Origin: Rothia koreensis
GTDB taxonomy: Bacteria > Actinomycetota > Actinomycetes > Actinomycetales > Micrococcaceae
DNA: 64,000 nucleotides
Assembly: GCF_004136575.1 (NCBI RefSeq)
Contig: NZ_NOIQ01000004.1
Coordinates: 1 to 64,000 of the forward strand
Reading direction: 5' to 3'
Below, piece by piece: positions 1-64,000 of the stretch. Within the stretch, counting starts at the first letter, position 1, and each line of letters starts with the position of its first letter. A program made the position numbers and the translations under genes. The notes beneath the pieces are model-generated. The model worked only from the letters and a program-made list of their open reading frames with translations. It was not told the origin of the DNA and ran no database searches.

Positions 1-174
1 CCAACAGGCCACCATCACGGAGGTGACAGCACCACGCCTGCCAGGCAATGTTGAAACCAACAAGAATTCAAAAAACTTGGTACAACATTCAAACAAAGCA
101 CACTATTGAGTTCTCAAACAACAAACCTGTACTAGGAACTTTCACCTGATATGATGTCCGCTCCCGCGGTTGCC
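1..174 (-). other. rRNA operon leader (5' part; rRNA lies left of the window)
   Basis: On the minus strand, positions 119-99 read GTTTGAGAACTCAATAGTGTG, the motif that in Micrococcales sits in the leader ahead of 16S rRNA and in rRNA spacers, where it is thought to serve antitermination. No reading frame is convincing here. The strong promoter at 181-209 points the same way, so the mature rRNA should begin to the left of position 1. Whether 16S is the first gene is inferred from the operon arrangement usual in the group. Confidence 0.72.
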
Positions 175-180
175 TGAACA

Positions 181-209
181 AGTTTACCGACTGTCCTCCG
201 GCGAGTCAA
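181..209 (-). promoter_or_regulatory. Strong sigma70-type promoter of the rRNA operon
   Basis: On the minus strand the -35 TTGACT (209-204) and -10 TAAACT (186-181) are separated by exactly 17 bases, close to the housekeeping consensus. It lies about 60 bases upstream of the rRNA leader motif and between rlmB and the leader. The rest of 210-472 holds no convincing gene and may contain further upstream promoter elements. Confidence 0.65.
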
Positions 210-472
210 CTTGACGTTTCCGCCTTGTTCACTCTTCCTGCCACCTCTTCGAGCTGATTGCTCTTCAGAGCGACAATCCACCAGCTTAGCTGGTCGTTCC
301 TGACGACGCAACTCGTTGATCCTGAGATCTTGGTGGAGGTTTGTCGCCACTCCCCGGTCGTGACCAGGTCGCCGTGGCAACTCGCATTACTTTACAGACG
401 CCCACGGGACCCCGCAACTCGGGAAGCCGTGGGCTGCGTCACTCCTGCTGGAGCGGCCCGGCAGGGCACAGG

Positions 473-1462
473 TCAGTCCCCGCCGACGCTTCGGCGAAGG
501 CGCGAAACCTCGTAGAGCGCGATGCCTGCAGCGAGGGAAGCATTGAGGGATTCCATCGCGGAATCGATGGGGATGGAGACGACCTGGTCGCACTTCTCCG
601 CCGTGAGACGTGAAAGCCCCTTGCCCTCGGATCCCACGACCACGCACAAGGGTTCCGTCGCCAACTCGAGGTCGGGCAACTCCACGTCGCCGTCGCCGTC
701 GAGCCCGACCACGAAGACTCCCTGGTCCTTGAGCTGGCCGATCGTCCGGTTGAGGTTGGTTGCCTTGGCCACCGGAACACGTGAGACCGCACCCGCGCTT
801 GTCTTCCACGCGGAAGCAGTCACGCCGGCGGCCCGACGCTCAGGCACAATCACCGCATGACCCGAGAACGCGGACACGCTCCTGATGATCGCGCCAAGGT
901 TCCTGGGATCTGTGATTCCGTCCAGCGCGACGAAGAGCGGCGGCTGGGCCATCTCCCCGGCGTGCCACTTCTCCAAGATCGTCGAGGTCAGGTCGCCGGC
1001 GTCGGGATATTTGTACGGCGGAATCTGCAGGGCAAGCCCCTGGTGGACTGCGCCTTCCGTCAGACGGTCGATCTCGCTCCTCGTGATCTCCAGGGCAGGG
1101 ATGTCCCGATGCGCCACGGTCGCAAGAATTTCCTTGACCCGATCGTCCTGTTCGATATTGGCCATCACATAGATGTGCTTCGCAGGAATGTCCGTACGCA
1201 AAGCTTCCAGTACAGCGTTGCGGCCCGTCACGAGCTCTTCGCTGGTCCGCTTTCCGCCCAGTCGCTGCTGGCGCGACTGCGCGCCACGCTGCTGATTCCG
1301 GGCGGCGGCCTTCTTGGTCTTGTAGGCCTTGTGGTACGGCCGGTCCTCGGCCTTCGGGGTGGGGCCCTTGCCCTCCAGGGACCTACGGCCGTGGCCGCCC
1401 GTCCCCTTGAGCGGGGCACGCTTCTTCTTCCGGATGGCTCCGGGGCGATTGTTGTCAGCCAT
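473..1462 (-). CDS. rlmB: 23S rRNA (guanosine-2'-O-)-methyltransferase RlmB (TrmH/SpoU family)
   Basis: The 329-residue protein has the SpoU/TrmH fold. A basic, disordered N-terminal 75 residues, typical of actinobacterial members, precedes a substrate-binding domain (about 78-155) and the knotted SAM-binding domain. The three family motifs are visible: DPRNLGAIIRS near residue 190, VVGSEGKGLS near 275, and IPIDSAMESLNASLA near 297. It is expected to 2'-O-methylate the conserved G2251-type guanosine of 23S rRNA. It lies 28 bases downstream of cysS in the same orientation, a common actinobacterial pairing, and next to an rRNA promoter. An AAAGG ribosome site precedes the ATG. Confidence 0.9.
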   Translation of the reverse strand: MADNNRPGAIRKKKRAPLKGTGGHGRRSLEGKGPTPKAEDRPYHKAYKTKKAAARNQQRGAQSRQQRLGGKRTSEELVTGRNAVLEALRTDIPAKHIYVMANIEQDDRVKEILATVAHRDIPALEITRSEIDRLTEGAVHQGLALQIPPYKYPDAGDLTSTILEKWHAGEMAQPPLFVALDGITDPRNLGAIIRSVSAFSGHAVIVPERRAAGVTASAWKTSAGAVSRVPVAKATNLNRTIGQLKDQGVFVVGLDGDGDVELPDLELATEPLCVVVGSEGKGLSRLTAEKCDQVVSIPIDSAMESLNASLAAGIALYEVSRLRRSVGGD

Positions 1463-1490
1463 GGTTTGCCTTTCTGTACTCGGTCCGGTC

Positions 1491-2909
1491 TCAGACCGAC
1501 CAAGTCGAGCCGTCGCCGGAATCTTTCACAGTGATTCCGGCTGCGGTGAGTTCGTCACGGATTTGGTCGGCGCGCGCCCAGTCCTTCGCGGCGCGCGCAT
1601 CGGCCCGTTGGGCCAGGAGGGTTCTGATCAGGGAATCGAGCGCGGATCGCTCCGCGCCGGATCCATTTCGGGGCCCGAGATCCATCAAAGATGTCAGCCC
1701 CAAGACGTCCGTCATTGCCCTGACCGCATGTGCTTCGAGCTCGACGTCGTCGGTCTTCCCCGCCGACAGCGCCGAATTTCCCGCCTTCACGCGATCGTGC
1801 AGGACCGCGAGGGCCTGCGGGATGTTGAGGTCGTCGTCCATGGCCTGGCCGAAGGCCTCCGGCACCTCCCCGCCCGGGGCGCCTCCCCCGGAGTTCGCCA
1901 GGAAGGACTCGACGCGTTCCACCGCGACCCGCGCTTCGTCGAGGGACGTCGGACGGTAATCGAGCACGGACCTGTAGTGAGCCTGACCAAGGTAGTACCT
2001 CACAACAAGGGGACGTGCGGTCTCGAGCATCTCCTCCGGCGAAACGGTATTGCCGATGGACTTGGACATCTTGTCGCCCTCGTAGGTCACAAGACCGTTG
2101 TGCAACCAGTAATTCGCAAAGCCGAAGCCGGCCGCGGTGGATTGGGCGAGTTCGTTCTCGTGGTGCGGGAACCGCAGATCAAGCCCCCCACCATGGATGT
2201 CGAAACGCTCACCCAGGTATTTCCCCGCCATGGCCGAGCACTCCAGGTGCCACCCCGGACGACCCCGTCCCCACGGGGAATCCCACGACGCCGTCTGCGG
2301 CTCTCCCTCTTTGTGCCCCTTCCACAACGCGAAGTCACGCGGGTCCCGTTTGCCTCGGGGATCGGCGTCGGGCGCAGCCTGCATGTCGTCAATGTTCTGC
2401 CGGGTCAGTGACCCGTACGGGCCCCAAGACCTCACGTCGAAATAGACGTCTCCGGAATCGTCCAGGGCCGGGTAGGCGTGCCCCCTGTCGATCAACCGCT
2501 GGATGAGTCCGAACATCTCGGTGATATGGCCAGTCGCCCGAGGCTCATACGTCGGGGCGTTGATGCCCAAAGTGTCATAGGCCGAGGAGAAAATGCGTTC
2601 GAACCGATAGGCCAGGGCCCACCATTCCTCCTCGGGGTAATTTCCGCAGTACCCCTGCTCGAAACTGGCCGCAGAATTGGCCAAGATCTTGTCATCGATA
2701 TCGGTCACGTTGCGGACGGTGGTGACCTTGTAGCCGCGATAGCGCAACCAGTTGCTGAGCTGGTCGAAAACGAGAGCAGACCTGATGTGCCCGATGTGCG
2801 GCATCCCCTGGACGGTCGCTCCGCAGTAATAGAGGCGGGCTTCCCCGGGATTCACCGGTTCGAAATCTCGGACAGTGGCAGTATCTGTACTGTAAAAACG
2901 CAAGCTCAC
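1491..2909 (-). CDS. cysS: Cysteinyl-tRNA synthetase
   Basis: The 472-residue class I aminoacyl-tRNA synthetase charges tRNA-Cys. It carries the HIGH signature (PHIGHIRSA near residue 38), the zinc-site region with the WHLEC motif near 223, and KMSKS near 272. Length is normal for bacterial CysRS. The start is GTG with no ribosome site, but a TAGAAT box lies six bases upstream, so the message is probably leaderless. In many relatives ispD/ispF lie between carD and cysS; here they are absent from that interval. Confidence 0.95.
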
Positions 2910-2915
2910 GGGGCA

Positions 2916-2921
2916 ATTCTA
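2916..2921 (-). promoter_or_regulatory. Candidate -10 box, leaderless cysS transcript
   Basis: TAGAAT on the minus strand ends six bases before the cysS GTG. No clear -35 at 17 bases and no Shine-Dalgarno sequence are present, which fits a leaderless start. Confidence 0.45.
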
Positions 2922-3039
2922 GCGGCGATGTCCAGCGACGACGTCCAACCGCCGGGCCCCACATTCCGTGGCGCACGGTCCTGTTCCCTCGGACAGTTCG
3001 ACAGCCCGGTCGGCGGCCCCGCGCACGAAGGACACCTCA

Positions 3040-3079
3040 AACAACAAAAGCGCGTCCCTCCCGGACGGAGGAACGCGCG
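3040..3079 (-). terminator. Rho-independent terminator after carD
   Basis: A 12-base stem (3050-3061 with 3067-3078, one mismatch) is followed on the minus strand by a T-rich tail (complement of ACAACAAAA at 3041-3049). It lies about 70 bases past the carD stop. The rest of 2922-3039, between this terminator and cysS, shows no gene. Confidence 0.8.
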
Positions 3080-3144
3080 ATCGTCGTCTTCAATGACGCC
3101 GCGGCCCAGGCGGTCCCGGCGAGCCGGGCGCCCGGTGGACGAAT

Positions 3145-3627
3145 TCAGTGCTCCAGGATCTTGTCGAGCTCCGTCTCCGCGGCTTCCTCGTCAATGTCTC
3201 TCGCGAGTGCCACCTCGGACGAGAGAATCTGCCGTGCCTTGGACAGCATGCGCTTCTCCCCCGCGGAAAGACCTTTGACCTGTTCGCGCCGCCAGAGATC
3301 GCGGACGACCTCGGCGACCTTGAGGACGTCCCCCGAAGCCAACTTCTCCGAGTTCGCTTTGAACCTGCGGGACCAGTTGCTGGCCTCTTCGACATCCTCG
3401 GCCTGGAGTACGTTGATGACCTCCTGGAGGCCGTTCTCATCAACGACGTCCCTCACGCCCACCATGTCGACGTTGTCCGCCGGAACCTCAATCGTCAGAT
3501 CCCCCTGGGCGACCTGGAGCTTGAGATACATTTTTTCTTCGCCCTTGACCATGCGAGTCTTGATCTCTTCGATCGTCGCAGCGCCGTGGTGAGGGTAAAC
3601 GACGGTTTCGCCAACCTCAAAAAGCAT
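3145..3627 (-). CDS. carD: CarD-family RNA polymerase-binding transcription regulator
   Basis: The 160-residue protein matches actinobacterial CarD throughout. An N-terminal RNAP-interacting domain (about 1-60, with the [10 protein letters not shown] signature near 10-19) is followed by a helical DNA-binding domain with the conserved tryptophan region near residue 85 (SNWSRRFK). CarD binds the RNAP beta subunit and stabilises open complexes, notably at rRNA promoters. AAAGGGG upstream of the ATG supports the start. The gene is monocistronic by appearance, with its own terminator. Confidence 0.93.
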
Positions 3628-3929
3628 ATGGATGAACCCCTTTCAGCCTACCCAGTTTACCACGGCCCATTTACACCAGGGGCCGATGAGTTTCCTACAA
3701 TGAAGCGCAGGAAAACATGAGGTATTCGCCACCCGTTGTGGATCGCTCGGAGCGAGAATTCGGGGATACGGGACCCGTGCACCGGCCTGCCGGAGATCGG
3801 GACGATCGCCACGGGAGCCGTTGCAGACGAAGCGTCCACAAAACACGCTAAACTGACCAGGGAATGAGTCCGCGACGCTTCAGACAAGGGCGCCGCTCGA
3901 TCCTCGCATCACCACACAAGGAGTGAGAC
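3628..3929. other. Divergent intergenic region, carD / lipoprotein
   Basis: About 300 bases between two divergently transcribed genes. It should hold both promoters, but no element with both a good -35 and -10 at standard spacing was found on either strand. AAGGAG precedes the GTG of the plus-strand gene. A small inverted repeat (CGCTC/GCGAG) occurs near 3745-3760. No reading frame here looks real. Confidence 0.5.
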
Positions 3930-4442
3930 GTGAAGTCTTTCGGTCGCCAGAACGTCAAGCGCGCTGGAGCAACCGCAGCCATCGCAGTCGCGGTTCTGTC
4001 CGCCACCGCCGGTTGCGGCTACATTCACGAACAGCCCACCACGATCCACTACGCGGCTTCGGACGGCGTCCACGCGAACGTGGCCGATGCCGAATTCCGC
4101 AACCTGATGGTGATCGCCAAGGACAAGAACTCCGCCGGGCGGTTGCTGGGTACGATCATCAATTCCTCGGACAAGGAAATGAACGTCACCATCGACACCG
4201 GTGACGCCACGGCCTCCGTCAAGGTTCCGGCCGACGGCAAGGTCCAGCTCGAGAAGCAGGAGACTCTCCTCAAGCCCGTGGGCAAGGTCCCGGGCGAAAC
4301 CCTGGAAGACACCAAGCTCTCCGTCGGGCCCCAGAGCACCACGTCCAATGTTCCCGTGCTCGACGGAACCCTGGACGAATACCAGCAGTACATGCCCAAC
4401 CTGGCGGACACTCAGCCCTCGAACGGTTCCTCGCCCAGCTAG
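3930..4442 (+). CDS. Predicted secreted lipoprotein, function unknown
   Basis: A 170-residue protein with a lipoprotein signal peptide: basic start, hydrophobic stretch about 12-27, and a lipobox ending SATAGC with the lipidated Cys near 28. The mature part is a small beta-rich domain that discusses no known catalytic motif and ends in a Ser/Pro-rich tail. Homologues are seen beside the regX3/senX3 genes in Micrococcaceae; the role is unknown and an extracytoplasmic binding or copper/phosphate role would be speculation. Start is GTG after a good AAGGAG. It converges with regX3 through a shared terminator. Confidence 0.75.
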   Translation: MKSFGRQNVKRAGATAAIAVAVLSATAGCGYIHEQPTTIHYAASDGVHANVADAEFRNLMVIAKDKNSAGRLLGTIINSSDKEMNVTIDTGDATASVKVPADGKVQLEKQETLLKPVGKVPGETLEDTKLSVGPQSTTSNVPVLDGTLDEYQQYMPNLADTQPSNGSSPS

Positions 4443-4526
4443 GCTTTCTCGAGTTCCGACTCCTGCGGCCCCGAGAACCGGGCTCACTTCCGCGGATGCG
4501 AGCCAGGCGACTGAGACACATGCGCG

Positions 4527-4560
4527 AAGGCTCCCTGCCGAATCATCGGCAGGGAGCCTT
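4527..4560. terminator. Bidirectional rho-independent terminator
   Basis: A perfect 15-base inverted repeat (4527-4541 with 4546-4560) around the loop ATCA, with AA/TT ends on both sides. It separates the convergent lipoprotein and regX3 genes and can serve both. Confidence 0.85.
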
Positions 4561-4585
4561 CGTGCATTTCGGCCAAGGGTCCGGC

Positions 4586-5266
4586 CTAGGGCTCGAATTT
4601 GTAGCCGAGCCCGCGGACCGTCACCAAGTACCTCGGGTGCGAGGGGTCCGGCTCGATCTTGGACCGGAGTCGTTTGATATGGACGTCCAGTGTTTTGGTG
4701 TCCCCCACATAGTCGCTTCCCCACACGCGGTCGATCAGCTGCCCTCGGGTCAGCACGCGCCCCGCATTCCTCAGCAACATTTCGAGCAGTTCGAACTCCT
4801 TGAGCGGCATGGACTTCTGCGATCCGTTGACGCTCACCACGTGGCGCTCTATGTCCATCCGGACCGGGCCGCCTTCAACGGTCGACGTCACGAGCTCCTC
4901 GGTCTCCGTCTGCCGTCTCAGCACGGCACGCACGCGGGCCACGAGTTCTCGGGACGAATACGGTTTCGTCACATAGTCGTCCGCGCCGAGCTCCAGGCCG
5001 AGTACCTTGTCGATCTCCGTGTCCTTCGCGGTCAGCATGATGATCGGGACATTGGATCGTTGCCGCAACTGTTTGCAGACCTCTGTTCCTGACTGCCCCG
5101 GAAGCATCAGGTCCAGCAGAACGAGGTCCGCGCCGGCTCGATCGAACTCCGCAACCGCATCCAGACCGTTGTCGATCACCGTGACCTCGAACCCTTCACG
5201 TCCCAACAAGAACGCCAGCGGCTCGCTGAGAGCCTCCTCGTCCTCGATTACCAAGAGTCGAGTCAT
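4586..5266 (-). CDS. regX3: OmpR/PhoB-family response regulator RegX3
   Basis: A 226-residue response regulator with a receiver domain (1-115, acidic pocket ED at 8-9, phospho-acceptor Asp52, conserved Lys near 102) and a C-terminal OmpR-type winged helix (about 130-226). Its position directly after the senX3-type kinase (ATGA overlap) and opposite phoU identifies it as the actinobacterial phosphate-starvation regulator RegX3 (PhoP in Streptomyces). It should bind PHO-box direct repeats, a candidate of which lies between senX3 and phoU. Confidence 0.92.
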   Translation of the reverse strand: MTRLLVIEDEEALSEPLAFLLGREGFEVTVIDNGLDAVAEFDRAGADLVLLDLMLPGQSGTEVCKQLRQRSNVPIIMLTAKDTEIDKVLGLELGADDYVTKPYSSRELVARVRAVLRRQTETEELVTSTVEGGPVRMDIERHVVSVNGSQKSMPLKEFELLEMLLRNAGRVLTRGQLIDRVWGSDYVGDTKTLDVHIKRLRSKIEPDPSHPRYLVTVRGLGYKFEP

Positions 5267-6543
5267 GCTTGAGTATCCTCCTCGTCACGACCGGATCCAG
5301 CCGGTCTGCTCTTCTCCGCGGACCCCGCGGGGGCGTCGTCCACCGCCGTGATGGAGACGGGTTCCTGGTCCCGAATCGGCGCCGGTTCCGATTCGCTGTC
5401 CCGAAGGTCTTTTTCGGTGGCTTCGTCCAATTCGGGAAGGCTCACCGTGAAAGTGGATCCTTGCCCCGGCGTCGACCACAAGGAAATCTCGCCACCGTGC
5501 TGTGCCATCACGTGCTTCACGATGGACAGCCCAAGCCCGGTCCCACCGGTCTGGCGGGAACGCGCGGCGTCGACGCGATAGAACCGCTCAAAGATCCGGT
5601 CCTGCTCGTCATTCGGAATCCCGGGCCCCTGGTCCTTGACCGAGACCAGCGCTGTGCCCTTCTTGGATTTGATTCCGACGCCGATCCTGGTGTTCTCCGG
5701 CGAATACCGGATCGCGTTGTCGATCAGGTTGCGCAGCGCAGTCATCAGCAATTCCGGGTCCCCGTGGACCGGACGTGTGGCCGCGCCGCCGACACGGATC
5801 GATATGTTCTTGTTCTCAGCGGCCAGCTTGTTGCGGTCCGCTGCCTCATGCACCAGCTGGTTGAGGTCGATGATCGTCCCCTTCTGGACGATGTCGGTTC
5901 CCTGCAGCCTCGAGAGTTCGATGATGTCGTGCACGAGGGCGGTCAGACGAGCCGACTCCTTGTGGAGCCGCCGGGTGAAGTGCCGCACCGCTTCCGGATC
6001 CTCCGACGAGCCTTCGATCGCTTCGGCCAGCAGGCGGACCGCCCCCACCGGAGTCTTCAGTTCGTGAGAAACATTGGCGACGAAATCCGTACGAATGGCC
6101 TGAGCCCGCGTGATCTCGGTCCGGTCGTCGGCCAGCATGAGGATGTATTCGTCGGCCACGGGGGCAATGCGCACATTGAGCACGAGAACGCCGCGCCCCA
6201 TCGGCCCGCGGGATATTTCCACGGTCTTCTCGACGATGACGCCGTCCCGACGAACCTGTCTGATCAGGTCCAACAGTTCCGACTGCGCCACGCTGTGGCC
6301 TCTGACGAGTCCGTAGGCATATGAACCCTGGGATGCCCGCACGACCCCGTCGACGGCGTCGACCAGAACGTACGCCTGCCCGACGACGGCCAGCACCTGG
6401 GCCGCGCCGTCGTTGATGGTGGGCTCGTCCACAACGGCCCATTCGGCGCGCTGACGATCGCTCCTGCGCAGGGCGAAGTGACTCACCACGCCGAGCGCCA
6501 AACCGATCAGACCCCACATGAAGGCCATAGCCACAGAACTCAC
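5263..6543 (-). CDS. senX3: Phosphate-sensing sensor histidine kinase SenX3
   Basis: A 426-residue membrane kinase. One N-terminal transmembrane helix (about 5-25) is followed by a PAS-like region (45-140), HisKA with the phosphorylated His160 in NVSHELKTPVG, and HATPase_c with N box (NLIDNAIRYSPE), DQGPGIP and TGLGLSIV. The C-terminal 45 residues are an acidic, low-complexity extension. A single TM helix instead of two is usual for SenX3-type kinases, which sense the Pst/PhoU system rather than phosphate directly. The GTG start has no ribosome site but a TAAGCT box six bases upstream. Confidence 0.92.
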   Translation of the reverse strand: MSSVAMAFMWGLIGLALGVVSHFALRRSDRQRAEWAVVDEPTINDGAAQVLAVVGQAYVLVDAVDGVVRASQGSYAYGLVRGHSVAQSELLDLIRQVRRDGVIVEKTVEISRGPMGRGVLVLNVRIAPVADEYILMLADDRTEITRAQAIRTDFVANVSHELKTPVGAVRLLAEAIEGSSEDPEAVRHFTRRLHKESARLTALVHDIIELSRLQGTDIVQKGTIIDLNQLVHEAADRNKLAAENKNISIRVGGAATRPVHGDPELLMTALRNLIDNAIRYSPENTRIGVGIKSKKGTALVSVKDQGPGIPNDEQDRIFERFYRVDAARSRQTGGTGLGLSIVKHVMAQHGGEISLWSTPGQGSTFTVSLPELDEATEKDLRDSESEPAPIRDQEPVSITAVDDAPAGSAEKSRPAGSGRDEEDTQA

Positions 6544-6549
6544 CCTTAC

Positions 6550-6555
6550 AGCTTA
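6550..6555 (-). promoter_or_regulatory. Candidate -10 box, leaderless senX3 transcript
   Basis: TAAGCT on the minus strand ends six bases before the senX3 GTG, with no Shine-Dalgarno sequence between. The -35 region is not recognisable. Confidence 0.45.
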
Positions 6556-6589
6556 GGCACATACGGGCCGCCGACACCGTTCGGAGCAT

Positions 6590-6625
6590 GGTTCACATCG
6601 ATGGATTCAACTAAGGTTCACCCAA
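6590..6625 (+). promoter_or_regulatory. Candidate PHO box (RegX3 binding site)
   Basis: Between divergent senX3 and phoU are three direct copies related to GGTTCACC: GGTTCAC at 6590, GATTCAA at 6604 and GGTTCACC at 6615. The last two are 11 bases apart, the period of actinobacterial PHO boxes. The position would allow RegX3 to control phoU and its own operon. Assignment rests on the repeat pattern only. Confidence 0.5.
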
Positions 6626-6700
6626 GGCCGGCACTGCGTTTACGCGAGATGGCCAGACTCGACAGGTAGATACGCGTTGTCAGGAAAGGACCGTTTCATC

Positions 6701-7366
6701 GTGCGCAAAGTTTTTCAGGCCGAGCTCCAGCAGGTGGGCGACGACCTCGTCGAGATCGCGAATCTCGTTGAAACGGCCTTCGACCGCGCGTCGGAGTCCT
6801 TGCTGAACGCGGACATTCAGGAGGCCGAGCAGGTCATTTCCGACGACGCCCGCATCGACTTCCTCCAGAACCAGCTCGACGAGCGTTCGATCGACCTCCT
6901 GGCGCTGCAAGGTCCCGTCGCATCCGACCTGCGCATGATCGTGGGCGCGCTCCGCATGAGTGCTTCCCTCGAGCGCGCAGGCGACCTCGCACGTCACCTC
7001 GCTCAGGTCACCCGGTTGCGGTACCCGGAGACTTCAGTTCCCGAGGACCTCGTACCGACCTTCCAAGAAATCATCGATCACGACAAAGCGATCATCAACA
7101 ACGTCATCCACCTGCTCGAGACGCGGGAACTGGCCTACGCGGACGAGATCTATGCGGCCAAGGGTCGAATCAACGTGCTCCACGAGTCCGTTTTCGCTCA
7201 CATCGCCGAAGCGGACTGGGGGTCCGATGCCCAGACGACCATCGATATGACGCTCGTTTCCCGTTACATGGAGCGTTTCGGCGACCACGGCGTCTCCGTG
7301 GCCCGAAAGGTCACGTACCTCGTGACCGGCGAATGGGACTCCGCCCCGACGGCGAGCCACTCGTAA
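6701..7366 (+). CDS. phoU: Phosphate transport system regulator PhoU
   Basis: A 221-residue all-helical protein of two tandem PhoU domains (about 10-100 and 115-205), each with the acidic metal-binding E/D-x3-D signatures of the family. It links the Pst transporter to the SenX3 kinase and represses the phosphate response when phosphate is plentiful. The GTG at 6701 (MRKVFQAEL) is chosen because AGGAAAGGA lies ten bases upstream and it matches the family N terminus; an in-frame TTG at 6677 would place the ribosome site inside the gene. A strong terminator follows. Confidence 0.93.
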   Translation: MRKVFQAELQQVGDDLVEIANLVETAFDRASESLLNADIQEAEQVISDDARIDFLQNQLDERSIDLLALQGPVASDLRMIVGALRMSASLERAGDLARHLAQVTRLRYPETSVPEDLVPTFQEIIDHDKAIINNVIHLLETRELAYADEIYAAKGRINVLHESVFAHIAEADWGSDAQTTIDMTLVSRYMERFGDHGVSVARKVTYLVTGEWDSAPTASHS

Positions 7367-7426
7367 CCCAGACCATGTGCCCGGACCGCGTGGGCCGGGC
7401 CAGGTCCCGTTCAACGCAGAACGCGC

Positions 7427-7484
7427 CACGACGCACACCAGCCGCCCGACCATGGGATTGATCGGGCGGCTGGTGTGCGTCGTG
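7427..7484. terminator. Bidirectional terminator, 23-bp perfect inverted repeat
   Basis: Positions 7427-7449 and 7462-7484 are a perfect 23-base inverted repeat around a 12-base loop, between the convergent phoU and gpmA genes. It lacks long T tracts but is an exceptionally stable hairpin. Confidence 0.75.
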
Positions 7485-7493
7485 GGATACGGG

Positions 7494-8249
7494 CTACTTC
7501 TTGCCCTGGTTCGCAACGGCCTGGATCGCGTCCGCAGCCGCGTCCGGGTCCAGGTACTCACCGGGCTTGACCGGCTTGTAATTCTCATCCAGCTCGTAAT
7601 AGAGCGGAATTCCGGTCGGGATGTTCAGGCCGGAGATGTCCTCATCCGCGATACCGTCCAGGTGCTTGACCAGGGCCCGCAGGGAATTTCCGTGTGCGGC
7701 GACCAAAACCGTCTTGCCCGTTGCAAGATCCGGCTTGACCCCCTCGTGCCAGTAAGGAAGCATCCGCTCGAGAACATCCTTGAGGCACTCCGTCCGGGGA
7801 GCATCTTCGACGTCCGCATACCGCGGATCATGGGCCTGGGAGAATTCGGAGTCATCGTCCAGGGACGGCGGCGGAACATCGTAGGAACGACGCCACTGCA
7901 TGAACTGTTCCTCGCCGTACTTGTCCCGAACCTCGGCCTTGTCCTTGCCCTGAAGGTCGCCGTAGTGACGCTCGTTGAGACGCCAGTTCCGCTTGACCGG
8001 GATCCACAGCCTGTCGGCCTCGTCCAACGCGAGGTTCGCTGTGTTCATGGCACGACGCAACAAGGACGTGTGCACGACGTCCGGAAGGATGCCGCGCTCC
8101 TTGAGCAGTGCACCACCACGGACGGCCTCCTCCCGCCCTTGGTCGGACAGGGGCACATCGACCCAACCGGTGAACAGATTTTCTTTGTTCCATTCGCTCT
8201 GCCCGTGACGCAGCAGAACAAGTTTGTACGTTTCAGCCATGTCCCCCAT
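7494..8249 (-). CDS. gpmA: 2,3-bisphosphoglycerate-dependent phosphoglycerate mutase
   Basis: A 251-residue cofactor-dependent mutase interconverting 3- and 2-phosphoglycerate in glycolysis and gluconeogenesis. The phospho-histidine signature [10 protein letters not shown] lies near residue 11, and the second histidine is in the [14 protein letters not shown] block near 180. Length is typical. Two starts are possible: the ATG at 8249 (MGDMAET) and the ATG at 8240 (MAETYKLV), the second matching most homologues but with a GGGGGA sitting almost against it. PhoU and gpm are neighbours in many Micrococcales. Confidence 0.93.
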
Positions 8250-8290
8250 TGTTCCACTTTCCGGGACCTCATCGGGAGGAAATCCACAGG

Positions 8291-8320
8291 AAATAAAAGC
8301 GCCCCGGGCGAACCCGGGGC
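8291..8320 (-). terminator. Rho-independent terminator after the DUF2516 gene
   Basis: GCCCCGGG/CCCGGGGC stem (8301-8308 with 8313-8320) with a four-base loop and, on the minus strand, a TTTTATTT tail (8291-8298). Confidence 0.8.
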
Positions 8321-8375
8321 ACTGTCCGTTGTGCGTTCGTCATCGCGCAGGCCGGTGAAGGCGCCGCGGAAGGAG

Positions 8376-8687
8376 CTATTTCCTGGTGCGGACCGCCGGA
8401 CGGACATCGGCCAGGAACACCCCCACCGCCGACGCGGCGATCAATTGCAGGAACAGGCTCGAAGAACCGCCGCGCAGGGCGCCGAGCATGGATATCACCG
8501 CGGCAAGCAGGCAGGCTCCCGTGACGAGTACCCAGAACTTCTTCGTGCGTTTGAAGGAGTACTGGTAGGCGTGGTCGCTCGCCCCGAGCGCTGAGACGAA
8601 GGCCCACAGCGCGAGCAGGAAGAGGATCAGCCCGAGCGCAAGATCGATGATTCGTTCCAGGGCCATCGTGATGGTCAAGATCTCCAT
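8376..8687 (-). CDS. Small membrane protein, DUF2516 family
   Basis: 103 residues with three hydrophobic segments (about 10-32, 50-70 and 75-93) and a basic loop (FKRTKKFW) between the first two. Size and layout match the actinobacterial DUF2516 family, which is frequently encoded near gpm. Function is unknown. The ATG at 8687 has no ribosome site but a TAGGGT box six bases upstream; a later in-frame ATG at 8666 is less favoured. Confidence 0.75.
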   Translation of the reverse strand: MEILTITMALERIIDLALGLILFLLALWAFVSALGASDHAYQYSFKRTKKFWVLVTGACLLAAVISMLGALRGGSSSLFLQLIAASAVGVFLADVRPAVRTRK

Positions 8688-8693
8688 GCGTTC

Positions 8694-8699
8694 ACCCTA
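8694..8699 (-). promoter_or_regulatory. Candidate -10 box, leaderless DUF2516 transcript
   Basis: TAGGGT on the minus strand ends six bases before the ATG. It lies in the few bases between this gene and the stop of the upstream trans-sulfuration gene. Confidence 0.4.
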
Positions 8700-9977
8700 T
8701 CGCTTCTCGACGTGGTCCAAAGCCTGACTCAGATCCGACCAGAGATCCTCGACGTCCTCAATGCCCACCGACAGTCGCAGAAGCGCCTCGCTGACGCTCG
8801 GGGCCTCGTTCGAGTGTCGGCGACGTCGCTCGACCAGCGATTCCACGCCGCCCAACGAGGTCGCCGGCGTCCAGAGCCGCAAGGCCTCGACGACCCGCTG
8901 TGTCGTCTCGGCGTCGGCATTCAGGGTCGCCGACAGCACCGAGCCGAAATTGCTCATCTGTGCCTTGGCCCGATCGTGTCCGCGGTCCTCCGGCAAGCCG
9001 GGGTACCTGACTTCGGCGACGGCCGGATGATCGCGCAGTCGTTCCGCGAGAACCTGCGCGGATGCCGACGACTGCCGGATACGCAAGGACAGGGTTCGCA
9101 GTCCGCGCAACGCCAACCACGCCTCGACGGGTCCGGCGATCGCTCCTCCCAGCGAGCGCTGGGCCAGAGTCGCTTCCCTGAGCGCGGGGTCACGAGTCAC
9201 AACGGCCCCCATGACGACGTCGGAATGTCCGGCCAGATACTTGGTTGCCGAGTGAACCACGAAGTCCGCACCCCATTCCAGGGGACGCTGCACCAGCGGG
9301 GTCGCGAAGGTGTTGTCGACGGCCGTTCGAATTCCCAGGCCACGGGCGGCCGCCAGGAGGGTCGGAAGGTCCGCGACCTCCAGCATGGGGTTGGTCGGGC
9401 TTTCGAGCCAGAACAGAACGTACGGCGCCTCGGCACCAGGGGCCGGTTCGGGGAGGGAACGCGCCTGCTCGGTCAGAACCTCGATCACGCGATCCGTGTC
9501 TTCGATGGCCACCTCGACCAGTGTGCAGACACCACGCCGTTCCATCTGACGAACCAAGGACATCGACCCCAAGTAGGTGTGCTCCGGCATGACGATGACC
9601 GACCCCACGGGGACCTGGCCCACGACGCCGGCGACGGCGCCCATGCCCGAACCGAAGAGCAGAGCCGGCAACTCGGACCCCTCGAGGGACGAGAGAACCT
9701 GTTCCAGGTCCTCCCACGTCGGGTTCGTAAACCGACCGTAGGCGCGGTCCTCCGGCAGAATGGGGCCAGCGCCGTGGAACGTCGAAGAGAGAACGATCGG
9801 CGAATTCACCGGGGCGTCATGTTCCCTCTCCGGTCGCCCCGCCGAGACGACCAAGGTCTCGCGCGACCACGGCGAATCGGCGTCCGTGCCCTGATGTTCG
9901 GCGCGCGCTTCTTCCGCGACGATCTCGTCGGGCTCGTGCCCCTTGCGTCCGTGGATATCCGAGGAATTCTGCTGCAT
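8697..9977 (-). CDS. PLP-dependent cystathionine gamma-synthase/lyase-family enzyme
   Basis: A 426-residue Cys/Met-metabolism PLP enzyme. After a charged N-terminal extension of about 45 residues come the family landmarks: SPIVLSSTF near 57, the PLP-binding segment with Asp and Asn (WLESPTNPMLEV, VDNTFATP), and the Schiff-base lysine in SATKYLAGHSD near 250. It should act on cystathionine or an acyl-homoserine in methionine/cysteine metabolism; synthase and lyase cannot be told apart from sequence alone. The start ATG lies seven bases after a TAATCT box and has no ribosome site. Confidence 0.85.
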   Translation of the reverse strand: MQQNSSDIHGRKGHEPDEIVAEEARAEHQGTDADSPWSRETLVVSAGRPEREHDAPVNSPIVLSSTFHGAGPILPEDRAYGRFTNPTWEDLEQVLSSLEGSELPALLFGSGMGAVAGVVGQVPVGSVIVMPEHTYLGSMSLVRQMERRGVCTLVEVAIEDTDRVIEVLTEQARSLPEPAPGAEAPYVLFWLESPTNPMLEVADLPTLLAAARGLGIRTAVDNTFATPLVQRPLEWGADFVVHSATKYLAGHSDVVMGAVVTRDPALREATLAQRSLGGAIAGPVEAWLALRGLRTLSLRIRQSSASAQVLAERLRDHPAVAEVRYPGLPEDRGHDRAKAQMSNFGSVLSATLNADAETTQRVVEALRLWTPATSLGGVESLVERRRRHSNEAPSVSEALLRLSVGIEDVEDLWSDLSQALDHVEKR

Positions 9978-9984
9978 AGTCCAC

Positions 9985-9990
9985 AGATTA
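9985..9990 (-). promoter_or_regulatory. Candidate -10 box, leaderless trans-sulfuration gene
   Basis: TAATCT on the minus strand ends seven bases before the ATG, with no Shine-Dalgarno sequence. Confidence 0.45.
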
Positions 9991-10045
9991 CCCGTCCGCC
10001 CACGGCAAACCGGGGTGCGCGCCCATGGACCGCCCCTGATTTCGA

Positions 10046-10051
10046 TAGGCT
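10046..10051 (+). promoter_or_regulatory. Candidate -10 box, leaderless tmk-holB transcript
   Basis: TAGGCT ends six bases before the tmk GTG. The intervening ACGAGG could alternatively be a weak ribosome site placed too close to the start. Confidence 0.45.
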
Positions 10052-10057
10052 ACGAGG

Positions 10058-10741
10058 GTGACTTCAGAGCTCCACTATTCACCGCCCGAAGTGACTTCCC
10101 GGCGCCCCGGAACCTTCATCGTGTTCGAAGGCGGGGACGGTACCGGGAAGTCGACTCAGGCGCGGATTCTCGAGGACCGGATCCGCCAACGGCTGGACCG
10201 CGAGGTCGTCCTGACCCGAGAGCCCGGAGGAACGGATATCGGAGAGAAGATCCGTTCCCTCGTGCTCGAGACGGGCAACGGAGTGATCGACGCCCGCACC
10301 GAAGCATTGTTGTATGCCGCTTCCCGCGCCGCCCACGCGCATCAGCTCATCGCACCGGCCCTCGAACGCGGAGCCGTGGTCGTGTGCGACCGATACATCG
10401 ACTCTTCGGCCGCCTACCAGGGCGGCGGACGGGGGCTGGGCGAGGACGCCGTCACGAACCTTTCCCTGTGGGCCACGGAGAATCTCGTCCCGGATCTGAC
10501 GGTCTTCCTGTCCGTCGACGGTGCACATGCACGCAACCGCGTGGCCTCTCGAGGCGCACTGGATCGACTCGAGACGGAGCCCGACTCGTTCCATGCCCGC
10601 GTGCGGGAATCGTTCCAGGGTCTGGCTAGGAGCCCTGGATCGAAGAAAACAGTGATCGATGGTTCCGGTTCCGTCGACGAGGTCGCGGACAGGGTGTGGG
10701 ACAGCGTCCTGCCGACCCTGATGGCGGGTGAGACACCATGA
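10058..10741 (+). CDS. tmk: Thymidylate kinase
   Basis: A 227-residue P-loop kinase converting dTMP to dTDP. The Walker A loop FEGGDGTGKST is near residue 23, the DR[YFH]-type motif CDRYIDSSAAYQG is near 110, and the LID region follows near 155. An N-terminal extension of about 17 residues precedes the core. The stop overlaps the holB start by ATGA, so the pair is translationally coupled, as in most Actinobacteria. Confidence 0.95.
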   Translation: MTSELHYSPPEVTSRRPGTFIVFEGGDGTGKSTQARILEDRIRQRLDREVVLTREPGGTDIGEKIRSLVLETGNGVIDARTEALLYAASRAAHAHQLIAPALERGAVVVCDRYIDSSAAYQGGGRGLGEDAVTNLSLWATENLVPDLTVFLSVDGAHARNRVASRGALDRLETEPDSFHARVRESFQGLARSPGSKKTVIDGSGSVDEVADRVWDSVLPTLMAGETP

Positions 10742-11886
10742 GCGTCTGGGACCAGTTGGTCGGCCAGGAACAGGCCGTCGTCCAGCTCCGCAAGGCGGCG
10801 GCGTCGGAATTGCCTCCGCACGCCTGGTTGTTCACGGGACCTCCAGGATCAGGGCGGTCAACGGCCGCACGCGCCCTGGCTGCGGCGCTGCTCTGCGAGA
10901 AACCGGACCCGGCGGAGAGGGGGTGCGGGGAGTGCAAATCGTGCCGTACGGCCATGTCCGGAGCGCACGCGGACGTCACCAATTTCGCGACCGAGAATGT
11001 CCAGATCAAGATCGAAGAGGCGCGCGACCTCGTGGTCAAGGCCCAGGACCGCCCCGCCGTGGGCCGGTGGCGGGTCATGATCGTCGAGGACGCCGATCGC
11101 ATGCCCGAACGCACGTCCAACGTCTTGCTGAAAGCGATCGAAGAACCTCCTCCGCACACGATCTGGTTGCTCTGCGCGCCGAGCCCGGTCGACGTCCTGG
11201 TGACCATTCGGTCACGGTGTCGCGCCATCACTCTGAAAGTCCCCACGGCCGAGGAAGTCGCGGAGCTTCTTGGGCGCAGGGACGGAGTCGATCCGGAGAC
11301 CGCGGAGCAGGCTGCACGCCTGGCACAGGGACACATCGGAATTGCTCGTCGGCTCGCGCTGTACCCCGAGGCGAAAGCCCGCCGCGAGGACGTGGTGCGG
11401 CTCCCCCTGGGCCTGGGTGGGATCAGCTCGGCCGTGGCCGCCGCGGATCGCCTCATCTCCACGGCGGAGGCCGAGGCAACCGCCGATGCCGAGGAACGCA
11501 ACGACCAGGAAAAAGCAGACCTGCTCGTGACTCTCGGCGCGCCCGAGTCCGGCCGGGTGCCGCCGACCATCAAGGCCGCCGTACGTCGCCTCGAGGAGGA
11601 CCAGAAGCGGCGTGCCAAACGGATTCAGGTCGACACCCTCGACCGCTTCCTCATCGACCTCTCGACCTTCTACAGGGACGTGCTGACACTCCAGCTGAAA
11701 ACGGGCTCACGTCTGGTCAATCACCATTTGGAACGGGAGCTGTCCGACTACGCGCTCAATTCCAGCGCGGAACGGACCCTGGAGCAGATCGACACGATCA
11801 ATCTCACGCGCAGAAGGATCTCGACCAATGTCAGCCCGCGCCTGGCATTCGAGGCCATGGCCGCCAGTCTGATACTCCGCCACTGA
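10738..11886 (+). CDS. holB: DNA polymerase III subunit delta'
   Basis: A 382-residue clamp-loader subunit. Its AAA+ N-terminal domain has a degenerate P-loop (GPPGSGRST, residues 34-42), the zinc-binding cysteines (C63, C66, C69 and a partner), and the SRC motif IRSRCRAI near 160 that supplies the trans-acting arginine. The C-terminal collar is helical. It works with tau and delta to load the beta clamp. Overlap with tmk is four bases. It converges on the PFL gene with only 17 bases between stops. Confidence 0.92.
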   Translation: MSVWDQLVGQEQAVVQLRKAAASELPPHAWLFTGPPGSGRSTAARALAAALLCEKPDPAERGCGECKSCRTAMSGAHADVTNFATENVQIKIEEARDLVVKAQDRPAVGRWRVMIVEDADRMPERTSNVLLKAIEEPPPHTIWLLCAPSPVDVLVTIRSRCRAITLKVPTAEEVAELLGRRDGVDPETAEQAARLAQGHIGIARRLALYPEAKARREDVVRLPLGLGGISSAVAAADRLISTAEAEATADAEERNDQEKADLLVTLGAPESGRVPPTIKAAVRRLEEDQKRRAKRIQVDTLDRFLIDLSTFYRDVLTLQLKTGSRLVNHHLERELSDYALNSSAERTLEQIDTINLTRRRISTNVSPRLAFEAMAASLILRH

Positions 11887-11903
11887 CCGCCGAGGGGCGC
11901 GGG

Positions 11904-13265
11904 TCAGTTCCGGAAACCGTGGACCGGGGACGGGATGTGACCCGCCCTGCGGACGAAGATCTCCGAGGACCCTTCGTGCGCGGGCATGACGGGCGCCCGT
12001 CCCAAGATCCCGCCGAACTCGACGACGTCGCCCACCCCGAGACCGACCGCGGGGATCACACGCACGGCGGTCGTCTTGTGGTTCATGACGCCGATGGCCG
12101 CTTCGTCGGCGATCATGGCCGAGAGCGTGGACGCCGGGGTGTCTCCAGGAACGGCGACCATGTCGAGCCCCACGGAGCAGATGGCTGTCATCGCCTCGAG
12201 CTTGTCCAGGGTGATGGCCCCCGAAGCCGCGGCCTCGATCATGCCGATGTCTTCCGATATCGGGATGAAGGACCCGGACAACCCACCGACGCGAGAGCAT
12301 GCCATGAGGCCTCCCTTTTTCATGGCGTCGTTGAGCAGGGCCAACGCCGCCGTGGTCCCGTGGGTTCCCACCACCTCGAGGCCGAGCTCCTCGAGAACCC
12401 GCGCCACGGAGTCGCCGACCTCGGCCGTGGGCGCGAGGGAAAGATCCACGATCCCGAAGGAGACCCCGAGCCTCTCTGCCGCGAGGTTCCCGACGAGTTG
12501 CCCCACGCGCGTGATCTTGAAAGCGGCCTTCTTGATGACCTCGGCGCTGACATTCAAGGGCGCCCCGGGAGCCTTTTCCAGGGCACGCTTGACGACGCCG
12601 GGACCTGAGACACCGACGCTGACCACGCAGTCCGTCTCCTGAACGCCGTGGAAAGCCCCCGCCATGAAGGGATTGTCCGAGACGGCATTGGCGAAAACGA
12701 CGAGCTTGGAGCAACCGAAACCGTGGGCTTCACCCGTCAGATCCGCCGTCTCGCGGATCACCTCTCCCATGTCCCGCACGGCATCCATGTTGATGCCGGC
12801 GCGTGACGAGCCGATGTCCACCGAAGAGCAGACCACGTCGGTTTCCGCGAGCGCCCGAGGAATCGAGGACATGAGAATGCGATCGGCTTCGGTCTGCCCC
12901 TTGTCGACCAGCGCCGAGAATCCGCCGATGAAATCGACGCCGACCGCGCGCGCGGCCCGGTCGAGTGTGCGGGCGTATTCGAGGTAGTCGGAATCGCCCG
13001 ATGCGCCGGCCACGATCGAGATCGGGGTGACCGCGATGCGCTTGTTGATGATCGGGATCCCGAGTTCGGCCTCGATCCCTTCGGCGACCCCGACCAGGTT
13101 CTTCGCGCGCTGGGTGATTTTGTCGTATATCTTGGCCCGCGCCCTGGCCCCGTCTGCATCGATGCAGTCGAGCAGCGAGATGCCCATGGTCACCGTGCGG
13201 ATGTCGAGTTTGTCTTCCTCGATCATCTGGATGGTTTCGAGGATATTGGCGTTGGTATCGATCAT
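11904..13265 (-). CDS. PFL-family protein (DUF711/UPF0210)
   Basis: A 453-residue protein matching the DUF711 family, whose fold resembles pyruvate formate-lyase/anaerobic ribonucleotide reductase barrels. The glycyl-radical and activase features of true PFL are not evident. Gly- and Ala-rich blocks such as [18 protein letters not shown] (about 85-102) and a C-terminal [16 protein letters not shown] are typical. It follows the ACT-domain gene by 11 bases, an arrangement conserved across bacteria and archaea that suggests the two proteins work together, possibly in amino-acid sensing. The reaction is unknown. Confidence 0.88.
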
Positions 13266-13276
13266 GGCGGGACGTC

Positions 13277-13546
13277 CTAGAGGGTGTGCATGGCTTCGAA
13301 GATGGCCTCGGACTGGATCCGGATCTCGACCTGCGCCGCCTGACCGATGGGTTCCATCGCCGCCTGGATGTCTTCGATGGTCTGCTTCGACTCGTCGAAT
13401 TCACCCTGCATGATCATGGTGAAGTAGCCCTCCATGAGGGTTTGGGAGACATTGAGGATGTTGACGTGAAGATCGGCCAGACCGGTGGAGACGGCGGCGA
13501 TGATGCCTTCGTGGTCCAGGCCCGTCACGGTGAGGATGACTTTCAT
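13277..13546 (-). CDS. ACT-domain protein (UPF0237)
   Basis: 89 residues forming one ACT domain: [20 protein letters not shown] near 7-26 is the classic start of a GcvR/UPF0237-type ACT repeat. ACT domains usually bind small ligands, often amino acids. It is the first gene of a pair with the PFL-family gene. Confidence 0.88.
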
Positions 13547-13582
13547 GGTGCTCTTTCGGGAGTGATGGCTGACGGTTCGCGT

Positions 13583-14875
13583 CTATTGGGTGTTCTGCTG
13601 CTTCAGCCGCCGGCGTTTTTCGCGTTTGAGCCGGCGTTTTCGCGCGGTCAGACTCCCGGGAGGTTCGGCGTCCTCCCCGGGTTCGGGACCGTAGGTCTTC
13701 CTCAGCGAATACCGACCGTCCTCGTGGACGAGTTGCTCCGACCAGCGCAGATCATTCGGTTTGCCCCTGGAGTCGAAGGCCACGCCGATCCAACGCGATC
13801 TCGGGTCCGAATCGATGAACATCGCCTTGAAGAACAGCGTCAGCGGGACGGCGAGGATCGCGCCCAGCGGGCCGACGATCGCCGACCAGAAGATCAGCGA
13901 GACGAAGGTGACGGTCGTGTTGAGGCCGACGGCGTCCCCGGTGACTTTCGGCTGGATCACCGACTGGGCGACGAAGTTGATCACGGAGTACAGCACCACG
14001 ACCCAGATGGCCGTGGCCGGTCCGCCGGCGAGCAGTCCGAGCAGGGCCGGCGGGATCAGGCCGATGACGAACCCGATGTTGGGGATGTAGTTCGTGACGA
14101 ACGAGAACACGCCCCAGGTGAAGGCCAGCGGGACCCCCAGAATCATCAGGGCTATCGTGTCCAGAACGGCCACGATCGCGCCGAAGACGGTATTGACGAC
14201 CCAGTACTTCGAGGTCCTGTGGCTGAAGTCCGCGTAGGCCTGGCCGAGACCCGGCTTGGCGCTTGCGATTTCGGAGCGACGTCCGGGGATGATCGTGGCG
14301 TCGATGAAGAGGAAAGCCATCACCATCACCAGCACGAACAGCTGCGACCCCGCGGATGACAGTCCGCTCAGGATTGTAGTCGCTGCGCTGAGGATTCGGC
14401 TCGGCTGAAGGTATTCGAGCAGAGAATCCCCGACGTCCGTCTCGCTGAGACCGTAGTCGCTCAGCAAGTGGCGCGTCTGCTGGTAGAGGGTCGCGAATTT
14501 TCCGCTGTAATTCGGAAGGGTCTCGACGAGCTGGAGGACCGACACGACCATGGACCCGATAATGGCGAGCAATATCGCATAGAGGAACAGCGCCACCAGA
14601 ACCGTCGCGAGCCACCGGGGAACCTTGCGGTCGGCCAGCCACAATCGCATCGGTCGAACCGCGACGACGAGCGAATAGGCCAGGAACATGGGCCCGAAGA
14701 TCTCCGAGATGAACTTGAGCCCGCCCATGAAGACCACGAGGGCCGCCAGGGCGACGAGAGCGACGACGCCGAGCGGCAGGTCGGGGCCACGGCGAGGAGC
14801 TCGTTCCTGCTCCTGCAACGGCATGTTCGCATCCGTTTCTGTCGCTCGGGTTGATGCGGCGACGGGTCGGTTCAT
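13583..14875 (-). CDS. AI-2E family transporter (PerM/TqsA-type membrane protein)
   Basis: A 430-residue polytopic membrane protein with about eight hydrophobic segments between residues 35 and 370, and the family's typical pattern of paired N-terminal helices, a central soluble helical part (about 110-175) and a C-terminal bundle. Charged, basic tail at 395-430. The family includes AI-2 exporters and Na+/H+ antiporters; the substrate cannot be deduced. GGGAGA lies about 11 bases before the ATG. It follows manA after 34 bases but a functional link is not evident. Confidence 0.85.
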   Translation of the reverse strand: MNRPVAASTRATETDANMPLQEQERAPRRGPDLPLGVVALVALAALVVFMGGLKFISEIFGPMFLAYSLVVAVRPMRLWLADRKVPRWLATVLVALFLYAILLAIIGSMVVSVLQLVETLPNYSGKFATLYQQTRHLLSDYGLSETDVGDSLLEYLQPSRILSAATTILSGLSSAGSQLFVLVMVMAFLFIDATIIPGRRSEIASAKPGLGQAYADFSHRTSKYWVVNTVFGAIVAVLDTIALMILGVPLAFTWGVFSFVTNYIPNIGFVIGLIPPALLGLLAGGPATAIWVVVLYSVINFVAQSVIQPKVTGDAVGLNTTVTFVSLIFWSAIVGPLGAILAVPLTLFFKAMFIDSDPRSRWIGVAFDSRGKPNDLRWSEQLVHEDGRYSLRKTYGPEPGEDAEPPGSLTARKRRLKREKRRRLKQQNTQ

Positions 14876-14909
14876 GGGTTGGGTGTTCTCCCTGCGTGGA
14901 CGATCGGGG

Positions 14910-16121
14910 TCAGGTCCGGACGGCCGTGTACACCTGGCCGTTTCCGGACAGGGTCAGGACGTCCCGCGACCCGATGTGCAGTGCCGATTCCGTGCCGCGC
15001 AGGTCAATTCGTTCGCCGGCACCGGCCACCTCGACGTCGCCTTCGACGCACAGGATAGCCGAGAGCCCATCACAGGTGTACTCGACGGGAGTGTCCGGCG
15101 ACACGGCCACGTGGTCCACGTGCATGTGTGAGTCCCAGAGGCCGTAGCGGGCCACGCCGGGCTGCTGCTCCGCGGGGAGCACCAGGTCCGGGGCGGGCTG
15201 GTCGGCGACGACCACGGAGAGCAGTTCCTTGATGTCGATGTGCTTGGGCGTCAGCCCGGCCCGCATCACGTTGTCGGACGGATTCATGATCTCGATCGCG
15301 GTGCCCTGGAGGTACGCGTGGACCTGCCCGTGCGGTGTGTGGGCCGACTCCCCGGGTTTCAGAAAGAGCTGATTCATGGCCACGGCCACCAGGGTCCCCC
15401 GGTCACCGGGGTAGGCATCGTGGAGCAACAGGATGAGGTCGGCGACGGCGTCGAGGTCGAAGCCCTCACGGTCGCGACGGTAGGCGGCGTCGTCCTCGTC
15501 GAAGGGATGAGCCAGGCTCCAGTCCATGGCCGCGTTCACCGTCGCATCCAATGCCAGGGCCGAGCTCGTCTCGTCCTTGGCGAAGATGGCCTTGATGATC
15601 TCCGCGGCGTCGTAATCCGCCAGTTCGGCCAGCCACGTGAGGTTGAGTTCCTTGGCGATCCGCTTGAGTTCGGCCGCTGGCCGGATCCCGGTGAGGAGAC
15701 GCACCGGCGAGTACGCGATGACGGTCTCCGGTTTGGAACGGTCGTCCTTGTAATTGCGTTCATTCGCGCCGAGCGCGATGCCCGCCCGGTTCTCCTTCTC
15801 AAATCCTTCGACGGCCTGTTGCTCGGAAGGATGGACTTGGAGGGACAGGGGCGAATCGATGGCCAGAATCTTGAACAGGAACGGGAATCCGGAGGTGCCT
15901 TCCGGCAGGACCGTCTCCGGGTCCTCGTCGACCCAGTCGGCCAGGGACTTCGTTCCTCCGGCCGTGAGCACCGAGGACGGCGCCTTGGCATGCGCCCCGA
16001 CCCACAGCTCGGCTTCCGGTTCGGAAGCGGGCTTGTTCTCGCCGCGAAGTCGGGCGAGCGTATCCCGCGTTCCCCACGCATAATTCTGGACTGGATTTAC
16101 CATTTTGAGCAGCTGACCCAT
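14910..16121 (-). CDS. manA: Mannose-6-phosphate isomerase, class I
   Basis: About 403 residues of a cupin-type phosphomannose isomerase interconverting fructose-6-P and mannose-6-P. NPVQNYAWG opens the protein; zinc ligands lie in the LQVHPS block (near 100), the Glu in NYKDDRSKPE (near 140) and the His in AHTPHGQVHAYLQG (near 265). The start is uncertain: the frame stays open to 16265, but the upstream part would overlap the divergent phosphomannomutase; ATG 16121 (MGQLLKMV) or 16103 (MVNPVQ) fit homologues. Together with the divergent pmm it supplies mannose-1-P for GDP-mannose. Confidence 0.92.
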   Translation of the reverse strand: MGQLLKMVNPVQNYAWGTRDTLARLRGENKPASEPEAELWVGAHAKAPSSVLTAGGTKSLADWVDEDPETVLPEGTSGFPFLFKILAIDSPLSLQVHPSEQQAVEGFEKENRAGIALGANERNYKDDRSKPETVIAYSPVRLLTGIRPAAELKRIAKELNLTWLAELADYDAAEIIKAIFAKDETSSALALDATVNAAMDWSLAHPFDEDDAAYRRDREGFDLDAVADLILLLHDAYPGDRGTLVAVAMNQLFLKPGESAHTPHGQVHAYLQGTAIEIMNPSDNVMRAGLTPKHIDIKELLSVVVADQPAPDLVLPAEQQPGVARYGLWDSHMHVDHVAVSPDTPVEYTCDGLSAILCVEGDVEVAGAGERIDLRGTESALHIGSRDVLTLSGNGQVYTAVRT

Positions 16122-16223
16122 ACCCATCATCCAACCACAACCGGTTCCCGCAACGCAGTCGCACCCCAAGGCTATGATGGCTGTCACCCCGGCGATTCCG
16201 AGGGTTTTCGGAGGGCGCCCACG

Positions 16224-16229
16224 TAGAAT
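16224..16229 (+). promoter_or_regulatory. Candidate -10 box, leaderless phosphomannomutase transcript
   Basis: TAGAAT ends seven bases before the GTG at 16237 and there is no ribosome site. Confidence 0.5.
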
Positions 16230-16236
16230 TGTGCGG

Positions 16237-17634
16237 GTGAGCATTAACCTACAAGAGTCGTTCAAGGCCTACGACGTCCGCGGGATCGTGGGCCAGTCCA
16301 TCACACGGGAAAGCGTGCGTGCCACGGGTGCCGCCTTCGTCGATGTTCTTGACCTCTCGGGAAAGACCGTTCTGGTCGGCGGCGACATGAGGCCCTCATC
16401 CCCCGAATTCATGGACGAGTTCGCGGACGGGGCCACGGCCCGAGGAGCCGACGTCGTGAAGATCGGCCTGATCTCGACCGACGAACTCTACTTCGCGTGC
16501 GGTGTCCTCGACGCCCCCGGTGTCACTTTCACCGCGTCGCACAACCCCGCCGAGTACAACGGCATGAAGATGGCCAAGGCAGGGGCCGTCCCGATCTCCT
16601 CCGAGACCGGACTGTTCGATATCCGCGATGCCGCCCAGCGCTATCTCGAGAGCGGCCTCGTCGCCCTGGAGACCACCGGGAGCGTTTCGGAACGGGACAT
16701 TCTCGTCGATTACGCCCAGTACCTGCGCAACCTCGTGGACCTGTCGTCCATCCGCCCGCTGAAGGTCGTCGTCGACGCCGGCAACGGCATGGCGGGAATG
16801 ACGACGCCTGCCGTTCTCGGCGACGCCGTCCTGCCCGCGCTGCCGCTGGACGTCAGCCCGCTGTACTTCGATCTGGACGGCACCTTCCCGAACCATCCGG
16901 CGAATCCGCTGGAACCGGCAAATCTGCGCGATCTGCAGGCCGCCGTCGTCGAACAGGGAGCGGACCTCGGCCTGGCCTTCGACGGTGACGCCGACCGGTG
17001 TTTCGTGGTCGACGAAAAGGGGGACCCCGTCACTCCGTCCGCGATCGCTGCCTTGGTGGCCGAGAGGGAAATTGCCCGTGCCCAGGCCGACGGCACCGAA
17101 GAGCCTGTGGTCATCCACAATCTGATTACGTCCAAGGCCGTGCCCGAGCTCGTCGAGTCCCTGGGCGGCCGGGCCGTGAGAACGCGGGTGGGGCATTCCT
17201 TCATCAAGGGCGTCATGGCTCGCGAGAACGGCGTGTTCGGTGGCGAGCATTCGGCCCACTACTACTTCAAGGACTTCTTCAACGCCGACACCGGGATGCT
17301 CGCCGCCATGCACGTGCTGGCGGCCTTGGGGACGCAGGAACGTCCGCTGTCCGGGCTGGCCGAGAAGTATGCGCCGTACGTCGCATCCGGCGAAATCAAC
17401 TCGGAGATCGAGGACAAGGCGGCCGCGGTCACGCGCGTTCGTGAAGCCTTGGCCGACGAGCCCATCGATGTCGACGACATGGACGGGACGACGTTCACCC
17501 ATCGCACCGACGGCTGGTGGTTCAACCTGCGCCCCTCGAACACCGAACCGTTCCTGCGGCTCAATGTCGAGGGCCCTGACCCGGCAACCATGGAACGCGT
17601 TCGCGACGAGGTCCTGGGGCTGATCCGGCAGTAA
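16237..17634 (+). CDS. manB: Phosphomannomutase/phosphoglucomutase
   Basis: A 465-residue alpha-D-phosphohexomutase. The active-site serine lies in TFTASHNPAEYNG (near residue 100), the magnesium loop is FDGDADRC (near 248), the sugar-specificity loop GGEHSAHYYF is near 333, and the phosphate-binding RPSNTEP is near 430. The GTG at 16237 (MSINLQESFKAYDVRG) is chosen because it fits the family N terminus and lies seven bases after a TAGAAT box; the open frame extends further upstream without support. It makes mannose-1-P (and likely glucose-1-P), pairing with the divergent manA. Confidence 0.93.
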   Translation: MSINLQESFKAYDVRGIVGQSITRESVRATGAAFVDVLDLSGKTVLVGGDMRPSSPEFMDEFADGATARGADVVKIGLISTDELYFACGVLDAPGVTFTASHNPAEYNGMKMAKAGAVPISSETGLFDIRDAAQRYLESGLVALETTGSVSERDILVDYAQYLRNLVDLSSIRPLKVVVDAGNGMAGMTTPAVLGDAVLPALPLDVSPLYFDLDGTFPNHPANPLEPANLRDLQAAVVEQGADLGLAFDGDADRCFVVDEKGDPVTPSAIAALVAEREIARAQADGTEEPVVIHNLITSKAVPELVESLGGRAVRTRVGHSFIKGVMARENGVFGGEHSAHYYFKDFFNADTGMLAAMHVLAALGTQERPLSGLAEKYAPYVASGEINSEIEDKAAAVTRVREALADEPIDVDDMDGTTFTHRTDGWWFNLRPSNTEPFLRLNVEGPDPATMERVRDEVLGLIRQ

Positions 17635-17775
17635 TTGCGGCACGGCCAGAAGGCCGACGGGGTCCGGACGGCGCGGTTGCCCGGATGGCGCGGTTGCCCC
17701 GGCGGCCCGCTGCCCGGGCGGCCCGGTGCCAGGGCCCCGAAGTCGTCGGGGCCTCGACCAGCCCCATCACATGCA

Positions 17776-17823
17776 AAGGACGCCGCCGGGTCCGCCCACT
17801 GAGGGCGGCCGGGCGGCGTCCTT
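17776..17823. terminator. Bidirectional terminator between pmm and pckG
   Basis: A 12-base perfect stem AAGGACGCCGCC/GGCGGCGTCCTT (17776-17787 with 17812-17823), with a further inner hairpin. The region 17635-17775 shows no gene. Confidence 0.75.
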
Positions 17824-17839
17824 CATCGTGCTCCTGGTA

Positions 17840-19699
17840 TCAGCCGTCGAGACGGGCGCCCAGGGCGTCCCTCTGCTCCTTGACCTCCGCGGGAACGTGG
17901 TCGCCAAGCTTCTCGAACCACTCATCGATTCCGGGAAGTTCTTCCTTCCACTCGTCGACGTTCACCGCGAGGGCGGCCTCGGTATCCTTCGGGTCGGCGT
18001 CCAACCCAGTCAGGTCCAAGTCCTCGACGTTCGGGACGATACCGACGGGGGTCTCCTTGCCACCGGCCGTGCCCTGCAGGCGTTCGACGATCCACTTGAC
18101 CACGCGCGAGTTCTCGCCGAAACCGGGCCAGGCGAATCCACCGTCCGGGGTGCGGCGGAACCAGTTCACGTAGAAGATCTTCGGCATGTTCTCTTCGCCG
18201 TACTTCTTCGCGATGTCCACCCAATGCTGGAGGTAGTCCCCCGCGTTGTAACCGATGAACGGCAGCATGGCCATCGGGTCGCGACGCACGACGCCGACCT
18301 GGCCCTTCGCAGCTGCGGTGGTCTCGGAGGACAGCGTGGCCCCCTGGAAGACGCCGTGATTCCAGTCGAACGATTCGGACACGAGCGGGACCGTGGTCTT
18401 GCGGCGGCCGCCGAAGACGATCGCCGACAGCGGGACGCCGTCGGGGTCGCTGTACTCGGGCGCGACGATGTCGCACTGTTCGATCGGCGTGCAGAACCGC
18501 GAATTCGGGTGTGCCGCGGGACGACCGGAGTCCGGGGTCCAGTCCTGCCCCTTCCAGTCGATCAGGTGCTCAGGGACCTCATCGGTCATGCCTTCCCACC
18601 AAACACCGCCGTTGTCCGTCAGAGCCACGTTGGTGAAGATCGTGTTGCCCTTGGCGACGCCGCGCATCGCGTTGGGGTTGGTGGTCCACCCGGTTCCGGG
18701 TGCGACGCCGAACAGGCCGGCCTCGGGGTTGATCACCCGGGGCTTGCCTTCGTCGTCGAAGGTGATCCAGGAAATGTCGTCCCCGACCATTTCGGCCTTC
18801 CAGCCTTCGATGGTGGGTTCGATCATCGCGAAGTTGGTCTTGCCGCAGGCCGAGGGGAAGGCCGCACTGATGTAGTGGGTCTCGCCCTGGGGGTCGGTGA
18901 CCTTCAGGATCAGCATGTGCTCCGCAAGCCAGCCCTCGTCGTGCGCGATGGCCGAGGCGATGCGCAAGGCGTAGCACTTCTTGCCGAGCAGGGCATTTCC
19001 GCCGTATCCCGATCCGAAGGACCAGATCGCGCGGTCCTCGGGGAACTGCACAATGTACTTGTCCGGGTTGCACGGCCAGGCGACGTCGTCCTGCCCCTCG
19101 TCCAGAGGCGCGCCCACGGAATGGAGGGCTTCCACGAAGAAGGCGTCCTTTTCCTCCATCGTGCGCAGAACGTCCTGCCCGATGGTCGCCATGATGCGCA
19201 TCGAGCACACGACGTAGGCTGAGTCCGTCAGTTCGACGCCGAACTTCGGATCCTTGGCACCCAGGTGGCCCATGACGAAAGGGATCACGTACAACGTGCG
19301 TCCACGCATGCAACCCCGGTACTTCTCGGTCAGGGTCGCCTTCATCTCCTCCGGATCCACCCAGTTGTTGGTGGGCCCGGCGCCCTCTCGCGTGCTGGAG
19401 CAGATGAACGTGCGCTCCTCCACGCGGGCGACGTCCTCCGGATCGGAGAACGCGGCGAATGAGTTGGGAAATTCATCCTCATTGAGCCGGACGAAGGTCC
19501 CGGCGTCCACGAGCTCACTCGTGAGACGGTCCCATTCCTCCTGGGAGCCATCCACCCAATGGATGGTCTCCGGCTCAGTCAATGCAGCGACTTCGCGGAC
19601 CCAGTCCAGCAACCGCTGGTGCTGAGTCGGTGCGCTCTTCAGGGCTTCTTCCACGGCTGGCTTCAGCTTGTCGCTGTTTCCGACGACGATGTCAGTCAT
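17840..19699 (-). CDS. pckG: Phosphoenolpyruvate carboxykinase (GTP)
   Basis: A 619-residue GTP-dependent PEPCK, converting oxaloacetate to PEP in gluconeogenesis. The kinase-1a P-loop with the reactive cysteine, [12 protein letters not shown], is near residue 285; [10 protein letters not shown] near 430 carries substrate/GTP contacts; [15 protein letters not shown] near 125 is the N-terminal lobe. Length matches actinobacterial enzymes. A GAGGGGAA ribosome site precedes the ATG. It is monocistronic, with a long upstream region toward the tRNA gene. Confidence 0.95.
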
Positions 19700-19899
19700 T
19701 AATTGTTCCCCTCAACAGGTTTCGGCCCTCTCGGGCCATCACTCACGACATTGTGTGGGGGTGCTCGATGTCCGTTCGGACTCGTGCCCGCTGTGCGGTC
19801 CACGAATTCCAGCTCCGTCCCTTGTGACTAGACCAGGGTAGCGTAAACCGAACATAGTGTCCCGGGATTGTGGTGCGGCAGAGATCACAGAACCCCGAG

Positions 19900-19928
19900 T
19901 TGGCGTTCCGTAAACCCGCATGTAAGGT
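19900..19928 (+). promoter_or_regulatory. Promoter of tRNA-Arg
   Basis: TTGGCG (19900-19905) and TAAGGT (19923-19928) are separated by 17 bases and lie about 40 bases before the mature tRNA. Confidence 0.55.
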
Positions 19929-19966
19929 AGTACTCGGCCTTGAACGGTAATGCGTTTGTGGGCCGG

Positions 19967-20039
19967 GCGCCTGTAGCTCAACGGATAGAGCATCTGACTA
20001 CGGATCAGAAGGTTGGGGGTTCGAATCCCTTCGGGCGCA
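19967..20039 (+). tRNA. tRNA-Arg (anticodon ACG)
   Basis: A 73-base cloverleaf. Acceptor GCGCCTG pairs with CGGGCGC, with discriminator A20039. The D loop is TAGCTCAACGGATAGAGCA, the anticodon stem-loop TCTGA-CTACGGA-TCAGA reads ACG, and the T loop GGTTCGAATCC is intact. CCA is not encoded. Reads CGN arginine codons via inosine at position 34. Confidence 0.97.
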
Positions 20040-20050
20040 CATCAGCGGAA

Positions 20051-20081
20051 GCCCCGTCATCGGAAGGTGACGGGGCTTTTT
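20051..20081 (+). terminator. Rho-independent terminator after tRNA-Arg
   Basis: GCCCCGTCA (20051-20059) pairs with TGACGGGGC (20068-20076), followed by TTTTT. Confidence 0.88.
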
Positions 20082-20173
20082 CGTATCCACACGGGTTCGA
20101 GACAAGAATCGACACACAACCACCCTGATCCCCACCCTACGGGGGTGCCGGTTGGGCGGTTCCGCGAAGAACC

Positions 20174-20719
20174 ATGGAAGCCATGAACACTTCGACGCTC
20201 ACCGGTTTCGCTCTTCTCGTAGTCCTCATCGCATGGATCTGCCTCCGGCAGTTCCTCTGGTCTCCAGTCCGACCACAACGAAACATGAAAATTGGGATGG
20301 TTCTGGGAATCATCGCCGTGGCCAATCTCTGGCATTCTCCGATCCCGGTCAAGGGCGGAGACGTGGGAATCCTCGCCATCGAACTCGTCGCGGGCGCAGC
20401 CTGCGGGCTCTGGCAAGCCAAACTCGCGGAGGTCAGGCCCATCAGCGACAAGACCGTCGCGAGGCTCGAAGCCAGGGCCCGGAGAAAGGAAGAACCAGTC
20501 GCCGATCTGCCGGAGCAGGAGAGCCGCGCGGGCGTTCAGGGCCTGGTCATTTGGCTTCTGCTCCTCGGCCTGCGCGTTGGTCTCGGAATCTTCAGTTCGG
20601 CGCACGGTTACGACCTGATGAGTTCGATGTGGCCGACATACCTTGTCATTGCCGCCAACCGGATCGTCAACGGGGCCGTCTTCGCCCGACGTACAGTGGA
20701 CAACCGTGTCACAGCTTGA
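20174..20719 (+). CDS. Membrane protein, DUF1453/CcdC-like, function unknown
   Basis: 181 residues with about four to five membrane segments (8-27, 39-55, 64-82, 118-138, 152-170) and a cytoplasmic charged loop (90-115). The layout resembles the DUF1453/CcdC-like small integral membrane family. ATG at 20174 or 20183 can serve as start. It overlaps the start of the following kinase gene by 14 bases, so the three genes probably form one operon and this protein may be linked to the two-component system's signal. Confidence 0.65.
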   Translation: MEAMNTSTLTGFALLVVLIAWICLRQFLWSPVRPQRNMKIGMVLGIIAVANLWHSPIPVKGGDVGILAIELVAGAACGLWQAKLAEVRPISDKTVARLEARARRKEEPVADLPEQESRAGVQGLVIWLLLLGLRVGLGIFSSAHGYDLMSSMWPTYLVIAANRIVNGAVFARRTVDNRVTA

Positions 20720-21851
20720 AACCGGTTCGGGTCCGAAGGTTGCCCAGGCGCATGCCAGTCCCGCGAGGATCATCATCACGGGCGCGGTCTGCGCGCTCTG
20801 GACCTATGCGCTGGCCACACGACTGGTCCACGGGGATCATCCGGTCTTCGCCGCTCTTGGAATCTGTGCCCTGGCCTGCTGGTTCGCCCAGGCTTGTTTC
20901 ACCCGCCCCGGAACCCGGTCCTTCCTGGCGCTGAACGTGGTGATGATCGCCGTCGGCGGTTTCAGCGGGCCAGGCACCGACGTCCTCGGAGCGATACCCG
21001 CGTTTGCCGGGCTGCTCAGACAGTCCCGTGACAGCACGATGTCGTTGCAGCGAATTCTCCTGACGCACGGGCTGGGAATCGTCGCCGTCGGTGCGGGGGT
21101 CGTCATCAGCGAAGCGGACCTGCCCACGAGTATCGGGTGTTTCGCCGGTTTCTTGTTGATCATCCCCTTCGGCCTTCTCAGGCGCCAGGCCGACGCAGTC
21201 GCCGTCGCGGAACGGGCCGCCCTCCACGACCGTCTGGCCGCGGCCCACGAACGGGCGCGGACGGCCGCCGCCGAGGAACGTACGGCCATAGCCCGCGATC
21301 TGCATGATGTCCTCGCCCACAGCTTGGGAGGGCTGACGATTCAACTGGATGCGCTGGCCGCCGAGATCGAAGCCGGGAAGAATACCGCTGCGCTGTCCCG
21401 GGCCAGGGATGCACGCGAGTTGGCCGGATCCGGATTGAAGGACGCCCGCCGTGCCGTGGCGGCCCTGAGGGCGCCCGCACCAGAATTCGACGCCGGAGCC
21501 GAGGAACTGATCCGGGCCCACCGAGAACTGGGCTTTGCCGCGGAGGCAGAGATCGAGGCAACGGACGCGATGTCCCCAGCATCCGCAGAAGTTCTCCTCA
21601 GTGGCCTGCGGGAGTTCTTGACCAATGCTCGTCGGCACGCACCGGACGAGTGCGCACACATCGGGTTGGCGCCTCTTCCGGACGGGTATCGTCTGACCGT
21701 GTGGACGCCTGCATCGGCGGGTGGACCGACCTCCTCGGTCGGTGGAGGCTTCGGGCTCCTGGGGATTCGGGAGCGAGCCGAGTCCATCGGAGGCGTTCTC
21801 CGCGTCGAGAAGAACACCGTATTCCTCGTGACTTTGGAGGTGCCCCAGTGA
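20706..21851 (+). CDS. NarL-family sensor histidine kinase
   Basis: A 381-residue kinase with four to five N-terminal membrane segments (about 15-150), a coiled-coil linker, HisKA_3 with the phospho-histidine in AIARDLHDVLAHSLGG (near 205), and a short HATPase_c ending in GGGFGLLGIRERAESIGG. The GTG at 20706 (MSQLETG) is preferred over an upstream in-frame ATG inside the previous gene. It overlaps the response regulator by GTGA. Ligand unknown; the lack of a large extracytoplasmic domain suggests sensing within the membrane, as in LiaS/DesK-type kinases. Confidence 0.88.
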   Translation: MSQLETGSGPKVAQAHASPARIIITGAVCALWTYALATRLVHGDHPVFAALGICALACWFAQACFTRPGTRSFLALNVVMIAVGGFSGPGTDVLGAIPAFAGLLRQSRDSTMSLQRILLTHGLGIVAVGAGVVISEADLPTSIGCFAGFLLIIPFGLLRRQADAVAVAERAALHDRLAAAHERARTAAAEERTAIARDLHDVLAHSLGGLTIQLDALAAEIEAGKNTAALSRARDARELAGSGLKDARRAVAALRAPAPEFDAGAEELIRAHRELGFAAEAEIEATDAMSPASAEVLLSGLREFLTNARRHAPDECAHIGLAPLPDGYRLTVWTPASAGGPTSSVGGGFGLLGIRERAESIGGVLRVEKNTVFLVTLEVPQ

Positions 21852-22489
21852 TCACCGTTCTGGTGGTGGACGACCAAGCCATCGTCCGTGACGGCCTGAC
21901 CGCAGTACTCTCCCTGACGGAAGGCATCGAGATCGCGGGCGAGGCCGAAAACGGCCGACAAGCGGTGGAGATGGTCGACCGACTCGGGCCGGACGTGGTC
22001 CTGATGGACCTCCGGATGCCGGAGATGGACGGAGCGGAGGCCACCGCGGCCCTTCGCACCTCACATCCCGACGTCGCGGTGCTCGTGCTGACCACATTCG
22101 ACGACGACGACTCGATCGCCCGCGCCTTGGCCAGCGGCGCCCGCGGGTACCTGACCAAGGACGCCGGCCGAGAAGAAGTGGCTGCCGCAATCCGAACCGC
22201 CGCGACCGGGCAAGTCACGTTCACCCGGGACATCGGTGAGAAACTCGCCGGTTCCTTCTCCCCGCAGAGCATCTCTCCGCGGGACCGGTTCCCCACCCTG
22301 ACCGCCCGAGAAGCCGAAGTCCTCACCCACATGGTGGCCGGCCGAAGCAACACCGAGATAGCTCAGCAACTCTTCCTGGCGGTGGGAACGGTCAAGTCGT
22401 ACACCAATGACATTTTCACCAAGCTCGGCGCCCAGAACCGCGCCCATGCGATCGCGCTGGCCACGGGGCGGGCAAAGAACGAGGGCTAG
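21848..22489 (+). CDS. NarL/LuxR-family response regulator
   Basis: 213 residues: receiver domain (1-120, acidic pair DD at 8-9, phospho-acceptor Asp54, Lys near 104) and a C-terminal LuxR helix-turn-helix (TAREAEVLTHMVAGRSNTEI and the following recognition helix). The GTG at 21848 overlaps the kinase stop, giving tight coupling. Its stop codon shares the palindrome CTAG (22486-22489) with the stop of the convergent restriction gene. Confidence 0.92.
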   Translation: MITVLVVDDQAIVRDGLTAVLSLTEGIEIAGEAENGRQAVEMVDRLGPDVVLMDLRMPEMDGAEATAALRTSHPDVAVLVLTTFDDDDSIARALASGARGYLTKDAGREEVAAAIRTAATGQVTFTRDIGEKLAGSFSPQSISPRDRFPTLTAREAEVLTHMVAGRSNTEIAQQLFLAVGTVKSYTNDIFTKLGAQNRAHAIALATGRAKNEG

Positions 22490-23718
22490 ATCGCCAGATC
22501 GAGCGGGAGGTCCGAGATATCCCGGAGTCTCCTTCCCTGGACCATCGTGTGAAGAAGTTCGGCACCGGCAGGGTCGGTCTCGGGGTCGATCGCATCCAAT
22601 AATTCGTGCAGCGCGAAGTGATACACGCAGTCGAGATCTCCCGTACCGAGGGCAACCGACGCAATGCGGGAGGGCATCGGCTCCCCCGTGACCAGCACCA
22701 GGTGAGGGACCCTGCCCCGCCGGTTCCGGATCAGGTGCCGTGCTTCCGCCTTGATCTGCTCGGCACGGTCGCTGCGCAGCGTCCACTTGCACGAGACCAC
22801 GGCGTGCAACAGCGGTTTGGACTGGACGGCCGCCCGGAGAGGGGTCGAGGCCGCCAACGGCCCCATCGGATCGACCAGTCGGGCCGAACCGTTGAGTTCC
22901 GAGTCAGGGACGGGATGACGCGCGATGACGACGTCGGGGGCCATGATCTCGGTGTCGTGCCCAAGAAGGGCACGCAGGTCTCGACGGCCGAGAATAGCCT
23001 CCCGCATCCCCGAGACATGGTCGTATTGCTCGAAAATCTCGGATGCGTCCTCGATGGCCGTCCATTCCTCCCGGTCCCCCAGGCGCCGAACGACCCAGTC
23101 GCCCGGCCTCACGGCGTCGAGGGCCTGCGTGACCGACTTGAGGTACGCGGCGACTGCCCGTTCGAAATTCCTGCTGACGCCCTTGCCGGGCGCGCGGGAG
23201 GTTTCAGGAACGCCACCGATGCCCTGGGCCACGCAGCGTGCGTAGCGAATGCTCGAGGCGGAGTCCTTGTCCGCGTTGGAAGGGACACCACTGCCCGGGT
23301 TCAGGACCAGGACGCGTTCGTCCAACAGGGCGCGGTGGAATACGCGACGCGCACGGTCCAGCAGGTACTCGGGCTTGGACCTGTGGAAGGCCGCGACTTC
23401 GGCGCGGGTCATCTCCGCCTTGGCCTCGTCAAGATTCGGCGGCTCCGGAGCAACCGGCGCACTCTGCGGGGACGGCGTCCGGGCTTCCGACGTCGGCGCC
23501 TGCTCCGCACCCGAGGTCCCGGATCTGCCCTCCGCGCTCCCCTGATTCGCTGTGCCGGGGGCCGTGCTGGTCTTCCGGCCCGCCGCGCGATCCGCACCAC
23601 TCCGAGCCCGTACCGACCCCGACCCGTGGGAGGTCTTTCCCGACTCCTCGAATTCGGCGAGGTCGAGCGAGAACAGGAACTGCTCTTCCGGTTGGTCGTG
23701 CGGATGCTTCGGACTCAT
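22486..23718 (-). CDS. NgoMIV-like type II restriction endonuclease
   Basis: A 410-residue protein whose C-terminal 300 residues match the NgoMIV family. The catalytic residues are intact: Asp262 (APDVVI), Ser309-Cys310-Lys311 and Glu325, with the Lys-to-Glu spacing of 14 seen in NgoMIV. The R-S-D-R block (Arg315, Asp317, Arg318) corresponds to the NgoMIV residues that read the GC pairs of GCCGGC. It ends in a DISDLPLDLA block typical of the family. An extra N-terminal 105 residues are Ser/Ala/Pro-rich and probably disordered. AGGAGG precedes the ATG at 23718. No methyltransferase adjoins, which is unusual for an active type II enzyme. Confidence 0.88.
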   Translation of the reverse strand: MSPKHPHDQPEEQFLFSLDLAEFEESGKTSHGSGSVRARSGADRAAGRKTSTAPGTANQGSAEGRSGTSGAEQAPTSEARTPSPQSAPVAPEPPNLDEAKAEMTRAEVAAFHRSKPEYLLDRARRVFHRALLDERVLVLNPGSGVPSNADKDSASSIRYARCVAQGIGGVPETSRAPGKGVSRNFERAVAAYLKSVTQALDAVRPGDWVVRRLGDREEWTAIEDASEIFEQYDHVSGMREAILGRRDLRALLGHDTEIMAPDVVIARHPVPDSELNGSARLVDPMGPLAASTPLRAAVQSKPLLHAVVSCKWTLRSDRAEQIKAEARHLIRNRRGRVPHLVLVTGEPMPSRIASVALGTGDLDCVYHFALHELLDAIDPETDPAGAELLHTMVQGRRLRDISDLPLDLAI

Positions 23719-23878
23719 GCGGCCTCCTGGAGATAGGATCAGTCGCCAGATTACTGGACATGTCGCGCCGACAGAGCGCGGTATGTTTCCGGTCACTCCT
23801 TGTGAAGGGACGGTTACTCCTTCCGCTGGAGCCGACCTACACTGTCCCGAGAGAAGAATTCGTCCAGCTTGGAGAGCA

Positions 23879-24202
23879 ATGAGCATCAACATCACCGTGG
23901 TCGATGAGTCGGGAGAGGCCCAGGAGGTGGAGTGGAAGGACAACCAGACCCTTCTGGAATGCCTTCACAAGAACCAGTACCCCGTGCTGGCCACCTGCGG
24001 GGGCAACGCCTCCTGCGCGACCTGCCACACTTTCATGGATCCGGAGCATTTCGAGACCGGGGGCGACGAACGCACCGAGGCCGAGGAAGACCTGCTCGAG
24101 ATGATTGATGACGTCGCCAACGACTACTCGCGCCTGGCGTGCCAGACCGAGTACAACGAAGGGCTCGACGGCGCGACAGTAACTCTCAAACCCGGAATGT
24201 AA
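23879..24202 (+). CDS. 2Fe-2S ferredoxin, adrenodoxin/putidaredoxin type
   Basis: 107 residues with cluster ligands Cys40, Cys46, Cys49 and Cys88 (C-x5-C-x2-C-x38-C), the spacing of vertebrate/bacterial adrenodoxin-type ferredoxins, plus an acidic helix (ERTEAEEDLLEMIDD) for partner docking. It carries electrons to an unidentified acceptor such as a P450 or an Fe-S assembly enzyme; no such gene lies beside it. GGAGAG lies just upstream of the ATG. The 160 bases between it and the restriction gene show no other gene. Confidence 0.92.
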   Translation: MSINITVVDESGEAQEVEWKDNQTLLECLHKNQYPVLATCGGNASCATCHTFMDPEHFETGGDERTEAEEDLLEMIDDVANDYSRLACQTEYNEGLDGATVTLKPGM

Positions 24203-24277
24203 GGGGCGCCGGCGTCACGGTCGAACGGAGCGGACCCGCATGGATGCAATGTGGTGGAACCGCTCTGAGAATGCGCC

Positions 24278-24283
24278 TACCCT
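24278..24283 (+). promoter_or_regulatory. Candidate -10 box, leaderless DUF4232 lipoprotein gene
   Basis: TACCCT ends six bases before the ATG at 24290; no ribosome site lies between. Confidence 0.4.
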
Positions 24284-24289
24284 GAAATC

Positions 24290-25087
24290 ATGGTCCATGA
24301 CACCAACCGACGCTGGAGAACGTCTCTCGCGGGAGCCGGTCTGCTAGTCCTGCTCCTGGGGACGAGTGCGTGCTCCTCGGGCGGGACACACGGCTCAGAC
24401 GGGCCGTCCTCCTCCGCCGCCCCGTCCGCTTCGAGCTCGGCCTCCGCGTCGTCGTCCGCGCCTGCGGGGCCTTCGGAGCGTCCCGGCCCCAGCCCGACGA
24501 CGCCGGCCCCGACGCCCTCGGTGGTCGAAGAATCCCCGACCCCGGAGCCATCCGGAACGGTATCGAGCGCACCGGCGGAGGGTCAGCCCGGTGCATCGGA
24601 GCCGAGCGACCAGCCGCCCTCGACGGATCCCGCTTCACCGGACCCGTCGTCTCCTCAAGGAGCCAAGGGCTCAACCTGTGGAGACGGGGCGCTGAAAGTA
24701 GCCATCGAGGAATCCGGCAACGCGGCCGGATCGACGGACTACAACCTCACCTTCACGAACTCCGGCTCCGATTCGTGCAAGCTCTCCGGCTACCCCACCG
24801 TCAATTTCCTCGACGGTTCGGGGCAGGTCATCGGGCCTCCTGCGATGCAGGCAACGGAACTGGCCGGGAACGGAGCGACGCTGGAACCGGGCGGTTCGAC
24901 GTCGGCGGTCCTCCGGAGCACGCAACCGGGTCTCTACGGAGAAACCTGCCAGAAGACCAGCGCCTCCGGTCTTCGCATTGCCGCACCGGGAAGCGGACAG
25001 GTTCTGGATGTCAGCTTCCCGATGTCGGCGTGCGCGAATCAGTCTGTTCAGCAACTGTCCGTGAGCAAGGTCGGCGTCCAGCGCTGA
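24290..25087 (+). CDS. DUF4232 domain lipoprotein
   Basis: A 265-residue exported lipoprotein. Signal peptide with hydrophobic core about 14-24 and lipobox LGTSAC; lipidated Cys near 27. A Ser/Pro/Thr-rich linker (about 30-125) leads to a DUF4232 domain (about 126-265) with two likely disulphide pairs (C127, C166 and later cysteines). DUF4232 proteins are common secreted actinobacterial proteins of unknown function. It converges with the nitroreductase gene. Confidence 0.85.
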   Translation: MVHDTNRRWRTSLAGAGLLVLLLGTSACSSGGTHGSDGPSSSAAPSASSSASASSSAPAGPSERPGPSPTTPAPTPSVVEESPTPEPSGTVSSAPAEGQPGASEPSDQPPSTDPASPDPSSPQGAKGSTCGDGALKVAIEESGNAAGSTDYNLTFTNSGSDSCKLSGYPTVNFLDGSGQVIGPPAMQATELAGNGATLEPGGSTSAVLRSTQPGLYGETCQKTSASGLRIAAPGSGQVLDVSFPMSACANQSVQQLSVSKVGVQR

Positions 25088-25100
25088 TGGCCCTCGGGGC

Positions 25101-25703
25101 TCAGAGCGTGGTCGTGGATTCCTCGTAGGCGTAACGCGGGGAACGGTCATAGGCCGGATCCACGCCCTTGCCGATGTTGACGACGACCAGCGAGTTCAAG
25201 TCAGTACCCGCAAGCAGGTCCTCGTCCACGCCCGCGGGATCGAAACCGGTCATCGGGCCGGCCGCGAGGCCCAGGGCCCGAACGGCCATCACGAAGTAAC
25301 CGACCTGGATGAAGGCGTTGTCCCGTCCCGTCGAGGCAGCAAGCTCGGGGTTGTCCAGGTACATCTGGCCCATCTGCGGGCGAGCCGGCAGGAACTTGTC
25401 GAATTTGTGGTGCCACTTCGTGTCCACGGCCAGCACGGCGACCAGGGGCGCACCGGAGGTCTTGGGCTGGTTTCCGGTCATCATGTGCGAGACCAGGCGG
25501 TCGCGGTTCTCCCCCTTCTCGACCCACACGACGTGGAGAGGCTGCGAATTGAAGGCCGTCGGCCCCATTTTCGCCAGCTCGTAAATGGCGCGCTTCTGGT
25601 CCTCGGTGACCTCGACGTCCTCGAATTCGCTGACCGTGCGGGTGTTGAAGAGCAGGTGCAGATCCTCGTCGGTCAGTTGGGCCTGGGTAACAGTATCGAT
25701 CAT
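25101..25703 (-). CDS. Nitroreductase-family protein, RutE/malonic-semialdehyde-reductase-like
   Basis: A 200-residue FMN-dependent oxidoreductase. The FMN/NAD-binding signatures MGPTAFNSQPLHVVWV (near 50), and ALGLAAGPMTGFD (near 145) match the RutE/HadB subgroup rather than classical nitroreductases. In E. coli RutE reduces malonic semialdehyde from uracil breakdown; no other rut genes are nearby, so the in vivo substrate is uncertain. Confidence 0.82.
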   Translation of the reverse strand: MIDTVTQAQLTDEDLHLLFNTRTVSEFEDVEVTEDQKRAIYELAKMGPTAFNSQPLHVVWVEKGENRDRLVSHMMTGNQPKTSGAPLVAVLAVDTKWHHKFDKFLPARPQMGQMYLDNPELAASTGRDNAFIQVGYFVMAVRALGLAAGPMTGFDPAGVDEDLLAGTDLNSLVVVNIGKGVDPAYDRSPRYAYEESTTTL

Positions 25704-25887
25704 TCGAATTCCTTCATCTGAGGGGTACGTCCGGACCGGACGCGCATTGCTTTACGGGTAAACGGATGGCGCGCTCAGCCTATTCCGCCGATGTCCCGGC
25801 GTGACTCAAATGTGATGCACGACTCCCGCGGGCGACGTCGGCTTCCGGAGACAAGAGACACGAAACCTCAGAGGAACCAGAGGCACA

Positions 25888-28800
25888 ATGGGAGATATGC
25901 CATCGGCTCTCGAACGATTCAGTCCAGCAACCCGTGAATGGTTCACGGGTGCCTTCAGGCAGCCCACCTCGGCTCAGGACGGCGCCTGGGACGCGATTGC
26001 CCAGGGGCGTCACGCCCTCGTCGTGGCACCGACCGGATCCGGCAAGACCCTCGCCGCTTTCCTCTGGGCCCTCGACAGGCTCATGCACACCAACGGCAGC
26101 CAGAGCGCGCCGACGCAGCGAACCGATTCGTCCGCGGATCACGAATCCTCGGAGGACACACCGGACTCGGGCACTCAGCGAGCGAAGTCCCGCCGCAAGA
26201 AGGCCACCAACCGCACCAAGGTGCTCTACATATCCCCGCTCAAAGCCTTGGGCGTGGACGTCGAGAGAAACCTCCGGTCTCCCCTGGTCGGAATCGCCCA
26301 GACCGCCAGGTACCAAGGGACCGAGCCCAATGAGGTCTCGGTCGGGATCCGTTCGGGAGACACTCCGGCGAAGGAAAGACGGCAACTGCTCACCGACCCG
26401 CCGGACATCCTCATCACGACGCCGGAATCCCTGTACCTGATGCTGACCTCCAAGGCGCGGTCGAGCCTGTCCCAGGTCGACACCGTGATCGTGGACGAGG
26501 TGCATGCGGTCGCGGGGACCAAACGCGGCGCCCACCTGGCGGTCTCCCTCGAGCGCCTGGACCGCATCCTGCCCCGACCGGCTCAACGCATCGGGCTCTC
26601 GGCCACGGTCGAACCCGTGGAGACGGTCGCACGGTTCCTGGGCGGCACCTCCCCCGTGAGCGTTGTCCGACCCGAAGCGGTCAAGAACTGGGACCTGTCC
26701 GTCTCGGTGCCGGTCCCCGACATGTCCAACCTGACGACGCCGGTGCCCCGGACCGATCTGCCGGAACAGCGTTCGGGCGTCAGCGCAGGATCGGCATCCT
26801 CCGGCACGGCGACTCTTGAGGACGCTCTGGGGCTGGACCTCGAATCTCCCCTGACACGGAACGAAGGACCAGAAGAGGGCGAGCGTTCGACGTCCAGGCC
26901 CCTCCCTCCCGAGCCGCCTCACACCGTCGTCGCGTCCATCTGGCCGCATGTCGAGGAACGAATGGTCGACCTGATCGAGGCCAATCGGTCCACCATCGTC
27001 TTCGCCAATTCCCGCGGGCTCGCGGAAAGGCTGACGTCGCGACTCAATGAAGTCCACGCGTTCCGGGAAGAGCAACGAGGCAACGTACCTTCCGGGACCC
27101 CGGGGCGGAACTCGCAGAGGGGCCCGGGGAACGGCCCGGAACCCGGCGTCCTTCCCGACGGCAACGAGGTCCCCTACGCGCCGGCCGCGGTGAACCACCT
27201 GACCTCGGGCACGGCGCCGGCCGAACTTGCGCGGGCCCATCACGGGTCGGTGTCCAAGGACCAACGGGCCATGATCGAAGACGCCTTGAAATCGGGCAGT
27301 CTCCGCTGCGTCGTCGCCACGAGCTCCCTGGAGCTGGGAATCGACATGGGTGCCGTGGACCTCGTGATCCAAGTCGAGTCCCCGCCGAGCGTCGCCAGCG
27401 GCCTCCAGCGCGTGGGTCGCGCCGGGCACCAGGTCGGCGAGGTCTCGCGCGCCGTGCTGTACCCGAAGCATCGAGGCGATCTCCTCTCATCCGCCGTCAC
27501 CGTGGAACGGATGCGTTCCGGCGCCATCGAACCGTTGCACATTCCTGCCAATCCTCTGGACGTCCTCGCCCAACAGACGGTCGCCGCATGCGCCCTCGGA
27601 CCGATCGACGTCGAGGCGTGGTTCGACGCCGTACGACACACGGCACCGTTCGCTGCGCTGCCGCGGTCCGCGTTCGACGCCGTCCTCGACCTCCTCGCCG
27701 GAAAGTACCCCTCCGACGAATTTGCCGAGTTGCGCCCTAGACTCGTCTGGGATCGGGACGCGGGAACCCTTGAGCCCCGCCCCGGCGCCCAACGCGTCGC
27801 CGTCACGTCGGGAGGCACGATCCCGGATCGCGGTTTGTACCCGGTGTACATTGTCGGCTCCGACGAGCAGACCCGCGGCCCGAAACGCGTCGGCGAGCTC
27901 GATGAGGAGATGGTCTACGAATCTCGCTCCGGCGACGTCATCGCACTGGGTGCCACGAGCTGGCGCATCGAGGACATCACCCACGACCGCGTGAACGTGA
28001 CTCCCGCACCGGGCCAGGTCGGCAAGCTTCCCTTCTGGCACGGCGACGGTCCGGGGCGACCCGTGGACCTGGGCGAAGCGACTGGACGATTCACCCGCGA
28101 GTTGGCGGCGGTGCTGTCCGAGGGCGACGAGGGCGCGGCTGCGGCCCGCGAGCGACTGGCCGACGCCGGGCTGGACGACTGGGCGGTCGACAACCTGTGC
28201 GCCTACGTGGACGAACAACGCGTGGCCACCGGTCAGGTACCCAGCGAGAAGACCGTCGTCGTCGAACGCTTCCGCGACGAACTCGGCGACTGGAGGGTCA
28301 TCCTGCACTCGCCCTACGGGATGCCGGTGCACGCCCCGTGGGCCCTGGCCGTGGGAGCGCGCATCGACGAGCTCTACGGTCTGGACGGCTCCGCCATGGC
28401 GGCGGACGACGGCATTGTTCTGCGCATACCGGCCATGGAAGAGAATCCTCCCGGTGCCGACCTGTTCATGTTCGAGCCGGACGAGATCGAAGCTGTCGTG
28501 ACCGAACAGGTCGGCTCCTCTGCGCTCTTCGCTTCGCGTTTCAGGGAGTGCTCCGCGCGTGCCCTGCTCCTGCCGCGTCGTGACCCGGGCAAACGGACAC
28601 CGCTGTGGCAACAGCGCCAGCGTTCGGCCCAGTTGCTCGACGTCGCACGGAAGCACCCGAATTTCCCGATCATCCTGGAGACCGTGCGCGAATGCCTCCA
28701 GGATGTCTACGACCTTCCGGCCCTGCGGCGCATCCACGAGAGCATCGAGTCCCGGCGCATCACGGTGCGCGAGCTCGAGACGCCCGAGCCGTCCCCGTTC

Positions 28801-31092
28801 GCGAAGACTTTGCTCTTCGGATACGTCGGACAATTCCTCTACAACACCGATTCTCCCCTTGCCGAACGCAAGGCCGCGGCGTTGTCTCTCGATCCGGCTC
28901 TCCTGTCCGAGCTGCTCGGGAAAGACGAACTGCGGGAGCTGCTGGACCCGGATGTCATTCGCGAGACCGAGGCGCAGTTGCAGCGCCTGGCCGAGGGCCG
29001 ACAGTTGCACGGCGTCGAGGGTCTCGCGGATCTCTTGCGGATTCTGGGGCCGCTGACCACGCACGACGCCGCCGTCCGCCTCGAGGACGGAGAGGACGCG
29101 AGCGCGTTCTCCCAGCAACTGGTGGATGCGAACCGGGCTTTCATCACCAGGATTTCGGGTGAGGAACGGGTCGCCGCGGTCGAGGACGCCGCCCGCTTGC
29201 GCGATGGTCTGGGCACCCCGCTGCCCATGGGGGTGCCTCACGCCTTCATCGAGCCCGTGGACGACCCCCTGGGTGACCTCGTCTCCCGCTTCGCTCGAAC
29301 TCACGGCCCGTTCACGGCCGTCCGGGCCGCCGAGGCTCTGGGCTTGGGGACGGCCGTCGTCGAGACGATCCTGAACCGTCTGGCCGTGGACCGTCGCGTG
29401 GTTCAGGGGCGCTTCCTGCCCCCGGAGCTGACTCGCGGGCAGGCCGGCGGGGAGCAGGACGGCGGGGAGCAGGCCGGCGGGGAGCAGGCCGGCGGGGAGC
29501 AGGCCGTGGAATGGTGCGACGCGGGGGTGCTCCGCACGATCCGGCGTCGTTCCTTGGCCAAGCTGAGGTCCCAGATCGAACCGGTCGACGGCGCGACCTA
29601 CGCTCGGTTCCTTCCCGCCTGGCAGCACGTCAGGGCGGACGGGGCGGCCGACGACCCGCGCGTGGACGATTCCGACGGTTTGCTCACCGTCGTCGACCAG
29701 CTCGCGGGCTTCCCCGTACCGGCCTCGGCGCTCGAGACCCTGGTGCTGCCCGCCCGTATCCGGGGATACCAGCCCCGCATGCTGGACGAGGCGATGTCCC
29801 GCGGAGACGTCCTGTGGACCGGTTCGGGCACGATTCCGGGGCAGGACGGGTGGGTGAGCCTGCATCTGGCCGAATCGGCAGACCTGACCGTGCCCCCGGA
29901 ACCGCCGCAACGATTGGAGGATCTGAGCGACGACGCCCGGAAAGTATTCGATGCGATGGGTGAGGGCGCGGATTTCCTTCCCCGTATCGCGGCGCGGGCC
30001 GGTCTGGCTCTCGGCACTGCGGGCGACGCACTGTGGGACCTGGTGTGGGCCGGGCTGGTCACCAATGACACGGCCGGCCCGCTCCGTGCGTTCCTGGACG
30101 GAGGCAAATCCGCCCATGCTCGACCCAAGGCACCGGGCAGGTCCCGATCGAGGGGCCGTCGAGGCGCCGGACGAATCGCCACCGCACGCCTTGGCCGACG
30201 CCCCATGGGGTCCGGTGCGGACCCGTCGTCGTCCACCGGGTTGGAGCCCTCGCCGGGTGGACTGGGTGATTCGCCCGCGGGGATGTCGGGGCTGAGTCCC
30301 CAACGCGAACGTGAGCTGAGCGGCCGGTGGTCGAGGGTGAGTGCGTTCCTCGACGACGACCCCCTGGACGTGACCGTGCGCGCCGTCGCGATGGCTCAGC
30401 TCATGCTGGACCGTTACGGGGTGCTGACCAGGGGCGGCGTTGCCCAGGAGGAGACTCCGGGCGGCTTCGCGGCGGTCTACCAGATCCTGACCGCGCAGGA
30501 GGACCAGGGAGAAGCCCGGCGCGGATATTTCATCGAGGGTCTTGGAGGGGCCCAGTTCTCCGCTCCCTCGACCGTGGACATCCTCAGGTCCTCGACGATC
30601 GACGACCAGCTCAGGGAATCGACATCGGAACCGCGCTCCCCCGAATCGGTGATCCTGGCCGCGAGCGATCCCGCGAATGCCTACGGTGCCGCACTGCCAT
30701 GGCCCGACGCCGTTCCCCCGGCGCGACTGCTCGGTCGCACGTCCGATGGACAGGACGACGAGTCCCGCATGGCCAGGCCCGGCAGGAAGGCCGGGTCCCT
30801 GGTGGTGTTGGTGGATGGTGCCCCGGTGCTGTACATCGAACGGGGCGGAAAAACGATGTTGGCCTTTTCCACGGACGAAACCGCCCTGGACCTCGCGGGC
30901 CCCGCCGTCGCCTCTGCCGTGCGGATCGGGGCCGTGGACAAGCTCGTGGTCGAGAAAGTCAACGGCCTGTCGATTCTCGAGCGCGGGACCACGAGCGACG
31001 ACGGCGAGCGCGCCCCCATCGCCGTGCTCCGCGACAGCTTGGTCGCGGCGGGCTTCTACACGACACCGCGCGGCATCCGGATGCGGCGGTAG
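25888..31092 (+). CDS. lhr: Lhr-family ATP-dependent helicase (Lhr, large helicase-related)
   Basis: A 1734-residue SF2 DNA helicase. Core motifs: Walker A APTGSGKT (near 46), DEVHAV (near 202), SATVEP (near 237), and VGRAGHQ (near 508); then the winged-helix and Lhr C-terminal domains. Lhr is a 3'-5' helicase of the actinobacterial DNA-damage response. The protein is longer than Mycobacterium Lhr by about 200 residues because of low-complexity inserts, near 75-105, 295-345, 400-435, at the repeat 1184-1204 and near 1400-1475. It is one of the longest genes here and stands alone. Long open frames opposite it are its GC-rich shadow. Confidence 0.93.
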   Translation: MGDMPSALERFSPATREWFTGAFRQPTSAQDGAWDAIAQGRHALVVAPTGSGKTLAAFLWALDRLMHTNGSQSAPTQRTDSSADHESSEDTPDSGTQRAKSRRKKATNRTKVLYISPLKALGVDVERNLRSPLVGIAQTARYQGTEPNEVSVGIRSGDTPAKERRQLLTDPPDILITTPESLYLMLTSKARSSLSQVDTVIVDEVHAVAGTKRGAHLAVSLERLDRILPRPAQRIGLSATVEPVETVARFLGGTSPVSVVRPEAVKNWDLSVSVPVPDMSNLTTPVPRTDLPEQRSGVSAGSASSGTATLEDALGLDLESPLTRNEGPEEGERSTSRPLPPEPPHTVVASIWPHVEERMVDLIEANRSTIVFANSRGLAERLTSRLNEVHAFREEQRGNVPSGTPGRNSQRGPGNGPEPGVLPDGNEVPYAPAAVNHLTSGTAPAELARAHHGSVSKDQRAMIEDALKSGSLRCVVATSSLELGIDMGAVDLVIQVESPPSVASGLQRVGRAGHQVGEVSRAVLYPKHRGDLLSSAVTVERMRSGAIEPLHIPANPLDVLAQQTVAACALGPIDVEAWFDAVRHTAPFAALPRSAFDAVLDLLAGKYPSDEFAELRPRLVWDRDAGTLEPRPGAQRVAVTSGGTIPDRGLYPVYIVGSDEQTRGPKRVGELDEEMVYESRSGDVIALGATSWRIEDITHDRVNVTPAPGQVGKLPFWHGDGPGRPVDLGEATGRFTRELAAVLSEGDEGAAAARERLADAGLDDWAVDNLCAYVDEQRVATGQVPSEKTVVVERFRDELGDWRVILHSPYGMPVHAPWALAVGARIDELYGLDGSAMAADDGIVLRIPAMEENPPGADLFMFEPDEIEAVVTEQVGSSALFASRFRECSARALLLPRRDPGKRTPLWQQRQRSAQLLDVARKHPNFPIILETVRECLQDVYDLPALRRIHESIESRRITVRELETPEPSPFAKTLLFGYVGQFLYNTDSPLAERKAAALSLDPALLSELLGKDELRELLDPDVIRETEAQLQRLAEGRQLHGVEGLADLLRILGPLTTHDAAVRLEDGEDASAFSQQLVDANRAFITRISGEERVAAVEDAARLRDGLGTPLPMGVPHAFIEPVDDPLGDLVSRFARTHGPFTAVRAAEALGLGTAVVETILNRLAVDRRVVQGRFLPPELTRGQAGGEQDGGEQAGGEQAGGEQAVEWCDAGVLRTIRRRSLAKLRSQIEPVDGATYARFLPAWQHVRADGAADDPRVDDSDGLLTVVDQLAGFPVPASALETLVLPARIRGYQPRMLDEAMSRGDVLWTGSGTIPGQDGWVSLHLAESADLTVPPEPPQRLEDLSDDARKVFDAMGEGADFLPRIAARAGLALGTAGDALWDLVWAGLVTNDTAGPLRAFLDGGKSAHARPKAPGRSRSRGRRGAGRIATARLGRRPMGSGADPSSSTGLEPSPGGLGDSPAGMSGLSPQRERELSGRWSRVSAFLDDDPLDVTVRAVAMAQLMLDRYGVLTRGGVAQEETPGGFAAVYQILTAQEDQGEARRGYFIEGLGGAQFSAPSTVDILRSSTIDDQLRESTSEPRSPESVILAASDPANAYGAALPWPDAVPPARLLGRTSDGQDDESRMARPGRKAGSLVVLVDGAPVLYIERGGKTMLAFSTDETALDLAGPAVASAVRIGAVDKLVVEKVNGLSILERGTTSDDGERAPIAVLRDSLVAAGFYTTPRGIRMRR
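29441..29500 (+). repeat. 15-bp tandem repeat, four copies, inside lhr
   Basis: Four in-frame copies of AGGCCGGCGGGGAGC (one with A for C at position 4) encode a Gly-Gly-Glu-Gln-Ala repeat at residues about 1184-1204. Three copies contain GCCGGC. Copy number is likely to vary between strains. Confidence 0.9.
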
Positions 31093-31120
31093 GTGGGGAC
31101 GTCCGGGCGCCCGACGGCCT

Positions 31121-31267
31121 CGAGGTGGCAGTTTTGTGCGGGCGCCGGCTCGAGGTGGCAATCTCGTGCGGTCCACGACCCGAGGTGGCAATCTCGTGCG
31201 TTTTTGGCAGCCAAAACCGCTCAAAACTGCCACTTCGCGCGGAATTCTGCACGCGATTGCCACGTCG
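31121..31267. repeat. Mirrored 30-bp-period repeat array, locus A
   Basis: Three 20-base units lie at 31121, 31151 and 31181, each starting CGAGGTGGCA and ending GTGCG, spaced exactly 30 bases. After a small hairpin TTTTGGC-A-GCCAAAA centred on 31209, inverted copies lie at 31218-31237 (18 of 20) and 31248-31267 (17 of 20), exactly the mirror positions of units 3 and 2. The mirror position of unit 1 (31278-31297) is not recognisable. The 273 bases between lhr and the convergent SDR gene contain nothing else clear. The same unit occurs at 51673. No function is known to me. Confidence 0.9.
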
Positions 31268-31365
31268 CGCGATGGCACACGCTCACGGGCTATTTTTCGT
31301 AGAGTCGCGTCCCAAAGCCCCAAGCCGTACTCGCCTCAGTGCCCAGATCGCGACTGCACCCAGGG

Positions 31366-32109
31366 TCAGGGCATGACGTCTCCGCTGTTGGGGCCGAGGG
31401 TCTGGCCCGTGTAGAGGTCTCCGCCAGGAGATGAAGTCAGTAATACCGCTGTGGGGGCTATCTCCTCGGGCTCTCCGAATCGCCCCAGGGGTAACTCGGC
31501 CTGTTTGTCTCGCTTCCATTCGTCGCTCAGGCTCTCCACCAACGTGGTATTCACCGGTCCTGGGGCAATCGCGTTGACGAGGATGTTCTTCGGCGCCAAT
31601 TCCAACGCAAGCGCTTTTGTCATCCCTATGACTCCCGCCTTGGCTGCGACGTAATGCACCAGACCGGCGCCGCCCTTGATCCCAAGCTGCGAGGAGACGT
31701 TGATGATTCGTCCGCCGTTCATTTCCAAATAAGGAAGGGCGATCCGAGCGGCGAGAAAGACCCCTTTGAGGTCAATATCTATGGTGCGCTGGAAAGTGGC
31801 CTCAGACATTTCCTCGAACGGTGTCTCATCGAGAATGCCGGCCGCCGAGACCAAAACGTCAATACCGCCCATGGCCTCGACCGCTGCTTGTACGGCACCG
31901 TTCAGTGAATCCGCGTCTGTGACGTCTGCCGGAAACCCGTGGACCGTGTGCGAGGCTCCTATATCGCGAACGACTCGATCCACCGCGCCTTCGTCTTTGT
32001 CCAGGAGGCTGACCTCCGCGCCCTCCCGATTGAAGGCTTTCGCGATGGCAGCGCCGATTCCGTTCGCTCCTCCGGTGACGATGGCCCTGCGCCCCAGCAA
32101 TACAGTCAT
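31366..32109 (-). CDS. SDR-family NAD(P)-dependent oxidoreductase
   Basis: A 247-residue classical short-chain dehydrogenase. The dinucleotide motif TGGANGIG is at 12-19, NNAG is replaced by VSAAG (near 88), and the catalytic Tyr-Lys lies in HYVAAKAG (near 150) after Ser near 137. C-terminal sequence is FabG-like. GAGGA precedes the ATG. It is the last gene of a minus-strand cluster with a second SDR, a polysaccharide deacetylase and an asparaginase; the substrate is unknown. Confidence 0.85.
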   Translation of the reverse strand: MTVLLGRRAIVTGGANGIGAAIAKAFNREGAEVSLLDKDEGAVDRVVRDIGASHTVHGFPADVTDADSLNGAVQAAVEAMGGIDVLVSAAGILDETPFEEMSEATFQRTIDIDLKGVFLAARIALPYLEMNGGRIINVSSQLGIKGGAGLVHYVAAKAGVIGMTKALALELAPKNILVNAIAPGPVNTTLVESLSDEWKRDKQAELPLGRFGEPEEIAPTAVLLTSSPGGDLYTGQTLGPNSGDVMP

Positions 32110-32152
32110 TTTTTGTCCTCTGATCTCGTCCTCGAGTGCAGTAAACGTCTAA

Positions 32153-32932
32153 TCAGCTGGGCCAACGAATCGTGAGCCCTCCGTCGACGACCAATTCCTG
32201 CCCGGTGATATATGCAGAATCCGCGCTGGTGAGGAATCGAATGGTTCTGGCCGCTTCATCGACCGTGCCCACTCTCCCCCAGGGGATGAGGCGGCCTGCC
32301 GCTTCCAAGCCCGCCATGCCGAGAGAATTTTCTCCGTCCAGGGACTGGGGGCTTTCAATCAGCCCGGGGACAACGGCATTCACGCGGATACCCCGCGGGG
32401 CCAATTCGACGGCGAGGGAACGGCACAGGCCGAGGACCCCCGACTTTGCGGCGGCATAATGCGCGTGGTCTTCCCAGCCGTAAACACCGCCGGCAATGGA
32501 CGACGTCGCCACCATGGCTCCTCCGTTGCTCATTCGGTCGGCGGCCGACCGAAAGACGCGGTGGACGCCGTTGAGATCGACGTCGAGCATGTCAGTCCAT
32601 GCCTGATCGGTCATATCGGTGAGACTGTTGCGACGAAGGATCCCAGCGGCGGCAACCACGATGTCCAGACGCCCGAACTCATCGACGGCGGCCTGCGCCA
32701 AGGCTTCACAATCGTCAGTGCTTCTGACGTCCGCAGGCAACGCGACGCATCGCGCTCCCTCCGACTCAACCCCGTCAACGGTCCGTTGAACGTCGTGGTC
32801 ATCCCCCGGGAAATAGCTGACGACACTGTGAGCGCCCGCTCGGGCATACGCGAGGGCCAGCGCCTGTCCGATGCCGCTCGCTCCGCCAGTAATCAGCGCC
32901 ACCTTGCCATTCAACTCGTCATCTCGCTGCAT
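32153..32932 (-). CDS. SDR-family NAD(P)-dependent oxidoreductase
   Basis: A 259-residue classical SDR with TGGASGIG near 15, AAAG near 95 and YAAAK near 163. The ATG at 32932 is chosen because AGGAGG lies five bases upstream, straight after the stop of the deacetylase gene; the frame stays open further upstream only as an antisense-type extension. It is related to but not a close copy of the next SDR, so the two may catalyse successive oxidations or reductions. Confidence 0.85.
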   Translation of the reverse strand: MQRDDELNGKVALITGGASGIGQALALAYARAGAHSVVSYFPGDDHDVQRTVDGVESEGARCVALPADVRSTDDCEALAQAAVDEFGRLDIVVAAAGILRRNSLTDMTDQAWTDMLDVDLNGVHRVFRSAADRMSNGGAMVATSSIAGGVYGWEDHAHYAAAKSGVLGLCRSLAVELAPRGIRVNAVVPGLIESPQSLDGENSLGMAGLEAAGRLIPWGRVGTVDEAARTIRFLTSADSAYITGQELVVDGGLTIRWPS

Positions 32933-32940
32933 CAGGCCTC

Positions 32941-33825
32941 CTACTTGCTTCGCGGGCTTCGCCGCGCGAAGTCCTGGGCGACATCTTTCATATATGCGAA
33001 CTCGACACCATCGTGGGACGCCATATGGTCGAAAAGCCGCTCGAGCATCAATAGGTTCTGGGGCCGCCCCGAGACATCCGGATGGATCGTGATGGGAAAG
33101 ACGGCGTAATCCATTTCGCGATAGACCCAGTCGAATTGGTCGCGCCACAGGTCCTCGATGTCCCTCGGCGACACAAATCCGTGGGAGGTCTGGGAGGACT
33201 TGATGAACATCATGGGAGGTAGATCGTCCAGGTACCAGGAAGCTGGAATCTCGATCAGATCGGTTTCTTCACCACGGACCAGGGGCTTCATCCATTCGTG
33301 GGCTGATTCGGCCTGGTAATCGATGGACGTCCAGGTGTCGCCGACTCGGACGTAATACGGCGTATGGTCGCGGTGCATGAGCGAGTGGTCATAGAGGAAG
33401 CCTCGCTCAGCCAGCAGTTCATTGGTCACGGTGGAAAATTCCCACCATGGAGCAACGTATCCCACTGGCTTGGTGCCCGAGCGGGTCGTGATCAAGTCCG
33501 TGCAATAGTCGAGAATTTCCTCTTCCTGGGCTCTGGTCATTTCCAAGGGATTCTCGTGAGAGTACCCGTGAACACCAATTTCGTGCCCCGCGGCGACGAC
33601 GTCCTCGAATTCTCGCGGGAAGGTCTCGATGGAATGTCCAGGCCAGAACCAGGTCACCGGCATGTCTCGACGTTGCGCGAGTTGAAGCAATCGCGGGACT
33701 GCCACTTCACCCGCGAACATTCCGCGAGAGATGTCGCCAGGTGAGTCCTCCCCACCGTAGGACCCGAGCCAGCCGCCGACGGCGTCGACGTCGATTCCGA
33801 CGGACACATAGATTTTCTTTGACAT
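32941..33825 (-). CDS. Polysaccharide deacetylase family protein (NodB fold, PuuE-like)
   Basis: A 294-residue protein without a signal peptide, so probably cytoplasmic. The metal-binding Asp lies in [11 protein letters not shown] near 10 and the H-x3-H in [11 protein letters not shown] near 85, as in the PuuE/allantoinase-type and HpPgdA-like deacetylases that act on small amides rather than on cell-wall polymers. AGAGGAG precedes the ATG. In this cluster an amide-hydrolysing role on a nitrogen compound is a reasonable inference. Confidence 0.82.
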
Positions 33826-33874
33826 GGTTGCTCCTCTTGCTCAAGGGTCGGTTTACTGTCGTGCCGGCGTTCGG

Positions 33875-34843
33875 TCAGAGCCGCCGGGTGAATTCGTGGG
33901 TGAACTCTCTGCCGCGGAAGCCGTGCGAAATCAGGAGTGCTGTCAAAATGCGTGCTTGGTAGGGACCGAGGGTTCCGGCGGGCACCGCCCCGGCCCGCTC
34001 AAGGTCGACTCCACCCCCATTCCCGTACAAGGGGCGGATCGGTCCGAAGGGCACGCGCGAAGCGAGGATGACGGGCACCCCAGCGGCTACGGCACGGCGA
34101 ACGACGTCACAGTACCCTGGGCCCGCGTTGCCGCTACCCGTCCCCAAAAGCACGACCCCATGCGCGCCCGCATCGATGCACCAGTCCATCAGCGACGGGT
34201 CGGAACCGGGAAAGACGGGGATGATTTCGACTCTGACGGAGTCAAAGTTTTCGTCGGGTTGCGGGAGAATCGGCCGACGCGCCGGCGCGGCCTCGGCGTA
34301 CACATTTCGACCGAAGATTTCGGCCAAGACCGTGCATCCAGTGAATGCATTGCTGGCCAGTGTGTGGGACTTGAACACGCCGCGGGAGGAATGAATGCGG
34401 CCGTTGAAACAGACCACGGAGCCCCACCCGCGGGTCACCGATGCGGAGGCTGCCCGTATGGCGTCGTGGAGATTGCGTGGGCCGTCAGCGTCAGGCTCGT
34501 CCGGGGTTCGTTGGGCTCCGGTGAAGACGACGGGAGCCGGTCCTTGCCGGACCAGTTCGGCGAGGAAGGCTGATTCCTCGAGGGTGTCGGTGCCGTGGGT
34601 AACGACGATTCCATCGAGCCGTGGGTCTGCCGCCTCTGCCTCGATGGACGCCACGACCTTCCTCAGATCTGACAGTCCCAGACGGTAGCTGCCGGTCATC
34701 ATGACGTCGCGGGTCCTGACTTCGACGTCGTCCAGAGCACCCGTCATTAGATCGTCGACAGAGGACGAGGCTACGGCTCCCCCGGACTCCTGACCATGCG
34801 AGGCAATGGTGCCTCCGGTCCCAAGGACCTGCACGAGTGGCAT
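33875..34843 (-). CDS. Asparaginase (L-asparaginase family, type I/II fold)
   Basis: A 322-residue asparaginase-like amidohydrolase. The first catalytic threonine is in LGTGGTIAS (near 11) and the second in VTHGTDTLEESA (near 87), with the C-terminal domain ligand region near 240. No signal peptide. GGAGG lies six bases before the ATG. First gene of the minus-strand cluster; it may hydrolyse asparagine or another amide produced by the pathway. Confidence 0.88.
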   Translation of the reverse strand: MPLVQVLGTGGTIASHGQESGGAVASSSVDDLMTGALDDVEVRTRDVMMTGSYRLGLSDLRKVVASIEAEAADPRLDGIVVTHGTDTLEESAFLAELVRQGPAPVVFTGAQRTPDEPDADGPRNLHDAIRAASASVTRGWGSVVCFNGRIHSSRGVFKSHTLASNAFTGCTVLAEIFGRNVYAEAAPARRPILPQPDENFDSVRVEIIPVFPGSDPSLMDWCIDAGAHGVVLLGTGSGNAGPGYCDVVRRAVAAGVPVILASRVPFGPIRPLYGNGGGVDLERAGAVPAGTLGPYQARILTALLISHGFRGREFTHEFTRRL

Positions 34844-34874
34844 TCACACCTCCGGCGATCGTGAGCATCGGAAA

Positions 34875-34897
34875 CAATCGATTGACGCAATCGATTG
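34875..34897. promoter_or_regulatory. Double LacI-family operator
   Basis: The 10-base palindrome CAATCGATTG occurs twice (34875-34884 and 34888-34897), centres 13 bases apart, 31 bases upstream of the asparaginase start and about 100 upstream of the divergent LacI-type regulator. The central CG with flanking A/T is typical of LacI-family operators. Confidence 0.7.
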
Positions 34898-34998
34898 TGT
34901 GCCGTGTGTGAGAATCAGATTATCGTCGCCAAAATGTGCCGTGCAACACTTTTCCAGGACGAGTTCAATTATTTCGAGCCCCATCGAAGGAGCTTCCC

Positions 34999-36000
34999 GT
35001 GCCGCGAGAGCCGATCGTCACCATGAAGTCCCTGGCCGAGGAACTTGGGATTTCACCGTCCACGGTCTCTCGGGTTCTCAGCGAGTCCACCAACGGCCCC
35101 TCACGGTGGGCGTCCGACAGGACCAGACAACGGATCCTCGACCTGGCACACGAGGTTGGATACTCAAAGAATCCTCACGCCTACTCCCTCCGAACCTCGC
35201 AATCCAGAATGATCGGCGTCGTCGTGCCACGCCTTCAGGACTTCGTTCTGGCGACCATCTACGAAGGGGCAGACGAGGCGGCCACGGAAGCCGGATACTT
35301 TACCGTTGTCGTCAATTCGCTGGACGACCCCGATGCCCACACCAGCAAAGTGCAACAGCTCCTGGATCGCCGAGTCGACGGTTTTTTGCTCGGTGACATC
35401 ATGATGCGCGATCAGGCCGTGGACCAGGTCAAGCGTGCGGGTGTCCCGTACGTGTTGGTCAATCGAAGGTCACCGGGCAGCGTCTCGGTAACGTGCAACG
35501 ATTATCTCGGAGGGCGTTTGGCCGCTCAGCGGTTCATCGAAACAGGAAGGACCACCTTCGGGGTCCTGGCAGGAGACCCGCAGGCTTCAACCGCGCACGA
35601 TCGTGTCAGAGGGTTTCGCGACGCCGTCCGAGAGCACGGATTCCGTCTTGACGACCGAGCCATCGTGCCCGGCGGATTCGACGCCACGGCCGGCCACCAA
35701 GCCGCTCTGCGACTGCTGGATCATGGGACGCTCCCCGAGGCCGTATTCGCCGTCAACGACTTCTCGGCCATCGGCGCCCGAGGTGCACTGGCGGGGTTCG
35801 GAATTTCCGTGCCTGACGATGTCGCGATGATTGGATACAACGACACTCCACTGGCTCCGGCCGTGAACCTCACCACGATCCACTCGCCGATGCACGACAT
35901 GGGCGCCCAGGGCATGCGCGTTTTGTTGACCATGCTCAGGGGTGAAGCAGGAGAATGCTGTCAGCTAGAACCGTCCCTCGTGGTGCGGGACACCGCATGA
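34999..36000 (+). CDS. LacI-family transcriptional regulator
   Basis: 333 residues: N-terminal helix-turn-helix and hinge (VTMKSLAEELGISPSTVSRV near 7-26) and a periplasmic-binding-protein-like sensor domain (about 65-333). GTG at 34999 with AAGGAG six bases upstream. Divergent from the asparaginase/deacetylase/SDR genes and facing a double palindrome, so it probably represses them and is relieved by a pathway intermediate. It ends 16 bases from the convergent acetoacetyl-CoA synthetase stop. Confidence 0.9.
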   Translation: MPREPIVTMKSLAEELGISPSTVSRVLSESTNGPSRWASDRTRQRILDLAHEVGYSKNPHAYSLRTSQSRMIGVVVPRLQDFVLATIYEGADEAATEAGYFTVVVNSLDDPDAHTSKVQQLLDRRVDGFLLGDIMMRDQAVDQVKRAGVPYVLVNRRSPGSVSVTCNDYLGGRLAAQRFIETGRTTFGVLAGDPQASTAHDRVRGFRDAVREHGFRLDDRAIVPGGFDATAGHQAALRLLDHGTLPEAVFAVNDFSAIGARGALAGFGISVPDDVAMIGYNDTPLAPAVNLTTIHSPMHDMGAQGMRVLLTMLRGEAGECCQLEPSLVVRDTA

Positions 36001-36015
36001 TTCGCAACCCTGGCA

Positions 36016-38040
36016 CTATTGGTGCGCAGAAGCGGCACCCCGACTCTCCCGGAAGATCCCGGCCGCCTGGGCGTACCAGTCCAGGACCGTCGCGTCCTCC
36101 GCACTGGCCCGGTTCAAGGTTCCCGGATCCGCCCCCTGAAAGAGTCTCTTGACCGGGATCTCCATGAGTTTCCCGGTGCGGGTACGGGGAACCGCGGGGG
36201 CCTCGATGAATTCGTCCGGGACGTAGCGGGGCGAGATCCGGGTCCGGATCGTATGCACGATCTCGGCCTTGAGCTCGTCCGTGAGCCGTTGTCCGGGCTG
36301 GGGAACCACGAACAACGGCATGTAGTAGTCGCCCCCGGCGAGTTCGGCGCCGATCACCATGGACGCGGCGACGCCGTCGACCTGGTCGACGATGTCCGTG
36401 ATGTCGGCGGAGCCCATGCGTATTCCTCCACGGTTGATCGTGGAATCGGAACGACCGTGGATGACCATCCGGCCGTCGCGGCGCTGGGTCGTCCAGTCGC
36501 CCTGGCGCCAGGTTCCGGGGAAGAGATCGAAGTAGGCATCGTGGTACCGGCTGCCGTCGTCGTCGTTCCAGAAGAAAACGGGCATGCTCGGCATGGGCAC
36601 CGTCATCACGAGTTCACCAACCTCGTCCCAGACGCGCCGCCCCTCAGAATTCCAGGACTGCGCGTCGACCCCGAGGTACGGGCCCATGATCTCACCCTTG
36701 TAGACGTCCATGTACGGGTTGCTGCCGACGAAGGCCGTGGTGACGTCGGTACCGCCGGAGTCCGAGCCCAGCCGGACGTCCGGGCTGATGGCGTCGTAGA
36801 CCCAATCCCAGGCGGGATCGGGAAGGGGCGATCCGGTCACCAGGATGCCGTTCAGGGCCGAGAAGTCGTAGGTCGTGTTGGGGTGGAGGCCCGCGCGCTG
36901 GGCCATGCTGAGGATTCCGGCGCCTGTGCCGAAGAAGGTGACTTTGTTGCGCGCGACGAGTTCCAGGGATTTGTCCGGTCCGTTGTACGCGGGCGACCCG
37001 TCATAGACCAGGATCGTACTGCCGACCAGCAGGTTCCCCATGTGCATGTTCCACATCATCCAGGTCGTCGCGACGGCGATGTAGACGATGTCCTCCTCGC
37101 CGACCCCGGCGTGGAGTCCCAGGGACTTCACGAATTCGAGGGTGACGCCGCCGTGGGAATGAACGATGCCCTTGGGCTTGCCGGTGGTCCCGGACGAGTA
37201 GAGGATCCAGAGGGGATGGCCGAAGTGGACCTGCTCGTACCGTGGTTCTGCCGGGACCGCGACGATGTCCGAGAACAGAGTGACGTCCGCGGGGATGCTG
37301 CCGACCTCGGACGGGTCGCACTGGTCGACCATGATCACGTGTTCGACCGTCGGCAGGTGCTCGCGCAGTGGCTGCACCGTCTCGGTCATGTCGCGCAGGG
37401 TCCCGTTGTAGGTGTAGCCGTCCACGGTGAAGAGGACCTTCGGTTCAATCTGGGCAAATCGGTCCGCGACGGCGGGCGGCCCGAAGTCGGTATTGACCAC
37501 CGACCAGATCGCACCGACCGAGGCCGTCGCCATGAGTGCGACGACGGTCTCCGGAATGTTGGGCAGGACGGCGGCGACGCGGTCGCCGGGCTCGACGCCC
37601 AGGTCACGGAGCTTTTTCGCGAGCGAGGCGACCTGCGCCTCGAGGTCCGCCCACGTGGTCTCGGTGCGTTCCGCGGTTTCGTGGTCGCCGATGATGGCGA
37701 CGTCGTTCGGCCGCGTCTTCGCCGCACGGAGGGAATTCTCGGCGTAGTTCAGGCAAGCCCCGGGGAACCATTTCGCGCCCGGCATCTCCCGAGTCGTCAG
37801 GACCTGGCCCGACGTCTTCGAGGCCACGATGCCGAACCACTCCCAGACCTCCTTCCAAAAGTCTTCGAGGTTCTCGATCGACCAGGCGTGGAGGGAACCA
37901 TAGTCAGGAAGGACGACGTCGTACTTCTGCTCGATGCGGCGAGCAAACGCGTACATCCGGGACTGTTCGATCGATTCCCGAGTGGGGCGCCAGAGGAGCT
38001 TTCTCTGACCCGGCTCCTGCGGTTCCTGGCTCTGGGACAT
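36016..38040 (-). CDS. Acetoacetate-CoA ligase
   Basis: A 674-residue ANL-superfamily acyl-CoA synthetase matching acetoacetyl-CoA synthetases. Landmarks are the AMP-binding loop LYSSGTTGKPKGIVHSHGG (near 275), the DSGGTDV block (near 425) and the C-terminal hinge/lysine region RTGKLMEIPVKRL (near 640). It activates acetoacetate, and would feed acetyl units into central metabolism. GAGG precedes the ATG. The preceding NgoMIV-free region and the catabolic cluster are close, but a link is only suggested by position. Confidence 0.9.
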   Translation of the reverse strand: MSQSQEPQEPGQRKLLWRPTRESIEQSRMYAFARRIEQKYDVVLPDYGSLHAWSIENLEDFWKEVWEWFGIVASKTSGQVLTTREMPGAKWFPGACLNYAENSLRAAKTRPNDVAIIGDHETAERTETTWADLEAQVASLAKKLRDLGVEPGDRVAAVLPNIPETVVALMATASVGAIWSVVNTDFGPPAVADRFAQIEPKVLFTVDGYTYNGTLRDMTETVQPLREHLPTVEHVIMVDQCDPSEVGSIPADVTLFSDIVAVPAEPRYEQVHFGHPLWILYSSGTTGKPKGIVHSHGGVTLEFVKSLGLHAGVGEEDIVYIAVATTWMMWNMHMGNLLVGSTILVYDGSPAYNGPDKSLELVARNKVTFFGTGAGILSMAQRAGLHPNTTYDFSALNGILVTGSPLPDPAWDWVYDAISPDVRLGSDSGGTDVTTAFVGSNPYMDVYKGEIMGPYLGVDAQSWNSEGRRVWDEVGELVMTVPMPSMPVFFWNDDDGSRYHDAYFDLFPGTWRQGDWTTQRRDGRMVIHGRSDSTINRGGIRMGSADITDIVDQVDGVAASMVIGAELAGGDYYMPLFVVPQPGQRLTDELKAEIVHTIRTRISPRYVPDEFIEAPAVPRTRTGKLMEIPVKRLFQGADPGTLNRASAEDATVLDWYAQAAGIFRESRGAASAHQ

Positions 38041-38348
38041 CGGTGACCTCGTTTTCCTGGACTGTCGATCGGACTGGGCGCGTCTATGGTGACCCAGCTT
38101 ACTTTTCTTTCAGCGTGGGTGGGAATCTGCAAGTCACCGCAGAGCAACACGTCGGCGGCCAACTCTGACGACGCAAGCCCTGTGAGAAGCTCTACAGGAA
38201 TCATCAGCCGCCTGACGGCCCAACCGGGTCGGCAAGACCGCAGATCACCACCTTCCCGGATAGTAGAATCCGCATCCCGACTTCGACCGAACCCGGACAG
38301 GCCCGAAAACCGAGTTCGACACCAGTCGGGCCAGAACAGGAGGAAAGG
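38041..38348. other. Intergenic region before the defence island
   Basis: No convincing gene. It should contain the promoter of the acetoacetate-CoA ligase on the minus strand and the promoter of the vsr side on the plus strand; TAGAAT at about 38266 is a possible -10. It ends in AGGAGGAAAGG (38338-38348), an excellent ribosome site for a small frame starting at 38349. Confidence 0.4.
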
Positions 38349-38498
38349 ATGCAGAGTGTCGGATGCCCCTCTCCCCGAATGAACCAATCCGCTCCAGCGA
38401 GCGCTATCGCTCCGGAACCGACGTGTCAGCAGCATTCTGGCTCATGCACAAACCCAAGCAGCAGGAGGAGGACCCGTGGATTCTCGCCGGTCGAGTAG
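38349..38498 (+). CDS. Possible 49-residue leader/small protein upstream of vsr
   Basis: An ATG five bases after AGGAGG opens a 49-codon frame rich in Ser, Pro, Arg and Cys that ends inside vsr (22-base overlap). No homologue is recognised. It could be a translational-coupling leader for vsr, or the strong ribosome site may be a coincidence. Another frame of 68 codons starts at 38363. Confidence 0.3.
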   Translation: MQSVGCPSPRMNQSAPASAIAPEPTCQQHSGSCTNPSSRRRTRGFSPVE

Positions 38499-38922
38499 CC
38501 CACCGACCGATGCCCGGACATCAGCCAGGATGGCGTCCCAGAGGAATCGAGACACGATCCCGGAGCTGATGTTACGGACAGAGCTCCGATCCCGCGGGCT
38601 CGGTTACAGGATCAATGCGCGCCTGCCGAATATTCCACGTCGGACTTGTGACGTGGCGTTTGTAGGAGCTCGTGTTGCGGTCTTCATTGACGGGTGCTTC
38701 TGGCACTCCTGCCCTCTTCACGCCGTGCCCCCGAAGCAGAACGCAGCTTGGTGGTCCGAGAAGCTGGAACGGAACATCCGGCGGGACCGCGATACTGAAC
38801 GACGCCTGGAGGAGAATGACTGGAGAGTTCTTCGGTTCTGGGAACATGAGGACATGGCGCTCGCGGCGGACGTGGTGGAGTCCGTGGTTCGCTTTCGGAG
38901 ATCCAGGGCCAAGACCCGCTAA
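38476..38922 (+). CDS. vsr: Very short patch repair endonuclease (Vsr)
   Basis: 148 residues of the Vsr fold (PD-(D/E)XK-like). The metal/active-site Asp is in TCDVAFVGARVAVFIDGC and the zinc/catalytic block FWHSCPLH is near 75-82; WWSEKLERNIRRD near 92 is also conserved. Vsr nicks T:G mismatches arising by deamination of 5-methylcytosine and normally accompanies a Dcm-type methyltransferase, here 65 bases downstream. A strong AGGAGGAGG precedes the GTG start. Confidence 0.93.
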   Translation: MDSRRSSSPPTDARTSARMASQRNRDTIPELMLRTELRSRGLGYRINARLPNIPRRTCDVAFVGARVAVFIDGCFWHSCPLHAVPPKQNAAWWSEKLERNIRRDRDTERRLEENDWRVLRFWEHEDMALAADVVESVVRFRRSRAKTR

Positions 38923-38975
38923 GTGCCCCCCATCCCCATAGGTATGACATGGCCGGATAAGTGTGCAGAAGCTGC

Positions 38976-38981
38976 TACACT
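38976..38981 (+). promoter_or_regulatory. Candidate -10 box, leaderless methyltransferase transcript
   Basis: TACACT ends six bases before the GTG at 38988 and no ribosome site is present. Confidence 0.45.
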
Positions 38982-38987
38982 GCATCA

Positions 38988-40121
38988 GTGGCCAACGACT
39001 TCTCCCTGGGTGAACTCTTCTGCGGTCCCGGCGGCATAGCTCTCGGGGCACAAGCTGCTGCAGTAGAAGGGTCAGATATCCGTATTCGGCATCAGTGGGC
39101 CACCGATTACGACGCCGACACTTGCAAGACGTACCGAAACAATATTTGTCCTCATAATCCTCAGAGCGTCATCGAGGCGGACATTCGAGACCTTGAATTG
39201 CCACGCCTCCGCGACCTGGGAAGCATCGATGGTCTGGCATTCGGGTTTCCGTGCAATGACTTCAGCATGGTCGGCGAGCGTCTGGGGCTGAAAGGCAAAT
39301 ATGGCCCCCTGTACACCTACGGCGTCGACGCATTGAACGAGTTTCGGCCTCGATGGTTTGTGGCGGAAAATGTTGGTGGACTGAGACAAGCGAACGAGGC
39401 CAAAGCATTCACAAAAATCCTTCACGATTTGGAGGACACCGGATACACGCTGACACCTCACCTTTACAAGTTTGAGGAATATGGTGTACCCCAGACAAGA
39501 CATCGTATTATTATAGTCGGGATACGGAATGATGAAAGCCTGAAATTCAAAGTGCCTGCACCAGCAGACGCACCGGTCAAGACAGCATCCGAAGCCATTT
39601 CCGGCATACCAAGCTGGGCTACGAATCACGAACACACCCGGCAACATCCCCGAGTAGTCGGCCGGCTGAAGCTCATAGATCCGGGCGAGAATGCATTCAA
39701 CGCCAAACGCCTGAACAGACCCGAGAACAAACAATTTCAGCTGAACGTCAAAGGGGCCCATCTGTCACAGATATACAAGCGCTTGCACCCGGATAAGCCG
39801 GCTTACACAGTCACAGGGTCAGGCGGGGGCGGCACTCACATGTATCACTGGAGCGAACCGAGAGCGCTGACCAACCGGGAAAGGGCCAGGCTTCAGACCT
39901 TTCCAGACACATTCAGGTTCGAAGGAAGCCGCGAATCCGTACGCAAACAAATAGGGATGGCAGTACCCCCGGACGGCGTGGAAACCATATTTCGTGCCAT
40001 AATTCGCACATTTGAAGGGATGGACTACGCTCACGTCGATCCAAACATAGAAGTGCCTAGCCGCACCGATTTAGTGAACCCCGAATTATCTCTTGAAGGG
40101 CTCGTTCGGAAAGAGAATTGA
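38988..40121 (+). CDS. DNA (cytosine-5)-methyltransferase
   Basis: A 377-residue C5 methyltransferase with all key motifs in order: I (LFCGPGGIALG, near 10-20), IV with catalytic Cys89 (FGFPCNDFS), VI (ENVGG, 127-131), VIII (QTRHRIIIVG), IX-X (LTNRERARLQTFPDTF and IGMAVPP). The variable target-recognition region lies between VIII and IX, about 190-300, and does not reveal the target. GTG at 38988 is preferred by its position after a TACACT box. Local GC content is clearly lower than in neighbouring housekeeping genes. Its 3' end overlaps the convergent DUF6339-like gene by 65 bases. Confidence 0.93.
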   Translation: MANDFSLGELFCGPGGIALGAQAAAVEGSDIRIRHQWATDYDADTCKTYRNNICPHNPQSVIEADIRDLELPRLRDLGSIDGLAFGFPCNDFSMVGERLGLKGKYGPLYTYGVDALNEFRPRWFVAENVGGLRQANEAKAFTKILHDLEDTGYTLTPHLYKFEEYGVPQTRHRIIIVGIRNDESLKFKVPAPADAPVKTASEAISGIPSWATNHEHTRQHPRVVGRLKLIDPGENAFNAKRLNRPENKQFQLNVKGAHLSQIYKRLHPDKPAYTVTGSGGGGTHMYHWSEPRALTNRERARLQTFPDTFRFEGSRESVRKQIGMAVPPDGVETIFRAIIRTFEGMDYAHVDPNIEVPSRTDLVNPELSLEGLVRKEN

Positions 40122-40788
40122 TATCAGTAACACGCATCTCGTACTGAATAGCCTTGAGTCCGTTTCGCACTCTCGTTCGACGGTTTCCGTCTTTTGGTAT
40201 ATTCGCTATTTCTCTTGCGATGGCGCGAGTCAGCCTGTGATCCATGGACAGATTGCGGTCTATCAGACCCACAAGCTCGTCCTCGTACAGCTCCATGTCC
40301 GGATCGCGGATGACGTCTCCGAGAACGAGAGCTCGCAAATACGCTCTGTAGAATACGTTGCGCCTACCTGCCAGGAAGCGTTCGCTCTGGAGACCGCCCT
40401 CACCTCCGGACAGCGGAAACCTGTTGACGGCCAAATCCGGCATGACGATAAGAGACAGGAACGGCCAGACATCATAGTCTGCTGCGTTGGCCGGCCCATC
40501 AGCCTCGAACCACCGCAACAGCACCAACCCCGCCCCCACGTCGAATTCCCTGCGAGCTCTATGGTCAGCACAAGTCTGGTCGCCCACTTCATCGATCATG
40601 GCATGCCGCAAATCGACCATATGGGATTCGCTGACTGGCGCGCCTCCCGTCGCCGGCCAATCCAACTTCGGATGGAAATTGGATGTCAGCACCGGTCGCA
40701 AGTTCTTGCCCTCCTGTGCAGCTCGCTCGAGTCGCGCCAATAGTCGCTTTGCATCGTGAGGGAGTAACCGCGGGTAAAGATAAGACAT
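40057..40788 (-). CDS. DUF6339-like protein of the MORC-type restriction island
   Basis: 243 residues without signal peptide or membrane segments. It has an N-terminal helical part and a central WPFLSLIVMPDLAVNRFPLS hydrophobic block; no nuclease or ATPase motif is visible. The best assignment is the uncharacterised DUF6339 family, which I associate with this type of cluster; this is from memory and not certain. It starts just two bases after the stop of the upstream gene, completing a five-gene coupled operon, and its stop lies inside the 3' end of the methyltransferase gene on the opposite strand. Confidence 0.6.
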   Translation of the reverse strand: MSYLYPRLLPHDAKRLLARLERAAQEGKNLRPVLTSNFHPKLDWPATGGAPVSESHMVDLRHAMIDEVGDQTCADHRARREFDVGAGLVLLRWFEADGPANAADYDVWPFLSLIVMPDLAVNRFPLSGGEGGLQSERFLAGRRNVFYRAYLRALVLGDVIRDPDMELYEDELVGLIDRNLSMDHRLTRAIAREIANIPKDGNRRTRVRNGLKAIQYEMRVTDINSLSERALQEIIRGSLNRCG

Positions 40789-40790
40789 GA

Positions 40791-41690
40791 TTATCCGTCC
40801 TGAAAAAGCTTGAAGGTCTCCCTCAGCCGAAATGTCAACGACATGGGGTCTTCCAATGCGGTTTCAAGTGCTTGGTTCAATGGTAGCCCCATCTTCTCGG
40901 CACCTGCACGTCCCAGCGCTGCCAGCGATTTTGCATCCGACTCGGCCAAAGCCTCCATATCCGCTCCACCGGAAGTGCGAGACCAAGCGGCCAACTTGTG
41001 CAGTGCAGTGGAATAGATGTCCGCTTCAATCTGCTCGTAGAGGTAACCGGGAGCTTTGTCATCCAGGATTTTTTTGTAAATTTCAAGGTCAGTATTTACG
41101 TATGTCCTGATGCAACCGTGCAAGTTCCAGTCGGGTTCGGCATCATCGACAACCTCTATCACCCATGGGACCTGTGGCCGACCCGTCCGGCTGAAGGACA
41201 CAGCGGATGTCGGGAACGCATTTTGGGATGAGTCGAGTGCTATTGTGCGTTGCCCTTTGAGCTCCCATAGTTTCGCGCCGTAATGAAGTGGCGGGTCGAC
41301 TCCGTAGACAGGGTAGCCGGTCCGTCCGTTGCCCACGACCCAGAGTTCGTATCGAAGCTCTGCAGCTATTCTGTTCCCGGGAATATTGATCGAAAGGTTG
41401 GCGCTGTGCCGCCCGCTTTTTTCGCAGAAGGTCGCGTTGTTGGTCCACCGCGTTCGGAGGGAAGGACAGTAGACCAGCCCGACGAGAAATAGCGGCTCGT
41501 TCCTGGACGTCATGGACTGAGTCCAGAACCTGTCCTCCAGGTGAGCATCCATCCTGAATTCCAGGTCCAAGCCTGGTTCCCAGGTCTCGGCAAGAGCATT
41601 GAGCTCAATCTCCGGCGCGACCAGAGAGATTGATGAAGATACCGAGCCATATTCCGGTACGGCATAGGGACGGGACTCGACAGCAGGCAC
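40791..41690 (-). CDS. Uncharacterised protein of the MORC-type restriction island
   Basis: About 299 residues, no recognised domain. It is mostly beta-rich in its first 200 residues (many short hydrophobic strands, e.g. ELRYELWVVGNG) and helical near the C terminus. There is no signal peptide, no membrane segment and no visible nuclease motif. The GTG at 41690 shares one base with the TAG stop of the MORC-type ATPase gene (TAGTG), and GGGGGTGGA lies just upstream, so it is translationally coupled. Likely a structural or specificity subunit of the restriction complex; function is inferred only from position. Confidence 0.55.
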   Translation of the reverse strand: MPAVESRPYAVPEYGSVSSSISLVAPEIELNALAETWEPGLDLEFRMDAHLEDRFWTQSMTSRNEPLFLVGLVYCPSLRTRWTNNATFCEKSGRHSANLSINIPGNRIAAELRYELWVVGNGRTGYPVYGVDPPLHYGAKLWELKGQRTIALDSSQNAFPTSAVSFSRTGRPQVPWVIEVVDDAEPDWNLHGCIRTYVNTDLEIYKKILDDKAPGYLYEQIEADIYSTALHKLAAWSRTSGGADMEALAESDAKSLAALGRAGAEKMGLPLNQALETALEDPMSLTFRLRETFKLFQDG

Positions 41691-43615
41691 TATTCCACCC
41701 CCGTGACTAGCAACTCTATCCGCAGAGCTCGCCTGTGAGGGGCGTTGAACAGTACTGACGCTGAGGAGCCCGAGCCGATCCGGCAACCACTCCCATCCGC
41801 AAGGGCCTGAACGTCCTGGCTCCAACGAGCCTGGAGAACGGCAGGACTGAGGAGTTCAGTGACCCCCTGGTCGCCTATGACGCTGACCTGCAAATCAACC
41901 ATGGCTTCCGGCCCTGGGCCCTCGACCCTGAAGCGAACCCGTTGCATTTGGGTTCCGTCGAACGCTGTTCCCTCGAAATTGCATACTTGGTCCGCCACTC
42001 TCCATCTATCCGACCGGACTGGTTTGGGGTCCTTTTTGTCGGTATTTCCGCGCCCCTTGTTGTCCCTCGGAACCTCTACTGGCAAGACTGATCCCAGCCT
42101 TCGTGACAGGCCGGCTGTCCGCTCTGCGTTTCCGGGACCGGAACTTGTATTTTTGTTGCCCAGCCCCAAGTTCTCAGCGATGCGCCGGTTGATCATTTTC
42201 TTCATGGCAGTCACCACCCGCTTGACGTCCGGCCTGCTTCCGGAGGATACCCATGAATCGTGGGCCGGTGGTTCGGAAGCCGCAAAAATCGGATCAAAAT
42301 CAGGAGTACTACGAAAGACTGCTAGCCAGTCCGTCATAGGAACTAGCGAGTCCACGCCCCAATCCTCTGTCGCGACGACCAACTCCGTCGCCCCTCGCAT
42401 CAAAGCGACCCTTCCGAGGTAATTCGACGGCTCAGCAGGGTCCAGATCATCGGTCGACAGTTGCGGCTTCAGCAGAAAATTCCGATGAACGATTGCCAGG
42501 TGACCGAGGACCTCGGAAAGACGAATGATAGGCACGATATCCGTCTTGACCTGACGGGATACTACTGTTGAAGGTTCACTCTGATGTGGTGACGTTTGAC
42601 GAAGGGCGTTGAGAGCCATACCCCAGAGTTCCAATGCCCCTGAGTCAGAATCCACGAGATCTACTTTGGTTCCCCCGACTTCGAGCGAGAGCGTCATCGG
42701 CGCCTCGCTCTTCTCGCCCCCGGGAACCAGCTTTGGCCAGAGGTGGCGTCTAATTGCTCTTCTGGCCTGGGAGGCGAAGGCATCCATGCCGTTCATCGGG
42801 GTATTGGTCTCGCCCGTCGAATCGCTGACCGATGGACCGAGTCTTTCTTCTTCCCCGTCGAATTCGCTTTCAACTTCCGTCGAGCCGATCCTGGGCACAA
42901 GCACAAGAAGCGAGGTTCCTGTTTGCTCATCGCCGAAACCTCGCACGAAGAGCTCATTACCGAGCGCCTCAGCGGCTTCGCCCTGAACAGGCAGGATCTT
43001 CGAGTCTTCGATTCGGCCCCACCAATGCCGGCCAGTGTATTGAACGTCATCGGCCACATAGGACTCGGTGAAGGCTGAAACAATAAACCGATGTTCCAGC
43101 TCCTGGTCCGAGTTCTTGCATCTCGTCCAATAGACGACGACTCCCAGCTCGCTGTAGTTGAAGGCTGCGGTCTTTCCGAATCCGAACGTACCTCCGCCCT
43201 GTCCATCGCTCCGAGGCACGCCCACTTTGAAGATAAGGTCCTCAAAATTCTTGGGGGTTCCGACTGCTACCGGTTCCATGTCCACAGGACCGTCAAGTCC
43301 GACGGTGTTTCTGTCACTGATTTCCAGTATCGGAGCGTCCGGCGACAACAGACTTTCGGCGAAATGAGGCACATGGTCCAGCGGAAGCAATTCCGCCAAC
43401 CGCTGGTTGAGGCCTGGGTCTGGTTGTCTGAGGTTGACCCCATACTCGGGGACCAACCCTTCTATTCGCGCGTCCCAACTGTTCTGAGCAGTCTCTCTGA
43501 TCAGAATTTCCAGAGGCGAAAGCTCGGTCTTGCCCAGAAGACCATCGTTCATGTTTCCGTCCATGTCCCCAGGGGCGAACCGCTTGGGATACCAATCCAG
43601 GCTCCTGGCGCTCAC
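41690..43615 (-). CDS. MORC/MutL-like GHKL ATPase
   Basis: A 641-residue protein with an N-terminal GHKL ATPase: N box RETAQNSWDAR (about 41-51, catalytic Glu41 and Asn45), DRNTVGLDG (about 101-109, the G1 Asp), and the lid GQGGGTFGFGKTAAF (about 138-152). A transducer-like region follows; the C-terminal half is unassigned. Such ATPases are the switch subunit of MORC-type restriction systems. The GTG at 43615 overlaps the nuclease stop by four bases (GTGA); alternative starts lie 5' of it within the nuclease gene. Confidence 0.85.
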   Translation of the reverse strand: MSARSLDWYPKRFAPGDMDGNMNDGLLGKTELSPLEILIRETAQNSWDARIEGLVPEYGVNLRQPDPGLNQRLAELLPLDHVPHFAESLLSPDAPILEISDRNTVGLDGPVDMEPVAVGTPKNFEDLIFKVGVPRSDGQGGGTFGFGKTAAFNYSELGVVVYWTRCKNSDQELEHRFIVSAFTESYVADDVQYTGRHWWGRIEDSKILPVQGEAAEALGNELFVRGFGDEQTGTSLLVLVPRIGSTEVESEFDGEEERLGPSVSDSTGETNTPMNGMDAFASQARRAIRRHLWPKLVPGGEKSEAPMTLSLEVGGTKVDLVDSDSGALELWGMALNALRQTSPHQSEPSTVVSRQVKTDIVPIIRLSEVLGHLAIVHRNFLLKPQLSTDDLDPAEPSNYLGRVALMRGATELVVATEDWGVDSLVPMTDWLAVFRSTPDFDPIFAASEPPAHDSWVSSGSRPDVKRVVTAMKKMINRRIAENLGLGNKNTSSGPGNAERTAGLSRRLGSVLPVEVPRDNKGRGNTDKKDPKPVRSDRWRVADQVCNFEGTAFDGTQMQRVRFRVEGPGPEAMVDLQVSVIGDQGVTELLSPAVLQARWSQDVQALADGSGCRIGSGSSASVLFNAPHRRALRIELLVTGVE

Positions 43616-44589
43616 AGACACTTCAGCACACCCTCTAGTTCTTCGACCGGCAAGATTCCGGTGCAATGGTCCAGACCCAAGGAGTAGGAGAGGTTGTCCA
43701 CGCCGCGGAGCGCATCAGGCTCGAGGCGGGAAGGCCTGATCCCGGGGAAATCTCCACCGATTTCGAACAGCCTGATTTCTTCCACGACGAACCTGTAGCT
43801 CAGAGCCTCAAGGTTTTCCATCGTCCGATCCAGTTTGCGAAGTACGGTCCCTCGAGAGACCCCCAAATCGGCCAAGGCGTCGACCATTGCTGAGAGGGAT
43901 TCCCCCGATTCGTTCTCATCGACTTTGAGTGCCACCAGGTGCAACCTGTGACCGAGGGGTGGCTCCAGTTGATATGCACCATGGATCCTGATCCTGGGTT
44001 CCCCATATCCGGTATAGGTCTTGACCTCAAGACTGTTGGTTGCGTTGAAATCATGCCGGTAGTTTTCGACACCTCGCCATACGTCCAAAGCCTTCCGCGG
44101 ATCCAATCGTGCGAATTTTCGGAGTATGGTGAGTTCGCCGAACAGACCAATTGCCTCTTGGCGGCTCAACATCTTGCTCCTGGACCGCAAGATCTGGTGC
44201 CAGGAATCAATCACTGTCAGCAGCCCGTCCAGGACGGGCTGTGACGTTCCCCTGACCTCGTCGAGCATCTCAGCCGTCAAGGACAAGAAGGTACGGTTCA
44301 ACCGTGGTTCGTTGCACGAAACCTGCAGATACGTCGCTCTGCCGTTGCCAAGGTCAGAATGATTGACCCATTCGGTCTCCAATATCGATCCGACGCCGAG
44401 TTTGGGTGTAGTCCGTCCCGCGGGAAGCCTGACCCAAAGACGGTAGGTTCCCGACGGTCCCCTTCCGAGACCCACTTCTTCAGCGTCGCCGTCACGCCCG
44501 ATGTAGAAGTACGGAACCTCCGACGCGCGGTGTGGCTCCTCCGAGAGTCTTTCGAAAATGCCCTGGATACGTGCGTAGCTTGAAATCAT
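43612..44589 (-). CDS. PD-(D/E)XK nuclease-family protein (formerly DUF4420)
   Basis: A 325-residue protein with a restriction-endonuclease-like active site: Glu152 (FGELTIL), Asp180 (RHDF), Glu188 and Lys190 (SLEVKT). An N-terminal ~110-residue domain is unassigned. This matches the PD-(D/E)XK-motif family that accompanies Z1 and MORC-type proteins and is the predicted DNA-cleaving subunit. Overlaps both neighbours by four bases. Confidence 0.85.
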   Translation of the reverse strand: MISSYARIQGIFERLSEEPHRASEVPYFYIGRDGDAEEVGLGRGPSGTYRLWVRLPAGRTTPKLGVGSILETEWVNHSDLGNGRATYLQVSCNEPRLNRTFLSLTAEMLDEVRGTSQPVLDGLLTVIDSWHQILRSRSKMLSRQEAIGLFGELTILRKFARLDPRKALDVWRGVENYRHDFNATNSLEVKTYTGYGEPRIRIHGAYQLEPPLGHRLHLVALKVDENESGESLSAMVDALADLGVSRGTVLRKLDRTMENLEALSYRFVVEEIRLFEIGGDFPGIRPSRLEPDALRGVDNLSYSLGLDHCTGILPVEELEGVLKCL

Positions 44590-47291
44590 TCCGCTTCCTC
44601 GAAGTCTCCCTCTCGGTCGACGACAATTTCATCATTATCAGCAAGTTCGTCCGATTCTTCAGCATCGTTCTGAACGATGAGTGCCGATATGTACTCATTC
44701 GGATCTTCTGCACCGGCGTGAGGGAACACCATCCCGAGCCCCACCAAGTCATCCTCGCTGTCCATCGATGTCCGGGCTTTTGAAGAAGGAGCAGCCTTGG
44801 AATCCTTGTCGATGAGATAGACGACGAGGACACCGAGGTCCGGTTCAAACCGGTTCCTGAATTCCTTGACCGCTCCAACATCGTCCTTGTCCAACCGTTC
44901 GAATGCTTCAGCGCATTGGATGTCCAGCTTGTCGTTTTCGTATCGGATTCGTATGTCCGCGGTATAGTCCCCGCTGGACATCAGTGCCCGGATATTCACG
45001 AGATCCGCATTGCTCGGGCGATCGAAACTTGTCTTTTCCGGGGACCACTTTCCGTCCATCAGCCTGGCTCGTCTCGTAGTTCGGACCGAAACGCCCGGCT
45101 TCCATTCGTGTACTCGTCCGTTCTGACTGGATCCCGAAACCAGAACCAGATCCCATTCGGCGCATCTTGCGTACTCACCCAGCCAACGCTCCATGGCCTC
45201 CGGCTGCATCCAAGGATCTGCAGTCCAGAACCCACGCAAGAACTCGACAACGTCCTCATTGCGCAACCTGCGGTACAAGATGTTTCCATTGGTTCCCTTG
45301 AGAAAACTGCCTGCGCTACGCTCAGCCGCCCGGACAACCAGGCCCCGCGCAGCGTCGAGCTGTTGCACGGCCGCATCATGTTCTTTGTTCAGGTAAATGG
45401 TCTGACGCCGCGTGCCTCCGATACCAGCATGCACCAGCGTAGCGTCCGCCATTTTTCCACGAGAGGTGATTTCCAACCGGCCAGGATGGGTAAGAATTTT
45501 TGGAGCGAATTCTCGGGGAGCCAAATTTTCTTTGGCCATCTGGGCGATTTCCGCCCTTATCTGCCTCTCCACACGGGCCAGGTGGCGATAATCGTCAAGC
45601 AGACCGGGTCCGACCCAAACCCGAACGAGGTCCCCATAGTGAGGCCTGAATCCGAACCAGCGCCCCATCTGGAGGAGCGTGTCGTATGCATTGCTCGAAC
45701 GGAGAAAATATGAGACAACCAGACCTTCGAGCGTCAAGCCGCGAGAGAGCGTACCACCACCTATGGCGATGACGCGTTGTGGCTCGTCATCTGGGTAGAC
45801 AAGACGGTCCGTCGAGCGCCCGTTGTCGATCTTTACAGTGATGGAAGGCAGGATATCAAGCACCCGGTCCCAAACTTCACTCCAGGAATAATTCCTTTCA
45901 TCCCCTCTTAGCGCTTTTCCCTTGCCCTCCTGGCTTTCAAATACCGCACGCATGGTCGTTTCGTCAGCGTTTCTGGCAAGTTCTCTAAGGAAATCGTCTA
46001 TTACTTCTTTTTGTTGTTCATGCGCTTGGACCCGGTGGGTGGTATGCAAGAGCATTGACGAGTGGTTAATTTTCCCGGTCCGCAACTCGCGTATTGCTGT
46101 TGCGATCACGAACCACCTAATGGCCTGCCCCAGGGTATCCGTAATCTCCGGATCATAGTTTTCGATATTTCTCCCCCTGGGCACCAACACGGAGGCCTCA
46201 TTGTCGGGTATTCCGATTGACAGATCATGTATGAGTTCGTCGCCTTCTGCCTCATCGGAAACCTCCGAAGTGTCGAAGAACTCGTCTGCCCCCAAATATC
46301 CGACCGGCTTGGGAAGAGAGACTATGAAGTCGTCCGGGTAGAAGTCGTTTTCCTCGGCCGGGCTGATAAGCAAGTTCGCGAAAGGTGTGGCCGTATAGGC
46401 TACATAGCTACCCGTCGGGACCGACTTCCAGATATCACGCAACCGTTGATTGATTGTGGAAATCTGGTCCCGCCCACTTTCTGTATTCGGTGTGGCCTGA
46501 TCCGATTCGTCGTCGATAATGAGAACCGGGTAGCGGGAAAGCTGATCCTTCGGGATACGTTGCAAAAACTTCTCTATGTTCTTCAAACGCTTCTCATGTT
46601 TTTTGACGACCATGACGACTACACCGTTGGCCGTGTTCAGTGAGGTAGCAGTCGCATTGGCCGCAATATCATGGGTTTCGTCCGTTTTCGGGTCCCAGTA
46701 AACGGTCTTCATCGGATCCATGACGGCCAGGTCGAGGTCGTCCTCGAGCCTGGTCTGTGTCTGCGCGCGCAAGTTCGAGTACATGCCGGCAAGGACAATG
46801 ACAATCCTGTATCCCGCGTCGACTGACTTCGCAATCAGGGCCTGGAAGTTGGCCGTTTTGCCGGACTGCACGTAGCCGAGTACCAGCCCTTTGCGCTGGC
46901 TTCCGGGCCGCTTGGGATTGGCCATTCGGTAGATGGTGGCTTCCGTGGTGTCGTCAATGGCCTGCACCGCGGCATCGGGCAATTTCTCAGCAATCTTCTT
47001 CCGGTAATCGGGCCAAGCACCTCGGGTGGTTCGAGCACCCGAATACCAGGTTTCCTCTGCACCTTCCTTCTTGAGCATCTTGCCCATACGCAGGTGCTGC
47101 ATCTGGTCACGCTTCTGGAGTTCGTACTCGCGTCGCCTCTCTTCGAATCCGGGAAACATGGACTCTGCCTGGGCCGTGGCCTGTTGCAACGCAACGTCTC
47201 GGTTGCTCATCTTGCTCAACGCCTGGAAATAGGCCTCGAAAATAGCCATTGCGTCAGGAAATTCTTCCTCAGAGAGTTTCACGTCAGTCAC
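44586..47291 (-). CDS. Z1-domain protein, SF2 helicase-like (restriction system)
   Basis: A 901-residue protein with a P-loop of the Z1/SF2 type, VLGYVQSGKTANFQ (about 137-150), a Walker-B/DEAD-like VLIIDDESD (about 256-264), and Z1-specific blocks such as GGGTLSRGLTLEGLV (near 510) and MGRWFGFRP (near 540). The C terminus is acidic. Z1 proteins are predicted to translocate or remodel DNA in MORC-type restriction-modification systems. GTG start with GAGGTA upstream. First gene of the operon. Confidence 0.88.
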   Translation of the reverse strand: MTDVKLSEEEFPDAMAIFEAYFQALSKMSNRDVALQQATAQAESMFPGFEERRREYELQKRDQMQHLRMGKMLKKEGAEETWYSGARTTRGAWPDYRKKIAEKLPDAAVQAIDDTTEATIYRMANPKRPGSQRKGLVLGYVQSGKTANFQALIAKSVDAGYRIVIVLAGMYSNLRAQTQTRLEDDLDLAVMDPMKTVYWDPKTDETHDIAANATATSLNTANGVVVMVVKKHEKRLKNIEKFLQRIPKDQLSRYPVLIIDDESDQATPNTESGRDQISTINQRLRDIWKSVPTGSYVAYTATPFANLLISPAEENDFYPDDFIVSLPKPVGYLGADEFFDTSEVSDEAEGDELIHDLSIGIPDNEASVLVPRGRNIENYDPEITDTLGQAIRWFVIATAIRELRTGKINHSSMLLHTTHRVQAHEQQKEVIDDFLRELARNADETTMRAVFESQEGKGKALRGDERNYSWSEVWDRVLDILPSITVKIDNGRSTDRLVYPDDEPQRVIAIGGGTLSRGLTLEGLVVSYFLRSSNAYDTLLQMGRWFGFRPHYGDLVRVWVGPGLLDDYRHLARVERQIRAEIAQMAKENLAPREFAPKILTHPGRLEITSRGKMADATLVHAGIGGTRRQTIYLNKEHDAAVQQLDAARGLVVRAAERSAGSFLKGTNGNILYRRLRNEDVVEFLRGFWTADPWMQPEAMERWLGEYARCAEWDLVLVSGSSQNGRVHEWKPGVSVRTTRRARLMDGKWSPEKTSFDRPSNADLVNIRALMSSGDYTADIRIRYENDKLDIQCAEAFERLDKDDVGAVKEFRNRFEPDLGVLVVYLIDKDSKAAPSSKARTSMDSEDDLVGLGMVFPHAGAEDPNEYISALIVQNDAEESDELADNDEIVVDREGDFEEAE

Positions 47292-47594
47292 GTCAGCCGT
47301 ACCTCGATCCAGAGCGAGCCTTTATTATCGTTGCTGACGTCAGCATATAGTTCCAGTCACACAACTACTAACCAGCGGACGGCGACCAGTCGGCGCCGCA
47401 ACCTGACCTGGACTCACGTATTTGTCCAGCTTGGGAGACTCTTCGCGGTTTGCGCCCCTGTGGGAGAGCATCGAGTCGGGACCCCGGCCATACCTCTCTT
47501 CTCACATCCTGAGATTCGGCGTCCCAATCCGCTTAACTCGGCGTATGCTCAAGCGTCAATATTGTAGGCCTGCCCTGAGACGCAAGGAGTCATC
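47292..47594. other. Divergent promoter region, Z1 operon / amino-acid permease
   Basis: No convincing gene. It contains the 12-base palindrome GCTGACGTCAGC (47333-47344) and, closer to the Z1 start, two further TGACGT motifs on the minus strand (47283-47298), plus an AT-rich patch (TTTATTATCG) that may be a promoter. The permease side has AAGGAG seven bases before its ATG. Confidence 0.5.
47333..47344. promoter_or_regulatory. Palindrome GCTGACGTCAGC upstream of the Z1 operon
   Basis: A perfect 12-base palindrome, with the half-site TGACGT repeated twice more between it and the Z1 GTG. Probably a regulator binding site, possibly autoregulatory. No regulator gene is recognised in the island. 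Confidence 0.4.
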
Positions 47595-49121
47595 ATGACC
47601 TCTGGGCTATTTCGCACCAAGTCCGTCGAGCAGAGCATTCGGGACACCGAGGAACCCGAGCATCAGCTCAAGAAGAACCTTGGCGCACTCGATCTCATCG
47701 TCTTCGGCGTCGGCGTGTGCGTCGGCGCGGGCATCTTCGTCCTGACTGGCCATGCCGCCGCAACCAATGCGGGGCCCGCCATTGTCCTGTCCTTCCTCAT
47801 CGCCGGGCTCGCCTGCGGGCTGGCGGCCATGTGCTACGCCGAGCTTGCCTCGACGGTGCCGGTAGCAGGTTCCGCCTACACCTTCACGTACGCGACCCTC
47901 GGAGAACTGGCCGCCTGGATCATCGGGTGGGACCTCATCCTCGAATTCACGGTCGGCGCGGCCGCGCTGGCGACGTCGTTCAGTCAATACTTGGGGGTCC
48001 TGCTCGCGGATACGCCGCTCGCCATCCCGGACGCCCTGGCCTCGACCGAGACCGGCTGGATCAACCTCCCCGCGTTCTTGCTGGTCGCGGCCCTGACGGT
48101 CGTCCTGATCACCGGCGTCAAACTGTCGAGCCGACTCAACCAGGTGGTCACCGGCATCAAACTCCTGGTCGTCTTCGCCGTGATCATCGTCGGCATCTTC
48201 TTCGTCAAGGTCTCCAACTGGGTTCCGTTCATCCCGCCCGCCCAAGGAGCGAGCGAGGCGGACGGCAGCGCACTCACGCTTCCGCTGGTCCAGTCGCTCT
48301 TCGGCATCGCGCCCAGCGTGTTCGGTATCGGAGGTGTGTTGGCGGCCGCGGCCATGGTGTTCTTCGCGTTCATCGGCTTCGACATCGTGGCCACCACCGC
48401 CGAGGAGACCCGCAACCCGCAAAGGAACCTGCCCATCGGCATCTTCGGTTCCCTGGCCATCGTCACCATCTTGTACGCGGGCGTCTCGCTGGTCATCACC
48501 GGCATGCAGAACTACAAGGACATCGACCCGAAGGACGGCGCCCCGCTCGCCACGGCCTTCACCAACAACGGCCTCCCGGCCATGGGAAACATCATCGCGA
48601 TCGGCGCCTGCATCGGCCTGATCGTGGTGACCATGATCCTGTTCCTCGGCCAGACCCGCGTCGGCTTCTCGATGTCACGCGACAATCTTCTCCCCCAGGC
48701 TTTGGGCAAGACACATCCCAAGTTCAGGACACCGTACCGCTTCACGATGCTCGCCGGTCTGGCCATCGCGCTGCTCGCAGCCTTCGTTCCGCTGGCCAAA
48801 CTCGCCGACCTCGTGAACATCGGCACCCTCTCGGCCTTCGTCCTGGTCTCGGTGGGCGTGATCGTCCTCCGCAAGAAGCGCCCCGATCTGAAACGCTCCT
48901 TCAAGGTTCCGTTCGTTCCGGTCCTCCCGATCGTCTCGGCAATCGTCTGCTTCTACCTGATGATGAACCTGCCCTTGGAAACGTGGATCCGCTTCGTCAT
49001 CTGGCTCGCCCTCGGCATTGTGGTCTACTTCCTCTATTCGCGCCGTCACAGCCGGATCGGGCGGAACTCCGCGGAGGACGCCTCATCGGAAAACCCGGAG
49101 GCGGCCGCCTCGATAGACTGA
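47595..49121 (+). CDS. APC-family amino-acid permease
   Basis: A 508-residue polytopic protein with about 12 membrane segments between 30 and 485. The consensus APC motif near TM1, GVGVCVGAGIFVLTGHAA, and the TM8-9 region match cationic amino-acid/YhdG-type transporters; substrate not determinable. ATG at 47595 with AAGGAG upstream. It marks the right boundary of the defence island, where GC returns to the level of the rest of the window. Confidence 0.88.
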   Translation: MTSGLFRTKSVEQSIRDTEEPEHQLKKNLGALDLIVFGVGVCVGAGIFVLTGHAAATNAGPAIVLSFLIAGLACGLAAMCYAELASTVPVAGSAYTFTYATLGELAAWIIGWDLILEFTVGAAALATSFSQYLGVLLADTPLAIPDALASTETGWINLPAFLLVAALTVVLITGVKLSSRLNQVVTGIKLLVVFAVIIVGIFFVKVSNWVPFIPPAQGASEADGSALTLPLVQSLFGIAPSVFGIGGVLAAAAMVFFAFIGFDIVATTAEETRNPQRNLPIGIFGSLAIVTILYAGVSLVITGMQNYKDIDPKDGAPLATAFTNNGLPAMGNIIAIGACIGLIVVTMILFLGQTRVGFSMSRDNLLPQALGKTHPKFRTPYRFTMLAGLAIALLAAFVPLAKLADLVNIGTLSAFVLVSVGVIVLRKKRPDLKRSFKVPFVPVLPIVSAIVCFYLMMNLPLETWIRFVIWLALGIVVYFLYSRRHSRIGRNSAEDASSENPEAAASID

Positions 49122-49128
49122 CCGTCGT

Positions 49129-50154
49129 ATGGCACGTCGACCCAGAGTCCCAAGTCCCGTCCCGCCGCGCGACGGCGTTTCACCAACACGCGTGAGACTT
49201 CCCCAGGGCGGTGGGTACGGGACCGTAGCGGACTTCCTCACCGATCGATTTCCACCGCACGACGCCGGGTTCACCCGCGACCTCTTCGATCGAGGAGACG
49301 TCTTCGACGCGGACGGCACACCGCTGGACTTCGACGCCGCGTTCGCGCCCGGCGGCCACGTGTGGGTGTTCCGTCCCCTTCCCGACGAGCCCGAGCTGCC
49401 CGGAGACCTGCCGATCCTCTACGAGGACGACCACGTGCTCGCGGTCGACAAGCCTCATTCGCTCCCGGTGACGCCCCGCGGGTCCTTCGTCCGGCAGACC
49501 GCGGTCACAAAACTGCGGAACAGCACCGGGAACGAGGAACTATCGCCCGCGCACCGACTCGACCGGCTCACGGCGGGGGTGCTCCTCTTCGCCAAGACAC
49601 GCGAGGCCCGCGGTCCGCTCCAGGGACTGTTCGAGCTCCAACGGGTGTCGAAGACGTACGAACTCATCGCCCCACTGGAACCGATGGCCCCTGAGCGGCC
49701 GGAGGCGGACGACGTCGCCCCTCCCCGACATTTGCCGAAGTACCCGGAGGAGCCTCACATGGTCCGGTCGCGCATCGTCAAGGACTCGTCCTCCCTCCAG
49801 GCCCGAGAGGTGGAGGGACCGCCGAACGCGGTCACGGGCGTGGTGCTCCTCGAGGAGCTCGGCGATTCCGGTTGGGGTCTGTACGGAGCGAACCCGCTGT
49901 CCGGAAAGACCCACCAGATCAGAGTGCACATGAATTCCATCGGCAGGCCGATCTGCGGCGATCCTCTGTACCCGCAGATCAGGAACGACGAATTGGAGCG
50001 CCCCATCGGTCGGCTCCAGCTGCTGGCACGGGAAATCCTCCTCAAACATCCATTCACTCAGGAGTACCTTCGCATCCGATCAGACCGTAACCTGGGGATC
50101 AGCACGTTCGCCGATTCCACCGGAATCGGAGCCGCAGACCGGGAGGAACCATGA
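49129..50154 (+). CDS. RluA-family pseudouridine synthase
   Basis: 341 residues with the catalytic HRLDRLTAGVLLFAKT (Asp near 144) of the RluA/RluD group, an N-terminal S4-like region (about 15-75), and the C-terminal strand motif THQIRVHM near 262. Probably modifies 23S rRNA or tRNA; which uridine cannot be told. It overlaps the following GH76-like gene by four bases (ATGA), an unexpected partner. Confidence 0.9.
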   Translation: MARRPRVPSPVPPRDGVSPTRVRLPQGGGYGTVADFLTDRFPPHDAGFTRDLFDRGDVFDADGTPLDFDAAFAPGGHVWVFRPLPDEPELPGDLPILYEDDHVLAVDKPHSLPVTPRGSFVRQTAVTKLRNSTGNEELSPAHRLDRLTAGVLLFAKTREARGPLQGLFELQRVSKTYELIAPLEPMAPERPEADDVAPPRHLPKYPEEPHMVRSRIVKDSSSLQAREVEGPPNAVTGVVLLEELGDSGWGLYGANPLSGKTHQIRVHMNSIGRPICGDPLYPQIRNDELERPIGRLQLLAREILLKHPFTQEYLRIRSDRNLGISTFADSTGIGAADREEP

Positions 50155-51419
50155 GCAACGAGACCCATCCGACCACGCCGAATACCCCGAGCGATCGGTC
50201 CCGCACCGTCACGGCCTCCCGCGGCCTGTTCTTCAGCGCCAAACAGAAGGACAAGGCAGAATATGCGCAACGGGCCGAACGGGCCTCGTACTCCGTGAAC
50301 CGATTGTTCGTTCACCGGCTCATGCACGTACCGGGAACCCTGATCGGCGAACCGACGCTCCCGCCCGTCCAAGGGTTCCGGAAAAAGGTCACCGACTGGA
50401 ACTACTGGTGGCAGGCCCACCTCCTGGACGCCTTCGTGGACGCGGGCCAGCGAGCCGCCGGGGCCGGGCGCGAGTCCGACGCCAAATGGGTCATCGACCA
50501 GTGCCACCGGCTGCTCCGCGGCATCCGGGTCCACAATTTCGGCACCTACGTGAATGCCTACTACGACGACATGGCCTGGCTCGTCCTCGCCGCGCAGAGA
50601 CTCAACGCGCTCTCCCACCAGGTCAACGGCGCTGGTTCGGCCCCGGCCCAGGAAGTCGGCCGCATCCTCTACCCCCAACTGCGCAAAGCCGTGACAGAGG
50701 ACCTCGGCGGTGGGGCCTTCTGGTCCAAGGCGGAAGATTTCAAGAACCTTCCCGCGTCCGGGCCCATCGCGATCGCCCTGGCCAGGGCCGGCGAGTACGA
50801 CGCCGCTGGTCGGCTCGTGGATTGGTTCCGCAGCAATCTGTGGTCGCCGGAGAAGGGCTACTTGGACGGGATCAAACTGGTGCTCCAGCGAGACGGGTCC
50901 CGCGAACACGCGCTCCAAGAAGCCGCATTCCCCTACAACCAGGGTGTTGCTATCGGGGCGCACCTGGAGATCCCCGGCAGCGACCTTCGGCACGTCGAGG
51001 ACGTCATCAGGCTGGTCCTGGAGCGCTTCACCGTCCCTCATATGGAGGGAGACACGGAATTCCGTGTGCTCGACACCCGCGGTTCGGGAGACGGCGGACT
51101 GTTCGCTGGCATCCTGGCCCGCTACCTGGCGAACGCTGCCCAGGACGCGCGGGTGGATCCCAAACTCCGAAGCGCCGTCCGGGAGGCAGTCATCGCCACG
51201 GGCGAGTTGCTGTGGGCCGGCCGGCGAGAATACGACCCCGATCTGCCGCTCAACGAACCGGGGATCGACGTCAACGAGATCCGAGGCGAGTCGGTGGTTC
51301 TCTTCTCCCCCGACGCCACCCGCCACAGCGCCGAGACTCTCGGCACCGGGGCCAAGGTCGAGTTGAGTTCGCAGATTCAGGCATGGACCATCCTCGAGGC
51401 CGCCCATCGGCTGACGTAG
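50151..51419 (+). CDS. GH76-like (alpha-1,6-mannanase family) hydrolase, probably cytoplasmic
   Basis: A 422-residue (alpha/alpha)6-barrel protein. The GH76 catalytic pair Asp139-Asp140 (NAYYDDMAWL) and blocks such as WNYWWQAHLLDA near 83 and FPYNQGVAIGAHLE near 262 identify the family, whose known members cleave alpha-1,6-mannan. There is no signal peptide, so it would act inside the cell, which is odd for a mannanase; a cytoplasmic glycan or glycolipid substrate is possible. Translationally coupled to the pseudouridine synthase. Confidence 0.8.
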   Translation: MSNETHPTTPNTPSDRSRTVTASRGLFFSAKQKDKAEYAQRAERASYSVNRLFVHRLMHVPGTLIGEPTLPPVQGFRKKVTDWNYWWQAHLLDAFVDAGQRAAGAGRESDAKWVIDQCHRLLRGIRVHNFGTYVNAYYDDMAWLVLAAQRLNALSHQVNGAGSAPAQEVGRILYPQLRKAVTEDLGGGAFWSKAEDFKNLPASGPIAIALARAGEYDAAGRLVDWFRSNLWSPEKGYLDGIKLVLQRDGSREHALQEAAFPYNQGVAIGAHLEIPGSDLRHVEDVIRLVLERFTVPHMEGDTEFRVLDTRGSGDGGLFAGILARYLANAAQDARVDPKLRSAVREAVIATGELLWAGRREYDPDLPLNEPGIDVNEIRGESVVLFSPDATRHSAETLGTGAKVELSSQIQAWTILEAAHRLT

Positions 51420-51672
51420 GCCACGGGTTCGGAGGCTTCCTCTCTCCCCCCCCTCCCCCGGCATGGGGGCTCTCGTTGAGGTGGTGGTTGCCCGATTCGG
51501 TGGCGATCGCCTCCCTGATGTGGGGGCTGGAGCTCCACCTAACGGGGGTCAACGCCCCTCATTCCGGTAACCGCCACATAACAGGGCATCCCGGGCACGA
51601 CGACGTCGCCGGTTGCCCCCTCCCAAACGGCCAACCGCCACCCAACCCCATCGCGCGCCGTCGTCCGCACGC
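51420..51672. other. Non-coding region after the GH76-like gene
   Basis: About 250 bases with C-rich runs and several loose copies of a CCxCCACxTAACxGGG-like motif (51535-51547, 51571-51587, 51635-51649). No gene is supported, and the spacing is irregular, so this may be a degraded or different repeat beside the ordered array that follows. Confidence 0.4.
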
Positions 51673-51808
51673 CGAGGTGGCAATGACGTGCGGTTTTGAG
51701 GGCGAGGTGGCAACTATGTGCGGTTTTGGTGCCCAAAACTGCACATAGTTGCCACCTCGCGGGGTGAAACGCACATAGTTGCCACCTCGCGGCACAGCGT
51801 CCACCTCG
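51673..51808. repeat. Mirrored 30-bp-period repeat array, locus B
   Basis: Units of 20 bases at 51673-51692 (CGAGGTGGCAATGACGTGCG) and 51703-51722 (CGAGGTGGCAACTATGTGCG), 30 bases apart, then a hairpin GTTTTGG/CCAAAAC centred on 51731, then inverted copies at 51740-51759 (19 of 20 to the unit at 51703) and 51770-51789 (an exact reverse complement of the 51703 unit; it lies at the mirror position of the 51673 unit). A third, degraded inverted unit ends at 51808. Same family as 31121-31267. The remaining 51809-51937 holds nothing clear. Confidence 0.9.
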
Positions 51809-51937
51809 CGACTCCGTGGCCGCCCGGCGGCTCGGCGGCCAGCCCGGCGCCTCGGACGGTTCAGCGGGTAGCCGAACCTGCCGAACAAAACCCCAAATGG
51901 CTAGGCATCACACCAACCCGTGAGATAGAACCGAATC

Positions 51938-52483
51938 ATGAGCAGAGTACGCACCCCGGATCCCACTCCGGGCTGGCTCTCGGAAGAAGAGCTGGCTCAG
52001 GCCCGACAGCAACTGCCCATGGTCTATGTCCAGGCCGTCCCAGTGACGCTGGACCCCTTGGGCTGCGTCAGCGACGTGGGGCTCCTGCTACGACCGAACG
52101 ACGAAGGCAACATGATCCGGTCCTTCGTCTCGGGGAGGGTCCACTATCGGGAGACCGTGCGGGCGGCCCTGTTGCGCCATCTCGAGAAGGACCTCGGGCC
52201 CCTTGCGATGCCGCAGTTGCCGCCCTCTCTGACCCCGTTCACGATCGCCGAGTACTTCCCTCATCCGTCCCAGTCCGGCCTCACCGACGACCGACAGCAC
52301 GCCGTAGCCCTCTGCTACGTGATCCCGGTGAATGGCGACTGCGAACCGCGCCAGGACGCCCTGCAGCTGTCCTGGCTCACCCCGGAAGAGGCACTGCGAG
52401 AAGAAGTCCAGGAAGAATTCGAAGGCGGAAGCGGGGATCTGGTCCGCAGAGCCCTCGCCTACGCAGGATGGGGACGTTGTTGA
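51938..52483 (+). CDS. Nudix hydrolase-family protein (DUF4916)
   Basis: 181 residues. The Nudix-like fold is recognisable but the canonical Nudix box is divergent; the layout and EYFPHPSQSG-type blocks match DUF4916 Nudix relatives common in Actinobacteria. Catalytic activity is uncertain. No ribosome site; TAGAAC, six bases before the ATG, may be a poor -10. It overlaps the following SDR start by one base. Confidence 0.7.
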   Translation: MSRVRTPDPTPGWLSEEELAQARQQLPMVYVQAVPVTLDPLGCVSDVGLLLRPNDEGNMIRSFVSGRVHYRETVRAALLRHLEKDLGPLAMPQLPPSLTPFTIAEYFPHPSQSGLTDDRQHAVALCYVIPVNGDCEPRQDALQLSWLTPEEALREEVQEEFEGGSGDLVRRALAYAGWGRC

Positions 52484-53337
52484 TGCAAGAGAACACCAAG
52501 AAGACCATCGTCATCACCGGTGCCTCGGACGGCATCGGGGCCGCGGCCGCGCGTCGGCTGAGCTCGGAGGGGCACGACGTCGTCGTGGTCGGGCGCTCGC
52601 CGGACAAGACGCGTTCCGTTGCGGAGTCGATCGGTGCACGCCATTTCGTCGCCGACTACTCCGACCTCTCTCAGGTGCACGCGCTCGCGTCCGACATCGT
52701 CGAATCCACCGACCGAATCGACGTGCTGGCCAACAACGCGGGCGGCATCTTCGGCAAGGGCCGGTGGATCACGACCGACGGCCACGAGATGACCTTCCAG
52801 GTCAATTACCTCGCGCAGTTCTATCTGACACGGTTGCTCATAGACCGGCTCATCTCATCGAACGCCACCGTGGTCAATACGTCCTCCATGGCCCACCGGC
52901 TCTTTTCGCGCTTCTCGCTCGAGGACCTCGATGCCGAGAAGCGGTACGATCCACGGACCGCCTATGGAAACGCCAAATTCGCCGACCTGCTCCACGCCCA
53001 GGAGTTGTCACGCAGGTACGGCCACCTCGGCCTTGCGTCGGCCTCGTTCCACCCGGGAGTGATCAGCAGCAATTTCGCTCAGGAGTCTGCGGGTGCCGGC
53101 GTCGAGGCCCTCTATCGCGGTCCCGTGCAGAAGCTGCTCACCGGTCCGGACCAAGGGGCAGACACCCTTGTCTGGCTCGCGGAGGCCGAGCCGTGGGTCG
53201 ACTTCGGCTCGGGCGGATACTTCGCGAGGAAGAAGCCCGCTAGCATCGCCCGTCAGGGCCAGGATCCGTTGACCGCATACAGGCTCTGGGAGACCTCCGA
53301 GCGAATGATCGAGGGCCTGCCGAACCTGGCTTCCTGA
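52483..53337 (+). CDS. SDR-family oxidoreductase
   Basis: A 284-residue short-chain dehydrogenase of the retinol-dehydrogenase-like subgroup: TGASDGIG near 13, NNAGG near 86, catalytic YGNAKFAD near 163. The ATG at 52483 is favoured over an upstream ATG at 52468 because the GGATGGGG before it serves as ribosome site. Substrate unknown. It overlaps the Nudix gene stop by one base. Confidence 0.85.
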   Translation: MQENTKKTIVITGASDGIGAAAARRLSSEGHDVVVVGRSPDKTRSVAESIGARHFVADYSDLSQVHALASDIVESTDRIDVLANNAGGIFGKGRWITTDGHEMTFQVNYLAQFYLTRLLIDRLISSNATVVNTSSMAHRLFSRFSLEDLDAEKRYDPRTAYGNAKFADLLHAQELSRRYGHLGLASASFHPGVISSNFAQESAGAGVEALYRGPVQKLLTGPDQGADTLVWLAEAEPWVDFGSGGYFARKKPASIARQGQDPLTAYRLWETSERMIEGLPNLAS

Positions 53338-53352
53338 GTCCCACGGACCATC

Positions 53353-53358
53353 TAGGAT
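53353..53358 (+). promoter_or_regulatory. Candidate -10 box, leaderless tgt transcript
   Basis: TAGGAT ends seven bases before the tgt GTG at 53366. Confidence 0.45.
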
Positions 53359-53365
53359 AGGTCGG

Positions 53366-54667
53366 GTGTCCAACACCGAATTTCCCAACCCCAGTTTTCG
53401 CTTCGATCTCGGCGCCCGGCTCGCCGAGACTTCGGGCAATGATTCCTCCTCCGCGGCCCTGAACCGCAACAACGGGGGCGAATTCCTCGGCCGAACGGGA
53501 GTCATCACCACTCCGCACGGCACGATCCGGACGCCCGCCTTCGTCCCCGTGGGGACCAAGGCGACCGTGAAGGCGGTCCTGCCCGGTCAGATGGAGGACC
53601 TCGGGGCTCAGGCCCTGCTCGCCAACGCGTATCACCTGTACCTCCAGCCGGGTCCGGATGTGCTCGATGCCGCGGGCGGTCTCGGTCGGTTCATGAACTG
53701 GGACGGACCGACCTTCACGGACTCGGGCGGTTTCCAGGTCATGTCCCTGGGTTCCGGGTTCAAGAAGGTCATCGACATGGGAACGGTCGAGGGCACCCGG
53801 GGCGCGGACGGCAGACCCGTGGGGGACGACGACGTCGCCCGCGGCAAAGAGCGCATGGCCCACGTCGACGACGACGGCGTGACCTTCAAGTCCCATCTCA
53901 ATGGGGACCTCCACCGATTCACGCCGGAAGTCTCGATGAGCGTGCAGCACCGGCTCGGAGCCGACGTCATGTTCGCTTTCGACGAGTTGACCACGCTCTA
54001 CAACTCCCGCGGATACCAGGAGGAAGCCCTCGAGCGGACGCGCCTGTGGGCCATGCGATGCATCGCGGAGCACCAGCGTCTCACGCGAGAGAGGTCCGAG
54101 AAGCCGTACCAGGCGCTGTTCGGAGTGATTCAGGGTGCCCAGTACGAGGATCTCCGCCGGAAGGCGTGCCGAGACCTGGGTGATATGGAGTTCGACGGCT
54201 TCGGCATCGGCGGGGCTCTGGAGAAGGAGAATCTGGGGACGATCGTCCGTTGGTGCAATGAAGAGCTTCCCGAGAACAAGCCCCGGCACTTGCTCGGCAT
54301 CTCGGAACCGGACGATATCTTCGTGGCGATCGAGAACGGAGCGGACACCTTCGACTGCGTCTCCCCCACCCGCGTGGCACGGACCGCCGCCGTGTACTCA
54401 CCGGACGGCCGATTCAACGTGTCCAACGCCCGCTTCAAGACGGATTTCACCCCGATCTACGACGGGTGCGACTGTTACACCTGCGCGCACTACACGAAGG
54501 CGTACCTGCACCATCTGTTCAAGGCCAAAGAGCGCCTCGCGGCGACGCTCGCCTCGATCCACAACGAGCGTTTCATCGTCCGCATGGTCGATACCGCACG
54601 AGAAACCATCGCCTCCGGGGAATATTTTCAGTACCGCGACGAGTTCCTCGGTAGGTACTACGCGTAG
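53366..54667 (+). CDS. tgt: Queuine/preQ1 tRNA-ribosyltransferase
   Basis: A 433-residue TIM-barrel enzyme that replaces guanine 34 of GUN tRNAs with preQ1 or queuine. Active-site Asp in FTDSGGFQVMSL (near 128), the nucleophilic region DCVSPTRVART near 330, and the zinc site C-x-C-x2-C with His in DGCDCYTCAHY near 370. The N-terminal ~40 residues are extra. No queuosine biosynthesis genes are adjacent; the cell may import precursor or encode them elsewhere. Confidence 0.93.
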   Translation: MSNTEFPNPSFRFDLGARLAETSGNDSSSAALNRNNGGEFLGRTGVITTPHGTIRTPAFVPVGTKATVKAVLPGQMEDLGAQALLANAYHLYLQPGPDVLDAAGGLGRFMNWDGPTFTDSGGFQVMSLGSGFKKVIDMGTVEGTRGADGRPVGDDDVARGKERMAHVDDDGVTFKSHLNGDLHRFTPEVSMSVQHRLGADVMFAFDELTTLYNSRGYQEEALERTRLWAMRCIAEHQRLTRERSEKPYQALFGVIQGAQYEDLRRKACRDLGDMEFDGFGIGGALEKENLGTIVRWCNEELPENKPRHLLGISEPDDIFVAIENGADTFDCVSPTRVARTAAVYSPDGRFNVSNARFKTDFTPIYDGCDCYTCAHYTKAYLHHLFKAKERLAATLASIHNERFIVRMVDTARETIASGEYFQYRDEFLGRYYA

Positions 54668-54679
54668 GAAGGCGGAGAA

Positions 54680-55186
54680 GTGAGCATTCTGACCACGGTC
54701 CCGACGAAGCAGATCGTCTCGGTCTCCGGCGACGTCCCGGCACCGCCGCAGGACGTCTTCGGGGCCTTCGTCGATCCGCTGCGGCTCGCCGGATGGTACG
54801 GCCCGGAAGGGTGGATCGTGCCCGCGCACACGATCTCGATCGATCCCCGGCCCGGAGGCACGTTCCGGCTTGCGATGGTCAACCACGCCCAGCCGGGACA
54901 GGCCGTGCCGCTGTACTCGACGTTCGTGAGCGTGGTCGACGGCGAACTCCTCGAACACCGTGAGTCGCTCCCCGGCCCGGACGGCGAGGCCTCGGATGCG
55001 ACGGTCCTCCACCGGATCGAGTTCCTGCCGCGCGAGATCGACGGGACCGAGGTCACGCGCGTCGTCGTGAGCCAGGGCCCTCTGCCCCGTGAGGTCCACG
55101 CAACCGTCGTCGACGGCTGGCGATCGGCCCTGGACGAGTTGGCGAATGCCGTGGCCTCCGAACGCAAGGTGCGCACGGCCAACTGA
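54680..55186 (+). CDS. AHSA1/SRPBCC-domain protein
   Basis: 168 residues of the START/SRPBCC fold (Activator of Hsp90 ATPase-like), with the typical PPQDVFGAFVDPLRLAGWYG start and C-terminal amphipathic helix. Such proteins bind hydrophobic ligands; function unknown. GGAG close to the GTG start, 12 bases after tgt. Confidence 0.82.
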   Translation: MSILTTVPTKQIVSVSGDVPAPPQDVFGAFVDPLRLAGWYGPEGWIVPAHTISIDPRPGGTFRLAMVNHAQPGQAVPLYSTFVSVVDGELLEHRESLPGPDGEASDATVLHRIEFLPREIDGTEVTRVVVSQGPLPREVHATVVDGWRSALDELANAVASERKVRTAN

Positions 55187-55210
55187 CCCGCCCCGGGAGG
55201 CAGTGCGGGG

Positions 55211-57520
55211 TCAGGGTTGGCTCTTGCCCTGCGCGGCCTTCTCGTGCTCGACCCGGAGGGCGCGCATCTGGCGCGTCTCCGGGTTCTCGGTTCCGGTCAG
55301 GACCCTGCCCTCGAAATCGCCCGGGTCTTCGTCCTCGTACTGTCGCGCGTCCGCCAGCTCCTCATCCGCATTCTTGCGCTTGAGATGCTCCACGTACAGG
55401 TGGCCCGCGGTGTAGAGCAGAATGCCGATCAGCAACCACACGAGCTCCAGGACGATGTCCCCGCGGATCGATGCCTCCGGCAAGTACACCTGGAGCCTGA
55501 TCGCCCCGAGCGCCGCCGAACTCGGCACCAGGTGGTTGAGCACCGTGTAGAGGTGAGGGGCCATGTCCAGGGGCAGCAACAGCCCCGAACTCGGCACACC
55601 GCACATGACGAACAGGGGCAAGGAAATCAGCATGACCGAATTTCGGAGGAACAGCGCCCCGCCCAGGGTGAAGAACTGAATCGTCAGAGACGTCAGGAAC
55701 AGAATCCCCCAGACCGTCCACGGTGCACCCGGGTGCAGGAATTGGACCACGTGCACCGAAATCACGTACTGGAGGAACGTGTTCGCGGCCGCGACCCCGA
55801 TGACCCACGCGACGCGTCTGCCCCAGTGCCAGCCTCGTCCGACCAATCCGATCATCATTCCGGCCAGGTTCGACCCGACGATTCCGCCCATGCCGAGGTA
55901 CATCATCGACATGCCGAATTTGTCGTGCCCGTCCGTCGGGGCGACGTCCACGTTCTCCATCGGTTTCCCCTGAGTCAGGGTTCCGAAGAGCTTCTCGACC
56001 GAGCTCTCGGCCTGCATCCCGTTGCCGGTGGCGACGTACAGGACGGACGAGGCCGGGTCCTTCCGCTCGGAAATGTCCCCCGCGGCGGACGCCGGGACGA
56101 ACGCGGCGCGGGCCTTGTTCTCGGTGACGTCCTGACGTGCCTGGTCGGCGTCGTCGACCGTGCGCACCTCGTATTCGGAGGAAGGCAGCTCCTTCATGGT
56201 CTGCGCGAGCTTCTCCGAGGTCTGGTCGGAGACGACGACGTCGAGCTTCATGTGGTTCGGCGACGGAGCGTGCACGAGGCCGATGTACATCAGAGGCAAC
56301 GCGATCATCATGATGACGGGCAGCTTGAAGGCATGGACCAGCCCGAAGCGGTTCTTCATCTGCTCCTCGGAGACCAGTCTCCGGCTCCCGAAGTAGTGCC
56401 GGAACCCGGGCGAGGAGTACGTCCGCCGAATGTGGCGGCCCGTGCCCGCCGGAACAGGGTCCGCGTCTTCCTTCTCAGAGGACAGGGCGTCATCGTCCGA
56501 GGCTTTGGGCCTCTTCAGGAACGACGACGCCAGCAGGATGAGGGCCAAGAAGAACCACACCATGAGCGTGATGATGTAACTGCTCAGCGGCGCGTTCGGG
56601 AAGTAGAGGATCCTGCGCAGGGCCTCCATGAGGGCCGGAGTCGGCAGGATCTTGTGCAGCCCCTGGAATACGGGTGGAACGAGTTCGATGGCCATCCCCG
56701 CCCCGGAGGACGGGATACCCAGCAGGACCAGCAGGAACATTGTCGGCAGGGCCATGTAGAGCCCGATGAGTCTGAGTCCGCCCGTGTGGAACAGCATCAC
56801 GGTAAAGGACATGAAAGCCAGCAGACAGAACACGGGCAAACCGTGTTCGGAGAATGCTCCGTGCACCGCGTAGGCGATGAACATCGGGACCGTCGCGATG
56901 AACAGTGCCATGATTCCCATGATGCTGATCGCGACCTTGGCACTGAGTTGGGCCAGGTTGCTCCTCAGGCCGACCGCGGTCATGAAGCTGGCGATCAGCA
57001 CGGGCAGCCCCATGAACATCAGGGAGGTGCCCATCCCGTCGTTGGGCGGGGGCGGGACCAGGTCGTCCACGGTCGGTTTGGGCACGTCCCCGGGATCCTG
57101 GTACTGCCCGGACTGGACCAGGATCTGTGGGGCCGCCTTCTCGAAGTACGCCTCCGCGAACTGGGCGGCCGTGGAGGCTCCCATCGTCGCGACGTATTCC
57201 GTATTGGTCTGCGGGTCCCAGGCCGCACGGATCTCCAAGGATTCGATCTTGTCCTTGGCCTCGTCCGTCGATCCGACCGCCGAGACCTCATAGGCGCCTC
57301 CGGAGGTGGCGTTGAGCTTCGACGCGAGCTGCTCGGTCTTCTGGTCGGAGCCGATGACCGCGACCTTGAGGCCGTGCGGGGACGGCGAGTGCATGCTGAA
57401 CCCGTAGACCAGGGGGAACATGATGGTCATGAACAGCGGCAGAACGATGGAGAACTTCAGGACCTTGGAGGCCTGTTTCCTGAGACCCGCTGCGTTCATG
57501 CGTCGGCGTCGAGATGTCAT
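55211..57520 (-). CDS. Duplicated YhgE/DUF3533-like membrane protein
   Basis: A 769-residue protein made of two copies of one module. Each has a TM helix (about 22-44 and 400-420), an extracytoplasmic domain of about 150 residues beginning PSPHGLKVAVIGSDQ or PSPNHMKLDVVVSDQ, and then five to six TM helices (175-335 and 525-735). A charged linker (340-385) joins them. The module resembles YhgE/Pip and DUF3533 ABC-2-permease-like proteins, which are usually single. Role unknown, possibly export. The gene downstream overlaps by four bases and encodes a FUSC protein. Confidence 0.78.
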   Translation of the reverse strand: MTSRRRRMNAAGLRKQASKVLKFSIVLPLFMTIMFPLVYGFSMHSPSPHGLKVAVIGSDQKTEQLASKLNATSGGAYEVSAVGSTDEAKDKIESLEIRAAWDPQTNTEYVATMGASTAAQFAEAYFEKAAPQILVQSGQYQDPGDVPKPTVDDLVPPPPNDGMGTSLMFMGLPVLIASFMTAVGLRSNLAQLSAKVAISIMGIMALFIATVPMFIAYAVHGAFSEHGLPVFCLLAFMSFTVMLFHTGGLRLIGLYMALPTMFLLVLLGIPSSGAGMAIELVPPVFQGLHKILPTPALMEALRRILYFPNAPLSSYIITLMVWFFLALILLASSFLKRPKASDDDALSSEKEDADPVPAGTGRHIRRTYSSPGFRHYFGSRRLVSEEQMKNRFGLVHAFKLPVIMMIALPLMYIGLVHAPSPNHMKLDVVVSDQTSEKLAQTMKELPSSEYEVRTVDDADQARQDVTENKARAAFVPASAAGDISERKDPASSVLYVATGNGMQAESSVEKLFGTLTQGKPMENVDVAPTDGHDKFGMSMMYLGMGGIVGSNLAGMMIGLVGRGWHWGRRVAWVIGVAAANTFLQYVISVHVVQFLHPGAPWTVWGILFLTSLTIQFFTLGGALFLRNSVMLISLPLFVMCGVPSSGLLLPLDMAPHLYTVLNHLVPSSAALGAIRLQVYLPEASIRGDIVLELVWLLIGILLYTAGHLYVEHLKRKNADEELADARQYEDEDPGDFEGRVLTGTENPETRQMRALRVEHEKAAQGKSQP

Positions 57521-58587
57521 GAGACCTTCTTCTTGCGATCGCTGTGGCGGAGGATGGGCATGGCCTGGGTGTCTGCTTCCCGTTCGGCCGGCGTCCGGGT
57601 GAGCAGGATCAGAACGAACCCGACCGCGGCGCCGATGGCGGTTTCCGCCATGCGAGCGGTCAGGATCTCAGTGGGCGAGGCAGGATGTGCCAGTTGCACC
57701 ATCATGAGTGCCAATGGTGTCACGAAGAACATCGCGAACCCGTAATTCCTCATCACGTAGGCCTCGGCCAGGAACTGGAGAATGACCACGTAAACGGCCA
57801 TGTGCCACTCGTGCAGGCCGGTCGAGAAGAGGAACGCGGCAATCAGAATTCCTCCGAAGGTGCCGACGATGCGCTGGATGCATTTGTACAGCCGGGCGGT
57901 CACGTTCGGGGCGGCGATGGGTGCGACCGCGGCAACCATGGCCCAGTACGCATGGCTGAGCCCGGACAATTGACCCAGTACGCCAGCGATCGCCGCCGCG
58001 CCGAAGAACATCAGCCCGCGCTGCAGGATCTGTTTCCTGGTCTGGCCGTGGTGGGCCGGCACGGGGGCCACCGGTCCCCTGCGCCCCTCGCCCAGGAAGG
58101 ATCCGGCCATGCCGGCCAGGATCGACCAGGCGGCGGCGCCCACCCCCGCGAGGAGGGCCAGGAGGACGGGCGGTGTTGTCGGCATCGAGCCGACCGCGCC
58201 CGAAGCGAAGATGAAGAACAGCCCTCCCGGCGGTCGCAGGGTCAGGATCAGGCCGATCATTGCGCCCACGCCGCCGACCAGCGCGCACACCAGAATTACG
58301 ACCCAAGGTCCGGGCTGGAGGTATGCGAGCGCGAGACCGACGCCGATCGAGGCGATGAGCAGAGCGGCCGCTTGTGACTGGTGCCTGAGCCTGTCCCTGA
58401 GGGGTTCCTGGCGGGCGTAGATCGAGGTGAATGCGCCGAAGGACGCGTAGATCGAGAGATCCACCCGCCCCAGGAGGAGGAGCACCGCCAGCGGCACGGC
58501 CACACTCGCCGCGATCCGGATTGCCGGTATGTGGTCCGCTTTGGATGGGGCGAACGACACGATCTCGCGGATGTGGCCATTGGTCAC
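57517..58587 (-). CDS. FUSC-family inner membrane protein
   Basis: A 356-residue polytopic protein with about ten hydrophobic segments in two clusters (27-165 and 195-335), matching the fusaric-acid-resistance-like FUSC family (aromatic-acid exporters, YccS-type). It is the first gene of a two-gene unit, and overlaps the DUF3533-like gene by ATGA; the two may form an export system. Substrate unknown. Confidence 0.85.
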   Translation of the reverse strand: MTNGHIREIVSFAPSKADHIPAIRIAASVAVPLAVLLLLGRVDLSIYASFGAFTSIYARQEPLRDRLRHQSQAAALLIASIGVGLALAYLQPGPWVVILVCALVGGVGAMIGLILTLRPPGGLFFIFASGAVGSMPTTPPVLLALLAGVGAAAWSILAGMAGSFLGEGRRGPVAPVPAHHGQTRKQILQRGLMFFGAAAIAGVLGQLSGLSHAYWAMVAAVAPIAAPNVTARLYKCIQRIVGTFGGILIAAFLFSTGLHEWHMAVYVVILQFLAEAYVMRNYGFAMFFVTPLALMMVQLAHPASPTEILTARMAETAIGAAVGFVLILLTRTPAEREADTQAMPILRHSDRKKKVS

Positions 58588-58801
58588 TGTGGGATGGGCT
58601 CCTCAGGGGGTTGGACGACGGATCATTGGTACAACGTGCGGGCAACGGCGGATCGGGGGTCGAGATCCTTGGGTCCCGGGGACGGCGGCCCCGAGTCGGA
58701 TTCCCTCGGCACGAGAGAAGAGCCGGTGCCCGTACGGTGGCTGACAAGCCACACCTTGCTTAATACTAAACCCCCTGACTCGGGCCACGATCCATGGCTT
58801 G

Positions 58802-58807
58802 TAACTT
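58802..58807 (+). promoter_or_regulatory. Candidate -10 box before the helicase-like gene
   Basis: TAACTT ends seven bases before the ATG at 58815, with no ribosome site. Confidence 0.45.
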
Positions 58808-58814
58808 AGTTTGT

Positions 58815-61301
58815 ATGACCGCGCGGACCCGTATTCACGATGACCCGATCGAGCTGTGGCGTTCCGTGGCCCAGCTCAGCCCCCGGGTTCTCCCCTCACC
58901 GGGCGCATCCAGCCGGTCTATCACGGTCAAGGACTACCTTTCGGGCCACCACATGCCGTGGGAACCCGGTACAGGTCATTCGAGCTCCGCGCGGGACCGT
59001 ACGTGGCACCACACGGTGTTCGCCGGCCTGGTCAGGTATCGGCGGCTGCTCGAATATGCCGGCTTCGCCCCGGTGGAGACCAGGGGCCGCACCGACCTGA
59101 CCGCGCTCTTTGCCGCGGCTGTTTCGGAAGACGGTCAACTCCTGCCGGACTCGCTCGAGCTCTCGAGAACCGCGTGGGCCGCCGCCGTCGCCGCGGGGGC
59201 AGAAGCAGGGACGGCGAATCTGCCCGAAACCTACGCCGAGGCCGCACGAGCCTGGCGAGACGGATTGATTCGGACCTGGACCGAACACGGGGTTCGGATG
59301 CGCGGAATCCGGGCGAACGGCCCTCACGAGGAGACGCCCCGGTCCGTTCCCGACGAGACCGGCCGACGTCGACCCGATCGTCCGCGCCGTCGTATGCTCG
59401 AACGCTCCGACCTCGTGACGGCCGTCAGATACACCAGAGACTTTCTGGGGCTCCCCGATGTGTTCCCCGACCGGGCCAAAAATCTACCGGTGCGCATTCG
59501 CAGCGTCCTGGGTCCCCCGCCGAGCGCGGCCGGGGACGTGTCCCAGCTCAATCACCCGGCGGCGAAGGATCTGGATCTCGCGACGGAGACGACCCGGTTC
59601 CGGCAGGCGGCCGCCGGACTGCTGGGGGTCGACGCCGCGGAACTCTTCGAACGCGTCCAGGACTCCAGAGAGGCCCTCTACTACGCGGTGGCCCCCCGGA
59701 TGGTTCCGGAAGGGACCTTCCACCTCAGCCGTCCCTCGGTGTCCACGCAGTTCGCCATCAATGCCTCGCTCAACGAGCTCGGAGAGTCCGAAGGCCTGTG
59801 GACCTGTCCCCGCAGCACGGCGGCCGGGGCCCCGGAGCCCGAATGGACCGACGACGTCGTCGCGGGTCTCGTGACTCGGAGGGCGGTCGCTATGGCCCGG
59901 ATCCCCGACCCGGCGGAGCTGTTCGATCCCGAAGCTCTGAGCTGGTCCTCGGGGCGGCACCTTTTCGCCCTTCATCCGGACTTGACCGGATTCGAATTCG
60001 TCCGGTCGTCGCCGTTGCGGGCCACGTCCGAATCCGAAGCAGGCTCCTCGGTGCATGTGCGCATCCTCCCCGGCATGACCGCTCAGAGCCCTTACCAAGG
60101 CTTCGCCGACGGACAGACCGTGGACGCCGTCCGGGCGATCGACATGGTGCTCAACACCTTGAACCACGCCTCCCCGACCATGGGTCCCGAGGACTACGAG
60201 ACCTGGGACGAGACTGCCAGGACCGTCCTGCAGAACGTGGAAAGGGTCAAGTCCCTGCTCGCGGAGAGGCAAAGATTCCACGAGGTCGTCCCGATGCTCC
60301 TGCGCAACGAACACGTGGTGACGGACATTGCTGAGGCGCTCGCCGAGTCGACCTCCGGTATCGAGGAGAAAGAAGAAGAGTTGGCCGGGCTCAGCCGGTC
60401 CCACCAGGCCGCCCGGGCCAAGTCGATGGAGTACAGCGACGCGATAGCGGCCCATCTGAGGGACGAGCCTCGCATGATCGCGCGCCTGGCAACGTTCGGT
60501 CGAAACCGCATCCCTTGGCGCGAGAGGCTGGGGCAGTTGCGTCGGGATCAGAGCCTCGCCCAGGCGGACGAAGAATCGGCGCAGGCAAGGGTCGACCGGG
60601 TGCACCGAGAACTCCGACAGTTGCGGGCAGCCCACGAGGCGTTGCGCGACGACCTGCGGGACAACAAGGAATCGGTGCGTTCTCTTCGGGAGGAGCTCGC
60701 GAGTTACCCGTACCCCGACCACGCCATCGACCAGGAGTGGCTGGCCGGGGACTGGCAGGAAGAAGGGGCCCCCGCCCCGTGGCTGGACGGGCAGATCCAG
60801 AAGGCCCGCTACGACGCGTTCCAAGCCGCCCTGCGCATGCATTCGATGGCCATCCAGGGCCTGCCGGAGGAGTTCCGCACGGGGCTTCTGGCGGCCCGGG
60901 ACCTTCTGAACGGCCGCCCGTGCCCGGATCCGTCCGCCGTCCTTTCCGCCTGGCAGGTGCTCGGCCTCGTGTTCCCACAAATAGGTGTCGCTTCCGAACA
61001 TCTTCCCGGGGTCTGCCGCAGTTTGGGAGAGCACCGGCTGGGTTGGATCGTGTATGCCGACGCAGACCGTTTGCGACCGGGCGTTGCCTACGCCGGGTTG
61101 CTGCACGCACACCGAGCGATTCTGATGGCGGGGCATCAGGACCACGCCGAGGGATCGTTCGAAAACCCGCCTCCCTACACGGCGCCCCCTGAGGGCGTGC
61201 AGCTGTCTCTCGCGCGGGCCCACTCGTGTTCCGAAGGTTGGTCTCCGGCGCGCACGAGCGCGTACGGCCTAGCCGTGGCGACGTCACGGTATTCTGGCTG
61301 A
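58815..61301 (+). CDS. SF1-helicase-like protein lacking catalytic motifs
   Basis: An 828-residue protein. Its C-terminal 150 residues align with UPF1-like SF1 helicases: APWLDGQIQKARYDAFQAAL, WQVLGLVFPQIGVAS and SLGEHRLGWIVY correspond to family blocks, but the DEAGQ Walker B is ADADR (near 746-750) and GDPLQ is GHQDH (near 772-776). The long coiled coil (about 505-645) matches the family's insertion between motifs I and II. No GxGKT P-loop and no motifs III-VI follow, so it should not hydrolyse ATP. Possibly a scaffold. TAACTT seven bases upstream suggests a leaderless message. Confidence 0.6.
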   Translation: MTARTRIHDDPIELWRSVAQLSPRVLPSPGASSRSITVKDYLSGHHMPWEPGTGHSSSARDRTWHHTVFAGLVRYRRLLEYAGFAPVETRGRTDLTALFAAAVSEDGQLLPDSLELSRTAWAAAVAAGAEAGTANLPETYAEAARAWRDGLIRTWTEHGVRMRGIRANGPHEETPRSVPDETGRRRPDRPRRRMLERSDLVTAVRYTRDFLGLPDVFPDRAKNLPVRIRSVLGPPPSAAGDVSQLNHPAAKDLDLATETTRFRQAAAGLLGVDAAELFERVQDSREALYYAVAPRMVPEGTFHLSRPSVSTQFAINASLNELGESEGLWTCPRSTAAGAPEPEWTDDVVAGLVTRRAVAMARIPDPAELFDPEALSWSSGRHLFALHPDLTGFEFVRSSPLRATSESEAGSSVHVRILPGMTAQSPYQGFADGQTVDAVRAIDMVLNTLNHASPTMGPEDYETWDETARTVLQNVERVKSLLAERQRFHEVVPMLLRNEHVVTDIAEALAESTSGIEEKEEELAGLSRSHQAARAKSMEYSDAIAAHLRDEPRMIARLATFGRNRIPWRERLGQLRRDQSLAQADEESAQARVDRVHRELRQLRAAHEALRDDLRDNKESVRSLREELASYPYPDHAIDQEWLAGDWQEEGAPAPWLDGQIQKARYDAFQAALRMHSMAIQGLPEEFRTGLLAARDLLNGRPCPDPSAVLSAWQVLGLVFPQIGVASEHLPGVCRSLGEHRLGWIVYADADRLRPGVAYAGLLHAHRAILMAGHQDHAEGSFENPPPYTAPPEGVQLSLARAHSCSEGWSPARTSAYGLAVATSRYSG

Positions 61302-61326
61302 ACCGACCGCGACGCGAGGACTTTTC

Positions 61327-62310
61327 ATGGACAAGAACGGCCAGCCGTATCTGCGGGCCCTCAGCGAGGACGCACCCCGACCGCTGAGGTCCGTGCTGAG
61401 CCATTTGCCGCTGTATTTCGCGGGCATGCTGGTGATCTGGACCCCGGGAATCCTGAACCGGTTCTCTGGCGCGCAGTCCGTGTCCGCCCCCTGGCTGCGA
61501 TCCGTGACTCCGGAGATCGTCTTCGTGACGTGGACCGTTCTCCTGGTGTACACCGGATTCCTGATCCTGTCGGCCGTCCGGCCGGCTTCCTCCACCGCTG
61601 CCGTCGCGAGCCTGCCCAGACGCATATCACGCACCATTCCGCCCACCATCCAGACGTGCCTCGTCATGGGGCTCATCCAGGCGGGACAGGTGGTCATCGC
61701 ATCCGTCCATCGGTCACACACGCCTCCGGCGGAGGAACTGACGTCGACGGTCTTGTTCTATGGGCTCGAAGCCGCGGTCGGAGTCGCAACGTTCTGCACG
61801 TTGTTGGCGACGATCGCGCTCGGGATGTCCCGTGTGCATCGGTGGTGGCTGTACGTTGTGGGGGCGTGGGCCGTTTACGTCGTCGTCGACAGAATCCAGA
61901 GGTACGCGACTTTCGTTCCCTTGCCGTGGATTCGTGGGACGGTTTTCCGCTCGGGCCTCGAGTTCGAGCGGCCGGAGGCCACCAATGTATTCGTCAATGG
62001 GTTTCCGGGCAATTACTTTCCGTCCGGAGAAAAAGCCGCCGGACAGAACCCTCCGTACGCGAACATTGACGTTCACAATATCTGGATCAATATCGGAATC
62101 CTCACAGCGTGTGTGGTCCTGCTTCTGGTGGTTGCGCCGACCTCCCTCTCCCGGCATCGCGGGGCATCGGCGGGATCCAGGGGATCCTCCCGGGCGAACG
62201 GACCGCGTCCGACCAGGCCGTCCGCCTCCGATGATGACCGGGAGGACGGCAGCCTGATCCCTTGGGACCGAGACGAGACCACCCCCTCCTCCCGTAGACT
62301 TGGCCCGTGA
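61327..62310 (+). CDS. Polytopic membrane protein, function unknown
   Basis: 327 residues with six or seven membrane segments (about 22-44, 62-85, 100-120, 140-163, 175-195 and 260-280) and a disordered, acidic C-terminal 50 residues. No family recognised. GAGGA precedes the ATG by six bases, and the stop overlaps the cls start by four bases (GTGA), so it is coupled to cardiolipin synthase and may be related to the envelope. Confidence 0.65.
   Translation: MDKNGQPYLRALSEDAPRPLRSVLSHLPLYFAGMLVIWTPGILNRFSGAQSVSAPWLRSVTPEIVFVTWTVLLVYTGFLILSAVRPASSTAAVASLPRRISRTIPPTIQTCLVMGLIQAGQVVIASVHRSHTPPAEELTSTVLFYGLEAAVGVATFCTLLATIALGMSRVHRWWLYVVGAWAVYVVVDRIQRYATFVPLPWIRGTVFRSGLEFERPEATNVFVNGFPGNYFPSGEKAAGQNPPYANIDVHNIWINIGILTACVVLLLVVAPTSLSRHRGASAGSRGSSRANGPRPTRPSASDDDREDGSLIPWDRDETTPSSRRLGP
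62295..62300 (+). promoter_or_regulatory. Candidate -10 box inside the preceding gene, before cls
   Basis: TAGACT ends six bases before the cls GTG. A leaderless message or read-through coupling are both possible. Confidence 0.35.
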
Positions 62311-63782
62311 CCTACTCGCTCCTGAACATCCCCGGTTTGCCAACGTGGGCGGATACGACGCTCGTCGTCATCGATATGTTGATTCGCGTCGTCGCCATTT
62401 GCTGGATTCCGTACAACCGGAAGCCGTCCGTGGCTCTGGGATGGCTCATGGCGATTTTCCTGATTCCGTATGTGGGAATCGTGGCTTTCTTGGTCATTGG
62501 TTCGACGTATTTGCCGCGCGGTCGTCGCGAGCGCCAGACGCACATGAACGAAATCATCCGGGAACAGATCGGTGATCAACCGATCCTGGGCGACGCGACC
62601 GGATTGCGGGAACCGGATATCGCGGCCGCCAAGCTGAACTACAAGCTCGGGTCGCTGCCCATGGCCGGCGGCAACCACCTGAAGTTCATTCGCGACAACC
62701 ACGAGGCCATGAACCTCATGGCGGAGGAGGTCGACAAGGCCAAGGAGTACGTGCACTTCGAGTTCTACATCGTCGCGTACGACGCCACGAGCGCGCCCTT
62801 GCTGGATTCCCTGTTCCGCGCGCACCGACGGGGCGTCAAGGTCCACATCATGGTGGACCAGCTGGGGTCTGCCGGCTACCCGGGATACAGCCGGCTGGTC
62901 AAGATGTTGAACGATTCGGGGATCTCATGGCGGCGTTCCCTGCCCATCCGCCCCTGGCGCGGCGAATACCAGCGGCCCGACCTCCGAAACCACCGCAAGA
63001 TTCTGGTGATCGACGGCGACGTCGCCTTCTCCGGTTCCCAGAACATCATCGACCGGTCCTACAACAAGCGCGCCAACCTCAGGAAGAACCTGGCGTGGAA
63101 AGACCTCATGCTCCGGGTCGAGGGGCCAATGGTCGACGAACTCAACGCCCTGTTCATCTCCGATTGGTATTCGGAGACCGGCGACCTCCTACTGGACGAG
63201 GTGGACCAGGACCTGCCCGCCGTCGATTCGGGGGTGCGCGCACAGGTGGTCCCCTCCGGGCCGGGGTTCGAGACGGAGAACAACCTTCGCCTGATCAACC
63301 ACCTGATTTACAACGCCGAGCGACGGATCATCATTTGCAGCCCGTACTTCGTCCCGGACGATTCGCTGAAGATGGCCCTCACCACGGCCGCCCAGGCCGG
63401 AGTCGAGATCCACGTGATCGTGTGCGAGAAGGGCGACCAGTTCTTCCCGCACTTCGGGCAACGGTCCTATTACGAGGCCCTGTTGGAGAACGGGATCAAC
63501 CTTCACCTCTACCCCGCGCCGACGGTCCTGCATTCGAAGTTCATGCTGATCGACGACGACGTCTCCTTCATCGGTTCTTCCAACATGGACCAGAGGTCCT
63601 TCGCCCTGAACCTCGAGGTGTCACTGTTGATCCTGGACAAGGAGATCACCGGCCAGCTCGAGGAGATCGCCGATGAATATCTCGAGACCAGTTTCGCCAT
63701 CAACTACGACGAGTGGCGCCAGCGCCCCTTGCGCCTGAAGGCGCTCGAGAACGTCTGTCGCCTGACCTCGGGGCTGCTCTGA
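62307..63782 (+). CDS. cls: Cardiolipin synthase (PLD superfamily)
   Basis: A 491-residue membrane enzyme condensing two phosphatidylglycerols. Two TM helices (about 18-38 and 45-65) are followed by two HKD active sites: HRKILVIDG near 228 and HSKFMLID near 408, each with the G-S/N pattern after it. The GTG start overlaps the previous gene. Confidence 0.93.
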   Translation: MTYSLLNIPGLPTWADTTLVVIDMLIRVVAICWIPYNRKPSVALGWLMAIFLIPYVGIVAFLVIGSTYLPRGRRERQTHMNEIIREQIGDQPILGDATGLREPDIAAAKLNYKLGSLPMAGGNHLKFIRDNHEAMNLMAEEVDKAKEYVHFEFYIVAYDATSAPLLDSLFRAHRRGVKVHIMVDQLGSAGYPGYSRLVKMLNDSGISWRRSLPIRPWRGEYQRPDLRNHRKILVIDGDVAFSGSQNIIDRSYNKRANLRKNLAWKDLMLRVEGPMVDELNALFISDWYSETGDLLLDEVDQDLPAVDSGVRAQVVPSGPGFETENNLRLINHLIYNAERRIIICSPYFVPDDSLKMALTTAAQAGVEIHVIVCEKGDQFFPHFGQRSYYEALLENGINLHLYPAPTVLHSKFMLIDDDVSFIGSSNMDQRSFALNLEVSLLILDKEITGQLEEIADEYLETSFAINYDEWRQRPLRLKALENVCRLTSGLL

Positions 63783-63818
63783 CCCGGAGACCCCGTGGGC
63801 TTCGGCCGTGCGAGACGT

Positions 63819-64000
63819 TCAGTCGAGCTGGTTGTGCCTCCAGGCGCTGGCCGCGGCCTCAAGCTCTTCGGCGGTCGTGATGAGTCGACGCGCCGCCTTG
63901 GTCAGGTGGTTGCCCCGTGCGGTGGAGCCCGGAGTCGAGACGAATTCCCCGGCCCGCTGGTGGGCCTCCGCGCCAACAGCTTCGACGGCGACGTCGGCCC
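63819..64000 (-). CDS. C-terminal end of an unidentified gene (truncated by window edge)
   Basis: The minus strand has an open frame running in from the right edge and stopping at 63819. The 60 visible residues are Ala-rich and helical (...TKAARRLITTAEELEAAAS...) and end HNQLD. Codon usage fits a real gene. No family can be assigned from the fragment. Confidence 0.6.
   Translation of the reverse strand, partial: ADVAVEAVGAEAHQRAGEFVSTPGSTARGNHLTKAARRLITTAEELEAAASAWRHNQLD

Follow-up and report, generated by a model that had tools for sequence, protein, structure and literature searches.

A predicted DNA-defence island of Rothia koreensis with a paraMORC-like ATPase and two partner proteins of unknown function

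Described systems and the present locus

One of the closest described systems comes from authors whom we take to be Miller et al. The section on their putative defence system 'Type I' (PMC9523054, Nat Commun 2022) gives it three additional genes, six in all, and links it to a repair endonuclease. For the third type of MORC/paraMORC operon, the text of Iyer, Abhiman and Aravind 2008 (PMC2292703) proposes a DNA looping mechanism. Systems of this kind are predicted, and no experimental study of them was found in the literature searched.

The window analysed here (64,000 nucleotides of a Rothia koreensis contig, NZ_NOIQ01000004.1) carries a seven-gene island that on balance is probably a bacterial DNA-defence island, of a kind previously proposed by others. 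A preliminary description had read it as a restriction-type island; the observation is confirmed and the interpretation as a whole is partly supported. The features are:

37997..47501, no strand: foreign stretch, its approximate edges based on flank spacing in the same-genus loci L111 and L112
38476..38922, plus strand: Vsr-type very-short-patch repair endonuclease (Pfam Vsr 1.6e-14; TIGR00632 107.7 bits, cut-off 97.85)
38961..40121, plus strand: m5C DNA methyltransferase (MTase), Dcm type (PF00145 2.2e-68; motif IV Pro-Cys, motif VI Glu-Asn-Val)
40057..40788, minus strand: DUF6339 protein of 243 aa, all-helical in the AlphaFold model (mean pLDDT 93.2)
40791..41690, minus strand: X299, 299 aa, with an N-terminal beta-sandwich and a helical C-terminal part
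41690..43615, minus strand: GHKL-motif ATPase, paraMORC-like (conserved motif residues; PDC-M33A match)
43612..44589, minus strand: DUF4420 PD-(D/E)XK nuclease, distant MzaD relative (PF14390 5.7e-36)

The AIPR gene is part of the MZA name. MZA (MzaABCDE) was rejected as a classification, since MzaC (335.1 of 1500 bits) and MzaD (49.9 of 420 bits) both scored under the NCBIfam cut-offs and AIPR is missing (PF10592 matched nowhere in the draft genome at an E-value threshold of 0.001); the ATPase matches PDC-M33A and no Mza model. With respect to the PADLOC phage-defence candidate PDC-M33 (A/B/C), the A match was found in all 20 ATPase members scanned, the DUF6339 family matches PDC-M33C (29 of 50 members match the best of the four models), and PDC-M33B gave no match.

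With the third operon type as set out in the PMC2292703 text, the island shares an SFII helicase, an RE-fold nuclease, a GHKL-motif ATPase, DCM and Vsr. The helicase motif DThhQXuRhFG (D493-G503, in 77-85 of 85) and the nuclease signature E-D-ExK (E152, D180, E188 and K190, each in 81/81 aligned sequences) bear out this fit as first proposed. In the PMC9523054 section on Type I the three extra genes are given without names, and the island has three more core genes plus Vsr; we infer that the unnamed three may be GHKL/X299/DUF6339. The domain printed there as DUF4220 is taken here as DUF4420, and the portable trio and dead MTase of the present loci are absent from that section. CglI / NgoAVII (PMC4267653) differ from the island in having a PLD-type nuclease with a B3 domain, and the available part of that paper does not mention GHKL, X299 or DUF6339.

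Conservation of the island proteins

The m5C MTase, Vsr and PD-(D/E)XK nuclease named in the preliminary description are all upheld by the matches and motifs given above, and Vsr residues D59, C74, H77 and W93 are each present in 68/68 aligned sequences. An m5C MTase lies near the core in 72/77 clusters and Vsr within 3 kb of it in 64/77. The five clusters without an m5C MTase within 3 kb (m5C profile only) are L013, where one is located ≈3.4 kb away, L078, which fills its contig, L070, where one flank is <2 kb long, and the pair L061 and L073, with flanks lacking the gene by the profile used. By profile search, DUF4420, m5C MTase and Vsr are all absent from two rhizobial plasmid clusters (L004, L006), and L096 has no DUF4420; hence neither nuclease nor MTase looks obligatory to the cluster. 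None of the core proteins showed variation in step with MTase type.

GHKL ATP-binding motifs comprise ExxxN, DxGxG, GxxGxG and a Thr. The ATPase residues E41, N45, D101, G106, G142, G145, G147 and T234 (each in 80-81 of 81 aligned sequences) follow this order, the second motif being one residue longer than usual, and on these motifs we tentatively assign the protein to the GHKL superfamily. The ATPase is paraMORC-like; membership of the MORC family proper was rejected, the S5 motif GhXhhpXXRhl occurring in 0/81 ATPases in the region examined and in 1/81 anywhere. Among 20 ATPase members the curated HATPase profile had no match, nor was there one in PDB. An HtpG-like protein aligned collinearly with the ATPase (score 23.7 versus ≤18.8 in 30 shuffles, with a probability of only 2.4%), a MutL-like protein scored 19.4, below its shuffles (24.0), and the joint GHKL motif pattern failed to match the HtpG-like protein, the MutL-like protein or the window's ATPase.

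The two function-unknown proteins, X299 and DUF6339, are regular partners of the ATPase, recurring with it in other copies of the cluster. No catalytic signature was seen in X299. For the suggested DUF6339-like protein the family stands (PF19866 in 42/52 aligned members; D83, W108, R123 and R178 each in 82/82), while the window's own protein matched neither PF19866 nor PDC-M33C. The GHKL-X-DUF6339 trio was also found beside type II enzymes, its middle gene being assigned by position alone in L100 and L126. Should the trio turn out to serve many restriction systems as a common accessory, the way it works would explain the role of bacterial paraMORC-like proteins and bear on DNA handling by eukaryotic MORCs.

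A fused methyltransferase-like domain and alternative readings

In 29/77 clusters (L018 to L071), all Streptomyces or Streptacidiphilus by record title, DUF6339 and an m5C-MTase-like domain form a single reading frame, 572-647 aa long. All 29 fused domains lack the Pro-Cys of motif IV, which is kept in the separate MTases of these loci (29/29) and in 8/8 references; motifs I and VI are largely retained, and the common forms have lost the last Arg of motif VIII. The nearest unfused relative is a free-standing Nocardia domain (L044:8449-9438, minus strand; 43-51% identity with five queries), where by eye the Cys is also missing and the adjoining MTase has it. As judged from these motifs, the fused domain may be a DNA-binding module turned reader, which, if true, would offer a direct, testable way into self versus foreign DNA discrimination.

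Such a domain could read methylated or hemimethylated sites, as a methylation-dependent (type IV-like) system against modified foreign DNA would, with the MTase as decoy or regulator. Such a type IV-like system is very improbable, because if it read the same mark it would not tolerate a nearby MTase, and one with intact motif IV is present in all 29 fused loci, as is an m5C MTase near most cores. The single-frame fusion and that same frequency also speak against an MZA-like defence cutting independently of the MTase, with MTase and Vsr as frequent neighbours doing a separate job; given the lack of an AIPR match in the genome as well, we regard this as quite unlikely.

A role of the trio in repair or maintenance, dispensable for restriction, as a MutL-like aid to Vsr or in limiting damage at incompletely methylated sites, is likewise unlikely. 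It would suit the trio's position next to type II enzymes expected to cut unaided, the frequency of nearby Vsr, and the repair use that the PMC2292703 text raises for some such ATPases. However, in L119, L120, L121 and L123 the trio was found with no Vsr within the stretch fetched, and the ATPase and nuclease frames are coupled in 74/77 clusters of the clade.

Foreign origin and additional observations

The island is foreign. The right-hand flank was searched in 39 genomes (own included; 24 same-genus), and its permease-like gene was found in 4/24 same-genus genomes at 80-82% DNA identity (all four loci examined; flanking gene labels by eye). In G405 and G424 (L111, L112) an acetoacetyl-CoA synthetase-like gene lies ≈0.36 kb from it, versus ≈9.5 kb in the window; in L113 and L114 the synthetase was not seen within the stretch fetched. 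No clear target duplication was found at the island.

At L099:11034-14648 (minus strand) the ATPase frame has, by eye, a sigma-70-like N-terminal stretch; after it come a frame that weakly resembles X299, and DUF6339, with Vsr and an m5C MTase nearby. In Listeria plasmid records DUF6339 matched as two pieces, and many related plasmids carry two annotations of it, so that the gene looks broken there. Directly before the ATPase gene in four PDC-M33-type clusters there is a small charged protein of 75-77 aa, alike by eye:

L121:4861-5091, small charged protein, upstream of ATPase gene
L122:4877-5110, small charged protein, upstream of ATPase gene
L124:3870-4097, small charged protein, upstream of ATPase gene
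L125:3882-4112, small charged protein, upstream of ATPase gene
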